Positions 1 through 64,000 of a stretch of DNA of 64,000 nt are shown in pieces. The stretch is from Rubellimicrobium roseum. GTDB taxonomy: Bacteria; Pseudomonadota; Alphaproteobacteria; Rhodobacterales; Rhodobacteraceae. The stretch is from contig NZ_VDFV01000001.1 of the NCBI RefSeq assembly GCF_006152145.1, forward strand, positions 248,001 through 312,000, written 5' to 3'. The first letter of the stretch is position 1, and every line of letters begins with the position of its first letter. The position numbers were made by a program, and so were the translations under genes. The notes beneath the pieces were generated by a model. That model had not been told where the DNA came from and ran no database searches. It saw nothing but the letters and a program-made list of their open reading frames with translations.

Positions 1-1
1 G

Positions 2-1429
2 AATCCCTGGCTGGGCGGCAAGGCCGCGGTGCTGGAGGAGGCGGGCTTCCGCTTCGACATGGGCCCCACGATCCTGACCATGCCGCGGGTGCTGGAGCGG
101 ATCTTCTCCGAAGCGGGGCGGAACATCGCGGACTACCTGACGCTGGTGCGGCTCGACCCGCAGTGGCGCTGCTTCTACGACGACGGCACGGTGCTCGACC
201 TTAGGGAGACCGAGACCGACGCGCGAGCGGCCATCGGAGCTTTGAATCCGGGCGATGCCAAAGGCTTCGATGATTTCATGGCGGTGGCCAAGCGGCTGGC
301 GGAGGTGTCCGACAAGTTCTTCTTCTGGAAGTCCGTCGAGGACCTGAAGGACACGATGAACTTGAAGGCCAACATGAGCCTGGGCACGCTGTCGGACGTG
401 CTGAGCCTTCGGATGCACCGGACGGTCGCGGGCCAGATCAAGAGGAACATCGCCGACCCCCGCGTGCGGCAGATGTTGGAGCATTTCATCCAGTACGTGG
501 GCAGCAGCCCGCTCGGCGCACCTGCCGTGCTCTGCGGGATCGCGCAGATGCAGCTGGGCGAAGGCGTGTGGTACCCGATGGGCGGCACGCGCGCGGTCCC
601 GGTGGCCCTGACCCGGCTGGCCGAGGAACTGGGCGTCGACTTCCGCACCGGCGTGGACGTGACCCGCATCCACACGGAGGACGGGTCGGCCAAGGCGCTC
701 GTCACCTCGGACGGTGAACGGTTCGAGTTCGATCGCATCGTGTCGAACATGGATTCGGTGCGAACCTATCGCGAGCTGATCGGCGGCGCGGCCTGGGACA
801 GCTTCGCCCGCGGGCGCAAGCGCGAAGCCGCCTGCTCGGGCGTGGTGCTGTACCTGGGGCTGGACCGAGCCTACGAGCATCTGGCGCACCACAACTTCGT
901 CTTCTCACGCGACCCGGAAGAGGAGTTCGGCAGCATCTACGGCAAGGGCGAGCCCGCGCCCGACCCGACCGCCTACATCGCCGCGCCCGCCCGGACCGAG
1001 CTGGGCGTGGCCCCGGAAGGAGGCGAGGCCCTCTATATCCTCGTGCACACGCCTTACCTGCGCGACCGGCACGACTGGTCCCGGATGTTGCCGGCGTACC
1101 GGCGTACGATCCTCGACAAGCTGGCCCGCGCAGCCGGCATGGGCGACATTGAGGAGCGGATCGTGGTCGAAAGGACGCTCACGCCCCAGGACATCCATGA
1201 CCGCTACAAGGTTCTGAACGGTGCGATCTACGGGCTCGCGAGCCATGGCAAGGTGCTGGGCGCCTTCAAGCCGGGCAACAGGTCGCGGCAGGTAAAGGGC
1301 CTCTACTTGGCCGGCGGGTCGGCGCACCCGGGGCCGGGGATGCCGATGGCGCTCATGTCCGGATGGATCGCGGCGGACACGCTTCATCAGGACGCCACTT
1401 CCAATGCCGCCCACGTCGCCGCCCAGTGA
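2..1429 (+). CDS. Phytoene desaturase family carotenoid desaturase/oxidase (5' end cut)
   Basis: FAD-dependent amine-oxidase-fold enzyme of the CrtI/CrtN/CrtP family, which desaturates or terminally oxidises carotenoids at the membrane. The reading frame is open to the left edge, so the start codon and the N-terminal Rossmann FAD motif lie outside; 475 residues are visible. The first visible residues, GGKAAVLEEAGFRFDMGPTI, are the conserved segment that follows the FAD loop in this family. The C-terminal FAD/substrate motif is seen as YLAGGSAHPGPGMPMALMSG. With about 35 missing residues the length fits the usual 500 or so. The next four genes (acyltransferase, glycosyltransferase, sulfotransferase, aldehyde dehydrogenase) suggest a carotenoic-acid pathway, so a CrtN- or CrtP-like role is as likely as classical CrtI. 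The exact reaction cannot be told from sequence alone. The stop overlaps the next start (GTGA). Confidence 0.88.
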   Translation, partial: NPWLGGKAAVLEEAGFRFDMGPTILTMPRVLERIFSEAGRNIADYLTLVRLDPQWRCFYDDGTVLDLRETETDARAAIGALNPGDAKGFDDFMAVAKRLAEVSDKFFFWKSVEDLKDTMNLKANMSLGTLSDVLSLRMHRTVAGQIKRNIADPRVRQMLEHFIQYVGSSPLGAPAVLCGIAQMQLGEGVWYPMGGTRAVPVALTRLAEELGVDFRTGVDVTRIHTEDGSAKALVTSDGERFEFDRIVSNMDSVRTYRELIGGAAWDSFARGRKREAACSGVVLYLGLDRAYEHLAHHNFVFSRDPEEEFGSIYGKGEPAPDPTAYIAAPARTELGVAPEGGEALYILVHTPYLRDRHDWSRMLPAYRRTILDKLARAAGMGDIEERIVVERTLTPQDIHDRYKVLNGAIYGLASHGKVLGAFKPGNRSRQVKGLYLAGGSAHPGPGMPMALMSGWIAADTLHQDATSNAAHVAAQ

Positions 1430-2226
1430 GCGCTGCCGCCTATAGGCACGACCCGGCGCAGGACCCTGTGGCCCTGCGTCGTCCGCCGATGGTCCGATTT
1501 TTCGTGGCGGTCATGGCACGTCAGATGGCGGCCTCATTCCGGGCGATCCGGCTGGCACGGCCAGGGCTGCCGGAGCTGCCGTCCGACAGGCCGCTGGTGA
1601 TCTACTCGAACCATCCTTCCTGGTGGGACCCGGCCTTTGTCATCGTGCTTCATTCTCGCCTGTTCCCCGACCGCGAGGGTTATGGACCGATGGAGGCGGA
1701 GATGCTGCGCCGCTACGGCTTCTTCCGCCGCATCGGCATCTTCGGCGTCGAGGAAGGGCGCGCTGGCGCGCTGCGTTTCCTCGCTACATCGCGGGCGATC
1801 CTGTCCGACCCGCGCCGGATGCTGTGGATCACGGCGCAGGGCCGCTTCGCCGACCCGCGCGAGCGGCCTCTGGGGCTCCGGCCGGGCGTCGCCCACCTGA
1901 TGGCGCGGATACCCAGGGCTATCGCCGTGCCCCTGGCGCTGGAATACCCGTTCTGGAGCGAGAAGCGACCCGAGGCGTTGGCGGCCTTCGGAACCCCGCT
2001 GGAAGGGCAAGGCGACGCGGCGAATTGGGCTCCGCGTCTCGAGATCGCCCTGACGGACACCTGCGATCGGCTGGCTGCGCTCGCCCAAGCGCGCGATCCG
2101 GCCGCCTTCACGAACCTATTGGCGGGCCAGGCCGGCGTGGGCGGCATCTACGGAACCTGGCAGCGGCTCCGGGCGCTCGCGCGCGGCGAACGGCACGTGC
2201 CCGATCATCTTGCGGAACGGCCATGA
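1426..2226 (+). CDS. Lysophospholipid acyltransferase family (PlsC-like), probable carotenoid acyltransferase
   Basis: PlsC-fold acyltransferase, 266 residues from a GTG start that overlaps the preceding stop as GTGA; longer upstream starts would run inside the desaturase gene. The catalytic HX4D block is visible as [11 protein letters not shown] (around residue 65), and a second block appears as [14 protein letters not shown], where phospholipid acyltransferases carry the FPEG-type motif; here it is altered to AQGRF. A hydrophobic stretch follows the N-terminus. Position between a carotenoid desaturase and a GT2 enzyme suggests transfer of a fatty acyl chain onto a glycosylated carotenoid, as CrtO does in staphyloxanthin synthesis. 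That role is inferred from neighbours. The alternative is a general glycerolipid acyltransferase. The following gene starts at the ATGA overlap, so the cluster is translationally coupled. Confidence 0.82.
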
Positions 2227-3332
2227 TCCCTCTGTCTGTTCTCGCCTTGGTTCTGGCGGCACTCTACTCCGGGATGACCTTCGCCAACCTTCGCGCCTAC
2301 CGGCCCCCTTCCCCCCTCGCCACCAGGCGCCCGACCGTGTCTGTCCTGATCCCCGCCCGGGACGAGGAGGGCAATATCGGCGCGGTGCTCGACTCCGTGC
2401 TGGCCTCGCGCGGGGTCGATCTGGACGTGGTGGTGCTGGACGACGGTTCGGCCGACCGCACGGGCACGATCGTCCGGGAGCGGGCGGCGCAGGACGGGCG
2501 AGTGCGGCTCGTGGCGGGCGCGCCGCTGCCACGCGGCTGGGTTGGCAAGCAGCACGCCTGCTGGCAGCTTTCGCTGGCCGCACGGGCGCCGATACTGATC
2601 TATGTCGACGCCGACGTGCGACTGCATCCCGAGACCCTTGCGCGGCTCGCCGGCTTCGTCGAGGCGAATGGCCTGGGCCTCGCCAGCGGATTTCCCCGGC
2701 AGGTCACGGTCACGTTGGGAGAGAAGATCGCCATCCCGCAGATCTTCGTTGTGCTCTTGGGCTACCTGCCGCTGGCCGTGGCGCGGTGGCAGGCGACCGA
2801 TCCGCGCTTCGCCGCGGCTTGCGGTCAGTGCCTTGCGGTGACGCGCGCGGCCTATGACGCGAGCGGGGGTCATGCAGCTATCCGCGGAACTATCCACGAT
2901 GGATTGCGCCTTGCAAGGGCGGTACGGGAGGCAGGATTCGCCACCGACCTCTGCGACCTGAGCGACCTCGCCACATGCCGGATGTACTCTAACTGGAGCG
3001 ACCTCTGGGCGGGCTTTTCAAAGAACGCCCGCGAGGGAATGGCCACCCCTCGCGCCCTTCCCATATGGACGCTGCTTCTGGGCGGAGGACACCTGCTGCC
3101 GATCCTGCTGCTGCCCGTCGCCTCTGGCGTGGCCTGGGGGATCGCTGCGTTGTCATCGGCACTCATGTGGGCGGCGGCCGCCACCACGGCCCGACGTGTC
3201 GGAGCCTCTTCCGTCTCGGTGCTCCTTCATCCCGTGGGGGTAGCGGTGACGCTGGCGATCCAGTGGAACGCGCTGCTGCGCGGGCGGCGTCGAAGCCCGG
3301 CCGTCTGGCGCGGCCGCACCTACGACGTATGA
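2223..3332 (+). CDS. Membrane GT2 glycosyltransferase, CrtQ-like
   Basis: Family 2 glycosyltransferase of 369 residues. It opens with a membrane anchor (residues 3-22), then a GT-A domain with [26 protein letters not shown] and the metal-binding IYVDADVRL segment, and ends with two or three hydrophobic segments (about residues 280-345). The same layout is seen in CrtQ-type glycosyltransferases that glucosylate carotenoid carboxylates. The ATG is chosen because it overlaps the upstream stop as ATGA and precedes the hydrophobic anchor; a much longer open frame upstream has no homology-like content. The gene sits in a run of four overlapping genes. Substrate assignment (carotenoic acid plus a nucleotide sugar) is inferred from context. 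The protein could equally be a general lipid-linked glycosyltransferase. Confidence 0.85.
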
Positions 3333-4426
3333 GCGGCTTTCCTTGGCACCGGATCTTCCATCCGCTCTGCGGCGCTGATCCCGTGACGCTTCTGCGGCTG
3401 GTGGCGAGGCACGGGCCGCCTTCGGTCCGGGGGACGCCGGCTTATCTTGTGGCGCTGGCGACTTCGCTCGTGCGCCTGCCCTTCACGGCGGCGGATCTCG
3501 CGCTTGAAGCCCTGGACCCGACCGCCATCGCCCCGCCTGTCTTCATCGTCGGTTACCCTCGCAGCGGGACAACGCACCTCCACAATCTCCTGGCCGCCTC
3601 GGGAGCCTTCGCCACCGCTCCCCCGGTGCTGGCGGCGATGCCTTGGGAAGCGCGGAGCCTTGCACCGCTGGCCAAGCCCTTCATCGACCCCTACCTGCCG
3701 AGCACCCGGCTGATCGACAAGGTCGCCATGGGCCCCGAGGCGCCGACCGAGGATGAGGTGGGCTTGGCCAATCTCGGGCCCGGCAGCTACTTTCACGCCG
3801 TCTACTTTCCGCGCCGCTTCTCCCAAACCTACCACGAGGGGCTTGCCGGGCCAACGGACGAGGCTCGGAGGCGTGCCATCCACCGCTATGTTGCGGCGCT
3901 GGGACGGCGGGCACGAGAGCGCCCCCTCCTGCTCAAGAACCCCGCCTACACGGCCCAGGTAGACCTGCTCCTCGATCTTTTCCCGGGCGCGCGGATCGTC
4001 CATATCCATCGCGACCCGCGCGGGGTCTTTGCCTCCTCGCGCCGGGCGCTCCGGCGCACGATGCGCGAACTGGCGTTGCAGGATGTGCCCGTAGGCGAGA
4101 TCGACAGCGCGGTGTTGGCCACCTATCCGCCAGTGATGCGGGCGCTGCGCGAGCAGTCGGCGCAGCTGCCGCCCGGGCGTTTCGCCGAGGTGAGCTTCGA
4201 GTCCCTAACCACCGAGCCGAGACGCGTGCTGCAGCAGCTCTGGCGTCAGCTAGACCTGCCTGCCCCGCCAGGCGCCATGGACAGGATCGACGCTCACCTT
4301 CGGCAGGTCGCTGAATTCCGGCCCGAAGGCGCGCGCCTCGAGGCCACGGACCTAGGTCGCCTAGAAGCCGCTTGGTCCAAGGAACTGGCGCTCTACGGCG
4401 TTCCTAGCGCAGCAGGAACCGGATGA
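3329..4426 (+). CDS. Sulfotransferase family protein in carotenoid cluster
   Basis: PAPS-dependent sulfotransferase-like protein of 365 residues, starting at an ATGA overlap with the glycosyltransferase. The 5'-phosphosulfate loop is clear at residues 75-84 ([10 protein letters not shown]). The 3'-phosphate-binding region is seen as [18 protein letters not shown], and a conserved core follows at [13 protein letters not shown]. These features fit the Sulfotransfer_3/PF13469 group. Sulfated carotenoids are known from some alphaproteobacteria, so a sulfated carotenoid glycoside is a reasonable idea, but a different acceptor such as a lipid or polysaccharide cannot be excluded. No PAPS-synthesis genes are in the window. 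Its 3' end overlaps the convergent aldehyde dehydrogenase gene by 23 bases, so neither gene can have a separate terminator in between. Confidence 0.85.
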
Positions 4427-5789
4427 TCCGATCCACCGAGGACCCATAGGGCGGGCGCCCCAGGCGCGCAGGCATCCAGCGCGAAGCCACCATGATGCTG
4501 CGCGGGCGGGTGAAGGCAAGAAAGCCTTCCTCGCCGTGATACGAGCCCATGCCGGACTCGCCTGCCCCGCCGAAAGGAAGCGAGTGCGCCGCCGTGTGCA
4601 GAAGGCAGTCATTGACCAGAGCCCCGCCCGACCGCACCCGCGCTACGACACCTTCGCAAGCCGCCCGACTCCGGCCCAGCACGTAGAGCGCGAGCGGCAC
4701 GGGTCGGGCGTTGGCGAAGGCCTCGGCCTGCAACAGATCGTCGTAGGGGACGATGGGAAGGATCGGGCCAAAGATCTCCTCGCGCAGGAGCGGGCTGTCG
4801 GGATCGGGGTCGACCACGGCCCAGGCGCCGAACTTGGGCGGTGCTGGCATGCGCTCCATGAGCGGCACCCCGCGTGCGCCCTCGAGCAGTCCCTCAAGTC
4901 GGCCGAGGTCCTGGGGACGGGCGATGGCGGCATAGTCAGGCCCCTGCGGATCCGGGTAGAGCCGCTGCGTCGCTGAGCGTAAGGCGTCCAGGGTGTCGCC
5001 CATCCGGTCGCGAGGGACGAGAAGGTAGTCTGGCGCGACGCAAGTCTGTCCCGCGTTGAAGAGTTTCCCGGCCATGACCGCTTTGGCCGCATCCATCAGG
5101 TCGGCGTCCGGCATCACGATGGCGGGCGACTTGCCGCCAAGTTCTAGAGTCACGGGAATCAGATTCCGCGCCGCTGCTTCGGCCACCTTCCGTCCCGTCG
5201 CGGTGGAGCCGGTGAAGAAAAGCCCGTCGAGCGGCAACTCGGTCAGCGCGCGCGCGATCTCCGGTCCGCCCTCTACGACCCGAGCAAGGTCGGGTGGCAG
5301 CGCCCGCTCCACGACCTGCGCCAGCAGCGAGGCAGTGCGAGGCGTGGCCTCGGAGGGCTTGAGGAGAACCCGGTTTCCGCCTGCGAGCGCCGCGACCAAG
5401 GGCACGAAGGCAAGCTGCAGAGGATAATTCCAGGGCGCGATGATGCCCACGCGGCCCAATGGCACCCGCTCCACCCGCCCCGACGCACCCAGATATTCGG
5501 CCGGCAGCCGCACCCGGCGAGGGCGCGTCCACCGCGTCAGCCGTCGGAGCGTCCAATCGATGCTGGAAAGCACGAGCCCGACCTCGGCCAGCATGGTCTC
5601 GGGCCGGGGCCGCCCGACGAAGTCGGCGTCGATGGCGCGGGCAAAGTCGTCGGCTGCCTGAAGGACCGCTGCGCGCAAGCTCAGAAGATGCGCGCGCCGT
5701 GCCGGCAGATCGGGTGCCGCAGCCACCAAGCTATCGAAAGCCGCACGTACGAGGCCAACCGCCCCAAGATCCGATGATCCGCCGTCCAT
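4404..5789 (-). CDS. Aldehyde dehydrogenase, possibly carotenoid-aldehyde type
   Basis: NAD(P)-dependent aldehyde dehydrogenase of 461 residues. Visible motifs are APWNYPLQL (residues 118-126), FTGSTATGRK (192-201), the general base Glu216 in LELGGKSP, and the nucleophile Cys250 in FNAGQTC. The EEIFGPILP segment and the PFGGAGESGMG loop complete the fold. The overall form is that of the short coniferyl-aldehyde-dehydrogenase/AldH subgroup, and a C-terminal tail rich in Arg and hydrophobic residues could attach it to the membrane. In staphyloxanthin synthesis an AldH oxidises the terminal carotenoid aldehyde to the acid; the neighbouring desaturase, glycosyltransferase and acyltransferase make that role attractive here. 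The start ATG follows a GGAGAG ribosome-binding site. It is transcribed toward the cluster and overlaps the sulfotransferase 3' end. Confidence 0.88.
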   Translation of the reverse strand: MDGGSSDLGAVGLVRAAFDSLVAAAPDLPARRAHLLSLRAAVLQAADDFARAIDADFVGRPRPETMLAEVGLVLSSIDWTLRRLTRWTRPRRVRLPAEYLGASGRVERVPLGRVGIIAPWNYPLQLAFVPLVAALAGGNRVLLKPSEATPRTASLLAQVVERALPPDLARVVEGGPEIARALTELPLDGLFFTGSTATGRKVAEAAARNLIPVTLELGGKSPAIVMPDADLMDAAKAVMAGKLFNAGQTCVAPDYLLVPRDRMGDTLDALRSATQRLYPDPQGPDYAAIARPQDLGRLEGLLEGARGVPLMERMPAPPKFGAWAVVDPDPDSPLLREEIFGPILPIVPYDDLLQAEAFANARPVPLALYVLGRSRAACEGVVARVRSGGALVNDCLLHTAAHSLPFGGAGESGMGSYHGEEGFLAFTRPRSIMVASRWMPARLGRPPYGSSVDRIIRFLLR

Positions 5790-6042
5790 GCGTGCTCTCC
5801 GTACCGGAATTATTCTGCCGCAAGCGCAAGCCGAGTCCCATTCGATCTCAAGAGAGATACTGGATGGCCTCCAAGCTGCACATTGTCACAGGCTAGCTGA
5901 CGTGGATTTCGTGGCAAGCGAAGGGATCATCAACAACGGTGATGTCTTCTGGAATGCCGGGGGGAGGTTACGGGGTGGGCGGCCGAGACCGAACTGTCCG
6001 ACGCGTTCGTGAACCGCGGGTGTCGTGTTGACCAAGCACAGC

Positions 6043-6056
6043 TTGACCCGGATCAA
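6043..6056. promoter_or_regulatory. FNR/FnrL-box-like palindrome
   Basis: The 14-base sequence TTGACCCGGATCAA matches the FNR-family consensus TTGAY-N4-RTCAA used by FnrL/FixK-type regulators in alphaproteobacteria. No convincing gene starts directly downstream on either strand; the nearest recognised start is the aldehyde dehydrogenase at 5789, reading away on the minus strand about 250 bases off. The site may be a relic, may serve an unrecognised transcript, or may be chance. Confidence 0.35.
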
Positions 6057-7474
6057 GGCGCAGCAAGCGGTCTAAGAAACCATCTCCCTAGGAGACCGGC
6101 AAGACCATGCCAGGGCCTCTCGGGAAGGTCAGTGGGCAAAAACGGATCGGGACGAAACAAGGCGAGCGCTCGACTCGTGCAGCGAACAGGCACCAACTCG
6201 CCTGGAGATCTGGGCCGGACCATAGAGGCGGGGGCATGGGCCGAAGCCCGTGGCGATGTCATGCTGAACCCATCGCCGCCGAGTGCCCTTACGAGGGCCG
6301 GCGTCGTCGCTGGTCGGCCGCCCAGACGCTTCACTATATTAGAAGAACGCGAGACTTCCCTCCGAACCTCGGTCCTTCCCTAAGCGGGCTTTCGGGCCTG
6401 TTGTTCGGGCCTGTTGGCGGACGAAGGGTGGCTCCGGACGTGCGCGGACCGCAGGAGGTCGCGGCCCGGCTCCGGCCTGGCTCTGGCCGGGGGACCGCGG
6501 GCGATACTGGGCCATCCGGCGGCCGAGGCGACATGGTCCGCAGGTGTGACGCCCTGCGCCCGCCACCGCTGGCGCAGGGAGGCCAGCGGCCCGAAAACGG
6601 ACCGGGCGACGGACCCGGGGGCGTTCGCGACGGAACGAGTTGGGGAAGCGCCATGGGCTCGCGCCCACCGGCGAGGGGGCGACTCCGGACGGCCGGATCG
6701 GACTTGACGCCGGAAGGACCTGGTCCTCGCCGGTGGGCGGCCTCGGCTTGGCCTCAAGCCCCGCTGGCGGTCAGCGGGTCGGACCAGTGTCCGACCTGCG
6801 TCCGGCGGCGCGACGCCGTCGAATCATTCCCTCAATCGGAGGAGATCCCGCCCCGAGTTCGCAGCGCGGGACCGGATAGTAGCCCGGGGCGCGCCCGCCG
6901 CCGGGCCGCGAGGCCGGGTCAGCCCGGGGTGAACAGGGGCCGCGAGAAGCCCGACGCCACAGGTGGCGGCGGGCGCCCGGACGGCAAGATCGCCTGTCGC
7001 CTCGCCGCAGCCAGAGGCGTCCCCGAAGGCCCACGACCAGACCGCACCGACCGGCGTCTCCCCTCGGCGCCGGGCCATTGCCCTCTGGCCCCAGAGGGCG
7101 GCCACCCCCGCCATGGCCGCCAAACCGGCATGCCCCAGGACGGCCAACCGGATCACCCCAAGGGGAAGGTCAGTCAAGAGTTCTGGTGTGGGACTGGCGC
7201 ATGGGCGCGGGTGGAGCGTTGGGGGCGCGGCGGAGGCGGTCGGAGGTGTGACCGGCCCGCCGGCGGGCGTGACCGTCACGGGCGGACGCGCGGCCGGGAA
7301 ACGGCCTGCGGCGCGAGAACGCCTGCGCTCCTGGAAGGGCGCCCCCCATCTCCGGCCGTGGACGGCGGCGCCGACCTCGGTCCGCCCGGGCTGTCGGGGC
7401 GCGAGGGAGCGACGGGGCGCCCCGGCCTTCTCGGGCCGGGCTCGCCTCGCGAGGGGCCCGTGCGTCCTTCGGCC

Positions 7475-7486
7475 GGTCACGTGACC
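7475..7486. repeat. 12-base perfect palindrome with CACGTG core
   Basis: GGTCACGTGACC is self-complementary over all 12 bases and lies inside the gene-poor region. It could be a regulator-binding site or chance. No gene start lies close enough to assign it. Confidence 0.3.
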
Positions 7487-8151
7487 CTGTCGCCGAAGCG
7501 GCCCGCGCGGATGCTGGACCGGCGACGTGGGCGGGCCGCCGGGCCGGGCCGCTCCCGCACCGGCTGCCCACCTCGAACGGGGGGCTTCGGACCTCCTGCC
7601 CACACCGGATGCCGATGATCCGCTCGGCGCCGAACCTCGACCGCCCCCAAGGGACGGGCCGGGCCGGACGCCAACCCCACCCAGTGGAATAGGGAGGAGC
7701 AACATCGGCAGTGGCAGACGTCTTCAAGCCAACCGCCTCGATTTCAGAGCGTCGCAGCGGCTTTCACTCGGGATCTAGCCGACGCGTAGCTGCGCTCTGC
7801 GATGCATCGGCCCGAACCTGCTCGGAAACGGTTTGTCCGGCTATGCGGATCGCCTCCGAGGCATTCCGGTTCGAGCGCTCGGCCAGCTTAGATAAAGGAT
7901 TCGGATACGCACACCACCCGTGGCCAACGTCCAAGCCGCCGTAGCTCGGGGTCCCAGCGGCACGCCCGCCAACCTCTTCAGGAGCCTCGGCGGACCGAGG
8001 AACAGGACCGGACAGCACATGGCCCGCATTGGCTCCAAAGCCTTCCTTGTGCCTCCGGAGAGGTCTGCATAAGCAGATCATGGAACATCAGCGCCCGCTC
8101 CGGTCTCGCTCAGCGCACCGAATTCGGCGCTCCTGACAAGGAAGCGAATGC

Positions 8152-9051
8152 ATGCAGCGTCCATCTTGGTTTCTTGCCGTAGTCCTGGTTGCAGCGGCAG
8201 GAATTGGCGGACTTGCGGCAGGAACGCTGTCGGACAAGCCCCGCGAGGCGTTGGACCGATCAAGTTATGTGATCCGCGAAACGCTCGGGCTTGAGAAGAA
8301 CTGGGTCCGCGTTCCTGGACCGGAGCAGGCCGAAGGATTGGAGGCCGTGGCCTGTCCCGCCCCATCGCATGCGGTGGTGCTCGTGACGGGCGGTCAGTCG
8401 AATGCGGCGAACTCCAATACCTCCATGTCCCAGATCAGGGCGGATGCACCGGTCTTTACGTGGTTCGAAGGTCGCTGCTATCCGGGCGGGGACCCTATGC
8501 TCGGCGCAAGCGGCCAGAGGGGAAGCCTGTGGCCGGAACTCGGCCAGCGACTCGCGGACGAGCTTGGCCGGCCGGTCCTGTTCATCAACGGTGCGATCGG
8601 CGGCACCCAGGTCGGCGACTGGTTGGACGATCGGTCTGGCTACTACGCCGCGCTCGCTGGACGGGTGGCATCAGCACGCCAGGCAGGCTTCGAGCCCGAT
8701 CTGATTCTCTGGCACCAAGGCGAAACCGACGCCTTGGCCGAACACGACATGTCAATGCTCGAGCGCCGGTTCAGTCAGTTGGCGGACCGTCTGCTCGCCG
8801 ACATGCCCCAAAGCCAACTCTATCTCTTCCAGGCTTCCAAGTGCATCGGCTCGAAGCGGGCAAAAGGTGTGGAAATCGTTCGCGAGGTGCAGGCCAACAC
8901 CGTTCGGGGACGCGACCGCGCCATCCTCGGCATGAACACCGACGAACTCGGTGACGAGTTTCGATGGGACACCTGCCACTTCAACAGTCTGGGCCGTGCC
9001 GCCATCGTGAACCACCTCGCACCCGAACTGACGGCGCTGCTGAGCCGCTGA
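8152..9051 (+). CDS. SASA-type carbohydrate esterase (sialate O-acetylesterase domain family)
   Basis: SGNH-fold esterase of 299 residues. An N-terminal hydrophobic segment (residues 6-24) is a signal peptide or membrane anchor, so the enzyme probably acts in the periplasm or outside. The nucleophile block is VTGGQSNAANSN (around residue 82), the central block is ILWHQGETDA (around residue 186), and the catalytic Asp/His pair appears near the C-terminus as DTCHFNSLGR. These three blocks in this order are those of the SASA/carbohydrate-esterase 6 group that removes acetyl esters from sugars. The ATG is supported by AAGGAAG seven bases upstream. No operon partner is adjacent; the gene stands alone between the gene-poor region and the DUF892 gene. 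A role in trimming acetylated cell-surface polysaccharide is possible but inferred. Confidence 0.8.
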   Translation: MQRPSWFLAVVLVAAAGIGGLAAGTLSDKPREALDRSSYVIRETLGLEKNWVRVPGPEQAEGLEAVACPAPSHAVVLVTGGQSNAANSNTSMSQIRADAPVFTWFEGRCYPGGDPMLGASGQRGSLWPELGQRLADELGRPVLFINGAIGGTQVGDWLDDRSGYYAALAGRVASARQAGFEPDLILWHQGETDALAEHDMSMLERRFSQLADRLLADMPQSQLYLFQASKCIGSKRAKGVEIVREVQANTVRGRDRAILGMNTDELGDEFRWDTCHFNSLGRAAIVNHLAPELTALLSR

Positions 9052-9088
9052 TCGCCCCCTCCGGCCAGTTTACCAGCCACCTTGTTAT

Positions 9089-9114
9089 GGGCCTGCTTCG
9101 TGCCAAGCAGGCCC
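9089..9114 (+). terminator. Hairpin downstream of the SASA esterase
   Basis: A perfect 10-base inverted repeat (GGGCCTGCTT and AAGCAGGCCC) encloses a six-base loop 38 bases after the esterase stop. No T-run follows, so it may act as a pausing or mRNA-stabilising hairpin rather than a full intrinsic terminator. Confidence 0.55.
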
Positions 9115-9175
9115 TGCGCGCCTGGGGCTTGCCTTCGTCATGCCGAGCTGGACCGTCACGCACCGCCTTGAGACG

Positions 9176-9200
9176 GGAACCGCTCGATCAACAGGACGTT
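9176..9200 (+). promoter_or_regulatory. EcfG-type general stress promoter
   Basis: GGAAC, 16 bases, then CGTT: an exact match to the alphaproteobacterial EcfG (sigma-EcfG/PhyR regulon) promoter pattern. It lies about 64 bases before the start of a DUF892 ferritin-like gene, a family often induced by general stress, which supports the assignment. Confidence 0.7.
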
Positions 9201-9263
9201 TCCCGATCCGAAGCGGGAAGGTGGACCTCCGGGGTCCCGCCCCCGCATGACCGGAGGATTCCC

Positions 9264-9767
9264 ATGGGACTTTTCAGCAAGGACATCGCGACGCTGGACG
9301 ATCTTTTCGTCCACCAGCTCCAAGACATCTACTACGCCGAAAACCAGATCACCAAGGCCCTGCCCAAGATGATCTCCAAGGCCACGGACCCGCAGCTCCG
9401 CTCGGGCTTCGAGCAGCATCTGGCCGAGACGCAGAACCAGATCAAGCGGCTGGAGCAGGTGTTCCAGATGCATGGCCAGTCGCCCAAGCAGGTCGACTGC
9501 CCCGCCATCGACGGCATCATCAAGGAAGCCAACGAGGTCGCGGGCGAGGTCTCGGATAAGGAGGTGCTGGATGCCGCCCTCCTGGCCGCCGCACAAGCGG
9601 TGGAGCATTACGAGATCACCCGCTACGGCACGCTGATCGCCTGGGCGAAGCAGCTTGGTCGCCCGGACTGCGCGAGCGTTCTCCAGCAGAACCTCGACGA
9701 GGAATATGCGACTGACAAGAAGCTGACCGCCATGGCCGAGGCCAAGGTGAACCAGCGGGCCGCCTGA
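9264..9767 (+). CDS. DUF892 ferritin-like protein (YciE/YciF family)
   Basis: Four-helix ferritin-like protein of 167 residues. It begins GLFSKDIATLDDLFVHQLQDIYYAENQITKAL in pieces typical of the YciE/YciF (PF05974) family, where helix 1 carries LQDIYYAE, helix 2 carries FEQHLAETQNQIKRL, and later helices carry AAAQAVEHYEITRYG and LDEEYATDKKL. These Glu and His positions would form a di-metal centre. The family is linked to stress responses in many bacteria, though its chemistry is poorly defined. The ATG sits five bases after GGAGGA. An EcfG-type promoter lies upstream and a 10-base-pair hairpin with a short T-run lies directly downstream, so this looks like a single-gene transcript. A longer in-frame start near 8964 would overlap the esterase and is rejected. 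Confidence 0.92.
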   Translation: MGLFSKDIATLDDLFVHQLQDIYYAENQITKALPKMISKATDPQLRSGFEQHLAETQNQIKRLEQVFQMHGQSPKQVDCPAIDGIIKEANEVAGEVSDKEVLDAALLAAAQAVEHYEITRYGTLIAWAKQLGRPDCASVLQQNLDEEYATDKKLTAMAEAKVNQRAA

Positions 9768-9786
9768 GGCACAACACGACGGCGTG

Positions 9787-9818
9787 AAGGACCGGCGGGG
9801 CAACCTGCCGGTCCTTTC
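9787..9818 (+). terminator. Intrinsic terminator after the DUF892 gene
   Basis: A perfect 10-base-pair stem (AAGGACCGGC with GCCGGTCCTT) and a 10-base loop start 20 bases after the stop, and the stem ends in a short T-run. This is a convincing rho-independent terminator. Confidence 0.8.
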
Positions 9819-9870
9819 GCCTGCGGATGAGGCCTGCTAGGTGGCGCGATCCCTTCGCGAGGTTCCCGCC

Positions 9871-10335
9871 ATGGCCAACGACATCTATTCCGGCCTGACC
9901 CAGCTCGGGTCGGCCACCCGCCTGCCCCAGAACCCCGAGGAGGCCGTCCTCGAACGTGTGGAGAACCCGCAGAAGGGCACGGCCTACGTGGTGCGGTTCA
10001 CCGCGCCCGAGTTCACTTCGCTCTGCCCGATGACGGGGCAGCCCGACTTCGCCCATCTGGTGATCGACTACGTGCCGGGCGACTGGCTGGTGGAGAGCAA
10101 GTCGCTCAAGCTGTTCCTCGGGTCCTTCCGCAACCACGGCGCGTTCCATGAGGATTGCACGGTTTCGGTCGGCAAGCGGCTCGTGGATCTCCTCCAGCCG
10201 CAATGGCTGCGGATCGGCGGCTATTGGTATCCGCGCGGGGGCATCCCCATCGACGTCTTCTACCAGACCGGCCCCCTGCCCGAGGGAGTCTGGCTGCCGG
10301 ACCAGGGGGTGCCGCCTTATCGCGGGCGGGGCTGA
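9871..10335 (+). CDS. queF: NADPH-dependent 7-cyano-7-deazaguanine reductase QueF
   Basis: Reduces preQ0 to preQ1 in the cytoplasm, a step of queuosine tRNA modification. The protein has 154 residues, the length of the type I (unimodular, YkvM-like) QueF. Cys52 in [12 protein letters not shown] is the nucleophile that forms the thioimide with preQ0, followed by the conserved Asp59. The QueF NADPH motif is seen at residues 75-82 as ESKSLKLF, and the FRNHGAFHE segment completes the active site. The ATG at 9871 is preferred over an in-frame GTG 30 bases upstream because GAGGT lies at correct spacing and the homologous region starts here. The neighbours are unrelated, so the gene is probably monocistronic. 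Other queuosine genes are not in the window. Confidence 0.95.
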
Positions 10336-10345
10336 ACCCCGCCCG
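10323..10345. terminator. Hairpin across the queF stop codon
   Basis: A nine-base inverted repeat (CGGGCGGGG with CCCCGCCCG) has its loop on the queF stop codon. It lies between convergent queF and SDR genes and may end transcription from either side, although there is no T-run. Confidence 0.5.
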
Positions 10346-10353
10346 AAGACCGT

Positions 10354-11130
10354 TTAGGTCCCGCTGCCGGGCTCGGCCATCTTGCGATGCTGCTCGGCCA
10401 TCATCCCGGCGGGAGTGATGTTGGCTATGGCCGATTGGATCTTGTTCTTCCAGCCCGCGACCACGTCGCCCTCGCCATTCATCATGGCTTTCCAGCCCAC
10501 CTCGGCCACCATGGCCGGGTCGTCCTTCTTCGAGGTGCCGACCTTGGTATCCTCAAGATGGGCGCGCTCGAAGAACTCGGTCTCGGTGGCACCAGGCATC
10601 AGGTCCGTGACCGTCACCTCGGTGTCCTTGAGCTCGTTCCGCAGCGCGAAGGCGAAGGAGTTGATGAACGCCTTGGTGCCGTTGTAGACGGCCTGAAATG
10701 AGCCCGGCATGAAGCCCGCGATCGAGCCGGTGATCAGGATGCGACCCTTGTTGCGGGCACGCATGTCGCGGCCGACCTTCTGGATCAGGTAGATCGTGCC
10801 GGTGATGTTGGTGTCCACCACGTGCCGCGCCTCGGCGAAATCCTGGTCGAGGAAACCATGGCCGAGCCCGTGCCCGGCGTTGGCGCAAAGCACCTCCACG
10901 GGACGCCCGCGCAGCGTTTCGTAAAGTTGGTCCACGCCCTCGGTCGTGGAAAGGTCCACTTCCATCGCTTCGACCTCGGCTCCCAGGGCACGGAAGTCCT
11001 GCGCCGCTTGCTGGATCTCGGGTTGATCGGCGGCGATCACGAGGTCATGCCCGTCCCGGGCAGCGATCTTGGCCAGTTCATAGCCGATGCCCGACGAAGC
11101 GCCGGTGACGATAGTGAGGGGACGTGTCAT
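10354..11130 (-). CDS. SDR family NAD(P)-dependent oxidoreductase
   Basis: Classical short-chain dehydrogenase of 258 residues. The cofactor loop TGASSGIG spans residues 9-16, NAG appears at residues 84-86 (CANAGHG), and the catalytic set is Ser136, Tyr149 and Lys153 in the YNGTK motif. The substrate is unknown; the C-terminal third (DDPAMVAEVGWKAMMNGEGDVVAGWKNK) matches the YqjQ/DltE-like SDR group often annotated only by family. The ATG at 11130 follows AAGGAG at good spacing; an upstream extension to 11268 is rejected because it enters the promoter area. A GGAAC-N16-CGTT promoter reads toward this gene from 11209, so it probably belongs to the general stress regulon. It is convergent with queF. 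Confidence 0.9.
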   Translation of the reverse strand: MTRPLTIVTGASSGIGYELAKIAARDGHDLVIAADQPEIQQAAQDFRALGAEVEAMEVDLSTTEGVDQLYETLRGRPVEVLCANAGHGLGHGFLDQDFAEARHVVDTNITGTIYLIQKVGRDMRARNKGRILITGSIAGFMPGSFQAVYNGTKAFINSFAFALRNELKDTEVTVTDLMPGATETEFFERAHLEDTKVGTSKKDDPAMVAEVGWKAMMNGEGDVVAGWKNKIQSAIANITPAGMMAEQHRKMAEPGSGT

Positions 11131-11184
11131 GGAAAAACTCCTTGGCTGCGGGGCCGCGACGCGCCCCGGTCCGATTCCCCTCGC

Positions 11185-11209
11185 AACGCACCGGGTGTCG
11201 GAGCGTTCC
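11185..11209 (-). promoter_or_regulatory. EcfG-type stress promoter for the SDR gene
   Basis: Read on the minus strand this is GGAAC, 16 bases, CGTT, the exact EcfG promoter pattern, about 55 bases before the SDR start codon. Its GGAAC box abuts another GGAAC box on the plus strand, giving the palindrome GTTCCGGAAC. Confidence 0.65.
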
Positions 11210-11234
11210 GGAACCTCGGCGCGCGGGACGTGTT
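11210..11234 (+). promoter_or_regulatory. Probable EcfG-type promoter for the 102-residue protein gene
   Basis: GGAAC, 16 bases, TGTT: one mismatch in the -10 element compared with CGTT. It is back to back with the minus-strand stress promoter and about 33 bases before the start at 11267, so both flanking genes may be co-induced. Confidence 0.5.
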
Positions 11235-11266
11235 GGCGGGGGCAGACCCTCGACGGGAGCCCGACC

Positions 11267-11575
11267 ATGGCCGAAACGACGACCGATCACGACACCATCC
11301 GCAAATGGGCCGAAAGCAAGGGCGGCAAGCCCGCCGCCGTGGACCGGACCCATTCCGAGGGCGACGTGGGCCTGATACGCCTCATGTTCCCCGATGCACC
11401 CAACTCGCATCACGATCACCTCGTGGAGATCGCCTGGGAGGAGTTCTTCCAGGAGTTCGAAGACAAGCAGCTCGCGCTCCTCTTCGACGAAGGCAGCCTG
11501 TTCAACAAGCTGATCGGCCGCGACACTGCCGAGAAACGCGAGCACGGCGACCACGCGGCGGCGCGGCACAAGTAG
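11267..11575 (+). CDS. Small conserved hypothetical protein, often misannotated as glucan branching enzyme
   Basis: Acidic and His-rich protein of 102 residues. The N-terminal signature DHDTIRKWAESKGGKPA and the C-terminal block EIAWEEFFQEFEDKQLALLF are those of a small alphaproteobacterial family that databases sometimes label '1,4-alpha-glucan branching enzyme' although it has no glycosidase domain. The function is unknown. The ATG is chosen because homology-like sequence starts there and a GGGAGC sequence precedes it. It is divergent from an SDR gene, and the shared promoter region carries two EcfG-type elements, which suggests a stress role. The P450 gene follows after 56 bases and could be co-transcribed. 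Confidence 0.8.
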   Translation: MAETTTDHDTIRKWAESKGGKPAAVDRTHSEGDVGLIRLMFPDAPNSHHDHLVEIAWEEFFQEFEDKQLALLFDEGSLFNKLIGRDTAEKREHGDHAAARHK

Positions 11576-11631
11576 CGCCGGAACATCGCGGGCGGCCCGG
11601 GAATCGGGTCGCGCCTGCCAGGAACGATGCC

Positions 11632-12882
11632 ATGCCCGACAGCCGCCTGCCCCGCGATGGGGCGCCCGACAGCTCGTTCGCGCTCTGGCGCGAAGGCTAC
11701 AACTTCATCCCGCGCCGCTGTCGGCGACATGGCACCGACGCCTTCCGCACGCGTCTCATGCTCAAGGAGGCCTCCTGCGTGCAGGGGGCGGACTGGGCCG
11801 AGATGTTCTACGACGGCGACCGCTTCACCCGTCGCGGCGGGCTACCGCTCTCGGCGCTGACGCTCCTGCAGGACGTGGGCAGCGTCATGACGCTCGACGG
11901 TGCCGCCCACCGGCACCGCAAGGGCCTGTTCCTTGACATCCTGGGGCCGGAGGCAGCCTATCGGCTGGCCCAGGTCGCGCGGGCCGAATGGGAGCGCCGC
12001 CTTCCGGACTGGGAAAGCCTTCGCGCAGTCACGCTGTTCGACGAGATGCGGGAACTGCTGTTCCACGCGGTCTGCGACTGGGCCGGCGTGCCGCTGGGAC
12101 CCGAAGCGCCGCAGCGGCTCTACGAGGTCGCGGAGATGGTCGAAGCCTCGGCTCGCGTGGGACCAAACAACTGGCGCACTCATCTCCTGCGGGCGCGGAC
12201 CGAGCACTGGGCCCGCCAGATCATCCGTGAGGCGCGGGCGGGCCACTCGATGCCGAAAGGGACGGCGCTCGAGAGCATTGCGCAGCACCGCGACGAGAAG
12301 GGGCGGCGGCTGCCCGCCCGGATCGCGGCGGTCGAGCTCATCAACGTCATCCGACCCACGGTCGCCGTGGCCCGCTACATCGTCTTCTCGGCCCTGGCGC
12401 TCCATCGCCGCCCCGAGATGGTCGAGCGCCTGCGCACGGGCGACGAGGCCTTTGCCGAGGCCTTCGCGCAGGAAGTGCGCCGCCTCACGCCATTCATCCC
12501 GATGATCGGCGGCCGGGCGCTGCGGGATTTCGAGTGGAAGGACTTCCACTTCAGCAAGGGAGATTGGGTACTGATCGACCTTTTCGGCACCGACCGGGAC
12601 CCCAGGCTCTGGGACGACCCAGACGGTTTCCGGCCCGAGCGGTTCTTGGACCGCATCCCCGGACCCTACGACCTGATCCCGCAAGGCGCCGGTGACCATG
12701 CCACGACCCACCGCTGCCCCGGCGAATGGATCGCGCAGGAGCTGACGAAGATGGGCGCGCAAATGCTGGCCTCGCTCGACTATCAGGTGCCATCGCAGGA
12801 CCTGTCGGTGGACCTGAGCCGCATTCCAGCCATCCCCCGAAGCGGCTTCCTCATCGGACAGGTCCGGCAGGCCACCGCCTGA
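11632..12882 (+). CDS. CYP152-type cytochrome P450 (fatty-acid peroxygenase)
   Basis: Heme-thiolate enzyme of 416 residues in the CYP152 peroxygenase group, which uses hydrogen peroxide to hydroxylate long-chain fatty acids at the alpha or beta carbon. The diagnostic feature is Arg241-Pro242 in the I-helix (VIRPTVAVARY), replacing the usual acid-alcohol pair; the Arg binds the fatty-acid carboxylate. The heme ligand is Cys362 in THRCPGEW. These positions fit P450BSbeta and P450SPalpha numbering almost exactly. No ferredoxin or reductase gene is adjacent, as expected for a peroxide-driven enzyme. The ATG at 11632 is the start of homologous sequence; the frame is open much further upstream but overlaps two other genes there. 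Product use, for example in hydroxylated lipids or surface glycolipids, is not known. Confidence 0.92.
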   Translation: MPDSRLPRDGAPDSSFALWREGYNFIPRRCRRHGTDAFRTRLMLKEASCVQGADWAEMFYDGDRFTRRGGLPLSALTLLQDVGSVMTLDGAAHRHRKGLFLDILGPEAAYRLAQVARAEWERRLPDWESLRAVTLFDEMRELLFHAVCDWAGVPLGPEAPQRLYEVAEMVEASARVGPNNWRTHLLRARTEHWARQIIREARAGHSMPKGTALESIAQHRDEKGRRLPARIAAVELINVIRPTVAVARYIVFSALALHRRPEMVERLRTGDEAFAEAFAQEVRRLTPFIPMIGGRALRDFEWKDFHFSKGDWVLIDLFGTDRDPRLWDDPDGFRPERFLDRIPGPYDLIPQGAGDHATTHRCPGEWIAQELTKMGAQMLASLDYQVPSQDLSVDLSRIPAIPRSGFLIGQVRQATA

Positions 12883-12908
12883 GCGCTCGCAAATGAGTGT
12901 TCTACTTG

Positions 12909-12933
12909 GGAACCGTCACGGCCCGCTCCTGTT
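12909..12933 (+). promoter_or_regulatory. Candidate EcfG-like promoter for the inositol operon
   Basis: GGAAC, 16 bases, TGTT, the same near-consensus form as the element at 11210. It ends 48 bases before the first gene of the inositol-glycoside operon. One of four -10 positions deviates, so the assignment is tentative. Confidence 0.45.
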
Positions 12934-12981
12934 GACGTCGGCGGCCGCAGGCGCGCGGCGGGTCACGGGATCAGGGGCACG

Positions 12982-14091
12982 ATGAAGCTTGTGGTGTTCG
13001 GACTGGCTGTCAGCTCCTCTTGGGGCAACGGCCACGCGACCTTGTGGCGCGGGCTCATCCGTGCGCTGACCCGGCTGGGGCACGAGGTCGTCTTCTTCGA
13101 ACGCGATGTGCCTTGGTACGCCGACACGCGCGATCTCCAAGAGTTGCCCCTAGCGGCCGAGCTGGTGCTTTACGCTGACTGGACCTTGGTCCTGCCCCGC
13201 GCGCGCGCCGAGGTGGCCGGGGCCGACGCAGTGATGGTCACGTCCTTCTGCCCGGACGGCCCTGCCGCCTCGCGACTTGCCTGGGACGAGGCACGAGGCA
13301 CGACTGCCTTCTACGACATGGACACGCCGGTGACGCTGCGCCGGCTCGAAAGCGGCGAGGCGGTGGACTTCCTGCCCCCCGAAGGTCTCGGGCCCTTCGA
13401 CCTCGTGCTCAGCTACACGGGCGGGGTGGCGCTGGATCTCCTGCGCACGCGGCTGGGCGCACGGCGGGTGGCGGCGCTCTACGGCCATGTGGACCCCGAT
13501 GTGCACCGCCCTGCCACCCCCGACCCGACGTTTCGAGGGGACCTGTCCTACCTGGGCACCTATGCCAGCGACCGGCAGGCGGCCTTGGAGCGGCTATTCG
13601 TCGACGTGGCGCGCGCGCGGCCCGGCCAGCGCTTCGTGCTGGCCGGCGCTGCGTATCCTCGGGACTTCCCGTGGACGGACAACATCTTCTTCGTGAAGCA
13701 TCTGCCCCCAGCGCAGCATTCCGCCTTCTTCGCCTCTTCGCGCCTCACGCTCAACGTCACGCGCGAGGCGATGGCCTCAATGGGGTGGTGCCCTTCGGGA
13801 CGGCTTTTCGAGGCGGCGGCCTGCGGCGTTCCCCTTCTCAGCGACACCTGGGCGGGGCTGGGGGATTTCTTCGCTCCGGGAACGGAGATACTGACCGCCC
13901 GCACCACCGCCGAAGCCATCGCGGCGCTGGACCTCACGGATGCCGAACTCCAGCGCGTCAGCCGCGCCGCCCGCGAGCGGGTGCTGGCCCAGCACACCTC
14001 GGCGGCCCGCGCGGCCGAACTCGTCGCTTATCTTGGCGGGTCGTCCTGCCTGTCCGCCATACAAGGGGAGACCGTCGCATGTGGGGAGTGA
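12982..14091 (+). CDS. CgeB-like glycosyltransferase
   Basis: GT-B-fold glycosyltransferase of 369 residues. The N-terminal half starts with a beta strand and the SSSWGNGHATLWRGLIRAL segment, where GT-B enzymes bind the acceptor. The C-terminal half has GDLSYLGTYASDRQ and the donor-binding block RLFEAAACGVPLLSDTW with GLGDFFAPGTEIL, which is characteristic of the Glyco_trans_1_2/CgeB (PF13524) group. It is the first gene of an eight-gene operon; its end overlaps the nucleotidyltransferase by 13 bases. It presumably adds a sugar to the inositol-linked or related acceptor built by the later genes, but neither donor nor acceptor can be read from sequence. Confidence 0.85.
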   Translation: MKLVVFGLAVSSSWGNGHATLWRGLIRALTRLGHEVVFFERDVPWYADTRDLQELPLAAELVLYADWTLVLPRARAEVAGADAVMVTSFCPDGPAASRLAWDEARGTTAFYDMDTPVTLRRLESGEAVDFLPPEGLGPFDLVLSYTGGVALDLLRTRLGARRVAALYGHVDPDVHRPATPDPTFRGDLSYLGTYASDRQAALERLFVDVARARPGQRFVLAGAAYPRDFPWTDNIFFVKHLPPAQHSAFFASSRLTLNVTREAMASMGWCPSGRLFEAAACGVPLLSDTWAGLGDFFAPGTEILTARTTAEAIAALDLTDAELQRVSRAARERVLAQHTSAARAAELVAYLGGSSCLSAIQGETVACGE

Positions 14092-14819
14092 TCCCGGCCG
14101 CCGGGAACGGCACGCGCATTCAGCCCCTCGCCTTCTCCAAGGAACTGCTGCCCGTGGGCGGGCGGCTCTCGGGCGACGGACGCGCCCGACCCAAGGCGGT
14201 CAGTGAATACCTCGTGGAGCGCATGGCGCTCGCAGGAGCCACCAAGGTCTGCTTCGTGATCTCGCCTCACAAGGGTGATATCCTGAAATACTACGGCGGC
14301 CACTGCGACCTCGTGGACATCGCCTATGTCACGCAGCCCGAACCTGCGGGTCTCTGCGACGCGATCTTCCGCGCCCATCCTGTCATCCCCCCGGACGAGC
14401 CGGTGCTGGTGGGCCTGCCCGACACGATCTGGTTTCCCGAGGATGCGCTGCGCGCCTTGCCCGACGACCGGCTGTCCTTTCTCCTCTTCCCCGTCGAGCA
14501 GCCCCAGCACTTTGACGCCGTGGTGACGGACGCGGAAGGTCGGGTGCTGGCCATCGACGTGAAGTCGCCCGAGATCCGTTCGGACTGGGTCTGGGGCGCC
14601 TTCAAGATGCCTGGGCATGTCTTCCACGAGCTGCGCGATTTCTGGCTATCGCGCCCCGAGCCGGACGAGTACATCGGCACGCTGGTCAACGCCTGGCTCG
14701 CGCAAGGCGGCGAGGCGGTGGGCGTCCGCGCCGGGACCATCTACGCCGACGTGGGCACGCTGGAAGGCTATCGCCTGGCGATGGAACTCCTGGGCCCCGC
14801 CGCTGCCGCGGGTGCCTGA
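14079..14819 (+). CDS. Sugar-phosphate nucleotidyltransferase (RmlA-like)
   Basis: NTP-transferase of 246 residues that would make a nucleotide sugar from NTP and a sugar 1-phosphate. The signature is IPAAGNGTRIQPL with KELLPVG at residues 4-26, where the Lys contacts the phosphate; the metal-binding Asp is in VLVGLPDTIWF, and the C-terminal VGTLEGYRLAMEL is typical of RmlA/GlmU-like enzymes. A second, complete RmlA homologue (rfbA) lies at 52886, so this one most likely activates a different sugar for the operon's own glycosyltransferases. The ATG follows GGGGAG with eight bases between and overlaps the upstream gene; longer in-frame starts lie inside that gene. Confidence 0.87.
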   Translation: MWGVIPAAGNGTRIQPLAFSKELLPVGGRLSGDGRARPKAVSEYLVERMALAGATKVCFVISPHKGDILKYYGGHCDLVDIAYVTQPEPAGLCDAIFRAHPVIPPDEPVLVGLPDTIWFPEDALRALPDDRLSFLLFPVEQPQHFDAVVTDAEGRVLAIDVKSPEIRSDWVWGAFKMPGHVFHELRDFWLSRPEPDEYIGTLVNAWLAQGGEAVGVRAGTIYADVGTLEGYRLAMELLGPAAAAGA

Positions 14820-15618
14820 GCCAGTGCCGGGCTTCCTCGACCGACTGGCCCGGCGCGAACGCATCCCCGAGCGCGTGGTCGTGGTGGTGGCCCATCCCGA
14901 CGACGAAGTGCTGGCGGCGGGCTCGCGCATGAACCGCATGGAGAACCTGACGGTGATCCACCTCACCGACGGTGCCCCCCGCGACATGGAGGACGCCCGG
15001 CGGTTGGGCTTGTCCAGCCGCGACGACTACGGACGCATGCGCCGCCGCGAGGTGGTCGCCGCCATGGACGCGCTGGGTGCAGACCCCGAGCTTCTCTGCT
15101 ACTGGCACCCCGACAAGGAAGCGATCCTGCACGGACCGGCCATTCTCGACCAGCTCGTCGAAGACTTGGGCGAAGCGCAGGTCGTCATCACCCACGCCTA
15201 CGAGCACGGCCACCCAGACCACGACACGGCGGCATTGGGCGTGCGGCTGGCGCTGCGCCGCCTGTCCGCCGACGGACGCGAGGTGCCAGGGGTCTACGAA
15301 TTCCCCATCTACGCCATAGAGGGCGATCGGCCCGTCTTCGGTCGCTTCCATCCCGACCCGAAGTCCCCCGAGACAGTGTTGCACCTGACCGAGGCGGAAC
15401 GCGCCCGGCGCGATGCGGCCTTGGCCGAGTACCGCAGCCAAAGTGGCGTCCTCGGCTTTGCGAGCCAATGGGAGGAACGGTTGCGCCCCGCGCCGCTCTA
15501 TGACTTCCGTCAACCGGCGCCGCAGGGTCTCGCCTGGTATGACCGGCACGGCTGGGACATGACGCTGGCTCGCTGGCGGGAGCACGCGAACGCGCTTCTC
15601 GACCGGGAGGGCGCATGA
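14812..15618 (+). CDS. PIG-L/LmbE family deacetylase
   Basis: Zinc-dependent N-deacetylase-like protein of 268 residues. The zinc site is AHPDDE at residues 27-32 and the third ligand is in EHGHPDHD near residue 125. The family includes MshB and PIG-L, which remove acetyl from N-acetylglucosamine linked to inositol, and LmbE-like enzymes in other pathways. Because the same operon makes inositol phosphate and has two glycosyltransferases, deacetylation of a GlcNAc-inositol or similar glycoside is the leading hypothesis. The GTG start overlaps the upstream stop by eight bases; a second GTG lies 12 bases later and cannot be excluded. The stop overlaps the next start as ATGA. Confidence 0.88.
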   Translation: MPEPVPGFLDRLARRERIPERVVVVVAHPDDEVLAAGSRMNRMENLTVIHLTDGAPRDMEDARRLGLSSRDDYGRMRRREVVAAMDALGADPELLCYWHPDKEAILHGPAILDQLVEDLGEAQVVITHAYEHGHPDHDTAALGVRLALRRLSADGREVPGVYEFPIYAIEGDRPVFGRFHPDPKSPETVLHLTEAERARRDAALAEYRSQSGVLGFASQWEERLRPAPLYDFRQPAPQGLAWYDRHGWDMTLARWREHANALLDREGA

Positions 15619-16703
15619 GGCTTTCGGTCCTGAGCGTCGCGTACCCGCTGGCCCCTGTGACCGCCGACCCGGTGGGCGGTGCCGAGCAGGTGCTCGCGCG
15701 GCTCGATCGCGCGCTGGTGGCTCGCGGGCACCGCTCGCTGGTCATCGCCTGCGAGGGCTCGCGGGTCGCGGGCGATTTGCGCCCCATCCCGGCCGTCGCG
15801 GGCCCGATCACCGACTGGGACGCCGAGCGCGTCCGCGCCGCCGTCCGCGCGCGCATCGCCGAGGTCGTCGCGAGCGATCGGCCCGATGTGATCCACCTCC
15901 ACGGCATCGATTTTCCCTCCTACCTGCCGCTCCCGGGGCCGCCGGTCCTCGTGACGCTGCATCTGCCGCTCGACTGGTATCCCCCCGAGGCCTTGGCCCC
16001 CGTGCGGCCCGGCACGCACCTGCACCCCGTCTCCGCCGCGCAGGCCGCCACCGCGCCGCCCGGGTCCCGGATCGAGGCGCCCATTGAGAACGGAGTGGAC
16101 ATCCCCGACCTCAAGCAGCGGCGCCGCTGCTACGTCTTCGCGCTGGGCCGGATCTGCCCGGAGAAGGGCTTCGACGACGCGCTCGATGCCGCGCGACTGG
16201 CCCACGTACCGCTCCTCCTTGCCGGTACCGTCTTCCCCTACCCCGACCACGAGCGGCACTTCCGCAGGGCCATTGCTCCACGCCTATCGTGGCGACGGCG
16301 CTGGATCGGTCCCGTCGAGGGCGCGCGCAAGCAGGCGCTGCTCGCAAATGCGCGCTGCGTCCTCCTGCCCTGCAAGGCGCGCGAGACCTCCTCGCTGGTC
16401 ACCATGGAGGCTCTGGCCGCTGGAACGCCAGTGATCGCCTATCCAACCGGTGCCCTGCCCGACATCGTGGAGCACGGGCGGACCGGCTTTCTCGTCCGCG
16501 ACGTCCCCGAGATGGCCGAGGCTATCCGAAAGGTTGGCGCCTTGGACCCCGAAACCTGCCGCGCCGCCGCCATTGCCCGATTCGGGGCCGACCGCATGAT
16601 CGAAGGTTATCTGCGCCGGTACGAAGACTTGGCAGCCAAGTCAGCGAGGCTCCGCCCAATCGAGACGGTCACTGGAACCTCACAGGCCCGCGAACGTTTG
16701 TAG
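15615..16703 (+). CDS. GT4 family glycosyltransferase
   Basis: GT-B glycosyltransferase of 362 residues. The N-terminal domain carries PVGGAEQVLARLDRALVARG and IHLHGIDFPSYLP. The C-terminal donor domain carries FALGRICPEKGFDDAL, the basic pocket around RWIGPVEGARKQALL, and the EX7E-type block ETSSLVTMEALAAGTPVIAYPTGALPDIV in two parts. MshA, which joins GlcNAc to inositol phosphate, is in the same family, and the presence of inositol-phosphate synthase and a PIG-L deacetylase in the operon makes an MshA-like reaction plausible; this is inference. It overlaps the deacetylase gene by four bases. After its stop there is a 32-base gap before the phosphatase frame, the largest gap in the operon. 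Confidence 0.88.
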   Translation: MRLSVLSVAYPLAPVTADPVGGAEQVLARLDRALVARGHRSLVIACEGSRVAGDLRPIPAVAGPITDWDAERVRAAVRARIAEVVASDRPDVIHLHGIDFPSYLPLPGPPVLVTLHLPLDWYPPEALAPVRPGTHLHPVSAAQAATAPPGSRIEAPIENGVDIPDLKQRRRCYVFALGRICPEKGFDDALDAARLAHVPLLLAGTVFPYPDHERHFRRAIAPRLSWRRRWIGPVEGARKQALLANARCVLLPCKARETSSLVTMEALAAGTPVIAYPTGALPDIVEHGRTGFLVRDVPEMAEAIRKVGALDPETCRAAAIARFGADRMIEGYLRRYEDLAAKSARLRPIETVTGTSQARERL

Positions 16704-16725
16704 CCGAACGAAAGTAGAAGGCTTC

Positions 16726-16731
16726 GGGGGG
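16726..16731 (+). promoter_or_regulatory. Poly-G ribosome-binding site that decides the phosphatase start
   Basis: Six consecutive G bases, able to pair with the anti-Shine-Dalgarno sequence, lie four bases before an in-frame ATC. No ATG, GTG or TTG exists between the upstream in-frame stop at 16715 and the conserved phosphatase motif. Confidence 0.45.
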
Positions 16732-16735
16732 TCCC

Positions 16736-17338
16736 ATCAGCGTCCGGCTTTATCTGATCCGCCACGCCACCCACGCGGATTTCGGGCACCGGCTCACCGG
16801 CCGGGCCGCAGGCGTGCCCCTCACGCCCGAGGGCGAGCGGCAGGCCGCTGCGCTGGGCCGTCACCTCTCTGGAGAAGGGCTGACCGCCATCCACACCAGC
16901 TCCCGCGAGCGCGCCCGCGCCACGGCCGAAGCCATAGCCCAAGCGACTGGCGCACCTCTCGCGGTGGTCGAAGCGCTGGACGAGATCGACTTCGGCGACT
17001 GGACGGGCACCGAGTTCGCCACCCTGTCCGGCCAGCCCGCCTGGGATGACTGGAATAATCGCCGCGCCAGCGCACGCATCCCGCGCGGCGAGAGCATGGC
17101 CGAGGCCGCCGCCCGCATCGAGATCCATGTGGCGTCGCTCTCGATGCGCTCGAGCGAGCGGATCGCCCTCGTCACCCACTGCGACATGATCCGCGCCCTC
17201 GTGGCCCGCGTGCTGGGCCTGTCGCTCGACCACCTCCTGCGCTTTGAGATCGGACCCGCCTCGATCAGTCGCTTGGAGGCCGGGCGCTGGGGCGCTCGGG
17301 TGCTTTCCCTCAACGAATCCATCGGAATGACCGCATGA
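16736..17338 (+). CDS. Histidine phosphatase family protein with an apparent non-standard start
   Basis: Phosphoglycerate-mutase-like phosphatase of about 200 residues. The catalytic RHG-type motif is LIRHATHAD near the N-terminus, the second Arg is in SSRERARATAEA, the Glu in LDEIDFGDWTG, and the second His in LVTHCDMIRAL. The first standard start codon in frame (GTG at 16814) lies after the catalytic RHA, so it cannot be the true start. The frame begins after a TAG at 16715 and contains only ATC at 16736 as a plausible near-cognate start, preceded by GGGGGG. Either ATC is used, or a former ATG has mutated, or there is a base error. The gene overlaps the methyltransferase by four bases. It may dephosphorylate a glycosyl-inositol phosphate, by analogy with mycothiol synthesis (inference). 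Confidence 0.78.
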   Translation: MSVRLYLIRHATHADFGHRLTGRAAGVPLTPEGERQAAALGRHLSGEGLTAIHTSSRERARATAEAIAQATGAPLAVVEALDEIDFGDWTGTEFATLSGQPAWDDWNNRRASARIPRGESMAEAAARIEIHVASLSMRSSERIALVTHCDMIRALVARVLGLSLDHLLRFEIGPASISRLEAGRWGARVLSLNESIGMTA

Positions 17339-18114
17339 AGGACGTGCCTGAACCCGGCAACGACGACCTCGCCCGCCGCATCGAAGCCCTGGGACCCTGG
17401 TTCCATAACCTGAGGCTCGGTGGCATCGAGACGGCGCCCGGCCATTTCCTGGGCGACTTTCCCCGCACCAAGTTCGAGCGGTTCGCCCATGCGATCCCTG
17501 AACGCCTCGATGGCAAGTCCGTGCTCGACATCGGGTGCAACGCCGGCTTCTACAGCTTGGAGTTGAAGCGGCGCGGCGCCTCGCGCGTGCTCGGCATCGA
17601 CCATGACGAGCATTATCTTCGACAGGCGCGGCTCGCGGCCGAGATCGAGGGCTTGGAGATCGAGTTCCGGCAACTCGAAGTCTACGACGTGGGAGCGCTG
17701 GGCGAGACGTTCGACGTCGTGGTCTTCATGGGCGTGCTCTACCACCTGCGTCACCCCCTTCTGGCGCTCGACCTCATCCGCGAGCATGTCTGCGGCGACC
17801 TGATGGTCTTCCAGTCCCTCTTGCGCGGCCCGGAGCAGGTGCTGGACGTGCCGGAGGAGGCGCCTTTCTCCGAGGAGGCGATGTTCGAGACCGCCGGCTA
17901 TCCGGCCGCATACTTCATCGAGCATCTCTATGCCGACGACTGGACCAACTGGTGGGTCCCGAACCGCGCGGGCGTCGAGGCCATGCTGCGGGCCTCGGGC
18001 TTCTCCATCGAGACGCGCGCGTCCGAGGACGTCTATATCTGCCGCCGCGCCGAGGTGCCCTATGCGCAATGGGGCGCGGGCGCGGCCTATCCGGCAAGGG
18101 GAGCCGCGCGATGA
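17335..18114 (+). CDS. SAM-dependent methyltransferase (CmoB-like, TIGR04290-type)
   Basis: Class I methyltransferase of 259 residues. The SAM-binding motif I is VLDIGCNAGFYSLE (around residue 64), followed by acidic loop GIDHDEHY and motif LEVYDVGALGETFDVVVFMGVLYHLRHP. Regions before and after match the CmoB-like fold, and the WF(H)NLRLGGIET and DDWTNWWVPN segments fit a family annotated as TIGR04290, known from gene neighbourhood only; I state that match from memory. Its substrate is probably the sugar or inositol product of the operon, but this is not shown. It starts at an ATGA overlap with the phosphatase and ends at an ATGA overlap with the next gene, so translation is tightly coupled. 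Confidence 0.87.
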   Translation: MKDVPEPGNDDLARRIEALGPWFHNLRLGGIETAPGHFLGDFPRTKFERFAHAIPERLDGKSVLDIGCNAGFYSLELKRRGASRVLGIDHDEHYLRQARLAAEIEGLEIEFRQLEVYDVGALGETFDVVVFMGVLYHLRHPLLALDLIREHVCGDLMVFQSLLRGPEQVLDVPEEAPFSEEAMFETAGYPAAYFIEHLYADDWTNWWVPNRAGVEAMLRASGFSIETRASEDVYICRRAEVPYAQWGAGAAYPARGAAR

Positions 18115-19034
18115 TCGACTCGGTGATGTTCTGGAACGAGCCCAACAACAAGTCCCACTGGGACCCGGCGCTCGATCCCGACTGGTCGCGGTTCGCCGCG
18201 ATGATCAACCTTGCGGGGTCGGCCGTCGCGGGCGTGAATCCCGGCATGACGCGGGTTCTGGGAGGCATCTCGCCCATCGACCCCAACTATATCCGGCATC
18301 TGGGGACCCTGGGCGTGCTCGACAGCGTCGACGTGATCGCCGTCCATGGGTTCCCGCTCGACTGGAACCTGTGGCAGATTCATGAATGGCCCGCCAAGGT
18401 CGCCGAGATCGAGGCCGTGGCGCCCCATCACCCCGTCTGGGTGAGCGAGGTGGGCGTAGGCTCGTTCGGGGCCGAGGAGGTGCAGGTCTTCGGCGTCCAG
18501 AAGACGGCGGAGCTGCTCGTCGGCCGCGTTCCCCGCGTCTACTGGTATTCGCTCTTCGACCTGCCGCGCGAATGGGGGGCCACGACACGGCACAAGGAGG
18601 CCGAAGGGTCGAGCTACTACCGTCACTTCTACATGGGCCTCATCCGTGAGGACGGCACCCCGAAGCCGGGCCTTGATGCCTACGCGCCCCATGCAGCCGA
18701 GATGGGCCTCATGCAGTGGTTCCACTTCGAGGACCCGCGCCTGCCAACGGCCGTGGAATGGATGAAGCGGCTGGACGTGCGGCACCTGCGCACCGGACTT
18801 TCCTGGGCCGACAGCTTTCGCCCTAACGCTCTCGACTGGTTCGACCGCCAGATGGAGGCGCTTCAGGATTTCGACGTGATGGTGACCTTCTGCTTCACCC
18901 CCGAGCACCTGGGCCAGGGCCGCCACCACACGAGCCCGCCGGACGACCCGCAGCAGTTCGCGGACTTCTGCGCGGCCATGATCGAACGCTACGCGCCCGC
19001 GATGCCCGCGCGCGCCACCGCAGGGAGGATCTGA
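18111..19034 (+). CDS. Glycoside-hydrolase-like protein, apparently circularly permuted TIM barrel
   Basis: Protein of 307 residues resembling clan-A glycoside hydrolases (GH39-like). The acid/base motif WNEP, normally at the end of strand 4 in mid-protein, is at residues 8-11. The nucleophile motif VSEVG is at 111-115, WYSLFDLP at 145-152. After the expected end of the barrel (about residue 195) the chain continues with MQWFHFEDP, LRTGLSWADSFRP and VTFCFTPEH, which look like strands 1 to 3 of the same fold, and ends at MIERYAP where strand 4 would begin. The order is therefore second half then first half. Both catalytic Glu residues (10 and 113) are present. There is no signal peptide. It may hydrolyse or transglycosylate the operon's product, or be a binding protein. 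The start is the ATGA overlap. Confidence 0.75.
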   Translation: MIDSVMFWNEPNNKSHWDPALDPDWSRFAAMINLAGSAVAGVNPGMTRVLGGISPIDPNYIRHLGTLGVLDSVDVIAVHGFPLDWNLWQIHEWPAKVAEIEAVAPHHPVWVSEVGVGSFGAEEVQVFGVQKTAELLVGRVPRVYWYSLFDLPREWGATTRHKEAEGSSYYRHFYMGLIREDGTPKPGLDAYAPHAAEMGLMQWFHFEDPRLPTAVEWMKRLDVRHLRTGLSWADSFRPNALDWFDRQMEALQDFDVMVTFCFTPEHLGQGRHHTSPPDDPQQFADFCAAMIERYAPAMPARATAGRI

Positions 19035-19035
19035 G

Positions 19036-20151
19036 GTGCCCGACGGAAGTCTCGCCCGCGAGGGCATCAACGTCGCCATCGTGGGCATGGGCAACTGCGC
19101 GAGCTCGCTCGTGCAGGGGATCGCCCTGTATCGCGACCACGACAGGAACGAGCACACGGGCCTCATGCACTGGGACCTCGGCGGTTACCGGCCCAGCGAC
19201 ATCCGTATCGTCGCGGCTTGGGACATCGACCGGCGCAAGGTCGGGCAGGACGTCGCCCGCGCCATCTTCGAGAAGCCCAATTGCACCGCCATCTTCTGCG
19301 CCGATGTGCCCGAAACCGGCGCGAAGGTACGGATGGGCAAGGTTCTCGACGGCTTCGCGCCGCACATGGCCGAACAGCCCGAACATCGCACCTTCCTGAA
19401 GGCCGACCTGCCCGAGCCCGATCGCGACGAGGTCGTTCGCACCCTGCGCGAGACGGGGACTCATGTCCTGATGAACTATCTTCCCGTGGGCAGCCAGAAG
19501 GCGACCGAGTTCTACGCCGAATGCGCCATCGAGGCTGGTGTCGCCTTCGTCAACAACATTCCCGTCTTTATCGCTTCGGACCCTGCCTGGGCCCAGCGCT
19601 TCGCCGCGGCGGGCGTGCCCATCATCGGTGACGACATCAAGGCGCAGGTGGGCGCCACCATCGTCCATCGGGTGCTCACGGACCTCTTCGCCAAGCGCGG
19701 CGTGCGGCTCGACCGGACCTACCAGCTCAACACCGGGGGAAACACCGACTTCCTCAACATGTGGGCCCGCGACCGGGTGGCCTCCAAGAAGATCTCCAAG
19801 ACCGAGGCCGTGCAGGCCGTCGCCGGTCAGCGGCTCGACTGGGAGAACATCCATGTCGGGCCGTCGGACTACGTCCCTTGGCAGAACGACAACAAGGTGG
19901 CCTTCATCCGGCTTGAGGGCACCATGTTCGGGGGCGTGCCCATGCACATGGAGCTCCGCCTTTCGGTCGAGGACTCGCCGAATTCCGCGGGCGTCGCCAT
20001 CGACCTGATCCGCTGCGCCAAGCTGGCCCGCGACCGGGGCCTCGCCGGTCCCATCGAGGCGCCGGCCGCCTTTTTCTGCAAGCACCCACCCCGGCAGATG
20101 CAAGACGACCTGGCCTATCAGGCCGTCGAGGATTTCATCCGCGAAGGCTGA
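19036..20151 (+). CDS. ino1: myo-Inositol-1-phosphate synthase
   Basis: Converts glucose 6-phosphate to 1L-myo-inositol 1-phosphate using bound NAD. The protein has 371 residues, the bacterial/archaeal short type. The NAD-binding motif GMGNCASSLVQG is near residue 17; core motifs TGTHVLMNYLPVGSQKAT, NNIPVFIASDPAW, GDDIKAQVGATIVHRVL, QLNTGGNTDF and SKKISKTEAV are all present, including the Lys residues of the active site. A GTG start lies one base after the preceding stop region and follows GGGAGGA. It closes the operon; a strong hairpin terminator lies ten bases after its stop. Free inositol phosphate would feed the GT4 enzyme encoded upstream, as in mycothiol or phosphatidylinositol synthesis. 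Confidence 0.95.
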   Translation: MPDGSLAREGINVAIVGMGNCASSLVQGIALYRDHDRNEHTGLMHWDLGGYRPSDIRIVAAWDIDRRKVGQDVARAIFEKPNCTAIFCADVPETGAKVRMGKVLDGFAPHMAEQPEHRTFLKADLPEPDRDEVVRTLRETGTHVLMNYLPVGSQKATEFYAECAIEAGVAFVNNIPVFIASDPAWAQRFAAAGVPIIGDDIKAQVGATIVHRVLTDLFAKRGVRLDRTYQLNTGGNTDFLNMWARDRVASKKISKTEAVQAVAGQRLDWENIHVGPSDYVPWQNDNKVAFIRLEGTMFGGVPMHMELRLSVEDSPNSAGVAIDLIRCAKLARDRGLAGPIEAPAAFFCKHPPRQMQDDLAYQAVEDFIREG

Positions 20152-20160
20152 AACGGCAAG

Positions 20161-20186
20161 GCCCCCGGCCGAAAGGACCGGGGGCC
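20161..20186. terminator. Hairpin terminator between ino1 and the beta-helix gene
   Basis: GCCCCCGG and CCGGGGGC form an eight-base-pair stem around a nine-base loop. It separates two convergent transcription units and may serve both; neither side has a long T-run. Confidence 0.65.
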
Positions 20187-20220
20187 GTCGGGGTCTCTAG
20201 CTGCCCGTGGGAACGGGCGA

Positions 20221-22188
20221 TCAGGCCATCAGGCCAGTGTCCTGGTGCGACGGCACGAGGTCGAAGCGCGCGTCGTCCTCGGTCAGGTCCGCGACGGCGT
20301 AGTCGAGGTCCTGCTCCTGCGCCGAGCTGGCCGAAAGGACGTCGCTCGAGGCTGCGGGCCCCTCGCCACCCAACGTGATCTCGAATGCCGAGATGTCGCC
20401 GTTGAAGTTCGCGCGATCCCAGGGGCTGCCGAAGACCATGTCATGCGAGCCGAACCGGCTTCCGCCGACGACGCCATCGCAGTCGGTCTGGGCGGCCAGC
20501 TTGTCGTCCACCCAGATCTGAAGCTTGCCGTCCTCGAGGTTGACCACGATGGAGTGGTCCTTTCCGGCGGTGGCGTTGAGCGCGGCCCCCTTGGTCGTCA
20601 GGCTCACGGTGGTGTCACCCTCGCGCTGAATGCGGAAGTTCAACTCGCCCGTCGAAGTGACCGAGGCCAGGAAACTACCATGCATGCGGAAAAGCTCGCC
20701 CGCTGCGCCTGCTGCATCCGCATCCAGTTTGAAGGCGATCATCATGTCGTCGGTGCCGACGACCTCGTCCATGTGCTGGCGGTCCACCCGGGCCGTCACG
20801 CCCTTGGCGGTCAGCTGCATCCCGTCCGAAGTCATCGAGGGGGCCGCGCCCAAATCGACGGACTCGGTCCCGTCCCAGCCCACGAAACGACCGCTCACGA
20901 GTTTCAAGACGTCCGTTTCCGAAGCTGTCGGAACCTGAGGAACGTCGACGTCAGGCGCGGGCGTGGTCGGGTCAACAGGTTTGGCGACCGCGCCACTCAG
21001 TCCCTGCGTGAGCAGCGAGCCCGCATTGAGCTTGTCGATCTCGCTGCCCGTGAGGGCGACAAAGACGTGCTCGCCGGCAGCGTCGGTGAGGGAAGCCGCC
21101 GTGAAGAGCTTGCTGTAGTGGTTCGCCTTGGTGGCGTCCTGATCCTGAGCCACGATGTTGTCGGCCACCGTCCAGCCAGCCCTGGCATCCGGCAGGTAGG
21201 CCGTGATGTTCTTGGTCACGACGACGTTCTGCGAGCCCGAAGCGACACTGATCCGGGGGATCTCCACGCCGGAGTCCTTGCCGTCGTCAAACTCACCATC
21301 GGCCCGCAGGACCGAGTTGTTGCGGATCGTAAGCCCGTTCGTCTCACCCACGGTGATGCCGTGAGCATGGCTGTTCGTGACCGTGTTGTTCTCGATCAGG
21401 ATGTTCTGGTAGGCCATGGCGGCAAAGGACTTGCGCCCAAGATCCACTTCCTCGTTGCGCATGAAGATGGACTGGGTCCAGCCGCCGTCGCCAATGTCGA
21501 GCACGTTGTCGCGGATCGTTATGTTCTTCGACGGAACAACCGTGCCGGTCGTGAAGAACTGGATCATGTCAGCGTGATCCACGGAGGCATAGGACCGCTT
21601 GAAATCGTGAATGTGATTTCCTTCGATCAGGACGTCCTGTACCGCCGAAAAATTCATCCCATCCATCCGGATCGAATGAATGTCGTTATCGCGCACCGTC
21701 AGCTTGGAGTTACCAGTGTGGACCATGCCCCGATAGAAATCGAAGATCTCGTTATTCTCGATCACCACACCGGCGCTGCCGCGCACGAACAGGCCGACTC
21801 CATAGCCGAAGCCGTTCGCGGTGGCAGAAACGCCGCTCGCGAGGTCCCCGTCGAACGTGCTGTTGCGGATCGTGAGGTTGTCGCAAACGTCGAAGGTGAA
21901 GGGACGATAGGTGATCGGGTCGCCGGCTTCGAACTCATAATCGAACTTGATCGAATCGAAGGTCAGGTTCGACGCGCCCCGTGCGATGACGGAGTCGAAG
22001 ACCGCTGGGCGCGACGGGTCGGCCGACTTGATCGTGATGTTCGGCGGTAGATTGATGTCGAAATCAGTCTGCCTGTCCAGGCGGAACTCACCGTAGTTCC
22101 CGCTGCTCAGCAGGATCGTCTCGCCACCCTTGCAGGAGCCCAGAGCGGTATAGAGTTGTGACAGATTAGAAACGTTGATGGTCGACAT
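20221..22188 (-). CDS. Right-handed beta-helix protein with C-terminal lectin-like domain, probably type-I secreted
   Basis: Protein of 655 residues. Residues 1-350 form repeated beta-helix coils with many IENN, IRNN and VRDN turns, as in polysaccharide lyases and epimerases. A conserved cluster, IHSIRMDGMNF then NHIHDF and DHADMIQF (about residues 170-215), probably marks the active groove; the same cluster occurs in the paralogue at 28763. A Pro-rich linker (PTTPAPDVDVPQVP) leads to a LamG/concanavalin-like domain (about 440-620). No Sec signal peptide is visible, and the neighbouring genes encode a type I ABC exporter and HlyD adaptor, so export by that system is likely. The C-terminal 40 residues are acidic with Asp and Ala, as in type I secretion tails. 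Substrate unknown; the surrounding exopolysaccharide is a candidate. Confidence 0.8.
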   Translation of the reverse strand: MSTINVSNLSQLYTALGSCKGGETILLSSGNYGEFRLDRQTDFDINLPPNITIKSADPSRPAVFDSVIARGASNLTFDSIKFDYEFEAGDPITYRPFTFDVCDNLTIRNSTFDGDLASGVSATANGFGYGVGLFVRGSAGVVIENNEIFDFYRGMVHTGNSKLTVRDNDIHSIRMDGMNFSAVQDVLIEGNHIHDFKRSYASVDHADMIQFFTTGTVVPSKNITIRDNVLDIGDGGWTQSIFMRNEEVDLGRKSFAAMAYQNILIENNTVTNSHAHGITVGETNGLTIRNNSVLRADGEFDDGKDSGVEIPRISVASGSQNVVVTKNITAYLPDARAGWTVADNIVAQDQDATKANHYSKLFTAASLTDAAGEHVFVALTGSEIDKLNAGSLLTQGLSGAVAKPVDPTTPAPDVDVPQVPTASETDVLKLVSGRFVGWDGTESVDLGAAPSMTSDGMQLTAKGVTARVDRQHMDEVVGTDDMMIAFKLDADAAGAAGELFRMHGSFLASVTSTGELNFRIQREGDTTVSLTTKGAALNATAGKDHSIVVNLEDGKLQIWVDDKLAAQTDCDGVVGGSRFGSHDMVFGSPWDRANFNGDISAFEITLGGEGPAASSDVLSASSAQEQDLDYAVADLTEDDARFDLVPSHQDTGLMA

Positions 22189-22298
22189 TGTGTCCCTCGT
22201 GTTTGTCGCGCTGACTTATGCGTACAGTCGCTGTCTTTTGTTTCCCTCAAAGTGGTGACTTGTCGTAGAAAGCCAACCCCTGTCCAGACCGAATTAGG

Positions 22299-22403
22299 TC
22301 AGCATTCGCAATTGAGCGGATCCCTGCTGAATTGGCCGTACGGCTCGGGGAGAAGATAGTCCGCCATTTCGCCCGCAGGTTGCGAGCCGCGGATTGTGCT
22401 CAT
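22299..22403 (-). CDS. Possible 34-residue small protein
   Basis: A short frame starts ATGAGC and is preceded, eight bases away, by a perfect AAGGAG ribosome-binding site. The predicted peptide begins MSTIRGSQPAGEMADYLL and ends in NCEC. It lies on the same strand as, and 110 bases upstream of, the beta-helix gene, whose product also starts MSTI. I recognise no family. It may be a real small protein, a leader peptide for the secreted protein, or chance. The rest of the stretch between the beta-helix and HlyD genes holds nothing else I can name. Confidence 0.45.
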   Translation of the reverse strand: MSTIRGSQPAGEMADYLLPEPYGQFSRDPLNCEC

Positions 22404-22567
22404 CGGATTTTCTCCTTTGATGCGGAACGCATGTTCCCGCTTGGCGCCGGATTGCAGCCCTTCGAAAGGGACAATGGGCCCATATGGCGTCCCCTGCGGC
22501 GGCCCGACCGGTTGGCCTGCCGCCGACGGCCGGCGCACATTGCGTGACGGGGCATCTGCCCCTTGCC

Positions 22568-23884
22568 TCACGACTCGCGGAACGCGCGGTTCAGGTGGCT
22601 CGATATCGGATGGAGGAGGAAGGCCATGACCGAATGACCGCCTGTTTGAAGGAAGGCCTCGACAGGCATACCCGGAATTAGGGCGATATCGGAGCCCAGC
22701 CGGTCGAGCTCCTCGGGCGTGACCGACAGCGTGACCCGGTAGAAGGACTCGCCGCTCTGCGGATCGGTCACGGCCGCCGCCGGCACCTCGCGCACCTCGG
22801 CTTGAAGACGCGGGGTCGTCGCGGGGTCGAGAGGCGCGATGACGATCTCGGCGGGCTGGCCGGGATGCACCTGGTCGATGGCGCGGGGATCGACCCGCAG
22901 CTCGAACTCGACCCCAGTGCCGAGCGGCACCACCTGAAGGAGCGTGGCGCCGGGCGCGATCACGCCGCCCAGCGTCGCCACCTGCACGTCATGCACGACC
23001 CCCTCGGCCGGGCTGCGCACCACCGTCCGCTCGAGCTCGGCCGACCGGGTCACGATCTCGAGCATCAGCTCGTCCACCTGGGCCGAAGCTTCCCGGAGGT
23101 CGCTCGCCACGGACTCGCGGAACTCACGCTCCTTCTGAAGAGTGGCCAGGCGTGCGTCCTCCATCTCGATGCGGACCGAGGCGATCTCGGCCTCCAGCGA
23201 CTCGATCTCGCCGTCGATGCTCGCCACGCTCCGAGTGATGTCATTGAGCTCGCGCCCGGCCACCAGACCCTGCTCGTTGAGTGAGCGGGCATTGGCCAGG
23301 TCCTCTTCCAGCAGCGCCGCCTGCTCGCGCTTGGCGGCGATCTGGGCTTCCAGGCCATCGATGCGGGCCTCGGATTGCCGAAGCGCCTCCTGAAGCTGCG
23401 CCTGACCACCGGTCAGCACCTCGGCCCGGGCCGCGAAGATGCGGCGCTGCGCCTCTTCCTGCGCCGCCGTGGCGGGACGCGCGAAGGGCAACTCGGGATA
23501 GCGGAACACCGGCTCGGCCAAGCCCGCCTGCTCGGATTCGAGCCGGGCCCGGAGCGCCAGCGCATCCGCCAACCGCACGCGGGCGATGCCGAGGTTGGTC
23601 TCGACCAAGGTGGCGTCCAGCTGCACCAGCACGTCGCCTGCCTGCACGCGATCGCCGCTCCTGACGGCGATCTCGCGGACGATGCCTCCGTCGAGCGACT
23701 GAACGAGTTGCGGCTTGCCCGCGACCACGATCTGTCCGCCGCTGACCACGGCACCTTCGATCTGGGCAAGGCCGGCCCACCCTCCGAAGACGGCGGCCAA
23801 GAGCGCCAAGGCGGCGACGCCCCGCCGAATCGGCCTGCGCAGGTCGGTGACGGGAACGGAGTCGAGGGTGGCAGAAGCGGTCAT
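22568..23884 (-). CDS. HlyD-family type I secretion periplasmic adaptor (PrtE-like)
   Basis: Membrane fusion protein of 438 residues that links the inner-membrane ABC exporter to a TolC-like outer-membrane channel. A single transmembrane segment lies at about residues 22-42. The lipoyl half-motif VVSGGQIVVAGKPQLVQSLDGGIV and its partner VVRSPAEGVVHDVQVATLGGVI flank a long coiled-coil region (about 110-280) rich in Glu, Ala, Arg and Leu. A beta-barrel part with ELRVDPRAIDQVHPGQPAEI and the C-terminal AFLLHPISSHLNRAF segment are typical of PrtE/HlyD adaptors. It is 16 bases downstream of the ABC transporter on the same strand. No TolC gene is in the window. The beta-helix protein next door is the likely cargo. 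Confidence 0.92.
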   Translation of the reverse strand: MTASATLDSVPVTDLRRPIRRGVAALALLAAVFGGWAGLAQIEGAVVSGGQIVVAGKPQLVQSLDGGIVREIAVRSGDRVQAGDVLVQLDATLVETNLGIARVRLADALALRARLESEQAGLAEPVFRYPELPFARPATAAQEEAQRRIFAARAEVLTGGQAQLQEALRQSEARIDGLEAQIAAKREQAALLEEDLANARSLNEQGLVAGRELNDITRSVASIDGEIESLEAEIASVRIEMEDARLATLQKEREFRESVASDLREASAQVDELMLEIVTRSAELERTVVRSPAEGVVHDVQVATLGGVIAPGATLLQVVPLGTGVEFELRVDPRAIDQVHPGQPAEIVIAPLDPATTPRLQAEVREVPAAAVTDPQSGESFYRVTLSVTPEELDRLGSDIALIPGMPVEAFLQTGGHSVMAFLLHPISSHLNRAFRES

Positions 23885-23900
23885 GGAAGGCTCCTAGATC

Positions 23901-25877
23901 TCAGCGGCGGCCGGCGGCCGACTGGTCGCCGAGGCGCGCCATGGCCTGGGCCACGCGGCGGGGCATGGGGGGATCGGCTTCGGGGACATCGGCGCCGTGG
24001 GGGGGCACCTGCGCTGTCTCCAGCACGTTGGCGAGCCGCGTGAACAGGTTCTCAGCCGCCGGCGCAGCTTGGACCACGACCGGCTCCCATCCGAGCCGTG
24101 CCGGCATGGCGGCGGGCGCGAGCGGGATATGGTCGTTCGCCGGCAGCACCGCAGTCGGGCCCAGCACGTCCGAAACGGGGCCGAACCGCTCCACCCGGCC
24201 GTCCTTGAGCACGAGCGCCTTGTTGAGCACAGCCAGGGCGGCGGGGCGGTGCGTGACCACGATCACCACCGATCCGGCGCGGCGCAGAAGCGTGATCACC
24301 CGCGCCAGCGCCTCGTCACCGGCCGCGTCCAGGTGGGCGTTGGGCTCGTCGAGCACCACCACCTTGGGCCGGCCACAGATGGCGCGCGCGAGACCCAGCC
24401 GCTGCATCTGGCCGCCCGAAAGCGTGGCCCCGCCGGCGCCACCCACTTCAGTGGCATAGCCCTTGGGCAGGCTCAGGATCAATTCATGGATGCCCACGAC
24501 CTTGGCCGCCTCGATCACCATCTCGTCGGTCACGCTGGGATCGAAGCGGGCGATGTGGTCGCGGGCCGTGCCGGGCAGCAGGTCGGGAAGCTGCGGCAGG
24601 TAACCCAGATGACGGCCCAGCCGCTCGGGCGCCCATTGGTCGAGCGTGGCGCCGTCCAGCCGGACCTCGCCCGCATCAGGGGTGACGATCCCCATGAGCA
24701 CGCGCGCGAGCGTGGACTTGCCGCTGCCCGAGGGACCGACGATGGCCAGGCCGTCGCCCGGCTCGAGCGAGAAGCCCACCTCGTCGAGGAGAGGCCGGCG
24801 CTCGCTGTTGTTGGCCGAAGGGGGCGCGAGCTTGGTGACGTCGCGCAGCTCGATATGGCCCTGCGGCTCGGGCAGGTCGACCACGGCCAGCGTGTCGGGC
24901 GCGTCGGCAAAGCTGCGGCGCAGGGCGTCGCGGGCCCGGGCCGCGCGCTGGATCGCGCGCCAGTTGCCGATGATCTGGTCCACGGGCCCCAGTGCCTTGC
25001 CGGACAGAATGGAGGAGGCGATGATCATGCCGCCGGTGATTTCGCCCTGGATGACGAGCCAGGCGCCCGCGGACAGGATCGCCGACTGGAGGAGCATGCG
25101 AAACGCGCGACTGGTGGCGGCGATCATCTCGGCCGGATGACCCGAGCGCTGGCCCGCGGCGAGCGCGACGTTGCGGAGACCCTGCCAGCGGCTGACCACG
25201 GCACCCTGCATACCCATGCCGAAGATCGCCTCGGCGCCGCGGCGGGACCGTTCGGCCAGCTCGCGCTCGGCGGACTCGCCTGCCAGCGTCCGGTCGATGG
25301 CGTCACGGGTCAGCAGATGGTTCGCCCAGGCAAGGGCGGCCGTGACCAGGGCGCCGGCGATCGTGACCGCGCAGAGCATCGGATGCACGAGATAAAGCAC
25401 CACGAGGTAGAGGGGCACCAGCGGCGCATCGAAGAGCGCGCCCACCGCGCCGCCCGACAGGAAACCGCGCACCGTGTCGAGGTTCTGCAGCGGCTGGGAG
25501 GGAGCAGCGACCGGCTGGCCGGCGCGTGGCACGCCCGGAAGTCCCTGCCGCAGGAGCTGGGCGAAGGCCCCCGCTCCCAGCGCGAGGTCGAGCCGCACGG
25601 CGGCGAGGCCTAGGATCCGGGCCCTGAGGAAGTCGAAGAAGCCCAGGAAGGCGTAAAGGACCACGACGATGGCGAAGAGGGCGAGCAGCGTTTCGACCGA
25701 CTGGCTCGTGAGAACGCGGTCGTAGACCTGCAGCATGTAGATCGAGCCCGTCAGCATCAGGACATTGAGCACGATGCTGAAGCCGAAGACCGCGACGCAG
25801 GTGCGTCGCAGATTCCGCCAGGCCGCAAGGAACACGGCCCGGGGCTGGGGCGTTATGGTGGTGAAGTGCGAGTTCAT
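23901..25877 (-). CDS. Type I secretion permease/ATPase (PrtD-like)
   Basis: ABC transporter half-protein of 658 residues with an N-terminal six-helix membrane domain (about 25-310) and a C-terminal ATPase. Walker A is GPSGSGKST, the signature is LSGGQMQRLGLARA, and Walker B is VVVLDEPNAHLD followed by the His switch VVTHRP. The HlyB-type C39 peptidase-like domain is absent, so this is the PrtD class that exports proteins with C-terminal signals. A Pro/Ala-rich extension of about 100 residues follows the ATPase. The start at 25877 (MNSHFTTI) is preferred over an upstream in-frame ATG because the conserved part begins here. A poly-G ribosome-binding site precedes it. Partner adaptor gene follows directly. 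Confidence 0.93.
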   Translation of the reverse strand: MNSHFTTITPQPRAVFLAAWRNLRRTCVAVFGFSIVLNVLMLTGSIYMLQVYDRVLTSQSVETLLALFAIVVVLYAFLGFFDFLRARILGLAAVRLDLALGAGAFAQLLRQGLPGVPRAGQPVAAPSQPLQNLDTVRGFLSGGAVGALFDAPLVPLYLVVLYLVHPMLCAVTIAGALVTAALAWANHLLTRDAIDRTLAGESAERELAERSRRGAEAIFGMGMQGAVVSRWQGLRNVALAAGQRSGHPAEMIAATSRAFRMLLQSAILSAGAWLVIQGEITGGMIIASSILSGKALGPVDQIIGNWRAIQRAARARDALRRSFADAPDTLAVVDLPEPQGHIELRDVTKLAPPSANNSERRPLLDEVGFSLEPGDGLAIVGPSGSGKSTLARVLMGIVTPDAGEVRLDGATLDQWAPERLGRHLGYLPQLPDLLPGTARDHIARFDPSVTDEMVIEAAKVVGIHELILSLPKGYATEVGGAGGATLSGGQMQRLGLARAICGRPKVVVLDEPNAHLDAAGDEALARVITLLRRAGSVVIVVTHRPAALAVLNKALVLKDGRVERFGPVSDVLGPTAVLPANDHIPLAPAAMPARLGWEPVVVQAAPAAENLFTRLANVLETAQVPPHGADVPEADPPMPRRVAQAMARLGDQSAAGRR

Positions 25878-26082
25878 CGTCCCGTCCCATCGCAACCGGG
25901 GCGCTTCACAGCCATGCGACGACGGCCCTCCGGGCGGGAGGGGTCTAGGCATGGGCTGCGTCACTGGTCCCTGGTTCTTGTCAGCTGGCTATCGTCCCCA
26001 GCGGCACGAGAGGTCGCCGGCAACTGCGCCGATTTCAAGGCGATCTGTGGGCGACAGCCCGGATCGGTGAACAATCGCTCAA

Positions 26083-26103
26083 CAAAGCCGCCTATAGGCG
26101 GCA
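26083..26103 (-). terminator. Minus-strand terminator after the GT2 gene
   Basis: GCCGCC-TATA-GGCGGC forms a short stem-loop, and on the minus strand it is followed by TTTGTT. It lies 23 bases beyond the stop of the glycosyltransferase gene. The surrounding 248-base gap (25878-26125) holds nothing else I can name apart from the upstream sequence of the ABC exporter gene. Confidence 0.55.
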
Positions 26104-26125
26104 AGAAACCGCCTTAGCGAAACGG

Positions 26126-27193
26126 TCAGCGAGTCTCAGGCCGCATTTGCGCCTTTGGACGGCCAAAGGCCAAGGCTTGCGCCTCGGGCGCCAGGCGGGC
26201 GCGCACAGACGCCGGCGGAGGCAGGCCGAGCGAGCCCGCCATGATCGTCCACGCCTCACGTCCATAGCCACGGGCCGCCAGTTGCCCCGCCTTGGCCAGG
26301 GAATAGGCCAGGCCCGCCGGAAGCGACCAGGGGAAGAAGCGGCGCAGGAAGCGCATACGGCCCCGATGCTTGAAATAAAGAGAGAACGGCGAAGCCGGTC
26401 GCCCCAGGGTCGGCGAGCCGATGGCCGTGCCGGCGCGATGGTAGACGATGGCCTGAGGACAGTAGGCGAGTGGCAGGTTCCCGCGGCGCAAGGCCCAGTC
26501 CACCTCCTCGTAGTACAGGAAGTAATCCTCCTTCATGGGACCTGCGGCCTCGTAGAACGTCCGCGAGACCACCATGCTCGCCCCCGTGATGAAGTCGAGT
26601 GCAGCCGGATCGGGCGCCGGCGTGGCCGCATGCGACCTTCCCAAACCCGAGTTGCCGGTGACGCCGGTCAGCCGGTTGATGGTGCCGCCATCGATCTGGA
26701 TCCGGTCCGGCGTGTCGAGATAAAGGACACGCCCTCCCATCAGGCCAAAACCGCCGGGGGCCTCGACCACCGCCCGGGGCGTTTCGGGCGGGACGGCGCT
26801 GTCGGGGTTCAGCACCCAGAACCGCTCGATCTCCGGGAAGCCGGCAAGATAGGCCAGGCCGCGATTGACACCAGCCGCAAAGCCGCCGTTCAGGCCGGTC
26901 TCGATGAGAGCGACGCTGTGACCCTCGTTCGGGAGCGGGTCCCGCTCGGCGAGGAGACGTAGCGGCTTGGGCGCGGGGCGAAGGGCGAAGGGAAGATCAT
27001 CGGCCGGGACATATGGCCGCTCGCCTGACGCCCAAGCGCGTATCAAGCCGGTCGTGTCATCGACCGAGGCATTGTCCACGACGGCAATGGCGAGGCGCAC
27101 GCCCTGGGCTGCGAGGAGGCTTTCCAGGCAATCAAGGATGACATCGGTCGAGTTGAACGTGACGACGACAACTCCGAGGAAGGGAAAGGACAT
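26126..27193 (-). CDS. GT2 glycosyltransferase (rhamnosyltransferase-like)
   Basis: Family 2 glycosyltransferase of 355 residues with the GT-A signature GVVVVTFNSTDVILDCLESLL, VVDNASVDDT, the metal-binding WVLNPDSAVPP and the catalytic EDYFLYYEEVDWALR segment. This last segment is characteristic of the WbbL/rhamnosyltransferase subgroup, and a dTDP-rhamnose gene set is in the same locus. A C-terminal amphipathic region follows. The ATG start overlaps nothing; the upstream neighbour on the same strand, the O-antigen-ligase-like gene, ends 29 bases before. It probably adds one sugar to the lipid-linked repeat unit on the cytoplasmic face of the inner membrane. The donor sugar is not proven. Confidence 0.87.
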   Translation of the reverse strand: MSFPFLGVVVVTFNSTDVILDCLESLLAAQGVRLAIAVVDNASVDDTTGLIRAWASGERPYVPADDLPFALRPAPKPLRLLAERDPLPNEGHSVALIETGLNGGFAAGVNRGLAYLAGFPEIERFWVLNPDSAVPPETPRAVVEAPGGFGLMGGRVLYLDTPDRIQIDGGTINRLTGVTGNSGLGRSHAATPAPDPAALDFITGASMVVSRTFYEAAGPMKEDYFLYYEEVDWALRRGNLPLAYCPQAIVYHRAGTAIGSPTLGRPASPFSLYFKHRGRMRFLRRFFPWSLPAGLAYSLAKAGQLAARGYGREAWTIMAGSLGLPPPASVRARLAPEAQALAFGRPKAQMRPETR

Positions 27194-27222
27194 GGGACAG
27201 GGTGCCGTATTAGGATGTGACG

Positions 27223-28668
27223 TCAGTCTCGCTTGCGGGCCGGCTGAGGGCTGGCCGGGAAGCGAGTGTAAGAGGGCTGCGACGGCCTGTGCGCCACGGC
27301 CGACGGCGGCTGGGACGGGACCGCAGCCGACGGGCGACTTGGCGGACGCCGTCCTTCCGCTGCCGCCGGCTGCGTTTTCTCAGGCTCCACGAGGATCAGC
27401 CACATGCCCGCGCCGAACATGAAGAACACGAAGGAGTAGACGCTTGTCCATACGTGGACCGTGCACAAGGTGAAGCTCAGCCCCAGGAACGTGAAGACCC
27501 AAGCGCGTCGGATCAGCGTCAGACGCTCGTCTCCCTCGAAGTTGCGGCGCATGATGTGCATCAGGCCCAGCATGTAGCCGACCGCCAGAAGGATCAGCCC
27601 GGGCAAGCCGTAGCGGACCGCCATCACGAGCCAGAAGTTGTCCATGCTGCCGGAGTGCATGTACCAGGGGCGCACCCAGTCATTCAGGCCAATTCCGAAG
27701 AGCGGACTGCCCCAGACGTTCTTCATGCCCCATTCGAAGATGATGCCCCGCCAGTAGGCGTTGTGCGCCGAGAAGGTCGCATAGGACATGAACACCCGAA
27801 TGGGAGACCGCGTCGAAAGCAGATCGATGGCGACATAGCCCAGGGCGAAAAGACCGACGAGCAGCCACCAGCGCGACTTCAGTCCGACGAAGATGGACGC
27901 CCACACGATGAGGGCGACTTGCAGGACGACGGCCAGCAAGGCGCCGCTCGAGAGAGCCATGAATCCGGAAAAGGCCACCAGCCCACTGCTCAGATAGCGC
28001 CAGGGCGTCGATGACACTCCCTTGAGCGCCACGAAAGCCAGCGAAAACGCGACCGAGCAGAACAGGCCATAATGGATAGGGTGAGCGAATGTGGCCTGAA
28101 CACGCTCCAGCTCCATCCGCCCGGGAATGGTGACGATCTCGACGCTGCTGAGCCCGGGGATCCGGTAGATCATCTCCACCACGATAGGGCGCCCCGTCAT
28201 CAGCTCATAAAGCGAAAACGGCAGGATGCAGAGGACGATCAGCACGAGCCTGCGACAGAGCGCGAGGAAGACCTCGGGGCTGCGCACATACGCACGCGCG
28301 ATCATGTAGCCCCCGAGGAACTCCACGCCTACCGAGCCCATCTGCTCGACCGCGCGGTCGGGATTGTTGACCCACAAGGCAGCGCCGGCCCAGAGGATGT
28401 GAAGGGTGAAGAGGATATCCGTCAGGAAGACCCGTCCGAAATGCCCCATGAAGAGACGGATCGCCAGCGGCACCGTCAGGGCAAGGAGAAGCACCCGAAG
28501 GCCCGTCATGGTCAGCGGGCCCAGATCGAAGGCGACAGGGACCGCCACGCACAGCAGGTAAGCCGACACCGGCCAAGGCAGGCGTGCGGCCCGAACCCCT
28601 TCCCTCGCTGGCAGGGAACGGCCGGGGGCCTGCGGAAGCCGGTTCAGGTACAGGCCACTTGCAACCAC
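27223..28668 (-). CDS. O-antigen ligase/polymerase-like membrane protein (Wzy-type)
   Basis: Integral membrane protein of up to 481 residues with about ten hydrophobic segments and a large periplasmic loop (around residues 280-345) containing FSAHNAYWRG and GIGLNDWVRPW, as in Wzy_C/O-antigen ligase family proteins. The C-terminal 60 residues are a Pro, Ser, Ala and Arg-rich cytoplasmic tail, probably disordered. It probably polymerises the exopolysaccharide repeat unit in the periplasm. The GTG at 28668 is the first start in frame but lacks a clear ribosome-binding site; an internal start nearer the first membrane segment is possible. The gene is followed by the GT2 gene on the same strand. 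Confidence 0.8.
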   Translation of the reverse strand: MVASGLYLNRLPQAPGRSLPAREGVRAARLPWPVSAYLLCVAVPVAFDLGPLTMTGLRVLLLALTVPLAIRLFMGHFGRVFLTDILFTLHILWAGAALWVNNPDRAVEQMGSVGVEFLGGYMIARAYVRSPEVFLALCRRLVLIVLCILPFSLYELMTGRPIVVEMIYRIPGLSSVEIVTIPGRMELERVQATFAHPIHYGLFCSVAFSLAFVALKGVSSTPWRYLSSGLVAFSGFMALSSGALLAVVLQVALIVWASIFVGLKSRWWLLVGLFALGYVAIDLLSTRSPIRVFMSYATFSAHNAYWRGIIFEWGMKNVWGSPLFGIGLNDWVRPWYMHSGSMDNFWLVMAVRYGLPGLILLAVGYMLGLMHIMRRNFEGDERLTLIRRAWVFTFLGLSFTLCTVHVWTSVYSFVFFMFGAGMWLILVEPEKTQPAAAEGRRPPSRPSAAVPSQPPSAVAHRPSQPSYTRFPASPQPARKRD

Positions 28669-28762
28669 TAGTCACGATCCTCGAAAGAAGGATGGCCAAG
28701 GGCAGGTCCGCCCTCGATGCCTCCAAGGCCTTGGTACGCGCCGCACGGGATCCTCGACCGGC

Positions 28763-30007
28763 CTAGAATTCGCGAGCCCTCATGTCCGCGCCGATTCCCG
28801 TTTCATCAAGTGGCCCGCCGGGCTTGGGCAGGAAGGATGCGGGATTGCCCGGATCGCCCCCCACGAAGACCAGCCCGTAGAAGTACGGCGCCAGCCGGCT
28901 TTGATCCTGTACCACGAGATTGTCTTGCACCGACCAGTCCGGCTGCCCTTCCTCGCCAGTGATGCCCCCAGCGACATTCTTCTCGACGAGAACATCCGTG
29001 GAGCCGGACGCGACCGTGATCAAGGGGATGAAGGTCTTTGGGTTGGGCTTCGTGCCCGCCGAGTTCGGGTTCCGCACCACCGTGTTGTTCGCAATTTCCA
29101 GGCCGGCCGATTCACCCACCGAGATGCCGTGAAGATGGGCGTTCAGGATGAAATTGCCCTCGATGACCACATCCTGATAGTACATCTCCGGCCCGGCGTT
29201 GCCCTGGTCCACCTCTTCGTTGCGCATGAAGATGGACTGGGTGAACCAGCCCTGCCCCGAGTTCAGGAGGTTGCCCCGGATGACGATGTCGCGTGACGGC
29301 GCTTCGGTGCCCTTGGTCCAGAACTGGATCATGTCGGCGTGGTCCTTGGACTCCACCGAACGGTCGAAGTCGTGGATGTGGTTTCCCTCGACGAGCAGAC
29401 GCTCGACCTGGGCAAAGTTCATGCCATCCATCCGCAGACTATGGATGTCATTGCCGCGCACCACAAGCGCTTCGCTCTCGGAGACCACGATGCCACGGTA
29501 GAAGGTCCGGATCTCGTTCGCCTCGATCGTGATCCCTGACGAGTTCCGGACGCTGACCGCGTAAGCGGTCGGGAAGCCGTCATCCAGAGGCCCACGCCCC
29601 TGGGCCTCGTCACCGTCGAACACCGAGTTCCGAACGGCGACGTTCCGGCTGCCCTCGATCCGGAAGATCCGGTCGTTGGCCTTGTCCTCCGGAGAGAAGG
29701 TGTAATCGACCAGGATGCCTTCGATCACAAGTCCCTGAACGTTCGCGATCAGCCCCCCGGTGAAGCGGGGCGGAGAGGCGGGATCGGCGGCGCGGATCAC
29801 CAGGGGCCGGTCCTCGGACCACTGCAGGCCGCGGAGGTCCAACCTACCCCATTCGCCGCCCGCAAGCAGCAGAACGCCGCCCTCCGGCCGGGCCTCCACG
29901 GCCTCCTCAAGAGCCGATGGATCCGACAGCACCGCATCCTGCGCCTGGGCGACCTGCGCCCCGCCCAACAGCAGCGCGACCAGCAGTCCACATCTCGTCC
30001 ATTCCAT
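28763..30007 (-). CDS. Secreted right-handed beta-helix protein (paralogue)
   Basis: Protein of 414 residues with a Sec signal peptide (MEWTRCGLLVALLLGGAQV, cleavage likely after AQA). The rest is a beta-helix with repeated IEAN, VRGN and IRGN turns. The cluster IHSLRMDGMNF, NHIHDF and DHADMIQFW is nearly identical to the one in the type-I-secreted protein at 20221, and the IFMRNEEVD segment is also shared, so the two are paralogues. The C-terminal lectin domain of the other protein is absent here. The enzyme probably acts in the periplasm on nascent polysaccharide, as a lyase or epimerase; this is inference. The ATG at 30007 follows GGGAGAGA; longer in-frame starts upstream have no homology-like content. 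Confidence 0.85.
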   Translation of the reverse strand: MEWTRCGLLVALLLGGAQVAQAQDAVLSDPSALEEAVEARPEGGVLLLAGGEWGRLDLRGLQWSEDRPLVIRAADPASPPRFTGGLIANVQGLVIEGILVDYTFSPEDKANDRIFRIEGSRNVAVRNSVFDGDEAQGRGPLDDGFPTAYAVSVRNSSGITIEANEIRTFYRGIVVSESEALVVRGNDIHSLRMDGMNFAQVERLLVEGNHIHDFDRSVESKDHADMIQFWTKGTEAPSRDIVIRGNLLNSGQGWFTQSIFMRNEEVDQGNAGPEMYYQDVVIEGNFILNAHLHGISVGESAGLEIANNTVVRNPNSAGTKPNPKTFIPLITVASGSTDVLVEKNVAGGITGEEGQPDWSVQDNLVVQDQSRLAPYFYGLVFVGGDPGNPASFLPKPGGPLDETGIGADMRAREF

Positions 30008-30136
30008 CGATCTCTCCCAAGGGGTACGAAGCCCGCATAGAGTGCCCCAATAATCCCTCAGCTTGAACTTGACCACGACACCCATAATCTCGGCCGAGGG
30101 CCCCGTCCTGCACATTGCGCCAGCGAAGGACCGTCG

Positions 30137-30667
30137 ATGACCATTCCTGCAACTTCCACATCTCCTGCGGCTCAGGCAGCGCCCCTGAAGAAGGCGAAGC
30201 GCCGCGGACTGAACCGGCTCCGCGCCATCCGGAACGTTCTCGTCACGATACGACGCCTTTCGTATACATATGTCTGGAGGATGGACATCCACCCCAGCGT
30301 CCAAATGTCGCTTTCGGCTCAGCTTGATCGAACCTTTCCAAAGGGCGTTCACGTGGGACCGCGCACCTATCTGGCGTTCGAATCACGCATCCTGACCCAC
30401 GACATGACGAGGGGACTCTATCTGCATACGCGGATCGGTGCCGACTGCTTCATCGGGGGCCGCAGCCTCATCCTGCCGGGCGTCGAGATCGGGGACGGTT
30501 GCGTCGTCGGCGCGGCATCGGTCGTCACCAAGTCGGTGCCGCCGCGCTCCCTTGTCGCCGGCAATCCTGCCCGCATCCTGAAGAGCGACATCGAAGTGGG
30601 CCCTTATGGCCGCTTCCTCACAGCTGACAGCACCGAGGCGGCCCTGGCCGAGGCCGGGCTGACCTGA
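30137..30667 (+). CDS. Hexapeptide-repeat acyltransferase (WcaF/NodL-like)
   Basis: Left-handed beta-helix acetyltransferase-like protein of 176 residues. Hexapeptide repeats are visible between about residues 65 and 150 ([37 protein letters not shown] in sequence), ending with the typical [11 protein letters not shown] segment. A basic N-terminus ([18 protein letters not shown]) may bind the membrane. Such enzymes move acetyl from acetyl-CoA to sugar hydroxyls. The start ATG follows GAAGGA at good spacing. The SGNH hydrolase gene starts one base after its stop, so the two probably act together on polysaccharide acetylation. It is divergent from the beta-helix gene, giving a 129-base shared promoter region. 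Confidence 0.83.
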
Positions 30668-30668
30668 G

Positions 30669-31406
30669 ATGCGCCGGAGGGCCGCAGTCGCGCTCCTGGC
30701 GCTCGGCGCCCTGCTGCTGGCCGCGTTTCCTCGGGAGCGTCCAGCCCCGCCGGTGCGGGACCGCGCCCTCCCGGCGATCTCCCTGGAAGCGGGCCGCGCA
30801 TTGCGGGTCGTCGCGCTTGGGACCAGCCTGACGGCCCGCTACGATTGGCCACAAGAGGTGGGCGCGGAACTCGGGCGGTGCCTTGATCGGCCGGTCACCG
30901 TGACAAAGGTGGCCAAGCCCGGCGCGAACGTCTCCTGGGGCGCGGGACAGGTCGCTGAGGTCGCGGCGGCCCAGCCTGATATCGTCCTGATAGAGTTCGC
31001 CATCAACGACGCGGACATGCTCGATGGACTGTCGCTCTCCGAAAGCGACCGCTTGCATCGCCAGCTTGTGTCCGACCTGCGCGACGCTTCCCCGTCCACC
31101 GGCCTCACCCTGATGACGATGAATCCCGTGACCGGCCTGCGTAGCCTGGTCCGCCCCCGGCTGGAGGACCATTACGCGGCCTATGGCACTCTGGCCGGGT
31201 CCCTCGATCTGGGCCTGGTCGATTTTCATCCGCGCTGGCTCGCCCGCGCCCCGAGCGAGAGGGGGCTCCACACCGACGGACTGCACCCCGATCCGGCAAC
31301 GGCTTCGGCCGTCATCGTGCCGGCGCTGGTCAGCCATCTCGGTCGCGCGCTCGGCGTGACCTGCGGGGCCGCTCCGCCGGGTCAGGTCACGCGCGATCAG
31401 GTGTAG
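30669..31406 (+). CDS. SGNH/GDSL hydrolase family protein
   Basis: Esterase-fold protein of 245 residues with an N-terminal signal or anchor segment (residues 4-19). The nucleophile block is VALGTSLTARYDWP, a GDSL variant, the Gly and Asn blocks are KPGANVSWGAG and IEFAINDADM, and the catalytic Asp/His pair is LHTDGLHPDP near the end. The order and spacing are those of SGNH hydrolases. It follows an acetyltransferase gene with a one-base gap, suggesting a coupled addition and removal, or transfer, of acyl groups on the exopolysaccharide. The periplasm is the likely site. The 3' end overlaps the convergent sulfotransferase by ten bases. Confidence 0.85.
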   Translation: MRRRAAVALLALGALLLAAFPRERPAPPVRDRALPAISLEAGRALRVVALGTSLTARYDWPQEVGAELGRCLDRPVTVTKVAKPGANVSWGAGQVAEVAAAQPDIVLIEFAINDADMLDGLSLSESDRLHRQLVSDLRDASPSTGLTLMTMNPVTGLRSLVRPRLEDHYAAYGTLAGSLDLGLVDFHPRWLARAPSERGLHTDGLHPDPATASAVIVPALVSHLGRALGVTCGAAPPGQVTRDQV

Positions 31407-32323
31407 GCGGACATGTCGATGCTGTTGGACACGATGCGCCGCAGGCGTGCGTTGCTTTCGGAGAAATAGCCGGCAAAGCGCGCCCGGACGTGTTGGCTGA
31501 CCGGCGTCCTGCTCTTCATGAGGGCCGCCACGAAGGCCCGCCTCATGAGATAGCTCGTCGCCCGGAAGAGGTGGTCCCCCCCGGTGCCCAGGTTCAGGAG
31601 CGGCTCATGGTGGAGCGCCGAGGGCCGCACGTGGTTGACCCGCCGAAGCACGGGAACGGCGTATTCCGGATCGCTCGCTCCCCGCACGCGTCGCGCGTCG
31701 GACGACAGGCCGCGCCACTCCGCATGGCCCGCGAAACGGGCCAGGTCGGCGCAAGCCAGGTCGAGGTCGGCCTGCAGCATCTCTTGCGGCAGGACATAGA
31801 CGTTGTCGCGTCCGAAGAGCTCCTGATAGAGCGCGATGAGCCGGTCGTACTCGAAATGCTCGGGGGCGAACCCGAAGTAGCCCCATTCCACCTCGCCGTC
31901 GAAGAATCGCTCGGGCGTCATGGTGCCGCCGCGGCGGATGTACTGCATGTAGACCGACGGAAGAATGCGCAGTTGTGTGCGGATCGAGATCAGGACGCGC
32001 GCGTCGGGCATGGTCTGCCGCATGCGTTCGGCATATAGGTCGTTCTCGCGTCCGCCGAAGAACGGATTGCCCGAGATCAGCTCCGAGGAGATGACCGGGA
32101 CCATCCCGGGCGGGACGTCATGCTGCCGGGCGGCGATCGCCTCGCGGATCGCCTCGGGATCGAACTGCAGGCCGTGCGGCCGAAGGAGCCCCTCGAACAC
32201 CTCGCGGTGCGTCAGGATCTGACGATAGCCGTGAACCGGCTGGAACAGCAGGTTCTGCATCCATGTGGTTGCGGTCTTGTGGTAGCCTATGTGAAGAAGC
32301 AGCGGTGGCGGTTGGCCGGCCAT
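31397..32323 (-). CDS. Sulfotransferase-like protein in the exopolysaccharide locus
   Basis: Sulfotransferase-family protein of 308 residues. The 5'-phosphosulfate loop is HIGYHKTATTWMQN at residues 11-24, and the 3'-phosphate segment is VLISIRTQLRILPSVYMQY, near residue 115. These fit bacterial carbohydrate sulfotransferase-like proteins; the PSB loop is of the GYHKTATT type, unlike the PRSGTT form of the carotenoid-cluster enzyme, so the two are not close copies. Location between an esterase and a flippase suggests it sulfates the polysaccharide or its lipid-linked precursor. It is followed, three bases on, by the upstream flippase gene's end on the same strand, consistent with co-transcription. 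Confidence 0.83.
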   Translation of the reverse strand: MAGQPPPLLLHIGYHKTATTWMQNLLFQPVHGYRQILTHREVFEGLLRPHGLQFDPEAIREAIAARQHDVPPGMVPVISSELISGNPFFGGRENDLYAERMRQTMPDARVLISIRTQLRILPSVYMQYIRRGGTMTPERFFDGEVEWGYFGFAPEHFEYDRLIALYQELFGRDNVYVLPQEMLQADLDLACADLARFAGHAEWRGLSSDARRVRGASDPEYAVPVLRRVNHVRPSALHHEPLLNLGTGGDHLFRATSYLMRRAFVAALMKSRTPVSQHVRARFAGYFSESNARLRRIVSNSIDMSAYT

Positions 32324-32326
32324 CGT

Positions 32327-33742
32327 TCACCTTGGCTTGCGTTGCAGCGCCGCGCTGATTCGCTGGCGCAACTCCTTCATGCTAACGATCTGTAAGGCAA
32401 AGAATAGGGCGGCCGCGATCTCGGCCGCCCAGAAGGGTATGGCCTCGAAACTGTTCGCGACGATTGCCGTCATTAGCAGAAGCCCTGTCGCCAATAGCGG
32501 CCCCAGCATCGGCCGCAATGGCAGGTGCAGGCGACGCCGCACGAGTTGGAGCGAGACCGCGTAGCCCAGGGCCTCGCCGGCGATCCCGATCCAAAGCACC
32601 GCGACGAGGCCTTCCCCCTGAAGCAGCGCGAGCCAGGCGATCGGCAGTGACAGCAGGCGCATCAGGTTGGCGATGGCGGCGTTCCCGGTGCGCCCGAGCG
32701 CGAGCGCCACGATCGAGCTGCCCGCCTTGGCCACGCGCACCGCCTGCAGCACCGCCATGAGATTGAGAAGAGGCACCAGATCGGCGTACTTGGGCCCAAG
32801 CGCCAGGAGCACGAAAGGTCCGCCCGCGATCAGCACCGCCAAGACCAAGAGGCTGCCGTTGAGAAGCGCCCCCTGGAAGGTCGCCTGCGACAGGTCCACG
32901 AAGCGCGGCCGCCCTGCTCCGTCCTCCAGGGCATGGGCGGCCTGCGACAGCCGCGGAAGGAAGAAGTTCTGGAGGCTCTTGGCCATGACCAGCGTGGGCG
33001 TGAGCGTGAGCGTGACGCCCATGGAGAAGATGGCCAGCGCCTCCATGCCCAGAACCCGGCCGACGATGATGCGGTCCCCGTTGAAGACGAGGAAAAGCAG
33101 CACGTTATTGAGGAGCAGCGGCCAGCCGAAGCGAAGGCTCCCCGCCATGATCTTCCGGTCGAGCGCAATCCGATAGGGCCGCTCGGCCACGAGATGCGAG
33201 ACGGCCGTCGTCAGCACGGCCTGGATCAGGATGACGAAGAGCATCGCCCGCCAGTCCTCGAGCCAGGCCACGAGGGGCCAGACCGCCAGGAGCGAGGCAA
33301 GGGCGGGGACCGTGCTCGACACGATCATCGGCCCGAACCGGTTCTGGCGGTTGAGTCGATGGATGTCGAAATGCGCGAGCGCGTTCAGCACGGGCACGAG
33401 CGCCATGACCCGGTGCCCCCAGGCCGCCTCGGGCACGTTCAGGAGGTCGGCGATGGGCCCGGCCAAAGCAAAGAGCAGCAGGCCCGACGCCACCCCCCGC
33501 ATGATCTGGAATCCCTGCAGCACCGCCTGGAAATGCGGGTCATCGCCGTTCTTGGCCTGGATGATCTGCTGCTGGAGCCCGAAGGCCGACACCATCTCGA
33601 CCACCGACATGGCGATGGCGAAGGTCGCGGCCACGCCGTAATCGGCCACGGGGATCAGGCGGGCGATCAGCAGGTTGCGCGCCAGCAGGAGAATCGAGGC
33701 CGCGGCGTTCCCCGACAGGATCAACAGGGCAGAACGGAGCAT
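32327..33742 (-). CDS. Oligosaccharide flippase family protein (Wzx-like)
   Basis: Membrane protein of 471 residues with about 12 hydrophobic segments. The N-terminus LRSALLILSGNAAASILLLARNLLIARLIPVADYGVAATF is typical of Polysacc_synt/MATE-like flippases, as are FGWPLLLNNVLLFLVFNGDRIIVGRVLG and the C-terminal transmembrane pairs. It would move the undecaprenyl-linked repeat unit across the inner membrane before polymerisation. The start at 33742 is preferred over a frame running to 34183, since the latter would overlap the divergent gene and adds low-complexity sequence. The sulfotransferase gene follows on the same strand with a three-base gap. A 181-base divergent promoter region separates it from the FrhB-like gene. 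Confidence 0.88.
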   Translation of the reverse strand: MLRSALLILSGNAAASILLLARNLLIARLIPVADYGVAATFAIAMSVVEMVSAFGLQQQIIQAKNGDDPHFQAVLQGFQIMRGVASGLLLFALAGPIADLLNVPEAAWGHRVMALVPVLNALAHFDIHRLNRQNRFGPMIVSSTVPALASLLAVWPLVAWLEDWRAMLFVILIQAVLTTAVSHLVAERPYRIALDRKIMAGSLRFGWPLLLNNVLLFLVFNGDRIIVGRVLGMEALAIFSMGVTLTLTPTLVMAKSLQNFFLPRLSQAAHALEDGAGRPRFVDLSQATFQGALLNGSLLVLAVLIAGGPFVLLALGPKYADLVPLLNLMAVLQAVRVAKAGSSIVALALGRTGNAAIANLMRLLSLPIAWLALLQGEGLVAVLWIGIAGEALGYAVSLQLVRRRLHLPLRPMLGPLLATGLLLMTAIVANSFEAIPFWAAEIAAALFFALQIVSMKELRQRISAALQRKPR

Positions 33743-33923
33743 GGGGAGAGTGCCTTCCTTCCGGGCGCCGGCCGGGGGACGGCTGGCGACCAGGCGCTTG
33801 TTCCCGTCAATTTTCGCCGCGGTCAAGTTGCCCTGCCCCGATTGCGCCACTAAACAGTCGAGTAGCCGGATCGTCGAAGCCCGCTTCGCGCTCGCACCGA
33901 ACGTCCGAAGGATCTGTCCGCCG

Positions 33924-35219
33924 ATGCCGACCTCGCCCGCCCCCACGGCGCCCACCCTTGCCCGCGCCAGCGATGCGCCATCCGCAGCGGCCTCGCCGCT
34001 CGCGTCGTCCCTTGCCCACGTGGCCCGCGGCAACACCTGCGCCGGCTGCGGCGCCTGCGCGGCGCTGGCGGCGGGCAAGGTGCGCATGACGGTGGCCGAC
34101 CCGGGCTTCCTCCGCCCGCTCCAGACCGCCCCGCTCACGCCCGCCGAGGACGAGGCCATCTGGCGCGTCTGCCCCGGCCTCACCGAGAACGTGGAAACCG
34201 AGGGGCGCCAGGACCACGTCCTATGGGGGCCCTACGTCTCGATGCATACGGCCTGGGCGAGCGACCCGGAGATGCGCCATGCCGGAGCCTCGGGCGGCAC
34301 TCTCTCGGCCATCCTTCTCCACCTTGTCGAGAGCGGCACGGTGGACGCGGTGATCCAGACCACCGCGGCCAGCGACTTCGCCCTCGGCAACGCCACGGTG
34401 GTCACGACCGACCGCGCCGGTGTCCTGGCTTCGGCCGGCTCGCGCTATGCGCCCTCCGCGCCGCTCGCCGACCTTCACGAGCGCCTGGCCGAGCACCAAC
34501 TGACCGGCCGCCGCTTCGCCTTCGTGGGCAAGCCCTGCGACGCGGCCGCGATGGCCGCCCTGCGCGAGATCGACCCCCAGGTGGCTCGGGCCGTCCCCGT
34601 GATCCTGTCCTTCTTCTGCGCGGGCGTGCCCTCGCACGCCGGGGGCCGCGCCGTCCTTGCGGCCCTGGGCGCCGAGGAGGCCCGCACGCGCAGCTTCCGT
34701 TATCGGGGCAACGGCTGGCCGGGCCGGGCCACCGCCGTGCTGCAGGACGGGACCGAACGGTCCATGACCTACCACGAAAGCTGGGGCCGCATCCTGAGCA
34801 AGCACGTCCAGCACCGCTGCAAGATCTGTCCCGACGGCCATGGCGCGCTGGCGGACATCGTCTGCGCCGACGCCTGGGAGAGCGACGAGAACGGCTACCC
34901 CCTCTTCGAGGAGCAGCCCGGCGTCAGCCTCGTCATCGCGCGCACGGCGCTGGGTGAGCGCCTCCTGAACGAGGCGTGCGCCAAAGGCCGGGTCGAGACC
35001 GGCCCCTTCGACGTGGACGACCTCGTCGCCATCCAGCCCGGCCAGCGCGAGCGGCGCCGGGCGCTCGCCGCGCGACTCCTGGCGCTCCGGATCGCGGGCC
35101 GGCCGGTGCCGCGCTACCGGGGCCTTCACCTTCTCGCGGCGGCGCGGCAGAACTCCGTTCGCAAGAACGTGACCAACTTCCTGGGCATGATCCGCCGCAC
35201 CGTCATGCGTCGGGCCTGA
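33924..35219 (+). CDS. Coenzyme F420 hydrogenase/dehydrogenase beta-subunit-like protein (FrhB family)
   Basis: Iron-sulfur flavoprotein-like protein of 431 residues. Near the N-terminus is a CxxCxxC cluster motif (Cys39, Cys42, Cys45 in NTCAGCGAC); a second Cys pair is in HRCKICPDGHG with ADIVCADAW. The core SGGTLSAILLHLVESG and GKPCDAAAMAAL segments are typical of the FrhB_FdhB N- and C-terminal domains. Members in polysaccharide clusters usually stand next to pyruvyl transferases, as here; their reaction is not settled. F420 itself is not expected in this group, so a flavin or other redox cofactor is likelier. The start is the ATG before the conserved part; the frame extends upstream into the divergent region. 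It begins a three-gene plus-strand unit. Confidence 0.85.
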   Translation: MPTSPAPTAPTLARASDAPSAAASPLASSLAHVARGNTCAGCGACAALAAGKVRMTVADPGFLRPLQTAPLTPAEDEAIWRVCPGLTENVETEGRQDHVLWGPYVSMHTAWASDPEMRHAGASGGTLSAILLHLVESGTVDAVIQTTAASDFALGNATVVTTDRAGVLASAGSRYAPSAPLADLHERLAEHQLTGRRFAFVGKPCDAAAMAALREIDPQVARAVPVILSFFCAGVPSHAGGRAVLAALGAEEARTRSFRYRGNGWPGRATAVLQDGTERSMTYHESWGRILSKHVQHRCKICPDGHGALADIVCADAWESDENGYPLFEEQPGVSLVIARTALGERLLNEACAKGRVETGPFDVDDLVAIQPGQRERRRALAARLLALRIAGRPVPRYRGLHLLAAARQNSVRKNVTNFLGMIRRTVMRRA

Positions 35220-35240
35220 CCCGTCCCCGAAGGAATCTTC

Positions 35241-36419
35241 ATGGCCTCCCGACCTATCCGCGTCTGCCTGCTCGGGCATTCGACCCGCTCCGACAACCTC
35301 GGCGTCGGTGCGCTCACCGTCTCGGACATCGCCATCCTTCGCCGGATCGCGCAGGAGATCGGTCGCGAGGTCGAGATCACGGTTCTCGACTTCAAGGATG
35401 CCCGCGAGCCCTACGTCACCGGGTCCGATATCCGCATCGTGCCCCTCGACCGGCGCGCGATGACGCGGCCATCGGGATATCTCGCGCTCGCCCGCCGCTC
35501 GGATTTCGTGGTGGACATCGGCGGTGGCGACAGCTTCGCGGACATCTACGGCTCGGGCCGGCTCAACCGGATGTTCCTGCTCAAGGGCTTGACCCATCTG
35601 GCCGGCACGCCGCTGGTGATGGCGCCGCAGACCGTCGGCCCCTTCACCAAGCCCGCCTCGCGCCTCATGGCGCGCCTGGCGCTGCGCCGCGCCGCCGTGG
35701 TCGCCTCCCGCGACGTGCAGTCCACGCGCGCCGCGCGCGACCTCGGCCGTGCCGAGGTGATCGAGGCCTCGGACGTGGCGCTTCGCCTGCCTTATGACCC
35801 GCCCGGCCCGCGCGAGGACGGGCCCCTTCGGATCGGCCTCAACATCTCAGGCCTCCTGATGGCCGGCGGCTACACCGGCCGGAACGAGTTCGGCCTGACC
35901 ACCGACTATCCAAGCCTGATCCGCGACCTGATCCGCCACTTCCAGACCCATCCATCGGGCTGCGAGGTCCACCTCGTGCCCCACGTCATCGTGCGCGAGG
36001 GCCGCATGACCGGCGAGGACGACTATCGCGCCTGCGAGGCGCTCGCCGCCGAGTTCCCCGGCACCGTGCTCGCCCCGTCCTTCGGATCGCCATCCGAGGC
36101 CAAGACCTACATCGCGGCGCTCGACTTCTTCATGGGCGCGCGAATGCACGCCTGCATCGCCGCCTTCTCCTCGGGGGTCCCCGTGATCCCCATGGCCTAT
36201 TCGCGCAAGTTCGCGGGCCTCTTCGGCTCGCTTGGCTACGATCGCACCGTGGACTGCACGAGCGAGGCCAACTCCGTGATCTTGGACAAGATCGCCTCGG
36301 CCTTCGAAGACCGCGAAACCGTGCGGGCCGAGGCCCGGGACGGCCTCCAGCGCGGCCTCGCCAAGCTCGACGCCTACGAAGCGGCGCTCCGGCGCCTCAT
36401 GGAGAAGGCGAGTGCCTGA
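35241..36419 (+). CDS. Polysaccharide pyruvyl transferase family protein
   Basis: GT-B-like enzyme of 392 residues of the PS_pyruv_trans (PF04230) family, which transfers pyruvate from phosphoenolpyruvate to form ketals on sugars. The N-terminal block LLGHSTRSDNLGVGALT, the loop VVDIGGGDSFADIYG and the APQTVGPF segment fit the family. The C-terminal block FFMGARMHACIAAFSSGVPVIPMAYSRKFAGLF contains the conserved Arg-His pair thought to bind PEP. It follows the FrhB-like gene by 21 bases with AAGGAA ahead of the ATG. The product may be a pyruvylated, hence acidic, exopolysaccharide, as in succinoglycan. Its end overlaps the GT2 gene by eight bases. Confidence 0.9.
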   Translation: MASRPIRVCLLGHSTRSDNLGVGALTVSDIAILRRIAQEIGREVEITVLDFKDAREPYVTGSDIRIVPLDRRAMTRPSGYLALARRSDFVVDIGGGDSFADIYGSGRLNRMFLLKGLTHLAGTPLVMAPQTVGPFTKPASRLMARLALRRAAVVASRDVQSTRAARDLGRAEVIEASDVALRLPYDPPGPREDGPLRIGLNISGLLMAGGYTGRNEFGLTTDYPSLIRDLIRHFQTHPSGCEVHLVPHVIVREGRMTGEDDYRACEALAAEFPGTVLAPSFGSPSEAKTYIAALDFFMGARMHACIAAFSSGVPVIPMAYSRKFAGLFGSLGYDRTVDCTSEANSVILDKIASAFEDRETVRAEARDGLQRGLAKLDAYEAALRRLMEKASA

Positions 36420-37269
36420 CGCGGCTGTCATCATCCCGCACTACAACGACATCCAGCGGCTGGGCCGCTGCCTCGACGCCCTGATGCCACAGGTGACCTC
36501 CGACATCGAAGTCATCGTGGTCGACAACGCCTCGACCGAGAGCCTTGCCGGCGTGCGCGCGGCCCATCCCGGGGTCAGGATCGTAACCGAGACGCGGAAG
36601 GGTGCGGCGCTCGCCCGCAACCGGGGCGTGGCCGAGACGACGGCGCCCTGGATCTACTTCCTCGATTGCGACTGCGTCCCCGCCCCCGACTGGCTGGCCG
36701 CTGCCGGCCGGGTGCGGACGCGAGGCGACCTCGTCGGCGGCACGATTACCCTCTTCGACGAGACGCCCGGCCCCCGCTCGGGCGCCGAGGCCTTCGAGAC
36801 CGTCTTCGCCTTCAACAACCGCTCGTACGTGGAGACAAAGGGCTTCTCGGTCACCGCCAACCTCCTGACCCGCCGCGAGGTCTGGGACGCGGTGGGCGAG
36901 TTCCGGCCGGGCCTGTCCGAGGACCTCGACTGGTGCCACCGCGCCCGGTCGAAGGGCTTTCGCCTCGTCCATGCCGACGACCTGCGGGTGGCGCATCCCA
37001 CACGCGCCGACTGGCCGGCGCTGGAGCGCAAATGGCTTCGCTTGACCGCCGAGAGCTGGGAGCTGCGAGGCAAGGGCCCCACCGCCCGCGCGCTCTGGGC
37101 GGCACGCGGCTTTGCTCTGATCGCCTCCATCGCGATGCACGCCCCCAAGGTGCTGCTCCACACGGAGCTTCGGGGGCCCGAGCGGCGGGCCGCGCTCGCG
37201 ACGCTGGCGCGCCTGCGTCTGCGGCGCTGCGGCTGGATGCTGGGTCAGGCGCTGGGACGCGATCTCTAG
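36412..37269 (+). CDS. GT2 glycosyltransferase
   Basis: Family 2 glycosyltransferase of 285 residues. The GT-A signature is AAVIIPHYNDIQRLGRCLDAL, then VIVVDNASTESL and RKGAALARNRGV; metal binding is by the unusual double site IYFLDCDCVPAP, and the acceptor/catalytic segment is PGLSEDLDWCHRARSKGF. A C-terminal basic helix may bind the membrane. The GTG start overlaps the pyruvyl transferase gene by eight bases, so the two are coupled. Donor and acceptor sugars are not deducible. The stop codon shares the palindrome CTAG with the stop codon of the convergent acyltransferase gene. Confidence 0.88.
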   Translation: MPDAAVIIPHYNDIQRLGRCLDALMPQVTSDIEVIVVDNASTESLAGVRAAHPGVRIVTETRKGAALARNRGVAETTAPWIYFLDCDCVPAPDWLAAAGRVRTRGDLVGGTITLFDETPGPRSGAEAFETVFAFNNRSYVETKGFSVTANLLTRREVWDAVGEFRPGLSEDLDWCHRARSKGFRLVHADDLRVAHPTRADWPALERKWLRLTAESWELRGKGPTARALWAARGFALIASIAMHAPKVLLHTELRGPERRAALATLARLRLRRCGWMLGQALGRDL

Positions 37270-37808
37270 GACCGCATGCGGATGACCTTGGCGGGAACTC
37301 CGGCGGCGATGGCGCCGGCGGGAACGTCGCGCGTCACCACCGAACCTGCGCCGATCACGCAGCCCTCGCCCAGCGTGACGCCGGCGGTGATGACCGACTT
37401 GGTGCCGATCCAGCAGTCCGGCCCGATGACGACGTCGCGCTCGACCATCGGCTGGTCCGTGATCCGGGAGCCGGCGGCCAAGCCGTAGTCGGCCGCCGTC
37501 ACGAAGCAGCCTGGCCCGAAGGTCGTCCGCGCGCCCACTCGCACCCAGGAGCTCGTCTTCCCCGCCCACAGCGCCGTATGTTCGCCGAGTTGGACCTGGT
37601 CCCCCAGTTCGATGCGCTCCCCGTTGCGGAACGACGTGTTGGGCGCGAGGCGGACGTCGCGGCCCACCGTCATGAGCCGCCTCTGCCCGACATGGCTGTA
37701 GCCGTAGTAGTGCAGCATACGGAACGGATGCAGCCACACCATGGGATCGAGCACCGAGCCCAGGAGACGGGCGATACGCCCTCCGATCGTGCGAGTCCTG
37801 ACCGCCAT
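37266..37808 (-). CDS. Hexapeptide-repeat acetyltransferase (WcaF-like)
   Basis: Left-handed beta-helix acetyltransferase of 180 residues. Hexapeptide turns run from about residue 60 to 170 (VRLAPN, IELGDQVQLGEH, VVIGPDCWIGTKSVITAGVTLGEGCVIGAGSVVTRDVPAG in sequence) and end with IAAGVPAKVIR, the C-terminal signature of NodL/WcaF/MAA enzymes. It would O-acetylate a sugar of the exopolysaccharide. It is alone on the minus strand between a GT2 gene, whose stop it shares through CTAG, and the promoter-like gap before the terminator at 37951. The ATG has a plausible purine-rich site (GGAAGA) upstream. Confidence 0.86.
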   Translation of the reverse strand: MAVRTRTIGGRIARLLGSVLDPMVWLHPFRMLHYYGYSHVGQRRLMTVGRDVRLAPNTSFRNGERIELGDQVQLGEHTALWAGKTSSWVRVGARTTFGPGCFVTAADYGLAAGSRITDQPMVERDVVIGPDCWIGTKSVITAGVTLGEGCVIGAGSVVTRDVPAGAIAAGVPAKVIRMRS

Positions 37809-37950
37809 CGTCGTAGCATCTTCCTTTTGCTGCCCAGGTAGCTCCAGGGCTTTGGCCGCCCCTTCGCAGGGCGCGTCTTCGCTGGCATGGCCTGGGCTTC
37901 GCTGCGCTGCACCGCCGCAAGACTGCCTGAGTGCCCGACGGGGTCCTTAC

Positions 37951-37980
37951 AAAAAGCCGGGCTCGGGCCCGGCTTTCTTT
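37951..37980. terminator. Bidirectional intrinsic terminator
   Basis: AAAGCCGGG, a six-base loop, then CCCGGCTTT. An A-run precedes it and TTTCTTT follows, so it works on either strand. On the minus strand it ends the BY-kinase/Wzz/ATPase operon, 45 bases after the kinase stop. Confidence 0.85.
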
Positions 37981-38024
37981 CTCCTGCATGTAGTACTTAG
38001 GGACCGCTAAATCAGCACGCCCTG

Positions 38025-38864
38025 TCAGCCGTAGTCGCTGTAACCGTAGTCCTTGCCCAGATAGCGGCACTTGTTGACCACGACGCCCATGATGTTGGTG
38101 CGCGAGGCGAGGTCGCGCTCGCAGTTGTCGATCTCGGCCACGCTGCTTGTGCCCGCGCCGGCCACGATCAGCGCCGCGTCCACGTGCGCCGCAAAGGCCA
38201 TCACGTCGTCTCCGGTCAGCATTGGCGGCATGTCGAAGATCACGACGTCGGGCTCCAGCGCCTGCTCCATCGCCGCCAGCGCCTCGGGGGTACCCGGCGA
38301 CTGGAACAGCTCGGCCGCGTCCCGCCGCGGCTGTGGGTTCAGCAGCACCGCCAGATTTGGCCGAAGGCGCAGCGCCACCTCCTCCAGCGTGGCGCGCCCT
38401 TCCAGGAAATCGGCCGAGTTCGCCGACGGCCGCAGCCCCATCGTCTTGGACAGCGACGGACGGCGCAGGTCGGCCTCGAAGAGCACGACGCGCCGCTCGG
38501 GCTGCCGCGCGAGGCTGTAGGCGAGGTTGAGCGAGATCGTGCTCTTCCCGCAGCCGGGTCCCGGCGACGTGATCGCGATCCGGCGCCAGCCATTGGTGCG
38601 CGCCTCATGGAGAAGCTTGGTGCGCATCATGTCGAATCGCACGGCGTCGCGCTCGCCCGTGGCGGCGACGATATGCGCGCGCACGAGCGCGCGGGGCGCC
38701 ACCGCCGCTTCCCGCAGCGCCTGCCAGTGGGCCGCGACCTGCAGGGCCTCGGGCGCAGCCGTGGGAGCGGCGCCGCGTTCGGGGGAAATGCGCCCTTCGG
38801 AAGCGGGCGCGGCCTCCTTCCGGGCGATCCGGGCCTTCTCGATCGCGTGCTGGATGCGTTCCAT
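38025..38864 (-). CDS. BY-kinase (CpsD/CapB-type tyrosine kinase) for polysaccharide export
   Basis: Cytoplasmic bacterial tyrosine kinase of 279 residues. Walker A is SPGPGCGKST (residues 100-109), Walker A' is VVLFEADLRRPSL, and Walker B is VVIFDMPPML. The C-terminus carries the autophosphorylated tyrosine cluster (Tyr268, 273, 275 and 278). In this class the kinase is separate from its membrane partner, which here is the Wzz-like protein encoded 10 bases upstream. The pair controls polymer length and export. The ATG lies at the natural start of the MERIQHAIEKARIAR helix, typical of XrtA-locus kinases. The gene ends the minus-strand operon, before a strong terminator. Confidence 0.93.
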   Translation of the reverse strand: MERIQHAIEKARIARKEAAPASEGRISPERGAAPTAAPEALQVAAHWQALREAAVAPRALVRAHIVAATGERDAVRFDMMRTKLLHEARTNGWRRIAITSPGPGCGKSTISLNLAYSLARQPERRVVLFEADLRRPSLSKTMGLRPSANSADFLEGRATLEEVALRLRPNLAVLLNPQPRRDAAELFQSPGTPEALAAMEQALEPDVVIFDMPPMLTGDDVMAFAAHVDAALIVAGAGTSSVAEIDNCERDLASRTNIMGVVVNKCRYLGKDYGYSDYG

Positions 38865-38874
38865 GGATAGGCCC

Positions 38875-40479
38875 TCAGCCGAAGGTGTCGGGGATGACGG
38901 GGTGGCTCGTTGCCAATCGGTCGAGCAGCCGGTCCGCCATCATGTCGAGCGGCACCACCTGGCTGTGGATCAGCCACAATGCGCCCGGGATGACCACCAG
39001 CACCACGAGGAAGGCTGTCACGATGCGGAGCCGCCGCCGGCGGATGTCATAGCGGCTCTGCAGCATGGGAAGTGCGGCGAAAGGCTGGATGCCAAGCTGG
39101 CTTGTCAGTTCGATGGGGCGGCGGATCGTCCGGTCGGACAGTTCCAGAAGCGCCACGAGTCCAAGACCCAGCACCACCCCCAAGCCGAGGCCTGCGGCCG
39201 CGATCAGGGGACGGTTCGGGCTTTCCGGGGCGGCGGGGGGCACCGCCTGCTCGATGACCGAGATCCGTTGGCCGCGCGACAGCGTTTCGATCATCTCGCC
39301 GGTTTCGGCGACGGCCCGACGCTGGACAGCCTGGTCGTACTGAGACCGGGTGTTCTCGTAATCGCGCTGCAGCTCGGCCAGCGTCACGGCGTTGCCGGGC
39401 GTGGCTTCGATGGTCTGCTGGAGCTCGGCCAGGACGGTCTGGATCTGCTCGCGCTGCTGCTCCAGGAACTCCAGTTGCGCATCCAGATCGGCGAGCTGGA
39501 GCTCGTACGCGGTCAGGCCGCTGTCGGCCGAGTTGGCGACGGCCGTGCCCTGATTGGCGGCGACCTGGCCTTCCAGGGCCCGGATCTGGTTCTGGAGGAC
39601 GCTGATGCGGGGGTTGGTGGGCGACAGCACCGCCTGCAGCGAGGCGAGCTGGTTGCGCAGATCCTGCAACTGGCGCTGCTCGGGCGTGAGCTGGGCCTGC
39701 TCGGTCCCGGCCAGGCCCACGCTGCCCGTCGATTCAAAAAGCTCCACGAGGCGCGCGCGGCGATCGCGCAGGCCGGCCTCGTCGCGCTGGATCTGCGTCA
39801 GGCGCTCCTGATCGGTCACGAGCCGGCTGCGGCGGAACTCCAGGCTGTCAGGCAGGGCATCGCGGTTGGCCTCCTGGAAGGCGGACACGGCGGCGCCCTT
39901 GCGGGCCACCTCCTGATCGAGCCTCTCCACTTCCTGCGTGAAGAACTCGAGCGTCTGCCCGGCGGCGCGGGTCCGCAGCGACACGTTCTCGCTCAGGATG
40001 AGCGTGACCACCTCGTTGGCCACCGTGGCGGCGAGTTGCGGCGTGCCGGCGGTGAAGCTCACGTCCACGAGCGTCGCCTGCGGAGGGGCGTTCCGGCTAG
40101 TGGCCACACCGCCACCCGAGGTCGCGATCACGATTCGCTCGCGCATGTCCTCCACGAGGTCGTCGGCCTCCATGGGCCGCGCGGCCTGCCCGGGGCGCGC
40201 CTCGTAGATGTCGAGCCGGTTGGCCATCTCCAGGAGCGTCTCCCGGGTCAGGATGCGCTGCTGGATGATCTGGAGCGTCTCGGTCGCCGCCGTGCGGACG
40301 GTCGAGGCGGCCAGGTCACCCGGGATCTGCTCCGATTCGACCACGAGCTTGGCCTGCGCCACATAGACGGGCGGCAGCAGCACGGCGACCGTGGCGCCCA
40401 GCACCGCGCCCATCACGGTGAGCAGGAGCACGTAGGGAAGCCGGCGCAGGAAGACCAGCAGGTAGAACTTGGTGTCCAT
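38875..40479 (-). CDS. Wzz/GNVR chain-length determinant protein
   Basis: Polysaccharide co-polymerase of 534 residues. The first transmembrane helix is at residues 13-35 (LPYVLLLTVMGAVLGATVAVLL), followed by the Wzz domain with PPVYVAQAKLVVES. A long coiled coil rich in Gln, Glu, Arg and Leu covers about residues 170-390 with a GNVR-like block. Second and third hydrophobic segments are at about 415-440 and near the C-terminus (VTAFLVVLVVIPGALWLI). Such proteins set chain length in the periplasm and partner with the BY-kinase. The exosortase-locus form is longer than classical Wzz, as here. It starts two bases after the ATPase gene on the same strand. Confidence 0.9.
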   Translation of the reverse strand: MDTKFYLLVFLRRLPYVLLLTVMGAVLGATVAVLLPPVYVAQAKLVVESEQIPGDLAASTVRTAATETLQIIQQRILTRETLLEMANRLDIYEARPGQAARPMEADDLVEDMRERIVIATSGGGVATSRNAPPQATLVDVSFTAGTPQLAATVANEVVTLILSENVSLRTRAAGQTLEFFTQEVERLDQEVARKGAAVSAFQEANRDALPDSLEFRRSRLVTDQERLTQIQRDEAGLRDRRARLVELFESTGSVGLAGTEQAQLTPEQRQLQDLRNQLASLQAVLSPTNPRISVLQNQIRALEGQVAANQGTAVANSADSGLTAYELQLADLDAQLEFLEQQREQIQTVLAELQQTIEATPGNAVTLAELQRDYENTRSQYDQAVQRRAVAETGEMIETLSRGQRISVIEQAVPPAAPESPNRPLIAAAGLGLGVVLGLGLVALLELSDRTIRRPIELTSQLGIQPFAALPMLQSRYDIRRRRLRIVTAFLVVLVVIPGALWLIHSQVVPLDMMADRLLDRLATSHPVIPDTFG

Positions 40480-40481
40480 CG

Positions 40482-41378
40482 TCAGATGTCCCCCCGGTTG
40501 GACAGGTCGCCGACCGCGCGGGCACGCGGCGTGACGCTGATGGTCTGCCCGCCGGCGAAGAACACGCCGTCGGCCAGCACCTCCTCGACGGTGGCGCGCG
40601 ACACGTGGCGCTGGTCCTTGGTGAAGGCGTAGACCATGGCGAAGTCGCAGAGCTGGTTGACGAGCCGCGGGATCCCGCGCGAGGCGTCGTGCACGAGATC
40701 GATGGCCGGCTCACTGAAGATGGGCTCGCCGGCCCCGGCGACGCGGAGGCGATGCGCCACGTAGTTGTGGACGGTGGCGAGGTCCATGGCGGGAATGTGG
40801 AAGCTCGCCGCGACGCGCTGGGCCAACTGGATCATGTCCGGCCGGCGGATCATGTCGCGCAGCTCGGGCTGGCCCACCAGCACGAGCTGCACCAGCACAT
40901 CCTTGTTGTTGTTGATGTTGGTGAACATCCGCACTTCCTCGAGCGACTCGCGCGACAGGTTCTGCGCTTCGTCGAAGATCAGGATGACGCGCCGTCCGGC
41001 CGCGTACTCGGTGATCAGGTGCCCCTGGAAGCGGGCGAAGAGGTCCACGTAGGAAGCATCGGCCGGCGCCGGCTGGTCCAGCGCCATGAGCACCCAGCGA
41101 AGCAGCTCGCCCCGGTCGCCGTGCGAGTTGGTGATGAGCCCCACCTTCACGTCGTCGCCCAGCGTCGCCAGCAGCTTGAACAGCACGGTGGTCTTGCCCG
41201 CCCCCACCTCGCCGGTGATGAGCGTCACGGGCGCGCAGGTGACCACCCCATACTCGAGCATGGCGAAGGCACGCCGATGGTGATCGGACCAGAAGAGGAA
41301 TGCCGGGTCCGGCACCAGGGAGAACGGCCGCTCGGTGAGGCCGAAGAAGTCGACGTATATATCCAAACTCGTTGCCAT
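40482..41378 (-). CDS. AAA ATPase of exosortase/EPS loci (ExeA-like)
   Basis: ATPase of 298 residues. The N-terminal FFGLTERPFSLVPDPAFLFWS segment and HHRRAFAMLEYG are the signature of the ExeA/GspA-like ATPase subgroup found next to exosortase systems (TIGR03015). Walker A is GEVGAGKTT (residues 56-64), Walker B is VILIFDEAQNL, and the sensor regions are NNNKDVLVQLVLVGQPEL and RGIPRLVNQLCDFAM. It probably powers or organises polysaccharide export; the exact partner is unknown. The ATG at 41378 puts the FFGL motif near the N-terminus, as in homologues; the frame runs open further upstream. It is the first gene of a three-gene minus-strand operon and is divergent from the priming transferase. 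Confidence 0.9.
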   Translation of the reverse strand: MATSLDIYVDFFGLTERPFSLVPDPAFLFWSDHHRRAFAMLEYGVVTCAPVTLITGEVGAGKTTVLFKLLATLGDDVKVGLITNSHGDRGELLRWVLMALDQPAPADASYVDLFARFQGHLITEYAAGRRVILIFDEAQNLSRESLEEVRMFTNINNNKDVLVQLVLVGQPELRDMIRRPDMIQLAQRVAASFHIPAMDLATVHNYVAHRLRVAGAGEPIFSEPAIDLVHDASRGIPRLVNQLCDFAMVYAFTKDQRHVSRATVEEVLADGVFFAGGQTISVTPRARAVGDLSNRGDI

Positions 41379-41727
41379 TCCGACCGTGGGAAGCCTCGGG
41401 CCCAGCCCTCTCGTAACCGAGGCGCCACCAAAAAGCCAGTGGGGCCGCCCCAGTCCTGCCAAATCCGTACGGGCCCCTTCCGGACGGGAGAGGCAAGGAA
41501 AGCAAGCACGACGCGATCTTGCGCACCGTTTCCATTCCGCGTCCAGACTGTTGCCATATGCGGCGGCCCCATTTATGGCGCAATTGTGTTCTCTAATAGG
41601 CAGAGCCGAGGGCCCCCTCCTGCTGTCCTCTTCACGGCTGCGTCAGCGGCGCGTGCGGGGATTGCCAGAAGGACCCATGTGGGCCAGTTGGCGTTCAGCC
41701 GCATGCATGATACCTGAAGGACGGGAT
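41379..41727. promoter_or_regulatory. Divergent intergenic region of the exopolysaccharide operons
   Basis: This 349-base gap separates the minus-strand ATPase operon from the plus-strand priming-transferase operon and so must hold promoters for both. It is richer in A and T than the surroundings around 41560-41600 (for example CATTTATGGCGCAATTGTG). I could not pick out a clear regulator site. No gene or structured RNA is evident. Confidence 0.5.
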
Positions 41728-42447
41728 ATGAGGGGGCTGATGTCGACGCAGGATCGAGACCAGGCCGTTGTCGTCGGCGCGTCCCGCCGCTCGGTGGCGG
41801 CCGCGTTCCCCGAGGGGTCGATGGCAACCGCCCGTCCGCGCCGTTTCTACCGCCATGTCGTCAAGCGCACGCTCGACATCCTGGCCGTCCTCCTGGCCCT
41901 CCCGATCGTGCTTCCGATCGTGGCGACGCTCGCCATCGCGGTGGCGATGGAGGGGGGGCAGCCCTTCTACACCCAGCAGCGCATCGGCCGGGGCGGCCGG
42001 CTCTTCCGCATGTGGAAGCTGCGCAGCATGGTCCCGGACGCCGACGCCCGGCTCGAGGCCCACCTGCGCGACCACCCCGAGGCGCGCGCCGAGTGGGACG
42101 AGACCCAGAAGCTCAAGGACGACCCCCGCATCACCCGCCTGGGCCGCCTCCTCCGCAAGTCGTCGCTCGACGAGCTTCCGCAGCTCTGGAACGTGCTCAA
42201 GGGCGATATGAGCCTGGTGGGGCCGCGCCCGATGATGCCGTCGCAGGCGGCGCTCTACCCCGGCACGGCCTATTTCGAGCTGCGTCCCGGCATCACCGGC
42301 CCGTGGCAGGTGAGCGAGCGCAACAGCACCTCCTTCGCCGCGCGCGCCTATTACGACTCGGCCTATCTCAACGGCCTTTCGCTCGGGCTCGACCTGCGCA
42401 TCCTCTTCGCCACCGTGCGGGTGATCCTGCGCGCCACGGGCTATTGA
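41728..42447 (+). CDS. Undecaprenyl-phosphate sugar phosphotransferase (priming sugar transferase)
   Basis: Membrane-associated phosphoglycosyl transferase of 239 residues that attaches the first sugar-1-phosphate to undecaprenyl phosphate. One hydrophobic re-entrant segment is at about residues 50-72, preceded by the basic RHVVKRTLDIL. The catalytic Asp-Glu and conserved blocks QRIGRGGRLFRMWKLRSM, DDPRITRLGRLLRKSSLDELPQLWNVLKGDMSLVGPRP and LRPGITGPWQVSERN are the PF02397 signature, read in successive parts. This is the short, monotopic form without the four-helix N-terminal domain of WbaP. The ATG at 41728 has AAGGA at good spacing; a second ATG at 41740 is possible. It opens the plus-strand export operon. 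Confidence 0.92.
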   Translation: MRGLMSTQDRDQAVVVGASRRSVAAAFPEGSMATARPRRFYRHVVKRTLDILAVLLALPIVLPIVATLAIAVAMEGGQPFYTQQRIGRGGRLFRMWKLRSMVPDADARLEAHLRDHPEARAEWDETQKLKDDPRITRLGRLLRKSSLDELPQLWNVLKGDMSLVGPRPMMPSQAALYPGTAYFELRPGITGPWQVSERNSTSFAARAYYDSAYLNGLSLGLDLRILFATVRVILRATGY

Positions 42448-42553
42448 CTTGCGCGACCGCAGCCGCTGCCGCATATCGGCAGCGGGTCCCGGATGCTCCG
42501 GCCGGCCCATGTGCCGCCTCGGCCCCTCCTTGTTCCGTCGCTAGCGAGTTGCC

Positions 42554-45028
42554 ATGACCTTCCGATCCGGCGCCCTCCTGGCCGCCACCCTGTCCTCCGT
42601 TCTCCTCCTGGCCGGCTGCGAAAGCCGCGAGGACCGGGCCGAGCGCTTCTACCAGTCCGCGCTCACCCTCCTGGAGGAGGGGGACGAGGAGCGCGCCATC
42701 GTCGAGCTGCGCAACGTCTTCGACAACGACGGCTTCCACAAGGAAGCGCGCCAGACCTATGCCGACCTCATGCTCCGGCGCGGCGACACGGCCGAGGCCT
42801 ATCGCCACTACCTTCGCCTGATCGAGCAGTATCCCGACACCGCCGAGGTGCGCCGCACCCTGGCCGAGGTCGCCATCGCCCAAGGCAACTGGGAGGAGGC
42901 CGGGCGGCACGGCGCCGAGGCGATCCGGCTCCTGCCCGACGACCCGCAGGTCCGCGCCGTCGGGCTGGCCCTGCGCTACCAGGACGCGGTCATAGCCGCC
43001 GACGACGCCGAGCGCGAGGAGATCGCCCGCGAGGCGCGCATCATGCTCGCCAGCCAGGACGATCTGTCGGTGGCGCGCCGCGTGGTCATCCATTGGCTGG
43101 TGCACGGCCCCAACCCGTCCGACGCCCTGCCCGAGATCGACAAGGCCCTGGCCGCGGAGCCCGACTCGCTCGAGTTCCACATGGTGAAGTTCGAGATCCT
43201 GGCCCGGAGCGGCGACGCCGAAGGCACGGGCGCGCAGTTGCAGGACATGTACGCGCGCTTCCCCGACAACGAGGAGGTGCGCACCGCGCTCGTGCGCTGG
43301 TATCTCGTCCAGGGCGACAAGGACGGGGCCGAGGCGCTCCTGCGCGAGATGGCGGGCGACCCCAAGGGTCCGACCGACGGCCATGTGACGCTGGTGCAGT
43401 TCATACAGCAGGCCCGCGGCGAGGACACGGCCCGCGCCGAGCTCGACGCCCTGATCGCCGCCAACGAGGGCACGGCCAACGCCGACCTCTACCGGGCGCT
43501 CCTGGCGGGGATGGACTTCGACGCCGGCCGCCGGGACGAGGCCGTGGCCGCCCTGGAGGCGGTGCTCGCCCAGGCCCAGCCCTCGGACCAGACCCGCCGG
43601 ATCAAGGCCACGCTCGCGCGGATGCTGTCGTCCCTGGGCGACGACGTGGGCGCGCGGCGCTACGTGGAGGAAATCCTCGCCGAGGACGCCACCAACGTCG
43701 ACGCGCTCAAGCTCCGGGCCGCCTGGGCCATCGCCGAGGACCGGGCGCGCGAGGCCATCGTCGACCTGCGCACGGCGCTGTCGCAGGACCCCCGCGACGT
43801 GGACGTGCTCACGCTCATGGCCGAGGCGCACGAGCGCGACGGCGACATCGAGCTCGTGGGCGAGCGGCTCGCCGTGGCGGTGGAGGTTTCCAACGGCGCA
43901 GTGGAGCCCTCGCTGCGCTATGCCGACTACCTGGCGCGCCAGGGCAACGCGGCGGCCGTCGAGACGGTGCTCTCGGACGCGCTGGCCGCGAATCCCACGA
44001 ACGTGGAGGTGGCGATTCGGCTGGGCCAGGCCTGGCTCGAGCGCAACGACACCTCGCGCCTGCGCGACCTCGTGGGCCACCTGGAGGAGATCGGGACGCC
44101 CGAGGCCGACGAGGCCGCCCAGCGGCTCCAGGCGGGGATGCTCTTCGCGCAGGACCGCACGGCCGACGGGCTCGCCATGCTGCGCAGCCTCGCCGACCAG
44201 GGCGGCAGCGCCGACGACGTGGCGCGCGCGGTGGCGGCGATGCTCCGCACCGGCAGCCCCGGAGAGGCGCGGGCCTACCTCGACGCCCGGCTCGCCCAGC
44301 GGCCCGACGACCCGGAACTGCGGCTTCTCGACGCCGGGCTCCTCGCCTCCATGGACGAGGCCGAGGCGGCCGAGGCCAAGCTGCGCGAGCTCCTGGCCGA
44401 GAATCCTGCGTTCGAGGCAGCGGCCAACCAGCTCTACCTGCTGCTCGCCCGCGCCGGCCGGGGGCTGGAGGCGGCCGAGGTGCTCGACGCCGGCCTCGCG
44501 GCCGTGCCCCATTCCCAGCAGCTCCGCTGGATCAAGGCGACCGAGCTCGAGAGGACGGGCGACATCGACGGCGCCATCGCCATCTACGAGAGCCTCTACG
44601 AGGACAACAGCTTCAACATCGTGGTCGCCAACAACCTGGCGAGCCTGCTGAGCCAGCGCGCCAAGACCCCTGAGGAGATCGAGCGCGCCTTCTCCATCGC
44701 CAAGCGGCTCAAGGACACGAAGGAGCCGGCAGCGCAGGACACCTACGGCTGGATCCTGACCCAGCGCGGCCAGCCTGCCGAGGCGCTAGCCTATCTGGAG
44801 CCCGCCGCCGAAGCGCTGGCCGAAGACCCGGTCGTGCAGTTTCACCTCGGCATGACCTACCACGCCCTGGGCCGGCTCGACGATGCCAAGGCGCACCTGA
44901 CCCGTGCGGTCGAACTGGCCGGCGACCGGCCGATCGCCCAGGCCGAGAAGGCGCGCGCGACCCTGGCCGAGATCGAGGGCGGCGTCGCGGCTCCGGCGGA
45001 GACGGATTCTTCGGACGGAACGAACTGA
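42554..45028 (+). CDS. TPR-repeat lipoprotein of the exosortase/EPS system (PrsT-like)
   Basis: Large tetratricopeptide-repeat protein of 824 residues. The N-terminus is a lipoprotein signal: the lipobox LLAG precedes Cys22. The rest is helix-turn-helix repeats (for example ERFYQSALTLLEEGDEERAIVELRNV and QTYADLMLRRGDTAEAYRHYLRL), at least 15 copies by eye. It matches the XrtA/PEP-CTERM-locus TPR lipoprotein PrsT (TIGR02917 type) in size and design. It probably sits at the outer membrane periplasmic face as a scaffold for polysaccharide export, like AlgK or PelB. The ATG lies in the operon after the priming transferase (106 bases). A terminator-like hairpin with a TTT tail follows its stop. 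Confidence 0.92.
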   Translation: MTFRSGALLAATLSSVLLLAGCESREDRAERFYQSALTLLEEGDEERAIVELRNVFDNDGFHKEARQTYADLMLRRGDTAEAYRHYLRLIEQYPDTAEVRRTLAEVAIAQGNWEEAGRHGAEAIRLLPDDPQVRAVGLALRYQDAVIAADDAEREEIAREARIMLASQDDLSVARRVVIHWLVHGPNPSDALPEIDKALAAEPDSLEFHMVKFEILARSGDAEGTGAQLQDMYARFPDNEEVRTALVRWYLVQGDKDGAEALLREMAGDPKGPTDGHVTLVQFIQQARGEDTARAELDALIAANEGTANADLYRALLAGMDFDAGRRDEAVAALEAVLAQAQPSDQTRRIKATLARMLSSLGDDVGARRYVEEILAEDATNVDALKLRAAWAIAEDRAREAIVDLRTALSQDPRDVDVLTLMAEAHERDGDIELVGERLAVAVEVSNGAVEPSLRYADYLARQGNAAAVETVLSDALAANPTNVEVAIRLGQAWLERNDTSRLRDLVGHLEEIGTPEADEAAQRLQAGMLFAQDRTADGLAMLRSLADQGGSADDVARAVAAMLRTGSPGEARAYLDARLAQRPDDPELRLLDAGLLASMDEAEAAEAKLRELLAENPAFEAAANQLYLLLARAGRGLEAAEVLDAGLAAVPHSQQLRWIKATELERTGDIDGAIAIYESLYEDNSFNIVVANNLASLLSQRAKTPEEIERAFSIAKRLKDTKEPAAQDTYGWILTQRGQPAEALAYLEPAAEALAEDPVVQFHLGMTYHALGRLDDAKAHLTRAVELAGDRPIAQAEKARATLAEIEGGVAAPAETDSSDGTN

Positions 45029-45071
45029 CGCGGGTGTGGCAGGTCCACCGCGGCTGCCGGGAATAGGAGAC

Positions 45072-45093
45072 AGGGGGCTGCGGCCCCCCTTTC
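45072..45093 (+). terminator. Hairpin with T-run after the TPR lipoprotein gene
   Basis: A G5-C5 stem (GGGGGCTGCGGCCCCCC region) ends with TTTC, 43 bases after the stop. It may be an intrinsic terminator or partial attenuator before the export genes. Confidence 0.65.
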
Positions 45094-45177
45094 TGCGCCT
45101 TGCGCACCGGTCGGCTCACGTTATCGTGGAGATGGAAAGCGCAAGGCGCTCGTGTCGCTGCGCAAGGGAGATGCCGC

Positions 45178-45810
45178 ATGACCATCGGGAACGCCCCGAT
45201 CGCCGCCGCGCTGGCCTGCCTCCTGGGGCTCGGAGCCTCGGGTATGGCCGCCGCGCAGGAGGCCTACAGGATCCAGCCGGGTGACGTGCTCCAGATCGAG
45301 GTGATCGAGGACCCCTCGCTCAACCGCAGCACCCTGGTGTCGCCGGACGGGCGAATCACCATTCCGCTGGCCGGGGGCATCCAGGCCGGGGGCCGCACGG
45401 TCGAGCAGGTCCAGTCCGACCTAACGGCCCGCCTCGCCCCGAACTTCACCGCGCCGCCCAACGTCTTCGTGGGCATCGCGCAGCTCGCCCCCGATGAGAT
45501 CGAGCCTCCCGCGGTGCCGGCCGAGGAGCCCACCATCGACGTCTACGTCGTGGGCGAGGCCGCGCAGTCGGGCAAGCTCACCGTCGAGCCCGGCACCACC
45601 CTCCTGCAGTTCCTCGCCGAGATGGGGGGCTTCTCCGAGTTCGCCGCGACGAAGCGCATCCAGCTCCGCCGCACCGACCCGGCCACGGGGCAGGAGACGA
45701 TCTACGCCATCGACTACGGCGCCATCGAGCAGGGGCGCAGCAATGCGGGCTCGGTCACCCTGGCCGAGGGCGACGTGCTCGTGATCCCGCAGCGGCGGCT
45801 CTTCGAATGA
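45178..45810 (+). CDS. Polysaccharide export lipoprotein-like protein (Wza/EpsA-type)
   Basis: Periplasmic/outer-membrane polysaccharide export protein of 210 residues. A signal peptide ends near AAA26 and no lipobox Cys is seen, so it is not a classical lipoprotein. The Poly_export domain begins YRIQPGDVLQIEVIEDPSLNRSTLVSPDGRI in its typical form, and the SLBB domain covers about residues 115-205 (YVVGEAAQSGKLTVEPGTTLLQFLAEMGGF in parts). It is shorter than Wza, lacking the C-terminal transmembrane helix; the outer-membrane pore may be provided by the barrel protein that follows with a four-base overlap. The ATG at 45178 follows AGGGAG; another ATG seven bases before is out of frame. Confidence 0.92.
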   Translation: MTIGNAPIAAALACLLGLGASGMAAAQEAYRIQPGDVLQIEVIEDPSLNRSTLVSPDGRITIPLAGGIQAGGRTVEQVQSDLTARLAPNFTAPPNVFVGIAQLAPDEIEPPAVPAEEPTIDVYVVGEAAQSGKLTVEPGTTLLQFLAEMGGFSEFAATKRIQLRRTDPATGQETIYAIDYGAIEQGRSNAGSVTLAEGDVLVIPQRRLFE

Positions 45811-47120
45811 CCTGCCGGCGGCCCGTCAGGCCGGGGCGGGCCCGCCCGGCGGGAACACGGGCGTTGTCCCTGTCCGTCCTGGCGGCGGCCGGCCTTGGCC
45901 TCGCGCCGCTGGCGCTGGCGCAGGACGCGGCCGGGCGAACCCCCAATCCCCTTCTGACCTTCACCCTGTCCCAAGGCCTGGGGGCCGAGCGCAACGCGAA
46001 CCTCGACCCGGGCAGCGACGAGGTCGAGGCGCGGTCGAACACCGACGTGGCCCTCGCCTTCGAGACCCGGACACCGGTCTCGACCCTCTCGCTCGGCACC
46101 GACGCGACGCTCGACCTGCCGCTGAGCGGGGATGGCGACCGGCGGGTCCGCGGCCCCCAGCTGCGGTTCGACTACGATCGCACCGTGCCCAGCGCCAGCC
46201 TCAGCCTCTCGGGCCGCGCCTCCGAAACCGACGTGGCCTTCCTGCGGACGCTGGGCGACTTCGTGGACGACGACGGCACCATCGACCTGCCCGACGACTT
46301 CGCAGACTTCCGGGGCGAGGGAACGCGCCGCAACCTGCGGCTCGATGGCGACCTGTCCCTGCGCGACAACGCCCCCCTGGGCGTGATCCTGTCCGCCGGG
46401 ACCGAGGTCACGGACTACAGCGACGTGACCTCCTCCGACCTCGTCGATTTTCAGGAAACCACCTTCGGCGCCGCGCTCCGCTTCCGCCTGACCGAGGTGG
46501 CCGAGGTGACCGCCGGCCTGCGCGGCTCCACCTACGACGAGGACGGGGCCGACCCTGTGACGCGCTACGGCTTCGACCTCGCCGGGGCGATCGAGCGCCG
46601 CGACGGGCAGGTGTCCGCGCAGCTCACGCTCGACGAGACCGACGACGGCACCCGTGCGGCGCTCAGCTTCGGCCGCGCTATCGAGCGCCGCACGCTCCAG
46701 CTTTCGGGCAGCCTGGGCGTGACCCGGGACGGCACGGGTGACCTGGAGCTGACCGGCTCCCTGCAGGCCACGCGCGAGCTGGCGAACGGCTCGGCCTCCG
46801 TGGCGCTCGACCAGTCGGTCGAGACCGTCGAGGGCAACGACGAGAAGGTCGTCACCACCGTCTCGGCCAACTACGCCCGCGCGCTCACGCCGGTGGCCTC
46901 GCTCAGCGTCGACGCGCTCTTCGGCCGGTCGCAGGACACCGGCTCCGACGAGAGCACGCGCACGCTCGAGGTCGGCGCCACCCTCAGCCGTCAGGTCACC
47001 GAGGACTGGGACCTGTCGCTGGGCCTGCGCGCGCGCCAGCGCGACGAAACCGGCGCCGAGACCGCCCGCGGCCAGGACCTGTTCCTGACCCTCGGCCGCA
47101 GCTTCCGCGGCGGCTTCTGA
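45807..47120 (+). CDS. Outer-membrane beta-barrel protein of the exosortase/EPS locus
   Basis: Protein of 437 residues with a Sec signal peptide (cleavage likely after ALA38) and alternating polar/hydrophobic strands rich in Thr, Ser, Asp and Gly. The C-terminus ends in RGGF, with Phe last, the usual signal for outer-membrane insertion by BAM. Repeated strand-like units such as LRLDGDLSLRDNAPLGVILSAGTEV and AELTAGLRGS-type segments continue to the end. It resembles the PEP-CTERM-system-associated outer-membrane family in EPS loci. It could be the outer pore for the polymer beside the Wza-like protein, whose gene overlaps this one by four bases. No enzyme motif is seen. Confidence 0.8.
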   Translation: MTCRRPVRPGRARPAGTRALSLSVLAAAGLGLAPLALAQDAAGRTPNPLLTFTLSQGLGAERNANLDPGSDEVEARSNTDVALAFETRTPVSTLSLGTDATLDLPLSGDGDRRVRGPQLRFDYDRTVPSASLSLSGRASETDVAFLRTLGDFVDDDGTIDLPDDFADFRGEGTRRNLRLDGDLSLRDNAPLGVILSAGTEVTDYSDVTSSDLVDFQETTFGAALRFRLTEVAEVTAGLRGSTYDEDGADPVTRYGFDLAGAIERRDGQVSAQLTLDETDDGTRAALSFGRAIERRTLQLSGSLGVTRDGTGDLELTGSLQATRELANGSASVALDQSVETVEGNDEKVVTTVSANYARALTPVASLSVDALFGRSQDTGSDESTRTLEVGATLSRQVTEDWDLSLGLRARQRDETGAETARGQDLFLTLGRSFRGGF

Positions 47121-47130
47121 ACCGTCCTGC

Positions 47131-47156
47131 CCCGCCCGGCCTCAGGGTCGGGCGGG
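47131..47156. terminator. GC-rich inverted repeat after the barrel gene
   Basis: CCCGCCCG and CGGGCGGG form an eight-base-pair stem with a ten-base loop 11 bases after the stop. There is no T-run, so it may only slow transcription before the exosortase gene. Confidence 0.45.
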
Positions 47157-47236
47157 CGGCGACGCACCTCTCGCTTTTCCGACCCGCCTGACCTAGATTG
47201 CGGCGAAAGCTCCCCTCGCCCGAGGGGTGGCCCGTC

Positions 47237-48868
47237 ATGTCCGCAGCGTCAGGGTGCCCGATGTCCGACACTACACCATCCCGAGCCGTCGGCGTCGCGG
47301 TCCCTCCGGGCGGCCTCAATGCGCCGGGGCTCGTCTGGTTCGGCCTTTTGGTGCTGGCCTCGCTACCGATCTACTGGCTGGGCTTCGGCGCGCTGCTGCG
47401 CGCCTGGTCGACTCCGGAATACAGCCACGGGCCCCTGATCCCGCTGATCTCGCTCTATCTGTTCCTGCGCGAGCTGCGCCACGCCCCGCCCGAGAACCCT
47501 CTCCAGCCGCGCACGCGCTGGCAGGGGATCGCCGTCATCCTCTTCGCGCTGGCCTTCGGCATCTTCGGCAACCTTGTCCGCATCCCCGACGTGACGACCT
47601 ACGCCTTCATCATCTGGGTCATGGGCGTCGTGCTCGTGGGCTTCGGATGGGAGCGGGGGCGCAGCCACTGGGCGCCGGTGCTGCACCTCGTCTTCATGCT
47701 GCCGCTGCCGCAGTTCCTCTACTGGCAGCTCACCATCTTCCTCCAGCTCGTGTCGTCGGAGCTGGGCGTGTGGTTCGTGCGCATGGCCGGCGTCCCGGTC
47801 TTCCTCGAAGGCAACGTCATTGACCTGGGCATCTACAAGCTCCAGGTGGCCGAGGCCTGCTCGGGCCTGCGCTACCTGTTCCCGATCCTGAGCTTCTCCT
47901 ACCTCTTCGGCATCCTCTACCGCGGCCCCTTCTGGCACAAGGCGGTGCTCTTCCTGATGGCCGCGCCGCTCACGGTCTTCATGAACTCGGTCCGCATCGG
48001 CGTGATCGGCGTCATGGTCAACAGCTACGGGATCGAGCACGCCGAAGGCTTCCTCCACTTCTTCGAGGGCTGGGTCATCTTCGGCGCCTGCGTGGCGATC
48101 CTGTTCCTCGTGGCCGTGGCGCTCCAGCGCCTCACCCCCAACCCCCTGCCCCTGTCCGAGACCATCGACCTCGACGTGGACGGGCTGGGTGGGCAGGCGC
48201 GACGGTTCCTGGGGATCGAGCCCTCGCGCGGGCTCGCCACGGCTGCGCTCCTGTCAGGCGCCGTGGCGCTGGCCTTCGTCGCCGCCCCCACGCCCGAGCG
48301 CGCCACCGTCAGCCGCGACGTCTTCGCGCTCTTTCCGCGCGAGGTCGGCCCCTGGTTCGGATCGGCCGAGGCGCTCGAAGCCGACACCGAGCAGGTGCTG
48401 GGCGCCACCGACTACGTCAACATGACCTACGTCTCCGAATCCGAGGCGGCGCCCGTGAACCTCTTCTCCGCCTGGTACGAGAAGCAGACCGAAGGCTCGG
48501 GCATCCACTCGCCCGAGGTCTGCCTGCCCGTGGGCGGGTGGGAGGTCTTCTCGATCGACCCCTACACCGTCTCGATGCCGGGCACGGTCTATGGCGACTT
48601 CACGCTGAACCGCGCCGTGATTCAGAAGGGGATGAGCAAGCAGCTCGTCTACTACTGGTTCGAGCAGCGCGGCAAGCGCATGACCAACGACTACCTGGCC
48701 AAGGCCAGCGTGGTCTGGGACAGCCTGACCATGGGCCGCACCGACGGCGCCATGGTGCGCTTCGTGACCCCCATCCTGGAGAACGAATCCGAGGCCGACG
48801 CCGACGCCCGCCTCCAGCGCATGATGGCCGACGCCCTGCCCCGCCTGCCCAGCTTCGTCCCCGAGTGA
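47237..48868 (+). CDS. xrtD: Exosortase XrtD, VPLPA-CTERM type, fused to EpsI
   Basis: Membrane transpeptidase-like protein of 543 residues that processes secreted proteins with a VPLPA-CTERM tail. Residues 30-300 form about eight transmembrane segments; the catalytic triad motifs are Cys208 (ACSGLRYL), Arg253 (NSVRIG) and His274 (GFLHFFEGW). From about residue 340 on comes an EpsI domain with [35 protein letters not shown] and [10 protein letters not shown]. The exosortase plus EpsI fusion is the known design of the Rhodobacteraceae XrtD. Two in-frame starts are possible, ATG 47237 with GAGGGG nine bases ahead, and ATG 47261; I prefer the first. It lies directly in the polysaccharide export operon, as is usual. 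A likely substrate is encoded at 54551. Confidence 0.93.
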
Positions 48869-48954
48869 GGCGGCCCGATCCGGCGGGGCGCCTTGCCGCG
48901 CCCGGTCGGGTGGGCTAGCACCCGGGAGGCGATCATGGCGGAACGGGGGCTGGG

Positions 48955-50163
48955 ATGGGCAATGGGCAGGGACGGCACGTCCTGATCGTCGTGGAGAACC
49001 TCCCCGTCCCGCTCGACCGGCGGGTCTGGCTGGAGGCCACGACGCTGATCGGGGCGGGCTACCAGGTGTCCGTGATCTGCCCGCAGATGCGCAACTGGAC
49101 GGCCCCCTACGAGGAGATCGACGGCGTCCACATTTACCGCTACCCCCTGCCCCTGGAGGCGCACGAGGGCGCGGTGGCCTATGCCCGCGAATACGGCGCG
49201 GCCGTGAAGGGCTGGTTCCGGCTTGCGGCGCGCGTCTGGAAGGAGCGCGGACCCTTCCAGGTCATCCAGGGCTGCAACCCGCCCGACCTCGTGTTCCTGC
49301 TCGCCCGCCGCTACCGGTCCAAGGGCGTGGCCTATCTCTTCGACCACCACGACCCCTCGCCCGAGCTCTTCGAGGCCAAGTTCAACCGCCGGGGAATGCT
49401 TCACAACGTCATGCTCCTGTGGGAGCGGATGACCTTCCGCACCGCCCGCGTCTCCATCGCCACCAACGAGAGCTTCAAGCGCATCGCCATCGAACGCGGC
49501 GGCATGGCGCCCGAGGACGTCTTCGTGGTCCGCTCGGCGCCCAAGCTCGACACCTTCATCCCAGGCCCCGGCAACCCCGCGCATCGCAAGGGCGCGGGCA
49601 CCGTGATGGGCTACGTGGGCGTGATCGGCCAGCAGGAGGGGATGGACCTCCTGGTGGCCGCCGCCGACCACCTCGTGAACCGGATGGGCAAGGCGGACGT
49701 GCACTTCGCCATCGTGGGCTTCGGCTCGGGGCTCGACGACATGAAGGCCGACGTGGCCCGGAGGGGGCTGGACGACAGGTTCACCTTCCACGGGGCGCTC
49801 TACGCCGAGGCGCTGGTCGAGGTGCTCAACAGCATCGACATCGGCGTGGCGCCCGACCCCAAGAACCCGATGAACGACATCTGCACGATGAACAAGGTCA
49901 TCGAATACATGGCACTCGGCAAGCCGCTGGTGCAGTTCGACCTGACCGAGGGCCGCGCCTCGGCCGGCGAGGCCTCGCTCTACGCCCGCGCCAACGACCC
50001 CGAGGACTTCGCCGCGAAGCTGGCCGAGCTGATCGACGACCCCGCCCTGCGCGAACGGCTGGGCCGGACCGGACTCGCCCGCGTGCGCGAGGGGATGGGC
50101 TGGCAGCACTCCGCGCCCCGGCTCCTTGCCGCCTACGACCGGATCTACGGCACCCTGGGCTGA
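48955..50163 (+). CDS. GT4 family glycosyltransferase
   Basis: GT-B glycosyltransferase of 402 residues. The N-terminal domain carries HVLIVVENLPVPLDRRVWLEATTL, a signature of the exosortase/EPS-locus subgroup, and the C-terminal donor domain carries GTVMGYVGVIGQQEGMDLLVAA, FAIVGFGSGLDDMK and the block MNKVIEYMALGKPLVQFDL with the EX7E Glu pair. It should add a sugar to the lipid-linked precursor in the cytoplasm. It follows the exosortase gene by 86 bases. Its 3' end overlaps the convergent rhomboid gene by 19 bases. Confidence 0.9.
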   Translation: MGNGQGRHVLIVVENLPVPLDRRVWLEATTLIGAGYQVSVICPQMRNWTAPYEEIDGVHIYRYPLPLEAHEGAVAYAREYGAAVKGWFRLAARVWKERGPFQVIQGCNPPDLVFLLARRYRSKGVAYLFDHHDPSPELFEAKFNRRGMLHNVMLLWERMTFRTARVSIATNESFKRIAIERGGMAPEDVFVVRSAPKLDTFIPGPGNPAHRKGAGTVMGYVGVIGQQEGMDLLVAAADHLVNRMGKADVHFAIVGFGSGLDDMKADVARRGLDDRFTFHGALYAEALVEVLNSIDIGVAPDPKNPMNDICTMNKVIEYMALGKPLVQFDLTEGRASAGEASLYARANDPEDFAAKLAELIDDPALRERLGRTGLARVREGMGWQHSAPRLLAAYDRIYGTLG

Positions 50164-50807
50164 GAGGCCCGCAGCGCCAGGGCCCCGGCCAGGAAGCCGC
50201 CCAGATGCGTCTCCCAGGCCATCTGGCCGTCCGACAGCGCCCAAGTGGCGAAGTTGAGCGCCACCAGCGCCCCGAGCACCCCCCCGAGCCCCCGCCAGGA
50301 CCGCCGGTCCTCCCAGTAGAGCGCCACGGCCGCCCCCGCGAGCCCGAAGACTCCGCCCGAGGCGCCCACCATCGGCGCGGGCGCGTCCGACAGAAGCCCG
50401 AAAGTCCCCGCGCCGGCCATCACCGCCAGCGCCCATACCGCCAGCAGCCGCCGCGACCCGATCCGGCGCCAGACCGTGCGGCCCAGAAGAGCGATCACGA
50501 GGACGTTGCCCATAAGGTGCCCCGGCCCGGCATGAAGCAGCGAATAGGTCCCGAACATCAGCACGCGCTGGCCAGGATAGTTGGGCACCCAGTCGCGCAG
50601 GAGCCCGGCCCAGAAGCCGCCGTAGCCGTAGGCCATGCCCCGCCACACGGGCGAGCCCCAGAGCCGCCAGTCCGCGCCCAGCAGCACCAGTTCGACCAGC
50701 ACGCAGGCGCCGATCAGGGCCCAGACCGTCCCGGGCAGCGCCAGGGCAGAGTCCTTCTCGTCCGCTGCCGCGCCCATCCGCTCGCCCGGTTCCGCTCCGA
50801 CGGCCAC
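50145..50807 (-). CDS. Rhomboid family intramembrane serine protease
   Basis: Polytopic membrane protease of 220 residues with six predicted helices. The catalytic Ser is in GASGGVFGLAG and the His in ETHLGGFLAGAL; the HAGPGHLMGN block on helix 2 supplies the supporting His and Asn. All these fit active rhomboids. It lies between an EPS glycosyltransferase gene, with which it overlaps tail to tail, and the dTDP-rhamnose genes. A link to processing of exosortase- or surface-linked proteins is possible, but nothing in the sequence proves it; rhombosortases serve a different tail (GlyGly-CTERM). An ATG further in (MGAAADEKDS) is an alternative start. Confidence 0.88.
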   Translation of the reverse strand: MAVGAEPGERMGAAADEKDSALALPGTVWALIGACVLVELVLLGADWRLWGSPVWRGMAYGYGGFWAGLLRDWVPNYPGQRVLMFGTYSLLHAGPGHLMGNVLVIALLGRTVWRRIGSRRLLAVWALAVMAGAGTFGLLSDAPAPMVGASGGVFGLAGAAVALYWEDRRSWRGLGGVLGALVALNFATWALSDGQMAWETHLGGFLAGALALRASQPRVP

Positions 50808-50957
50808 TCGCCTGCTCTCCCGGGCCTTCGCCCCTGCCCCCGGGCATCATGCGTCCAAGCCCGGCCAAGAACCAGACCCTTCGCGCCACGGTGCCCTTGA
50901 CGCGACAGCCGCATCGTGGCGGTGTCCGGGCGCGTGTCGGCCAGGAGGAAACGCCCG

Positions 50958-52013
50958 ATGAAACTGATCGTGACGGGGGGCGCGGGGTTCATCGGCTCGG
51001 CGGTGGTTCGGCTGGCGGTGGCGCGGGGCCACGAGGTCGTGAACCTCGATGCGCTCACCTACGCCGCCAACCTCGCCAACGTGGCCCAGGTGACCAACTC
51101 GCCGCTCTACCGCTTCGAGCAGGCCGATATCCGCGACCGCGCGGCGCTCGACCGCATCTTCACGGCCCACCGCCCCGACGCGGTGATGCACCTCGCCGCC
51201 GAAAGCCACGTGGACCGCTCGATCGACGGCCCCGGCACCTTCGTCGAGACCAACGTGACGGGCACCTTCAACCTCTTGGAGGCCGCCCGCGCCCACTGGC
51301 TGCGCGAGGGCAAGCCCGAGGGCTTCCGCTTCCACCACATCTCCACCGACGAGGTCTTCGGGACGCTGGGCGCCGACGGGCAATTCACCGAGGAAACGCC
51401 CTACGCCCCGAACTCCCCCTATTCCGCCACCAAGGCCGCCTCCGACCATCTCGTGCGCGCCTGGCACGAGACCTACGGCCTGCCGGTGGTCCTCACCAAC
51501 TGCTCGAACAACTACGGGCCCTTCCACTTCCCCGAGAAGCTCGTCCCCGTGGTGATCCTGAACGCCCTCCACGGCAAGCCGATCCCCGTCTACGGGCAGG
51601 GCCTGAACGTGCGCGACTGGCTTTACGTCGAGGACCACGCCGACGCGCTCCTGACCGTGCTGGAACGCGGCGCCGTCGGCCGCAGCTACAACATCGGCGG
51701 CGAGAACGAGGCCCGCAACATCGATCTCGTGCGGACCATCTGCGCCCTTCTGGACGAGATGCGCCCCCAGGGCGCACCTCACGACCGGCTCATCACCTAT
51801 GTCGCCGACCGCCCCGGCCACGACCTGCGCTACGCCATCGACCCCACGCGCCTCCGAGAGGAGCTGGGCTGGCGTCCGTCGGTGACGCTGGAGGAGGGCC
51901 TGCGCCGCACCGTCGACTGGTACCTGCGGAACGAGGACTGGTGGCGCCCGCTCCTCGACCGGCAGGGCGTGGGCCAGCGGCTCGGCACCAAGGTCGCGGA
52001 GGGCGCGTCGTGA
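50958..52013 (+). CDS. rfbB: dTDP-glucose 4,6-dehydratase
   Basis: Second enzyme of dTDP-L-rhamnose synthesis, making dTDP-4-keto-6-deoxyglucose in the cytoplasm. The protein has 351 residues. The NAD loop is GGAGFIGS (residues 7-14), the active-site triad is TDEVFG with Tyr and Lys in [12 protein letters not shown], and the [17 protein letters not shown] block is conserved. The ATG follows AGGAGGA with eight bases between. Its end overlaps rfbD by four bases. With rfbA and rfbC on the other strand it forms a complete rhamnose pathway, in an unusual convergent arrangement. Rhamnose probably enters the exopolysaccharide. Confidence 0.96.
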
Positions 52014-52876
52014 GGCTCCTGCTCATTGGCCGCACCGGCCAGGTCGCCACCGAGATCCTGCGCCGCGCCCCATCGGGCGTGACCGTCACCGCGCTCGGGC
52101 GCGACCAGGCGGACCTCATGGACCCCGAGGCCTGCGCCCGCGCCGTGACCCGGGCCGAGTGCGACGCCGTGGTGAACGCCGCCGCCTGGACCGCCGTGGA
52201 CCGCGCCGAGTCCGAGGAACCCGCCGCCCGCGTCGTGAACGGCGAGGCCCCCGCCGCCATGGCCCGCGCCGCCGCCCGGCGTGGCCTGCCCTTCGTCCAT
52301 ATCTCCACCGACTACGTCTTCGACGGCACGGGCACGCGGCCCTTCCGGCCCGAAGACCCCGTCGCCCCCCAGAACGCCTATGGCCGGACCAAGCTTTCGG
52401 GCGAGGAAGGCGTGCGCGCCGCGGGCGGCCCGCACGTCATCCTGCGCACGTCCTGGGTCTTCTCGTCCCATGGCGCCAACTTCGTGAAGACCATGCTGCG
52501 ACTGGGACGCGAGCGGGCCGAGATCAACGTGGTCGACGACCAGATCGGCGGCCCGACCCCCGCCGCCGCCATCGCCGACGCCTGCCTGACTGTCGCGGCA
52601 GGCCTTGTCGGTGGGGCGCCGTCCGGCACGCACCACCTCGCCGGCGCCCCGGCGGTGAGCTGGGCGGACTTCGCCGCCGCCGTCATGGAGGAAGCCGCCC
52701 TCCCCTGCCAAATCAACCCGATCCCGTCCTCGGCCTATCCGACGCCCGCGACGCGGCCGGCGAACTCGCGCATGGACGGGACCTCGCTCCGGCGGGACTT
52801 CGGCATCGACCCGCCCGACTGGCGGGCGGGCCTGCGCGAGGTGCTGCGCGACCTGGACGCGCTGGCCCCGGCCTGA
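52010..52876 (+). CDS. rfbD: dTDP-4-dehydrorhamnose reductase
   Basis: Last step of dTDP-L-rhamnose synthesis (NADPH-dependent reduction). The protein has 288 residues. The NADP loop is [11 protein letters not shown] at residues 5-15, the catalytic Tyr/Lys pair is YGRTKLSGE, and [15 protein letters not shown] with [21 protein letters not shown] are signature blocks of RmlD. The GTG start overlaps rfbB as GTGA, so the two are coupled. An inverted repeat at 52877 separates it from convergent rfbA. All functional motifs are intact. Confidence 0.95.
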
Positions 52877-52896
52877 CGGGGCGCCTCAGCGCCCCG
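52877..52896. terminator. Hairpin shared by convergent rfbD and rfbA
   Basis: CGGGGCGC-CTCA-GCGCCCCG, an eight-base-pair perfect stem. The rfbA stop codon lies in and next to the loop. It could end both transcripts, although T-runs are missing. Confidence 0.6.
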
Positions 52897-53779
52897 GACC
52901 ACGCCCTTCCGCGATCAGGTCCAGCAGGTCGCGCCCATAGGCGTTCTTGCCGAACAGCCGCGCCCGCGCGCCCAGCTCCTCGTCGCTGATCCAGCCCTGC
53001 CGCCAGGCGATCTCGTCCGGGCTCCCGGTCTGGAGCCCTTGCCGCTCCTGCAGGGTCCGCACGAAGTTGCCCGCATCCAGAAGCGAGGCATGGGTCCCGG
53101 TGTCGAGCCAGGCATAGCCCCGCCCCATGGTCTTCACGTTGAGCCGCCCCTCGTGGAGATAGGTTTCCAGAAGCGTCGTGATCTCCAGCTCGCCCCGCGC
53201 CGAGGGCCGGACCGCCCGCGCCCGCTCGGGTGCCGAGCCGTCGAGGAAGTAAAGCCCCGTGACCGCGTAGCTCGACGGCGGCACCTCGGGCTTCTCGATG
53301 ATGGCGCGGGCCTGTCCCCGCTCGTCGAAGGCCACCACGCCGTAGCGCTCGGGGTCGGCGACATGGTAGCCGAAGACGGTGCCGCCCTGCGGCTGGGCGT
53401 CCGCCTCGGCCATCAGGTCGGGCAGGCCGTGGCCGAAGAAGATGTTGTCCCCCAGCACCATGGCCGAGGGCGCGCCCGCCAGGAACTCCTCCGCGAGGAT
53501 GTAGGCCTGCGCGAGGCCGTCGGGCGACGGCTGGACGATGTACTCGAACGACAGGCCCCATTGCGCCCCGTCACCCAGCGTGCGCCGGAACTGGTCCTGA
53601 TCGGCGGGGGTGGTGATGATCGCAATCTCGCGGATGCCGGCCAGCATCAGCACCGACAGCGGATAGTAGATCATCGGCTTGTCGTAGATGGGCAGGAGCT
53701 GCTTCGACAGCCCGATGGTGATCGGATACAGCCGCGTCCCCGACCCGCCCGCGAGGATGATGCCCTTGCGTTCGGTCAT
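52886..53779 (-). CDS. rfbA: Glucose-1-phosphate thymidylyltransferase
   Basis: First step of dTDP-L-rhamnose synthesis: glucose 1-phosphate plus dTTP gives dTDP-glucose. The protein has 297 residues. The signature [20 protein letters not shown] is at residues 9-28, with the metal Asp in [11 protein letters not shown] and substrate contacts in [17 protein letters not shown] and [11 protein letters not shown]. It overlaps rfbC by four bases. Its start is certain: [13 protein letters not shown] different, shorter nucleotidyltransferase of the same superfamily lies at 14079. Confidence 0.96.
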
Positions 53780-54345
53780 TGCGCGTCCTCCCAGGCGAAG
53801 GGGCTTTGCCATGCGCTCAGGCGCGGCGCGGCGCGGTCCTTGTCCGACAGCACCGCCGTCTCGGGGTCGATCCCCCAGTCGATGCCGATCTCCGGGTCGT
53901 CCCAGGCCACCGCGCCATCGCAGTCGGGGGCGTAGACGTCCGTGCACTTGTAGACGACCTGGGTGTCGGGAGCCCGCGTGACGAAGCCGTGCAGGAACCC
54001 CTCCGGCACGAGAAGCTGCCTGCCGTTCTCGGCCGAAAGCTCCTCGGCCACCCAGCGGCCATAGGTCGGCGATCCGCGCCGCACGTCCACCGCCACGTCG
54101 AGGATCGCGCCCGCGATCACGCGCAGGAGCTTGGCCTGCGCATGGGGCGGCCGCTGATAGTGCAGGCCCCGCACCGTGCCTGCGGCCCGGCTCAGGGAAT
54201 GGTTGTCCTGCACGAAGTCGAGGTCGAGTCCCTGCGCCCGCAGCGTTTCGCGGTTCCAGGACTCGGTGAACCAGCCGCGGGCGTCGGCGAAGCGGCGGGG
54301 AGTCAGCACCTTCACCCCGGAAAGGGCGGTGTCGTCGATCTGCAT
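53776..54345 (-). CDS. rfbC: dTDP-4-dehydrorhamnose 3,5-epimerase
   Basis: Third step of dTDP-L-rhamnose synthesis. Cupin-fold protein of 189 residues. The motifs [45 protein letters not shown] and the Tyr in [10 protein letters not shown] are those of RmlC, with the catalytic His in LHYQ. It precedes rfbA on the minus strand with a four-base overlap. The 205-base gap upstream separates it from the divergent VPLPA-CTERM gene and must hold both promoters. Confidence 0.96.
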
Positions 54346-54550
54346 CGGTCGTCCTTCTGGCCTCTCCGGCTGGCTCTACCAAGGCGGGGGCGCGGCGTCA
54401 CGGGGCTTTCGCACCTGCGGCGCCGGGCGCGGTCCGACCCATGACGCGGAGGCCATTAGTAAAATCCTAATCATTGCCCGCTACAAGGATCAGGCGGCCT
54501 GCCTCTAGGACAGGTCCCATTCGCCCAAGACCCCGACCGAGGATCCCGTC

Positions 54551-55201
54551 GTGAAGACCGTCATTGCCCTGGCGCTCCTGTTCCTGGCCACCGCGGTCCC
54601 GGCCGCCACCATCGTCGCCGGCTCCGGCCCGGCTTCGGGGGCGCGCCTCGCGCTGTCCGCCGCCGATTTCGCCGCACGCGGTCCCTGCGGCAGCGGATTG
54701 TCCGTGGTGGATGACGGCTGCGCGGTGGTGCTCGCGGACGGCACCAGCAAGCCGGCCGCCCATGGCCGCTATGACGCTCTGGGCGGCCCCTGGATCGACA
54801 GCCAGGACCTGTCCAAGGTCGCCTGGACCGTCTCCCACCACCGGCCCTTCGCCAGCCTCACCTTCGCCTTGACCGACGCCTTCGACCAGAACGCGGCGGA
54901 TGGCCTGGGCGCCAGCTTCTTCCGCCTCACCGCAGGCGACGCCACATGGTCCATCGATGGGCAGGAGGAGAACGGCGCCCTTCACTGGCTGACCGTCCGC
55001 TTCGACGCCCCCGTGACGACGGCCCGGCTCGACTTCTCGACCCGGCTCAACGACGCCTGGGGCGTGGCCTCGGCCAGCTTCGAACTCGCGCCGATCCCCC
55101 TGCCCCCGGCCGCGCCGCTTCTGGCTCTGGGCCTGGGCGCGCTGGCCACCCTGGGCCACCGCCGGCCCCGGCCGGCAAGGGAAGCGGCCGCGCCCGCCTG
55201 A
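54551..55201 (+). CDS. Small secreted protein with VPLPA-CTERM-like sorting signal
   Basis: Secreted protein of 216 residues. The GTG start follows GAGGA, and a signal peptide runs to about residue 18 (cleavage after VPA). The C-terminus is a three-part sorting signal: the motif PIPLPPAAPLLALG, a hydrophobic helix ending LGALATLG, and a basic tail HRRPRPAR. This matches the VPLPA-CTERM signal processed by XrtD, with Ile in place of Val and an extra Pro. The middle (for example GPWIDSQDLSKVAWTV) looks like a small beta-sandwich; two Cys at about residues 47 and 57 may form a disulfide. XrtD lies about 5.7 kb upstream, so this is a probable substrate. Function otherwise unknown. Confidence 0.82.
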   Translation: MKTVIALALLFLATAVPAATIVAGSGPASGARLALSAADFAARGPCGSGLSVVDDGCAVVLADGTSKPAAHGRYDALGGPWIDSQDLSKVAWTVSHHRPFASLTFALTDAFDQNAADGLGASFFRLTAGDATWSIDGQEENGALHWLTVRFDAPVTTARLDFSTRLNDAWGVASASFELAPIPLPPAAPLLALGLGALATLGHRRPRPAREAAAPA

Positions 55202-55207
55202 CCGGAC

Positions 55208-55278
55208 CCGGCGGGCTGCGTCCCCGGCCCGCCGGTTCGCCCCCGGCCGCTTCCCTTCCCGGCCGGGGGCAACCTTTT
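55208..55278 (+). terminator. Tandem hairpins after the VPLPA-CTERM gene
   Basis: Two stems follow the stop: CCGGCGGG/CCCGCCGG (55208-55235), then a perfect ten-base stem GCCCCCGGCC/GGCCGGGGGC (55239-55270) followed closely by TTTT. The second is a convincing terminator. Confidence 0.7.
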
Positions 55279-55407
55279 GCCGTGGCGCAGGTGCCCCGGG
55301 ACCAAGCCCCCTCGCCCGGACCGGCCCCGCGCCCCTACACTTCCGCCCGACGATCCATAAGTGTCGGGGCGCGGCGCCCTCCCGGCGCCTCTCGTGCGAG
55401 GACGCCC

Positions 55408-55947
55408 ATGCCCACCAACGACGACACGCTGCTCGATTCCCTGTCCGGCCCGTTGCCCGAAGCCTTCCGCCAGGCCTTCCGGCAGCATCCCGCCGGCGTG
55501 GCGGTGGTCTCGGCCGATCCGGGCGACGGGCCGGTGGCGCTCACCGTCAGCTCCCTCATCTCCGTCAGCGCCGCCCCGCCCACGGTGGCCTTCTCGCTCT
55601 CCGCCGCCTCCTCCAGCGCCGATGGCATCCGCCGGGCGCCCAGCATGATCATCCACATGCTGCGCCTGCAGGACCTGGAACTGGCCCGGCTCTGCGCCAC
55701 CAGCGGCGCCGACCGCTTCGGCCCCCAGGTCAACTGGACGCGCCTGCCCACGGGCGAGCCGCTCTACACCGATGTCGGCATCTGGTTCCGCGCCCGCCCG
55801 CTGCACGAACTCTCGGTCGCCGGCGCCACGCTGATCGTGGCCGAGCTGCTCGACGGACAGGTCAACGAGGTGCCCGAGGAATCCTCGATCGTCTACCTCA
55901 ACCGCCGCTGGCACTCCCTCCGGCCCACGCCCGAAGGCGTGAGCTAG
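55408..55947 (+). CDS. Flavin reductase family protein
   Basis: FMN-binding split-barrel protein of 179 residues. The conserved blocks are FRQAFRQHPAGVAVVSADPGDGPVALTVSSLISVSAAPPTVAFSLS (read in segments), which include the flavin-contacting TVSS..SVS positions, and a typical C-terminal VYLNRRWHSL. Family members reduce free flavin for partner monooxygenases or bind flavin for other uses. No monooxygenase gene is nearby, so the partner is unknown. The ATG follows GCGAGGA. The frame is open far upstream into the terminator region, but the conserved part begins at this ATG. Confidence 0.88.
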   Translation: MPTNDDTLLDSLSGPLPEAFRQAFRQHPAGVAVVSADPGDGPVALTVSSLISVSAAPPTVAFSLSAASSSADGIRRAPSMIIHMLRLQDLELARLCATSGADRFGPQVNWTRLPTGEPLYTDVGIWFRARPLHELSVAGATLIVAELLDGQVNEVPEESSIVYLNRRWHSLRPTPEGVS

Positions 55948-55957
55948 GCGGCAGCCC

Positions 55958-56098
55958 TTAGAAGCGGCGACGCGGGCGCGGACGCCGATCCACCCGGATC
56001 GGCACCGGAACCTCGGCCCTCACGGGACCCGTCCCAAGGCGCGTCAGCGCCGACAACAGCGCCGACAGGGCGGCACGGCCAAGGGCCATTGGGGACAT
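55958..56098 (-). CDS. Possible 46-residue small basic protein
   Basis: A short frame with a strong GGGAGGG ribosome-binding site just ahead of its ATG. The peptide starts MSPMALGRAALSALLSALTRLG, a likely amphipathic helix, and ends in an Arg-rich tail (RVDRRPRPRRRF). It is on the opposite strand to, and ends 11 bases beyond, the flavin reductase stop. I recognise no described family. The helix plus Arg tail could bind membrane or nucleic acid. Confidence rests on the ribosome-binding site and start/stop only. Confidence 0.45.
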   Translation of the reverse strand: MSPMALGRAALSALLSALTRLGTGPVRAEVPVPIRVDRRPRPRRRF

Positions 56099-56113
56099 GA
56101 TCCCTCCCATCGC

Positions 56114-56147
56114 GCCCAAACCCTTGCAGGGTTGGGCTTTTTCCTGA
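56114..56147 (+). terminator. Intrinsic terminator on the plus strand
   Basis: GCCCAAACCC, a short loop, then GGGTTGGGC pair with a single A bulge and are followed by TTTTTCC. It ends any plus-strand transcript from the flavin reductase gene. Confidence 0.7.
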
Positions 56148-56271
56148 TCTCACGATCTGGACCGTAGCACGCGCCGTTCCCCGGTCAACGGCCGCGACGG
56201 CCCGCCGCGCTGGACGTGGCGTCGCCCTTGCGCCACAGGGGGGCGCAACACCGCTGCAAGGGACGCGCCCC

Positions 56272-56589
56272 ATGGACCTCCTCGCCTTCTTCCACGTCGA
56301 GACCGCGGCCGAGCTCGCCTGGGTGGGCCTGGGCTTCCTGGCGCAGATCCTCTTCGGCGGCCGCTTCCTCCTCCAGTGGTGGCACTCCGAGAAGGCGGGC
56401 GAGTCGGTCGTTCCCGTGGGCTTCTGGTGGCTCTCGGTGGTGGGAGGGACCCTGATGCTCGCCTATGCGCTCTACCGCCGCGACCCGGTGTTCATCTTCG
56501 GCCAGGGCCTGGGCCTGATCGTCTACCTCCGCAACCTCGCGCTGATCCGCAAGGCCGCCCGCCGCGCGGCGGTCACCCCTCCAGGTTGA
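56272..56589 (+). CDS. Lipid-A-biosynthesis N-terminal domain protein (LAB_N)
   Basis: Small membrane protein of 105 residues of the LAB_N (PF07578) family. It has three hydrophobic segments and the motif GGRFLLQWWHSEKAGESVVPVGFWW, which is diagnostic for the family. These proteins are usually encoded beside DPM1/ArnC-type glycosyltransferases, as here, and are thought to help lipid A or polyprenyl-phosphate-sugar metabolism; the biochemical role is not established. The ATG follows CAAGGGA. The 3' end overlaps the convergent glycosyltransferase by 17 bases. Confidence 0.88.
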   Translation: MDLLAFFHVETAAELAWVGLGFLAQILFGGRFLLQWWHSEKAGESVVPVGFWWLSVVGGTLMLAYALYRRDPVFIFGQGLGLIVYLRNLALIRKAARRAAVTPPG

Positions 56590-57610
56590 CGACGCGGCGC
56601 ACCGAATAGTGCGTCCGCTCCCCCGCCCGGCCGAAGTAGATCCGCACCAGCACCTCGCTCAGGAGCCCCAGCGAGAAGAGCTGCAGCGCCGCAAGCCCCG
56701 ACAGCACGGTGAGCAGGAGGAGCGGGTTCCCCGACATGTCGACGCTCCAGAGCCCCTTCATCGCGATGACGCCCACGAGCGCGGTCAGGCTGATGAGCAT
56801 GGCCAGCAGGCCCAGCCCTCCGAAAAGCCGCATCGGATGCGCCGAATAGTCGAGCAGGTACTTGAGCGTGATGAGGTCCAGAAGCACCACCACCGTCCGC
56901 CACAGCCCGTACTTCGTGACCCCCGCCACGCGCGGGCGGTGGCTCGTGGGGACCTCGGTCCAGCGCGCGCCCCGCTGCACCATCAGGATTGACACGAAGC
57001 GGTGCATGTCGCCGTAAAGCTCCAGCTCCGACAGGAACTCGCGCCGGATGACCTTGAGCGTGCAGCCCAGGTCGCGCATCCGCACCCCCGTCACGCGCCG
57101 GATCAGGCTGTTGGCGATGCGCGACGGCAGCTTGCGGGTCAGTTGCGCGTCCTGCCGGTCCCGCCGCCAGCCCGCCACGAGGTCGAAGCCCGCCTCCAGC
57201 GTCGCCACCATCGCCGGGATATCCGCCGGGTCGTTCTGGAGGTCGCCGTCGATGGTGACGATGGCCCCGAACTGCGCCCGATCCATGCCCGCGCGCAGCG
57301 CCGAGGTCTGCCCGTAGTTGCGGCGCAGGAGCACGAGCTTCACCCGGTCGTCGCGGGCGGCGAGGTCCTCCATGATCCGCGCGCTCGCGTCGCGCGATCC
57401 GTCGTCCACCAGGATGATCTCGTAGGGCTTGCCCAGCCGCGCCAGGGCCGCCGTCAGCTCCTCGTGCAGCCGCGCGAGATTGGCCTCCTCGTTGTGGATC
57501 GGCACCACGACCGACACGCCGTCCACAGGCTCGGGCCCCGTCCCCGCGTCGAGCGCCGCGGGGGCGACCGGCCCGGCCAGGGGATCGAGCAGCGGGGATT
57601 CGAGCGGCAT
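56573..57610 (-). CDS. GT2 polyprenyl-phosphate glycosyltransferase (DPM1/GtrB-like)
   Basis: Family 2 enzyme of 345 residues that should transfer a sugar onto undecaprenyl phosphate. The GT-A signature is VSVVVPIHNEEANLARLHEEL, then IILVDDGSRDAS and the metal site VTIDGDLQNDPADIP, with the acceptor block GCTLKVIRREFLSEL. Two transmembrane segments near the C-terminus (about residues 245-270 and 285-310) match GtrB/ArnC. The product sugar-lipid may feed a membrane glycosyltransferase modifying lipid A or polysaccharide. It overlaps the LAB_N gene tail to tail and is 159 bases from smc. The ATG follows GAGGAG. Confidence 0.9.
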   Translation of the reverse strand: MPLESPLLDPLAGPVAPAALDAGTGPEPVDGVSVVVPIHNEEANLARLHEELTAALARLGKPYEIILVDDGSRDASARIMEDLAARDDRVKLVLLRRNYGQTSALRAGMDRAQFGAIVTIDGDLQNDPADIPAMVATLEAGFDLVAGWRRDRQDAQLTRKLPSRIANSLIRRVTGVRMRDLGCTLKVIRREFLSELELYGDMHRFVSILMVQRGARWTEVPTSHRPRVAGVTKYGLWRTVVVLLDLITLKYLLDYSAHPMRLFGGLGLLAMLISLTALVGVIAMKGLWSVDMSGNPLLLLTVLSGLAALQLFSLGLLSEVLVRIYFGRAGERTHYSVRRVVNLEG

Positions 57611-57769
57611 CGGGGGGCTCCTCGGGCGGGGTCGGGTGGGAACCGACCATAGCACCCTCCGCTTGCCGTGGCACGGCCCCGCCCGCCGCCCCCGCGCCGC
57701 TTGCCGTCAAAATGTCACGATCCGCCCGTCAGCCGAGGATTGTCTCCGCTCCCGCACCATCCGCCACCG

Positions 57770-60700
57770 TCAGGCCACCATGGCCTCGGCCGCGCGCAGG
57801 TCCACGCTCACCAACTGACTGACTCCCCGCTCGGCCATCGTCACCCCGAACAGCCGGTCCATGCGCGCCATCGTCACCGCGTGGTGGGTGATGACCAGGA
57901 AACGGGTCTCGGTGTCGCGGGCCATGGCCTCCAGCATGTCGCAAAAGCGGCCCACGTTGGCGTCGTCCAAGGGGGCATCCACCTCGTCCAGCACGCAGAC
58001 CGGCGCCGGGGCCACCAGGAAGACCGCGAAGATCAGCGCCAGCGCCGTCAGCGTCTGCTCGCCCCCTGACAAAAGGCTCAGCGTCCCCAGCGTCTTGCCC
58101 GGCGGCTGGGCCATGATCTCGACGCCCGCCTCCAGCGGGTCGTCCCCCTCCACCCAGGCGAGCCGCGCCTCCCCGCCTCCGAACAGATGCCGGAAGAGTC
58201 GCCCGAACTCGGCGTTCACCCGGCCGAAGGCGTCGCGCATCCGCTCGCGCCCTTCGCGGTTCAGCTCGCCCAGCGCCCGGCGCAGCTCGGCCACTGCCTC
58301 CGTCAGGTCCGCGGCTTCGCGCAGCAGGCCCTCCTGCTCGGCCCGAAGCGCCGCCGCGTCCTCCTCGGCGCGCAGGTTCACCGCGCCCAGCGAATCCCGC
58401 CGCTTGCGCAGGGTCGCCAGCTCCACCTGAAGCTCCGCCTCGGGCGGGATCGCCTGCGGGTCGCCCAAGGAGTCCAGAAGCTCGCGCGGCCCCCCGTCCC
58501 GCTCCTCGCGGATGCGCAGGGTCGCCGCCCGCACCACCTCCAGCGCCGCCGTGCGCGCGACCTCGGCCCCTGCCCGCGCCTCGCGCGCCGCGCCCGCCGC
58601 CCGTTCGGCCGCCCGCTCCGCCTCCTGCGCCCCGCGCAAGGCCGCCTCGGCCCGCGAAAGCCGCGCCGCCTGCTCCTCCCGCGCCGCCTCGGCCTCCTCC
58701 AGGGCCTCCGCGACCTCCGCCTGCCTTTCGGCCAGCCGCTCGGGCTCCTCGGCGGCCTCGGCCATCTCCTCGGCCAGCCGCGCCCGCCGCTCCGCCAGAT
58801 CCCGCGCCCGCGCCTCGGCCGCCTCGGCCCGCCCGCGCCACAGTCCCTCGTCCCGCGCGATCTCCGCCATCCGCCGCGCCCTCGCTTCGGCCTGACGGCG
58901 CAGTGCGTCCTCGGCGGCCCGCGCCGCCAGCAGCGCCGCCCGCGTCGCCTGCGCCCGCGTCCCGGCCTCCGTGGCCCGCGCCCGCGCCGCACCCGGATCG
59001 GGCAGACCCTCGCGCGCGGCTTCGGCCTCCTCCAGCGCGACCTCGGCCGAATCCAGCATTACCGCCGCGCGCTCCTCGGCCTCACGCGCGGCCTCTGTCT
59101 TGGCCTCGCCCAGCGCCCGCTCGGCCTCGGCCTTGCCGGCCGCCCGCCGTGCCGTCTCCGCGCGAGTCTCGGCCGCCCGCCGGGCCCCCCGCCCGGCTTC
59201 CGCCGCCGCCGTCCCCTGCGCCAGCGCCCGCGTCGCGGAGTCCTGCGCCGCCTTCGCCTCTCCCGCCCGGCCCGCCGCCGCCTCGGCCTCGGCCTCCAGC
59301 ACCGGGAGCCGCGCCGCCCGCCGGATCGCCTCGGCCTCCGCCGCCGCCTCGGCCGCGTCGGCGGCCCGCAGCCGGAACCCGTCCCAGCGCCACAGGTCGC
59401 CCGCCCGCGATACCAGCCGCTGCCCCGGCCGCAAGCGGTCCCAGAGCGCCGCCCCGTCCTCCACGAGCCCCACCTGCGACAGCCGCCGCGCCAGTTCCGG
59501 CGGCGCCTCCACAAGATCCCCGAGCGCCGTCACCCCCTCGGGCAACGCCGCCGCGTCCCCGTAGGGCGGCAGCCGCGTCCAGCCCGAGCCGTCCTCCGTC
59601 ACCGGCGCCCGCAGGTCGCGCCCCAGCGCCACCGCCACGGCCGCCTCCAGTCCCTCCGGCACCCGCAACCCTTCGCCCACCTGCCCCGTGCGCAAGCCGT
59701 CCGCCGCCACGAGCCGCGCCAGCGCCCTGGCCTCGGCCCCCAGCCCCGCCGCGCGCGCCTGCGCTTCCGCCGCCTCGCTGCGCGCCCGCGCCTCGGCCTC
59801 GCGCAGCCCCGGCAGAGCCTCCTCGGCCAGCGCGAAGGCTTCCTCGGCCACCGCCAGCGCCTCCTCGGCCTCCTCCGCCGCCCCGGCCGCATCCTCGCCT
59901 TGCCCCACCACGCGTGCGAGCGCCACCTCGGCCTCCCGCAACGCCCGCTCGGCGCGTTCGGCCTCCGCCGCCGCCCGGTCCCGCGCCTGGCGCAACTCGC
60001 GCGCCCGCCGCTCGGCCGCCTGCGCCTCGGCGCCCACCCGCGCCGCCTCCTCGGTCGCCGCGCCGAGCGCCTCCTCGGCCGCCTCCAGGGCCTCCCCAGC
60101 GGCCTCGACCGCCTCGCCCGCCTCCGCGATCCGCTCCGCCTCGCCCTCGCCCGCCTCCTCCAGCCGTTCCGCCTCCGAGGCCAGCCGCAGCAGCGTCTCC
60201 GCCGCCTCGCGCCCCAGCCCCGCCTCGCGCGCCGCGTCGCGCGCCACGTCCTCGGCCGCCTTCGCGAGGTCCTGGAGCCGACGCGCCGCCCGCCGCGCGG
60301 CCTCCCCCTCCGCCGCCGCCTCAGCCTTCAGCCGCGCCGCCGCCTCGGCCGCCGCGGCGACCGCCGCGCGCAAGGGCGGCAACCCCGCCTCGGCCGCCTC
60401 GCGCGCCGCCACCGCCCGCTGGGCCTCACTCTCGGCCCGCGCCGCCAGCCCCGTGCGTGTCCGCGCCTCGCCCTCGGCGGCCACGAAGGCCTCCTCGGCC
60501 GCCGCCCAGGCCCGCCACAGCAGCCGCCCCTCGGCCAGCCGGATTGCCCCCGCCACCTCTCGATAGCGCTGGGCGTTCTTCGCCTGCCGCTCCAGCGCCC
60601 GCAGCCGTTCGGCCAGTTGCCCCGTGACCTCGCCCAGCTTCTGGAGATTCGCCTCGGCGGCACCCAGCTTGGCCGCCGCCTCGCCTCGTCGCGCCTGCAA

Positions 60701-61186
60701 CCCCGCGACGCCGGCCGCCTCCTCGATGACGCGCCGGCGCGCCTGCGGCTTCTGCCCGATCAGCTCCGCGATCTGCCCCTGCCGCACCAGCGCCGGCGAC
60801 TGCGCGCCCGAGGCGGCGTCCGCGAACATCACCTGGATGTCGCGCGCCCGCGCCTCCCTGCCCGCCAGCCGGTAGGCCGAGCCCCCGTCGCGCGTGATCC
60901 GTCGCACCAGCTCGGTCTCGGCCCCGTCGCGCTCGAAATGAAGCGCCACCTCCGCCCAGGGCCGCGCGCCCCGCCGCGCCGTGCCCGCGAAGATCACGTC
61001 CTCCATCCCCTGCCCGCGCATCTGCGTAGGGCGCGTCTCACCCATGACCCAGCGCAGCGCCTCCAGCAGGTTCGACTTGCCGCAGCCGTTCGGCCCCACG
61101 ACCCCCGTGAGCCCCGGCGCGATGGACAGCTCCGAAGGGTCGGCAAAGCTCTTGAAGCCGTTGAGGCGCAGGCGCGTCAGGCGCAT
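57770..61186 (-). CDS. smc: Chromosome segregation protein SMC
   Basis: Condensin ATPase of 1138 residues. The N-terminal head has NGFKSFADPSEL and Walker A GPNGCGKSN at residues 31-39. Two long coiled coils, extremely rich in Ala, Glu and Arg, surround a hinge around residues 510-640 (TALGDLVEAPPEL, DLWRWDGFRLR). The C-terminal head has the signature LSGGEQTLTALALIFAV and Walker B VCVLDEVDAPLDDANV. The start MRLTRLRLNGFKSF is certain; a frame running further to 61747 adds unrelated sequence over a riboswitch. It works in chromosome compaction and segregation with ScpA/ScpB, which are not in the window. Transcription is away from the cobalt-transport genes. Confidence 0.97.
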   Translation of the reverse strand: MRLTRLRLNGFKSFADPSELSIAPGLTGVVGPNGCGKSNLLEALRWVMGETRPTQMRGQGMEDVIFAGTARRGARPWAEVALHFERDGAETELVRRITRDGGSAYRLAGREARARDIQVMFADAASGAQSPALVRQGQIAELIGQKPQARRRVIEEAAGVAGLQARRGEAAAKLGAAEANLQKLGEVTGQLAERLRALERQAKNAQRYREVAGAIRLAEGRLLWRAWAAAEEAFVAAEGEARTRTGLAARAESEAQRAVAAREAAEAGLPPLRAAVAAAAEAAARLKAEAAAEGEAARRAARRLQDLAKAAEDVARDAAREAGLGREAAETLLRLASEAERLEEAGEGEAERIAEAGEAVEAAGEALEAAEEALGAATEEAARVGAEAQAAERRARELRQARDRAAAEAERAERALREAEVALARVVGQGEDAAGAAEEAEEALAVAEEAFALAEEALPGLREAEARARSEAAEAQARAAGLGAEARALARLVAADGLRTGQVGEGLRVPEGLEAAVAVALGRDLRAPVTEDGSGWTRLPPYGDAAALPEGVTALGDLVEAPPELARRLSQVGLVEDGAALWDRLRPGQRLVSRAGDLWRWDGFRLRAADAAEAAAEAEAIRRAARLPVLEAEAEAAAGRAGEAKAAQDSATRALAQGTAAAEAGRGARRAAETRAETARRAAGKAEAERALGEAKTEAAREAEERAAVMLDSAEVALEEAEAAREGLPDPGAARARATEAGTRAQATRAALLAARAAEDALRRQAEARARRMAEIARDEGLWRGRAEAAEARARDLAERRARLAEEMAEAAEEPERLAERQAEVAEALEEAEAAREEQAARLSRAEAALRGAQEAERAAERAAGAAREARAGAEVARTAALEVVRAATLRIREERDGGPRELLDSLGDPQAIPPEAELQVELATLRKRRDSLGAVNLRAEEDAAALRAEQEGLLREAADLTEAVAELRRALGELNREGRERMRDAFGRVNAEFGRLFRHLFGGGEARLAWVEGDDPLEAGVEIMAQPPGKTLGTLSLLSGGEQTLTALALIFAVFLVAPAPVCVLDEVDAPLDDANVGRFCDMLEAMARDTETRFLVITHHAVTMARMDRLFGVTMAERGVSQLVSVDLRAAEAMVA

Positions 61187-61344
61187 GGGGGCTCCCGCTG
61201 GGGTAGGGGAACCCTTCGGGACCCGCGCGCCCGGTGTCAACCGGGACGCACGGTCGCCTGCCGTAGCCAGCCTGTCGCAATCCGGCTTGACCGCTGTCCC
61301 CCCCGCGCGCAGAACGGTCCCTGCATGGTTCCCCCTTTGGCCGC

Positions 61345-61513
61345 CCCAGGTGGCCGGGGACGAACAGGGAATGCGGAAGGGACCGACCCATTCCGGGGGC
61401 CCCCGCCCGCAGCCGCCCCCGCGACTGTCAGCGGAGAGCGCCCGGCCATATGCCACTGGGGTTTCCCCGGGAAGGCGGCCGGACGCAGTGACCCGCGAGC
61501 CAGGAGACCTGCC
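61345..61513 (+). promoter_or_regulatory. Cobalamin riboswitch
   Basis: Conserved AdoCbl-riboswitch elements occur in the right order: a GGTGG-type left arm, the block CGCGACTGTCAGCGG, the L5 region ATGCCACTG, the CGGGAAGGC box, and the B12-box-like AGCCAGGAGACCTGCC at the 3' end (61498-61513). It lies 50 bases before cbtB, so cobalamin binding probably shuts off cbtBA expression. The exact 5' boundary is approximate. The remaining gap between smc and the riboswitch (61187-61344) probably holds divergent promoters. Confidence 0.92.
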
Positions 61514-61562
61514 ATGCGCGACGAAACGCCAACCCCGTCGGGTGTGACGGGACAGGGAGCCC

Positions 61563-61733
61563 ATGATGACCTTCTCGATCGCGCGCCTGCGCCTCGACTC
61601 CGAAACCCTCGCCATCGCCTTCGCCGCCGTCCTCGGCCTGGGCCTCGTCTTCGTGGCGGGCTTCGCGAACGCCTCGGCGGTCCACGACGCCGCGCACGAC
61701 CAGCGCCACGCCATCGCCTTCCCCTGCCACTGA
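61563..61733 (+). CDS. cbtB: CbtB family small cobalt-transport subunit
   Basis: Single-pass membrane protein of 56 residues. A transmembrane helix covers about residues 17-38. The C-terminus HDAAHDQRHAIAFPCH is the metal-binding signature of CbtB, with several His and a Cys. CbtB works with CbtA in uptake of cobalt in bacteria that lack CbiMNQO. An ATG pair at 61563 and 61566 follows AGGGAG; I use the first. It lies directly behind a cobalamin riboswitch, which supports the annotation, and is followed after seven bases by cbtA. Confidence 0.92.
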   Translation: MMTFSIARLRLDSETLAIAFAAVLGLGLVFVAGFANASAVHDAAHDQRHAIAFPCH

Positions 61734-61740
61734 TTTTCCA

Positions 61741-62442
61741 GTGACATCGCGAACCCTGACCGGCGCGCTGATCGCCGGTCTCGTCGCGGGCCTGCTCGCG
61801 GCGGCCCTGAACCTTTGGGCGCTCACCCCCCTGATCCAGGAGGCCGAGACCTTCGAGGGCGCCACCGTCCACGTCCACGAGGACGGGACCGAGCACGTCC
61901 ACGAGGCGGCCCACTCGCACGAGGCCGCGCCCGAGGGCCTCGCGCGCAGCTTCGGCACGGTCGCCACCACGCTCGTCGCCTATGCGGGCTTCGGGCTGCT
62001 GCTGGGCGTCGGCATGGCCACCGCCGCCCGGATGGGGCACGCGCCGGGCCTTCGGACCGGGCTCCTCTGGGGCCTCGGCGGCTTCGCGGCGATCCAGCTC
62101 GCCCCCGCCGTGGGCCTGCCGCCCGAGCTGCCGGGCACCGCCTCGGCCGACCTCGCGGCGCGGCAGATGTGGTGGGCGCTCTGCGCGGCCTCCACCGCCA
62201 CGGGTCTCGCGGCGCTGGCCTTCGGTCGGAACGCGGGCGTCGCGGCGCTGGGCGTGGCGCTCGTCCTGCTGCCGCACCTCCTGGGTGCCCCCCAGCCGCC
62301 GTCGCACGACGGCCTGGTGCCTCCGGGCCTCGCCGCCGCCTTCGCGACCCGCTCGCTGGGCGTGGCGGCCCTGTCCTGGGCGCTCCTCGGCGCGCTCACG
62401 GGCCTGCTCGCGCAGCGCGCGCCCCGCGGGGCGCTGGCCTAG
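61741..62442 (+). CDS. cbtA: CbtA family cobalt transporter
   Basis: Membrane protein of 233 residues with about five helices. A His-rich periplasmic loop (VHVHEDGTEHVHEAAHSHE) between the first and second helices should bind cobalt, a hallmark of CbtA (PF09490). Later conserved blocks are GFAAIQLAPAVGLPPELPG and RQMWWALCAASTATGLA. The GTG start is seven bases after the cbtB stop, so both are under the riboswitch. The stop codon forms part of a CTAG palindrome shared with the stop of the convergent DUF1636 gene. Confidence 0.93.
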   Translation: MTSRTLTGALIAGLVAGLLAAALNLWALTPLIQEAETFEGATVHVHEDGTEHVHEAAHSHEAAPEGLARSFGTVATTLVAYAGFGLLLGVGMATAARMGHAPGLRTGLLWGLGGFAAIQLAPAVGLPPELPGTASADLAARQMWWALCAASTATGLAALAFGRNAGVAALGVALVLLPHLLGAPQPPSHDGLVPPGLAAAFATRSLGVAALSWALLGALTGLLAQRAPRGALA

Positions 62443-62750
62443 GCCGGCACCCGCCCCAGAAGGCAGAACCGCAGGCGCCCGGCCTTTCGGGCGTCCGCGA
62501 CCTCGCCGCCGGGCGCCTCCGCATAAAGCCGGGCGAAGGCCGCCACCTCCTCGGCCTGTTCCTCGGGCTCCACCCCCGCGAACAGGTAGGTGGCCTTCCC
62601 CTCCCCCGTCACCGCCAGCGCCAGCGGCCGTCCGCAGGCGTTCAGGCACTCCACCAGCCGCACCGCGACCCCCGCCTCGGCGAGCCTCCCGGCCAAGGCC
62701 CGCCCGGCCCCCTCGCGGCAGGTCGCGCAGACTGTTATGCGGTCGCCCAT
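62439..62750 (-). CDS. DUF1636 protein (thioredoxin-like/2Fe-2S-like, cobalamin-linked)
   Basis: Protein of 103 residues of the DUF1636 family, often found beside cobW and cob genes. It has the ferredoxin-like start ITVCATCREGAGRALAGRL with two Cys, and a second pair in VECLNACGRPLALAV, a CxxxC spacing as in thioredoxin-like [2Fe-2S] proteins. Cys in FCLLG lies near the end. The function is unknown, and the family-to-cobalamin link is by genome context. The start at 62750 gives the usual length; the frame is open upstream but overlaps cobW. It is divergent from cobW, leaving only 27 bases between their starts. Confidence 0.85.
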   Translation of the reverse strand: MGDRITVCATCREGAGRALAGRLAEAGVAVRLVECLNACGRPLALAVTGEGKATYLFAGVEPEEQAEEVAAFARLYAEAPGGEVADARKAGRLRFCLLGRVPA

Positions 62751-62777
62751 AAGCCCCCCGAGCCCCGGAGCCACCCG

Positions 62778-63800
62778 ATGCCCCAGAAGATTCCCGCCAC
62801 CGTCATCACCGGCTTCCTCGGCAGCGGCAAGACGACGATGATCCGCCACCTGCTCGACAACGCGAACGGGCGCCGCATCGCCCTCGTCATCAACGAGTTC
62901 GGCGAGACCGGGGTGGACGGCGATCTCCTCAAGGGCTGCTGCGCCGAGGACGACATCATCGAGTTGTCCAACGGCTGCATCTGCTGCACCGTCGCCGACG
63001 ACTTCCTCCCGACGATGGAGAAGCTCCTCGCCCGCCCCGACCGTCCCGACCACATCGTGATCGAGACCTCCGGCCTCGCGCTCCCGCAGCCCCTCGTGCG
63101 CGCCTTCGCCTGGCCCGGCATCGCCACCAAGGTCACCGTCGATGGCGTCGTGACGGTGGTGGACGGCAAGGCCGTGGCCGAGGGCCGCTTCGCCGAGAAC
63201 GAGGCCGCCGTGCAGGCCCAGCGCGAATCGGACGACTCCATCGACCACGAGACGCCGCTCTCCGAGCTCTTCGAAGACCAGCTCGCCTGCGCCGACATGA
63301 TCGTGCTGAACAAGACCGACCTCCTGGGGGACGGCGAGGCCGAGCAGGTGACGGCCCGCCTCAGCGCCGAGGCCCGCCCCGGTGCGCGCATCCTCAAGGC
63401 CCACAAGGGCGCGCTTCCGCTCGACGTGCTCCTGGGCATCAACGCGGCGGCCGAATCGGACATGGCCACCCGCGCCGCGCCCCACCACGACAGCGAGGAA
63501 GAGGACCACCACGACCACGACGAGTTCGAGAGCTTCGTCCTCGACCTGCCCGAGGTGTCCGACGTCCCCGCCCTGACCGCCCGCCTCAAGGCGGCCATCG
63601 AGGCGCACGACATCCTCCGCCTCAAGGGCTTCGTCGCCGTCGCGGGCAAGCCCCTGCGCCTGACGGTCCAGGCCGCCGGCCCCCGGATCGAGACCTACTT
63701 CGACCGCCCCTGGGGCGCCGAGGCGCGGACCTCGAAGCTCGTGGTGATCGGCGAGGCCGGGCTCGACCGCGCCGCCATCGAGGCGGCGATCCGCGGATGA
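62778..63800 (+). CDS. cobW: CobW family GTP-dependent metallochaperone
   Basis: G3E-family GTPase of 340 residues. The P-loop is GFLGSGKTT (residues 12-20), the metal-binding CxCC motif is NGCICC (residues 65-70), with the specificity motif NKTD. A His/Asp/Glu-rich segment (HHDSEEEDHHDHDE) lies between the GTPase and CobW_C domains. CobW delivers cobalt to cobalamin synthesis; in this context (cbtBA, DUF1636, riboswitch) that assignment is sounder than a zinc chaperone. The ATG follows CGGAG. Its last four bases overlap the start of a GNAT gene. Confidence 0.92.
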   Translation: MPQKIPATVITGFLGSGKTTMIRHLLDNANGRRIALVINEFGETGVDGDLLKGCCAEDDIIELSNGCICCTVADDFLPTMEKLLARPDRPDHIVIETSGLALPQPLVRAFAWPGIATKVTVDGVVTVVDGKAVAEGRFAENEAAVQAQRESDDSIDHETPLSELFEDQLACADMIVLNKTDLLGDGEAEQVTARLSAEARPGARILKAHKGALPLDVLLGINAAAESDMATRAAPHHDSEEEDHHDHDEFESFVLDLPEVSDVPALTARLKAAIEAHDILRLKGFVAVAGKPLRLTVQAAGPRIETYFDRPWGAEARTSKLVVIGEAGLDRAAIEAAIRG

Positions 63801-64000
63801 CCGTCACGGCCCGCGACGCCGTCGTCCGGCTCGCCGACCCCCGCGACCCGGAGGGCCGCGCCCTCCTGGGCGCGAGCCATGCCTACCTCGCCTCGCTCTA
63901 CCCGGCCGAGCACAACCACTACCTTTCGGTGGACGAACTCGCCCGGCCGCACATCGACTTCTGGGTGGCCGAGGCCGAGGGCCGGGCGCTGGGCTGCATC
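63797..64000 (+). CDS. GNAT family N-acetyltransferase (3' end cut)
   Basis: The first 68 residues of a GNAT acetyltransferase, running off the right edge of the window. The visible part includes VVRLADPRDPEGRALLG and LYPAEHNHYL, then FWVAEAEGRALGCI, the start of the beta-4 strand before acetyl-CoA-binding motif A. The pattern matches small GNAT proteins that acetylate amino groups; the catalytic part is outside. It starts at an ATGA overlap with the cobW stop, so it is probably co-transcribed with cobW. The substrate is unknown. Confidence 0.82.
   Translation, partial: MTVTARDAVVRLADPRDPEGRALLGASHAYLASLYPAEHNHYLSVDELARPHIDFWVAEAEGRALGCI

Follow-up and report, generated by a model that had tools for sequence, protein, structure and literature searches.

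What compound might be assembled by a set of enzymes that includes an inositol-3-phosphate synthase (Ino1) is the question raised by eight consecutive genes (g1-g8, Table 1) in a 64 kb stretch of Rubellimicrobium roseum DNA (NZ_VDFV01000001.1, positions 248,001 to 312,000, forward strand; hereafter the window). The first-pass annotation had read them as one operon for an inositol glycoside with a mycothiol-like core. Examination of the window reveals that the eight open reading frames are indeed present and intact, head to tail on the plus strand in the claimed order, and profile searches agree with the families assigned to them (PF13524, NTP_transferase, PIG-L, GT4, His_Phos_1, SAM methyltransferase and Inos-1-P_synth). 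The AHPDDE and HPDHD motifs of g3 and the E-x7-E motif of g4 are presumably the functional motifs of PIG-L deacetylases and GT4 glycosyltransferases respectively. Overlaps of 4 to 13 bases had been said to predominate; this holds at five of the seven junctions (13, 8, 4, 4 and 4 bases), but the other two are gapped, by 32 bases before g5 (measured from the ATC at 16736) and by a single base before ino1. Likewise, the hairpin thought to close the operon is strong (20150-20225 folds at -43 kcal/mol, z -2.8), but it lacks a U-tract after 20160-20186.

Table 1. Features of the locus, in window coordinates
Feature	Position	Strand	Basis or remark
P1, EcfG-type promoter-like site GGAAC-N17-GTT	12909..12933	+	73 bases before g1
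g1, CgeB-like glycosyltransferase (PF13524)	12982..14091	+	family search
g2, short RmlA-like nucleotidyltransferase	14079..14819	+	family search
g3, PIG-L zinc deacetylase, GTG start	14812..15618	+	AHPDDE and HPDHD motifs present
g4, GT4 glycosyltransferase	15615..16703	+	E-x7-E motif (ETSSLVTME)
P2, internal EcfG-type promoter-like site, strict consensus GGAAC-N16-CGTT	16674..16698	+	before g5
g5, histidine phosphatase, probable AUC start at 16736	16736..17338	+	His_Phos_1, 158.7 bits
g6, TIGR04290 family SAM methyltransferase	17335..18114	+	355.5 bits, curated NCBIfam cut-off 300
g7, predicted circularly permuted clan GH-A glycosidase-like TIM barrel	18111..19034	+	Glu10 and Glu113 invariant
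g8, inositol-3-phosphate synthase (Ino1)	19036..20151	+	sole copy found in genome
GC-rich hairpin after ino1, no U-tract	20160..20186	+	fold

The near-consensus stress promoter that had been noted before the operon is present (P1) and conserved, being found at -71 to -73 in 5/5 Rubellimicrobium loci. It is not the only one: a stricter second site (P2) lies inside the set, where it overlaps the 3' end of g4, and is kept in all six Rubellimicrobium species that have the cluster. Given these two promoter-like sites, the gene set looks like two transcription modules. Across the related loci, 41 of the 111 genes that putatively open an operon have a GGAAC-N17/18-GTT motif upstream and 70 have none; regions taken from related species are not independent of one another. 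Random windows drawn from these loci gave 2.1 such motifs on average (at most 7 over 200 draws), and Markov shuffles gave 0.6. Thus, the conserved motif occurs above chance. Strict matches number 4 in the whole window, which is not far above the roughly 0.7 to 3 expected by scaling, so that single unconserved matches mean little. The sites resemble the GGAAC-N16/17-CGTT-type sites tabulated for EcfG of Sphingomonas melonis Fr1 (PMC6599016), in whose main text the word "inositol" does not occur; inositol also goes unmentioned in the other stress papers covered by word search. The general-stress regulators NepR and PhyR were found as well, and both modules look as if they are switched on by the general stress system (EcfG).

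The distribution of the genes in relatives points the same way. Gene order is the same in 5/5 Rubellimicrobium loci with full flanks, including that of R. roseum, but the eight-gene order expected across alphaproteobacteria does not extend beyond the genus. One of the five (L035) has an insert of about 2 kb between g4 and g5, and two of its genes are split over two frames. Skermanella plasmids carry module 1 (g1-g4; CgeB glycosyltransferase, nucleotidyltransferase, PIG-L and GT4) by itself: two of these operons (L106 and L108) read CgeB-NTP-PIG-L-GT4-GNAT-GNAT, with 64-65% identity of their first gene to g1 and 68-69% of the second to g2, and no matches to g5-g8 were recovered in these stretches. 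Conversely, module 2 (g5-g8; histidine phosphatase, TIGR04290 methyltransferase, glycoside hydrolase and Ino1) is encoded in the order HP-MT-GH-Ino1 without g1-g4 at L041, L042, L048, L051, L053, L057, L059 and L064, its carriers including sphingomonads and Paracoccus. The pathway as a whole is scattered over several alphaproteobacterial orders, on chromosomes and on plasmids such as pSymB of S. meliloti. P2 and this split distribution speak against a single eight-gene transcription unit, and g1-g8 are better read as two adjoining four-gene modules, although read-through from P1 into module 2 may occur.

Two or more further loci preceded by EcfG-type sites also look like parts of the pathway. 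One, block B, encodes two epimerases, a GT4, three CgeB glycosyltransferases and a UXS; in R. roseum it lies on another contig (approximately G000:C22:72983-84480), and elsewhere it adjoins module 2. Its first epimerase, Epi1, is present in all four genomes with the permuted hydrolase described below as against 9 of 236 others (p = 5e-6). Within Rubellimicrobium it accompanies the cluster in 6/6 genomes and is missing from the two genomes without it, which are only 85-88% complete. The other locus, the third with an EcfG motif in R. roseum, encodes a GNAT enzyme; strict EcfG-type sites precede both this gene and that for Epi1 in the same genome. A match to the second epimerase at 50.9 kb in the window is a weak paralogue outside the system. 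The earlier idea of an operon for a sugar product is upheld as regards a sugar pathway with a full-length Ino1, but the operon does not constitute the whole pathway.

Is inositol an ingredient of the product? Ino1 is a full-length homologue of a solved structure (1gr0, E 1.8e-116, residues 10-368) and exceeds the cut-off of PF01658; it falls below that of the mycothiol-type INO1 model TIGR03450 (441.7 versus 638 bits). In S. meliloti, the NCBIfam models closest to the linked ZnDH and Gfo proteins are those of two inositol dehydrogenases, IolM and IolG, though neither score reaches the cut-off. These gene assignments make it likely that inositol enters the product. Ino1 might instead serve phosphatidylinositol or a stand-alone compatible solute, for instance a methylated inositol, and share only its stress control with the remaining genes; the separability of the modules would suit this, as would a methyltransferase able to methylate inositol itself. 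We consider it very improbable: Ino1 adjoins hydrolase, methyltransferase or phosphatase genes in several alphaproteobacterial groups, and no phosphatidylinositol-phosphate synthase scored above cut-off among the three CDP-alcohol phosphotransferases found, namely PgsA (above its own cut-off) and PssA-like and phosphatidylcholine-synthase-like proteins (both below theirs). PgsA and the PssA-like protein reach 25.6 and 31.9 bits with the synthase model (cut-off 170), for which the third protein is not listed. Phosphatidylinositol supply, which as the sole use of Ino1 the first-pass annotation had named as evidence against its reading, was dropped on this ground.

Ino1, GT4 and PIG-L are enzyme classes that the operon shares with mycothiol biosynthesis, and the core proposed earlier was accordingly a glucosaminyl-inositol made by MshA- and MshB-like enzymes, then extended and methylated. 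In 6 of the 39 loci found around the TIGR04290 methyltransferase, those of Rubellimicrobium and Alsobacter, genes for Ino1, GT4, the phosphatase and PIG-L lie close together; the PIG-L and GT4 motifs are intact. Profile scores and locus distribution nevertheless speak against it: g4 obtains 34.1 bits with MshA (TIGR03449, cut-off 462.5) and g3 19.7 bits with MshB (TIGR03445, cut-off 224.35). The solved GT4s nearest to g4 by profile are 8x3q/7fg9 (E ~2e-41), whereas 3c48, listed as 'Predicted glycosyltransferases' and which we take to be the MshA structure, matches far more weakly (E 6e-11) over positions 207-315. Moreover, 18 of the 24 methyltransferase-anchored loci with Ino1 have no PIG-L in the stretch examined (in the other 15 of 39, Ino1 was not seen within limited flanks and may lie elsewhere), and the GT4/PIG-L pair occurs in Skermanella with no Ino1 in 25-29 kb around two of the operons. 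In agreement with the earlier reading, no MshC scored above cut-off in the genome (best score 270.5 bits, cut-off 485.1, which one of 14 control genomes exceeds). With none of the three Msh cut-offs reached, a mycothiol-like product is discarded, and we regard a glucosaminyl-inositol core of this kind as decidedly unlikely.

The most unusual component is g7, which had no match in Pfam or NCBIfam at E 0.001 and some of whose relatives are annotated 'beta-xylosidase'. Its nearest solved relative by sequence is PslG: the barrel strands and both glutamate motifs (WNEPN and W-x-S/T-E) of PslG/GH39-type glycosidases of clan GH-A align with g7, except that the first three strand-helix units of PslG sit at the C-terminus in g7. 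Rotating the g7 sequence yields a single continuous match to PslG 29-307. The two glutamates, which we take to be the catalytic residues of the clan, correspond to Glu10 and Glu113 and are invariant across 32 sequences, and the predicted structure has eight barrel strands (pLDDT 82). With a (beta/alpha)8 barrel bearing the acid/base and nucleophile glutamates, g7 can be placed in clan GH-A as a predicted glycosidase, its strand order departing from the canonical one by a permutation between strands 3 and 4. Its homologues comprise 34 permuted and 3 canonical-order proteins, the latter alone giving no solved-structure or Pfam match at E 0.001. Foldseek, which aligns structures in sequence order, returned weak generic TIM-barrel matches with the model (query TM at most 0.48 among the 50 matches listed), so that the case for permutation rests on sequence order and predicted strand order. 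On these grounds g7 is a naturally circularly permuted clan GH-A TIM barrel. Clusters of this kind also encode canonical-order homologues, which makes the family a natural experiment on how protein topology changes.

What can be read from the sequence is which genes are present and that they form modules, together with the promoter-like sites, the co-occurrence, the permutation and the catalytic motifs; from these we propose, at a probability of about 0.6, that g1-g8 represent two modules of a larger, presumably cytoplasmic, EcfG-induced pathway. Its product would be a decorated oligosaccharide or glycoside that probably contains inositol and might serve in stress protection. The substrates and reaction order that follow are putative. 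Ino1 would make inositol-3-phosphate, from which g5 probably releases inositol; g2 would make an NDP-sugar for the CgeB transferase g1; g4 may add an N-acetylated sugar that g3 then deacetylates; and a GNAT, encoded beside the cluster in relatives and at the third locus in R. roseum, could re-acylate the amine. The g6 methyltransferase would cap a sugar or cyclitol, g7 might trim or transfer a glycosyl unit, and block B could supply sugar-nucleotide epimerases or a decarboxylase (UXS) and four more glycosyltransferases.

Alternatively, the product could be a secreted or outer-membrane glycan, either a surface polysaccharide or lipid-linked, with g7 as an editing hydrolase, a role proposed for GH-A barrels in exopolysaccharide systems. 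Some relatives have pyruvyl-transferase-like genes close by (PPT in 8 and FrhB in 9 of the 39 loci), which suggests such a glycan, as do UXS in 16/39 and the kinship of g7 with PslG, which belongs to the Psl exopolysaccharide system. Against it, annotation and family searches recognized no flippase, polymerase or initiating transferase among the cluster genes, and none of g1-g8 has strongly hydrophobic segments; on balance we find it rather unlikely, though worth keeping in mind. The negative is qualified by hyp585, a linked protein with no family, by DUF1003, in which two segments are hydrophobic, and by transporter genes of ABC or TRAP type in the flanks (L068, L064), which were set apart from the cluster by visual inspection.

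The pathway, with some 15 or more enzymes, seems to be among those that the general stress response acts on, and no product for it emerged from our searches. No paper was found for TIGR04290, Rta_06860, 'rhizo-twelve' or the combination of Ino1, histidine phosphatase and CgeB; the S. meliloti locus tags led to one passage of no relevance (PMC12542648); and titles and opening lines of abstracts on the stress response or EcfG with inositol (synthase), on permuted glycosidases and on AUC starts held nothing on the pathway. It seems to be widespread and little-studied, probably building a stress-induced decorated sugar compound, and provides a concrete way into the question of which compounds alphaproteobacteria produce under stress. 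NCBI already has models for two proteins encoded in the wider cluster, both as "hypothetical equivalogs" with no function assigned: TIGR04290 (meth_Rta_06860), to which g6 belongs by cut-off, and TIGR04295 (B12_rSAM_oligo), whose protein occurs in 4/39 loci and whose Bradyrhizobium representative, the one scored, exceeds the cut-off. The R. roseum operon differs from these neighborhoods in having PIG-L and GT4, and no radical SAM match lies near it or in its block B.

Finally, the phosphatase gene g5 of the window has no ATG, GTG or TTG start 5' of its catalytic RH motif, and a GTG at 16814 was rejected since starting there would delete this motif. An ATC occupies the same place in 6/6 Rubellimicrobium species, making a conserved AUC codon the likely start. 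A still broader picture, in which stressed alphaproteobacteria make an undescribed inositol oligosaccharide against desiccation, the permuted GH-A barrel acts as a biosynthetic transglycosidase and Rubellimicrobium throttles the pathway through the AUC start, is speculative and as a whole unlikely. The conserved AUC codon itself provides testable evidence on translational control.

The eight open reading frames assigned to this cluster by the first-pass annotation are all intact and in the order it described, with overlaps of 4-13 bases at five of the seven junctions. This order, g1 to g8, is kept in five Rubellimicrobium loci (the window and L032-L035; the methyltransferase is 83-91% identical in the four named loci). 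The single operon earlier proposed is better read as two units: g1-g4, encoding a CgeB-like glycosyltransferase (CgeB1), a nucleotidyltransferase (NTP), a PIG-L deacetylase and a GT4 glycosyltransferase (GT4a), and g5-g8, encoding a histidine phosphatase (HP), a TIGR04290 methyltransferase (MT), a glycoside hydrolase-like (GH) barrel and Ino1. In L035 the halves are parted by ~2 kb that includes a GNAT gene, and in two Skermanella plasmids the first half is an operon of its own, followed by two GNAT genes (identities to g1, g2, g3 and g4 of 64-65, 68-69, 40-41 and 57-59%). All four second-half genes occur without any of g1-g4 in 11 loci, with the order HP-MT-GH-Ino1 in eight of these (sphingomonads and relatives, and Paracoccus). 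The two sets are interleaved differently in Alsobacter (L039) and others, and g1 and g2 occur without g3 and g4 in L037, L043, L046, L055 and L067. No GT4 match is present in the 793 bases 5' of the phosphatase in G006, a sixth, more distant member of the genus. A GNAT match follows GT4a in Alsobacter too; the source genome encodes a GNAT homologue on contig C60 (42% identical to the Skermanella one; strict EcfG site at -94), and the DNA around this gene corresponds to the L035 insert. NTP and PIG-L are split across two frames in L035 (3579-6310; Rubellimicrobium mesophilum), reflecting either decay or assembly error.

Each unit is preceded by a GGAAC-N17-GTT site of the type used by EcfG, the alphaproteobacterial general stress sigma factor, and both sites are conserved in all five loci: P1 lies 71-73 bases upstream of g1, and P2, every time in the strict CGTT form, 62-66 bases upstream of g5. 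P2 is also found in G006. Sites of the same form are among those tabulated for EcfG in PMC6599016. Across 40 sequences, GGAAC-N17/18-GTT occurs in 41 of 111 putative operon-first upstream regions, a set in which divergent genes share some regions, the operon-first assignment is wrong for some genes and regions from related species lack independence; windows drawn at random from these sequences contained 2.1 on average (never more than 7 over 200 draws), and Markov shuffles 0.6. For the strict form the corresponding figures are 16 regions versus 0.8 and 0.2, respectively. On scaling these rates, the four strict matches on both strands of the whole window are near what chance could give, and the case for stress control thus rests on conservation and position. 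The source genome encodes adjoining NepR and PhyR on C132 and a second PhyR on C87. Given the additional matches 5' of the DUF892-type, SDR and small genes, the region may constitute a general-stress island.

Additional EcfG-type matches in the window (names and offsets of the DUF892-type, SDR and small genes are approximate, as read off the ORF listing; ~57-88 bases is the range over all three)
Feature	Position	Strand	Context
EcfG-type match	9176-9200		~57-88 bases 5' of ferritin-like DUF892-type gene (start ~9264)
EcfG-type match	11185-11209	-	~57-88 bases 5' of SDR gene (~11130, - strand)
EcfG-type match	11210-11234		~57-88 bases 5' of small gene (~11267)
Strict EcfG-type match	25829-25854	+	inside minus-strand ABC-transporter-like ORF 23901-25964; possibly chance

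Gene counts over 39 methyltransferase-anchored sequences (38 loci and the window; L068 was omitted as a near-duplicate of L070) point to a larger pathway: besides MT (39, by construction) they contain GH (34, one in canonical order), Epi2 (29, counting a weak window paralogue), Epi1, CgeB2, CgeB3 and CgeB4 (28 each), HP and GT4b (27 each), Ino1 (24), ZnDH and Gfo (23 each), UXS (16), CgeB1 and NTP (11 each), DUF1003 and FrhB (9 each), PPT (8), PIG-L and GT4a (6 each), rSAM and hyp585 (4 each) and PPM (2), gene absences being minima because locus flanks were limited in length. In the source genome a second block on C22 has UXS and ZnDH on the same strand, followed by Epi1, Epi2, GT4b, CgeB2-4 and DUF1003 on the opposite one, with a strict EcfG site 66-71 bases 5' of the Epi1 match; no Gfo match was seen in this block. 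Class-wide, the permuted GH (see below) occurs in 4 of 240 genomes (its own counted), all within the 13 with Epi1 (Fisher p 5e-6). Within the genus, Epi1 is present in 6/6 genomes with the methyltransferase over the cut-off versus 0/2 without, the latter two being 85-88% complete. On Skermanella, Bradyrhizobium and Rhizobium plasmids the cluster has genes for cytochrome c oxidase in its vicinity (L106 19674-28251; L067 27324-28705; L065 23988-28705). In Bradyrhizobium L067 the GH gene is followed by a phosphopentomutase DeoB (15679-16884; 510.5 vs 256 bits at cut-off), and a homologue is encoded in the Xanthobacteraceae locus L037 (~11.6 kb); this hints at a pentose-1-phosphate input.

Ino1 is homologous over its full length to inositol-phosphate synthases, and it is the sole such protein found in the genome. 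The claimed MshA/MshB-like core was not borne out, as neither model was reached at the cut-off; likewise, no protein of the genome reached the MshC cut-off, and none of the CDP-alcohol phosphotransferases found reached that of PI-phosphate synthase, which speaks against Ino1 only feeding phosphatidylinositol. The ZnDH and Gfo proteins linked to the cluster in S. meliloti come nearest to inositol dehydrogenase models, below cut-off. With at least six glycosyltransferases (g1, g4, GT4b and CgeB2-4), the pathway would yield a multi-sugar product. The main rival is a surface glycan; since none of the cluster genes was recognised as encoding an exporter, we favour a predicted cytoplasmic glycoside or oligosaccharide, which could guard against stress or desiccation.

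Searches of Pfam and NCBIfam with g7, the GH barrel, gave no match. A profile of 32 relatives matches PslG as two swapped pieces, profile 3-153 to PslG 132-301 (24.6 bits) and, weakly, 200-295 to 25-130 (6.4 bits). Three homologues from the same kind of cluster have the canonical order (L061, L062 and L065); against each of these the native profile aligns as two swapped segments, and the rotated profile as a single uninterrupted one (183.5, 189.9 and 123.8 bits, respectively). Over 39 loci and the window, 34 are permuted (two being S. meliloti strains), three canonical, three neither and none both. Aligned with the canonical homologues, the rotated window g7 gives a continuous PslG match (29-307, E 2.6e-7); the three by themselves give none at E 0.001. 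An AlphaFold2 model (27 sequences; pLDDT 82.2, pTM 0.84) has eight strands, with the WNEPN strand first and canonical strands 1-3 last; Foldseek returned generic TIM-barrel matches only. In L065 (6446-8488) and L062 (3327-5396), the canonical barrel is fused to the Epi2 epimerase, and the permuted GH was not found in these clusters.

An ATC at an identical place in the phosphatase gene in 6/6 Rubellimicrobium species (window 16736-16738) is probably an AUC start codon; one species, with a phosphatase 59% identical, retains it with GGGGAGG 8 bases upstream. Shortly upstream, the frame is closed by a stop codon in both L034 and the window, with no ATG, GTG or TTG between. The frame is open farther upstream in L032, L033, L035 and G006, so a longer phosphatase from a P1-type transcript is possible. 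By eye, no in-frame ATG, GTG or TTG was seen between P2 and the RH codons, barring a TTG in L033 that overlaps the last base of P2 and should precede the transcription start, and a GTG in G006 immediately before the RH codons, where initiation would cost the protein its first strand. Some CTG codons are present between ATC and RH and may serve as alternative starts. Among five other homologues compared, L042 has an apparent GTG start and L064 an apparent ATG start.
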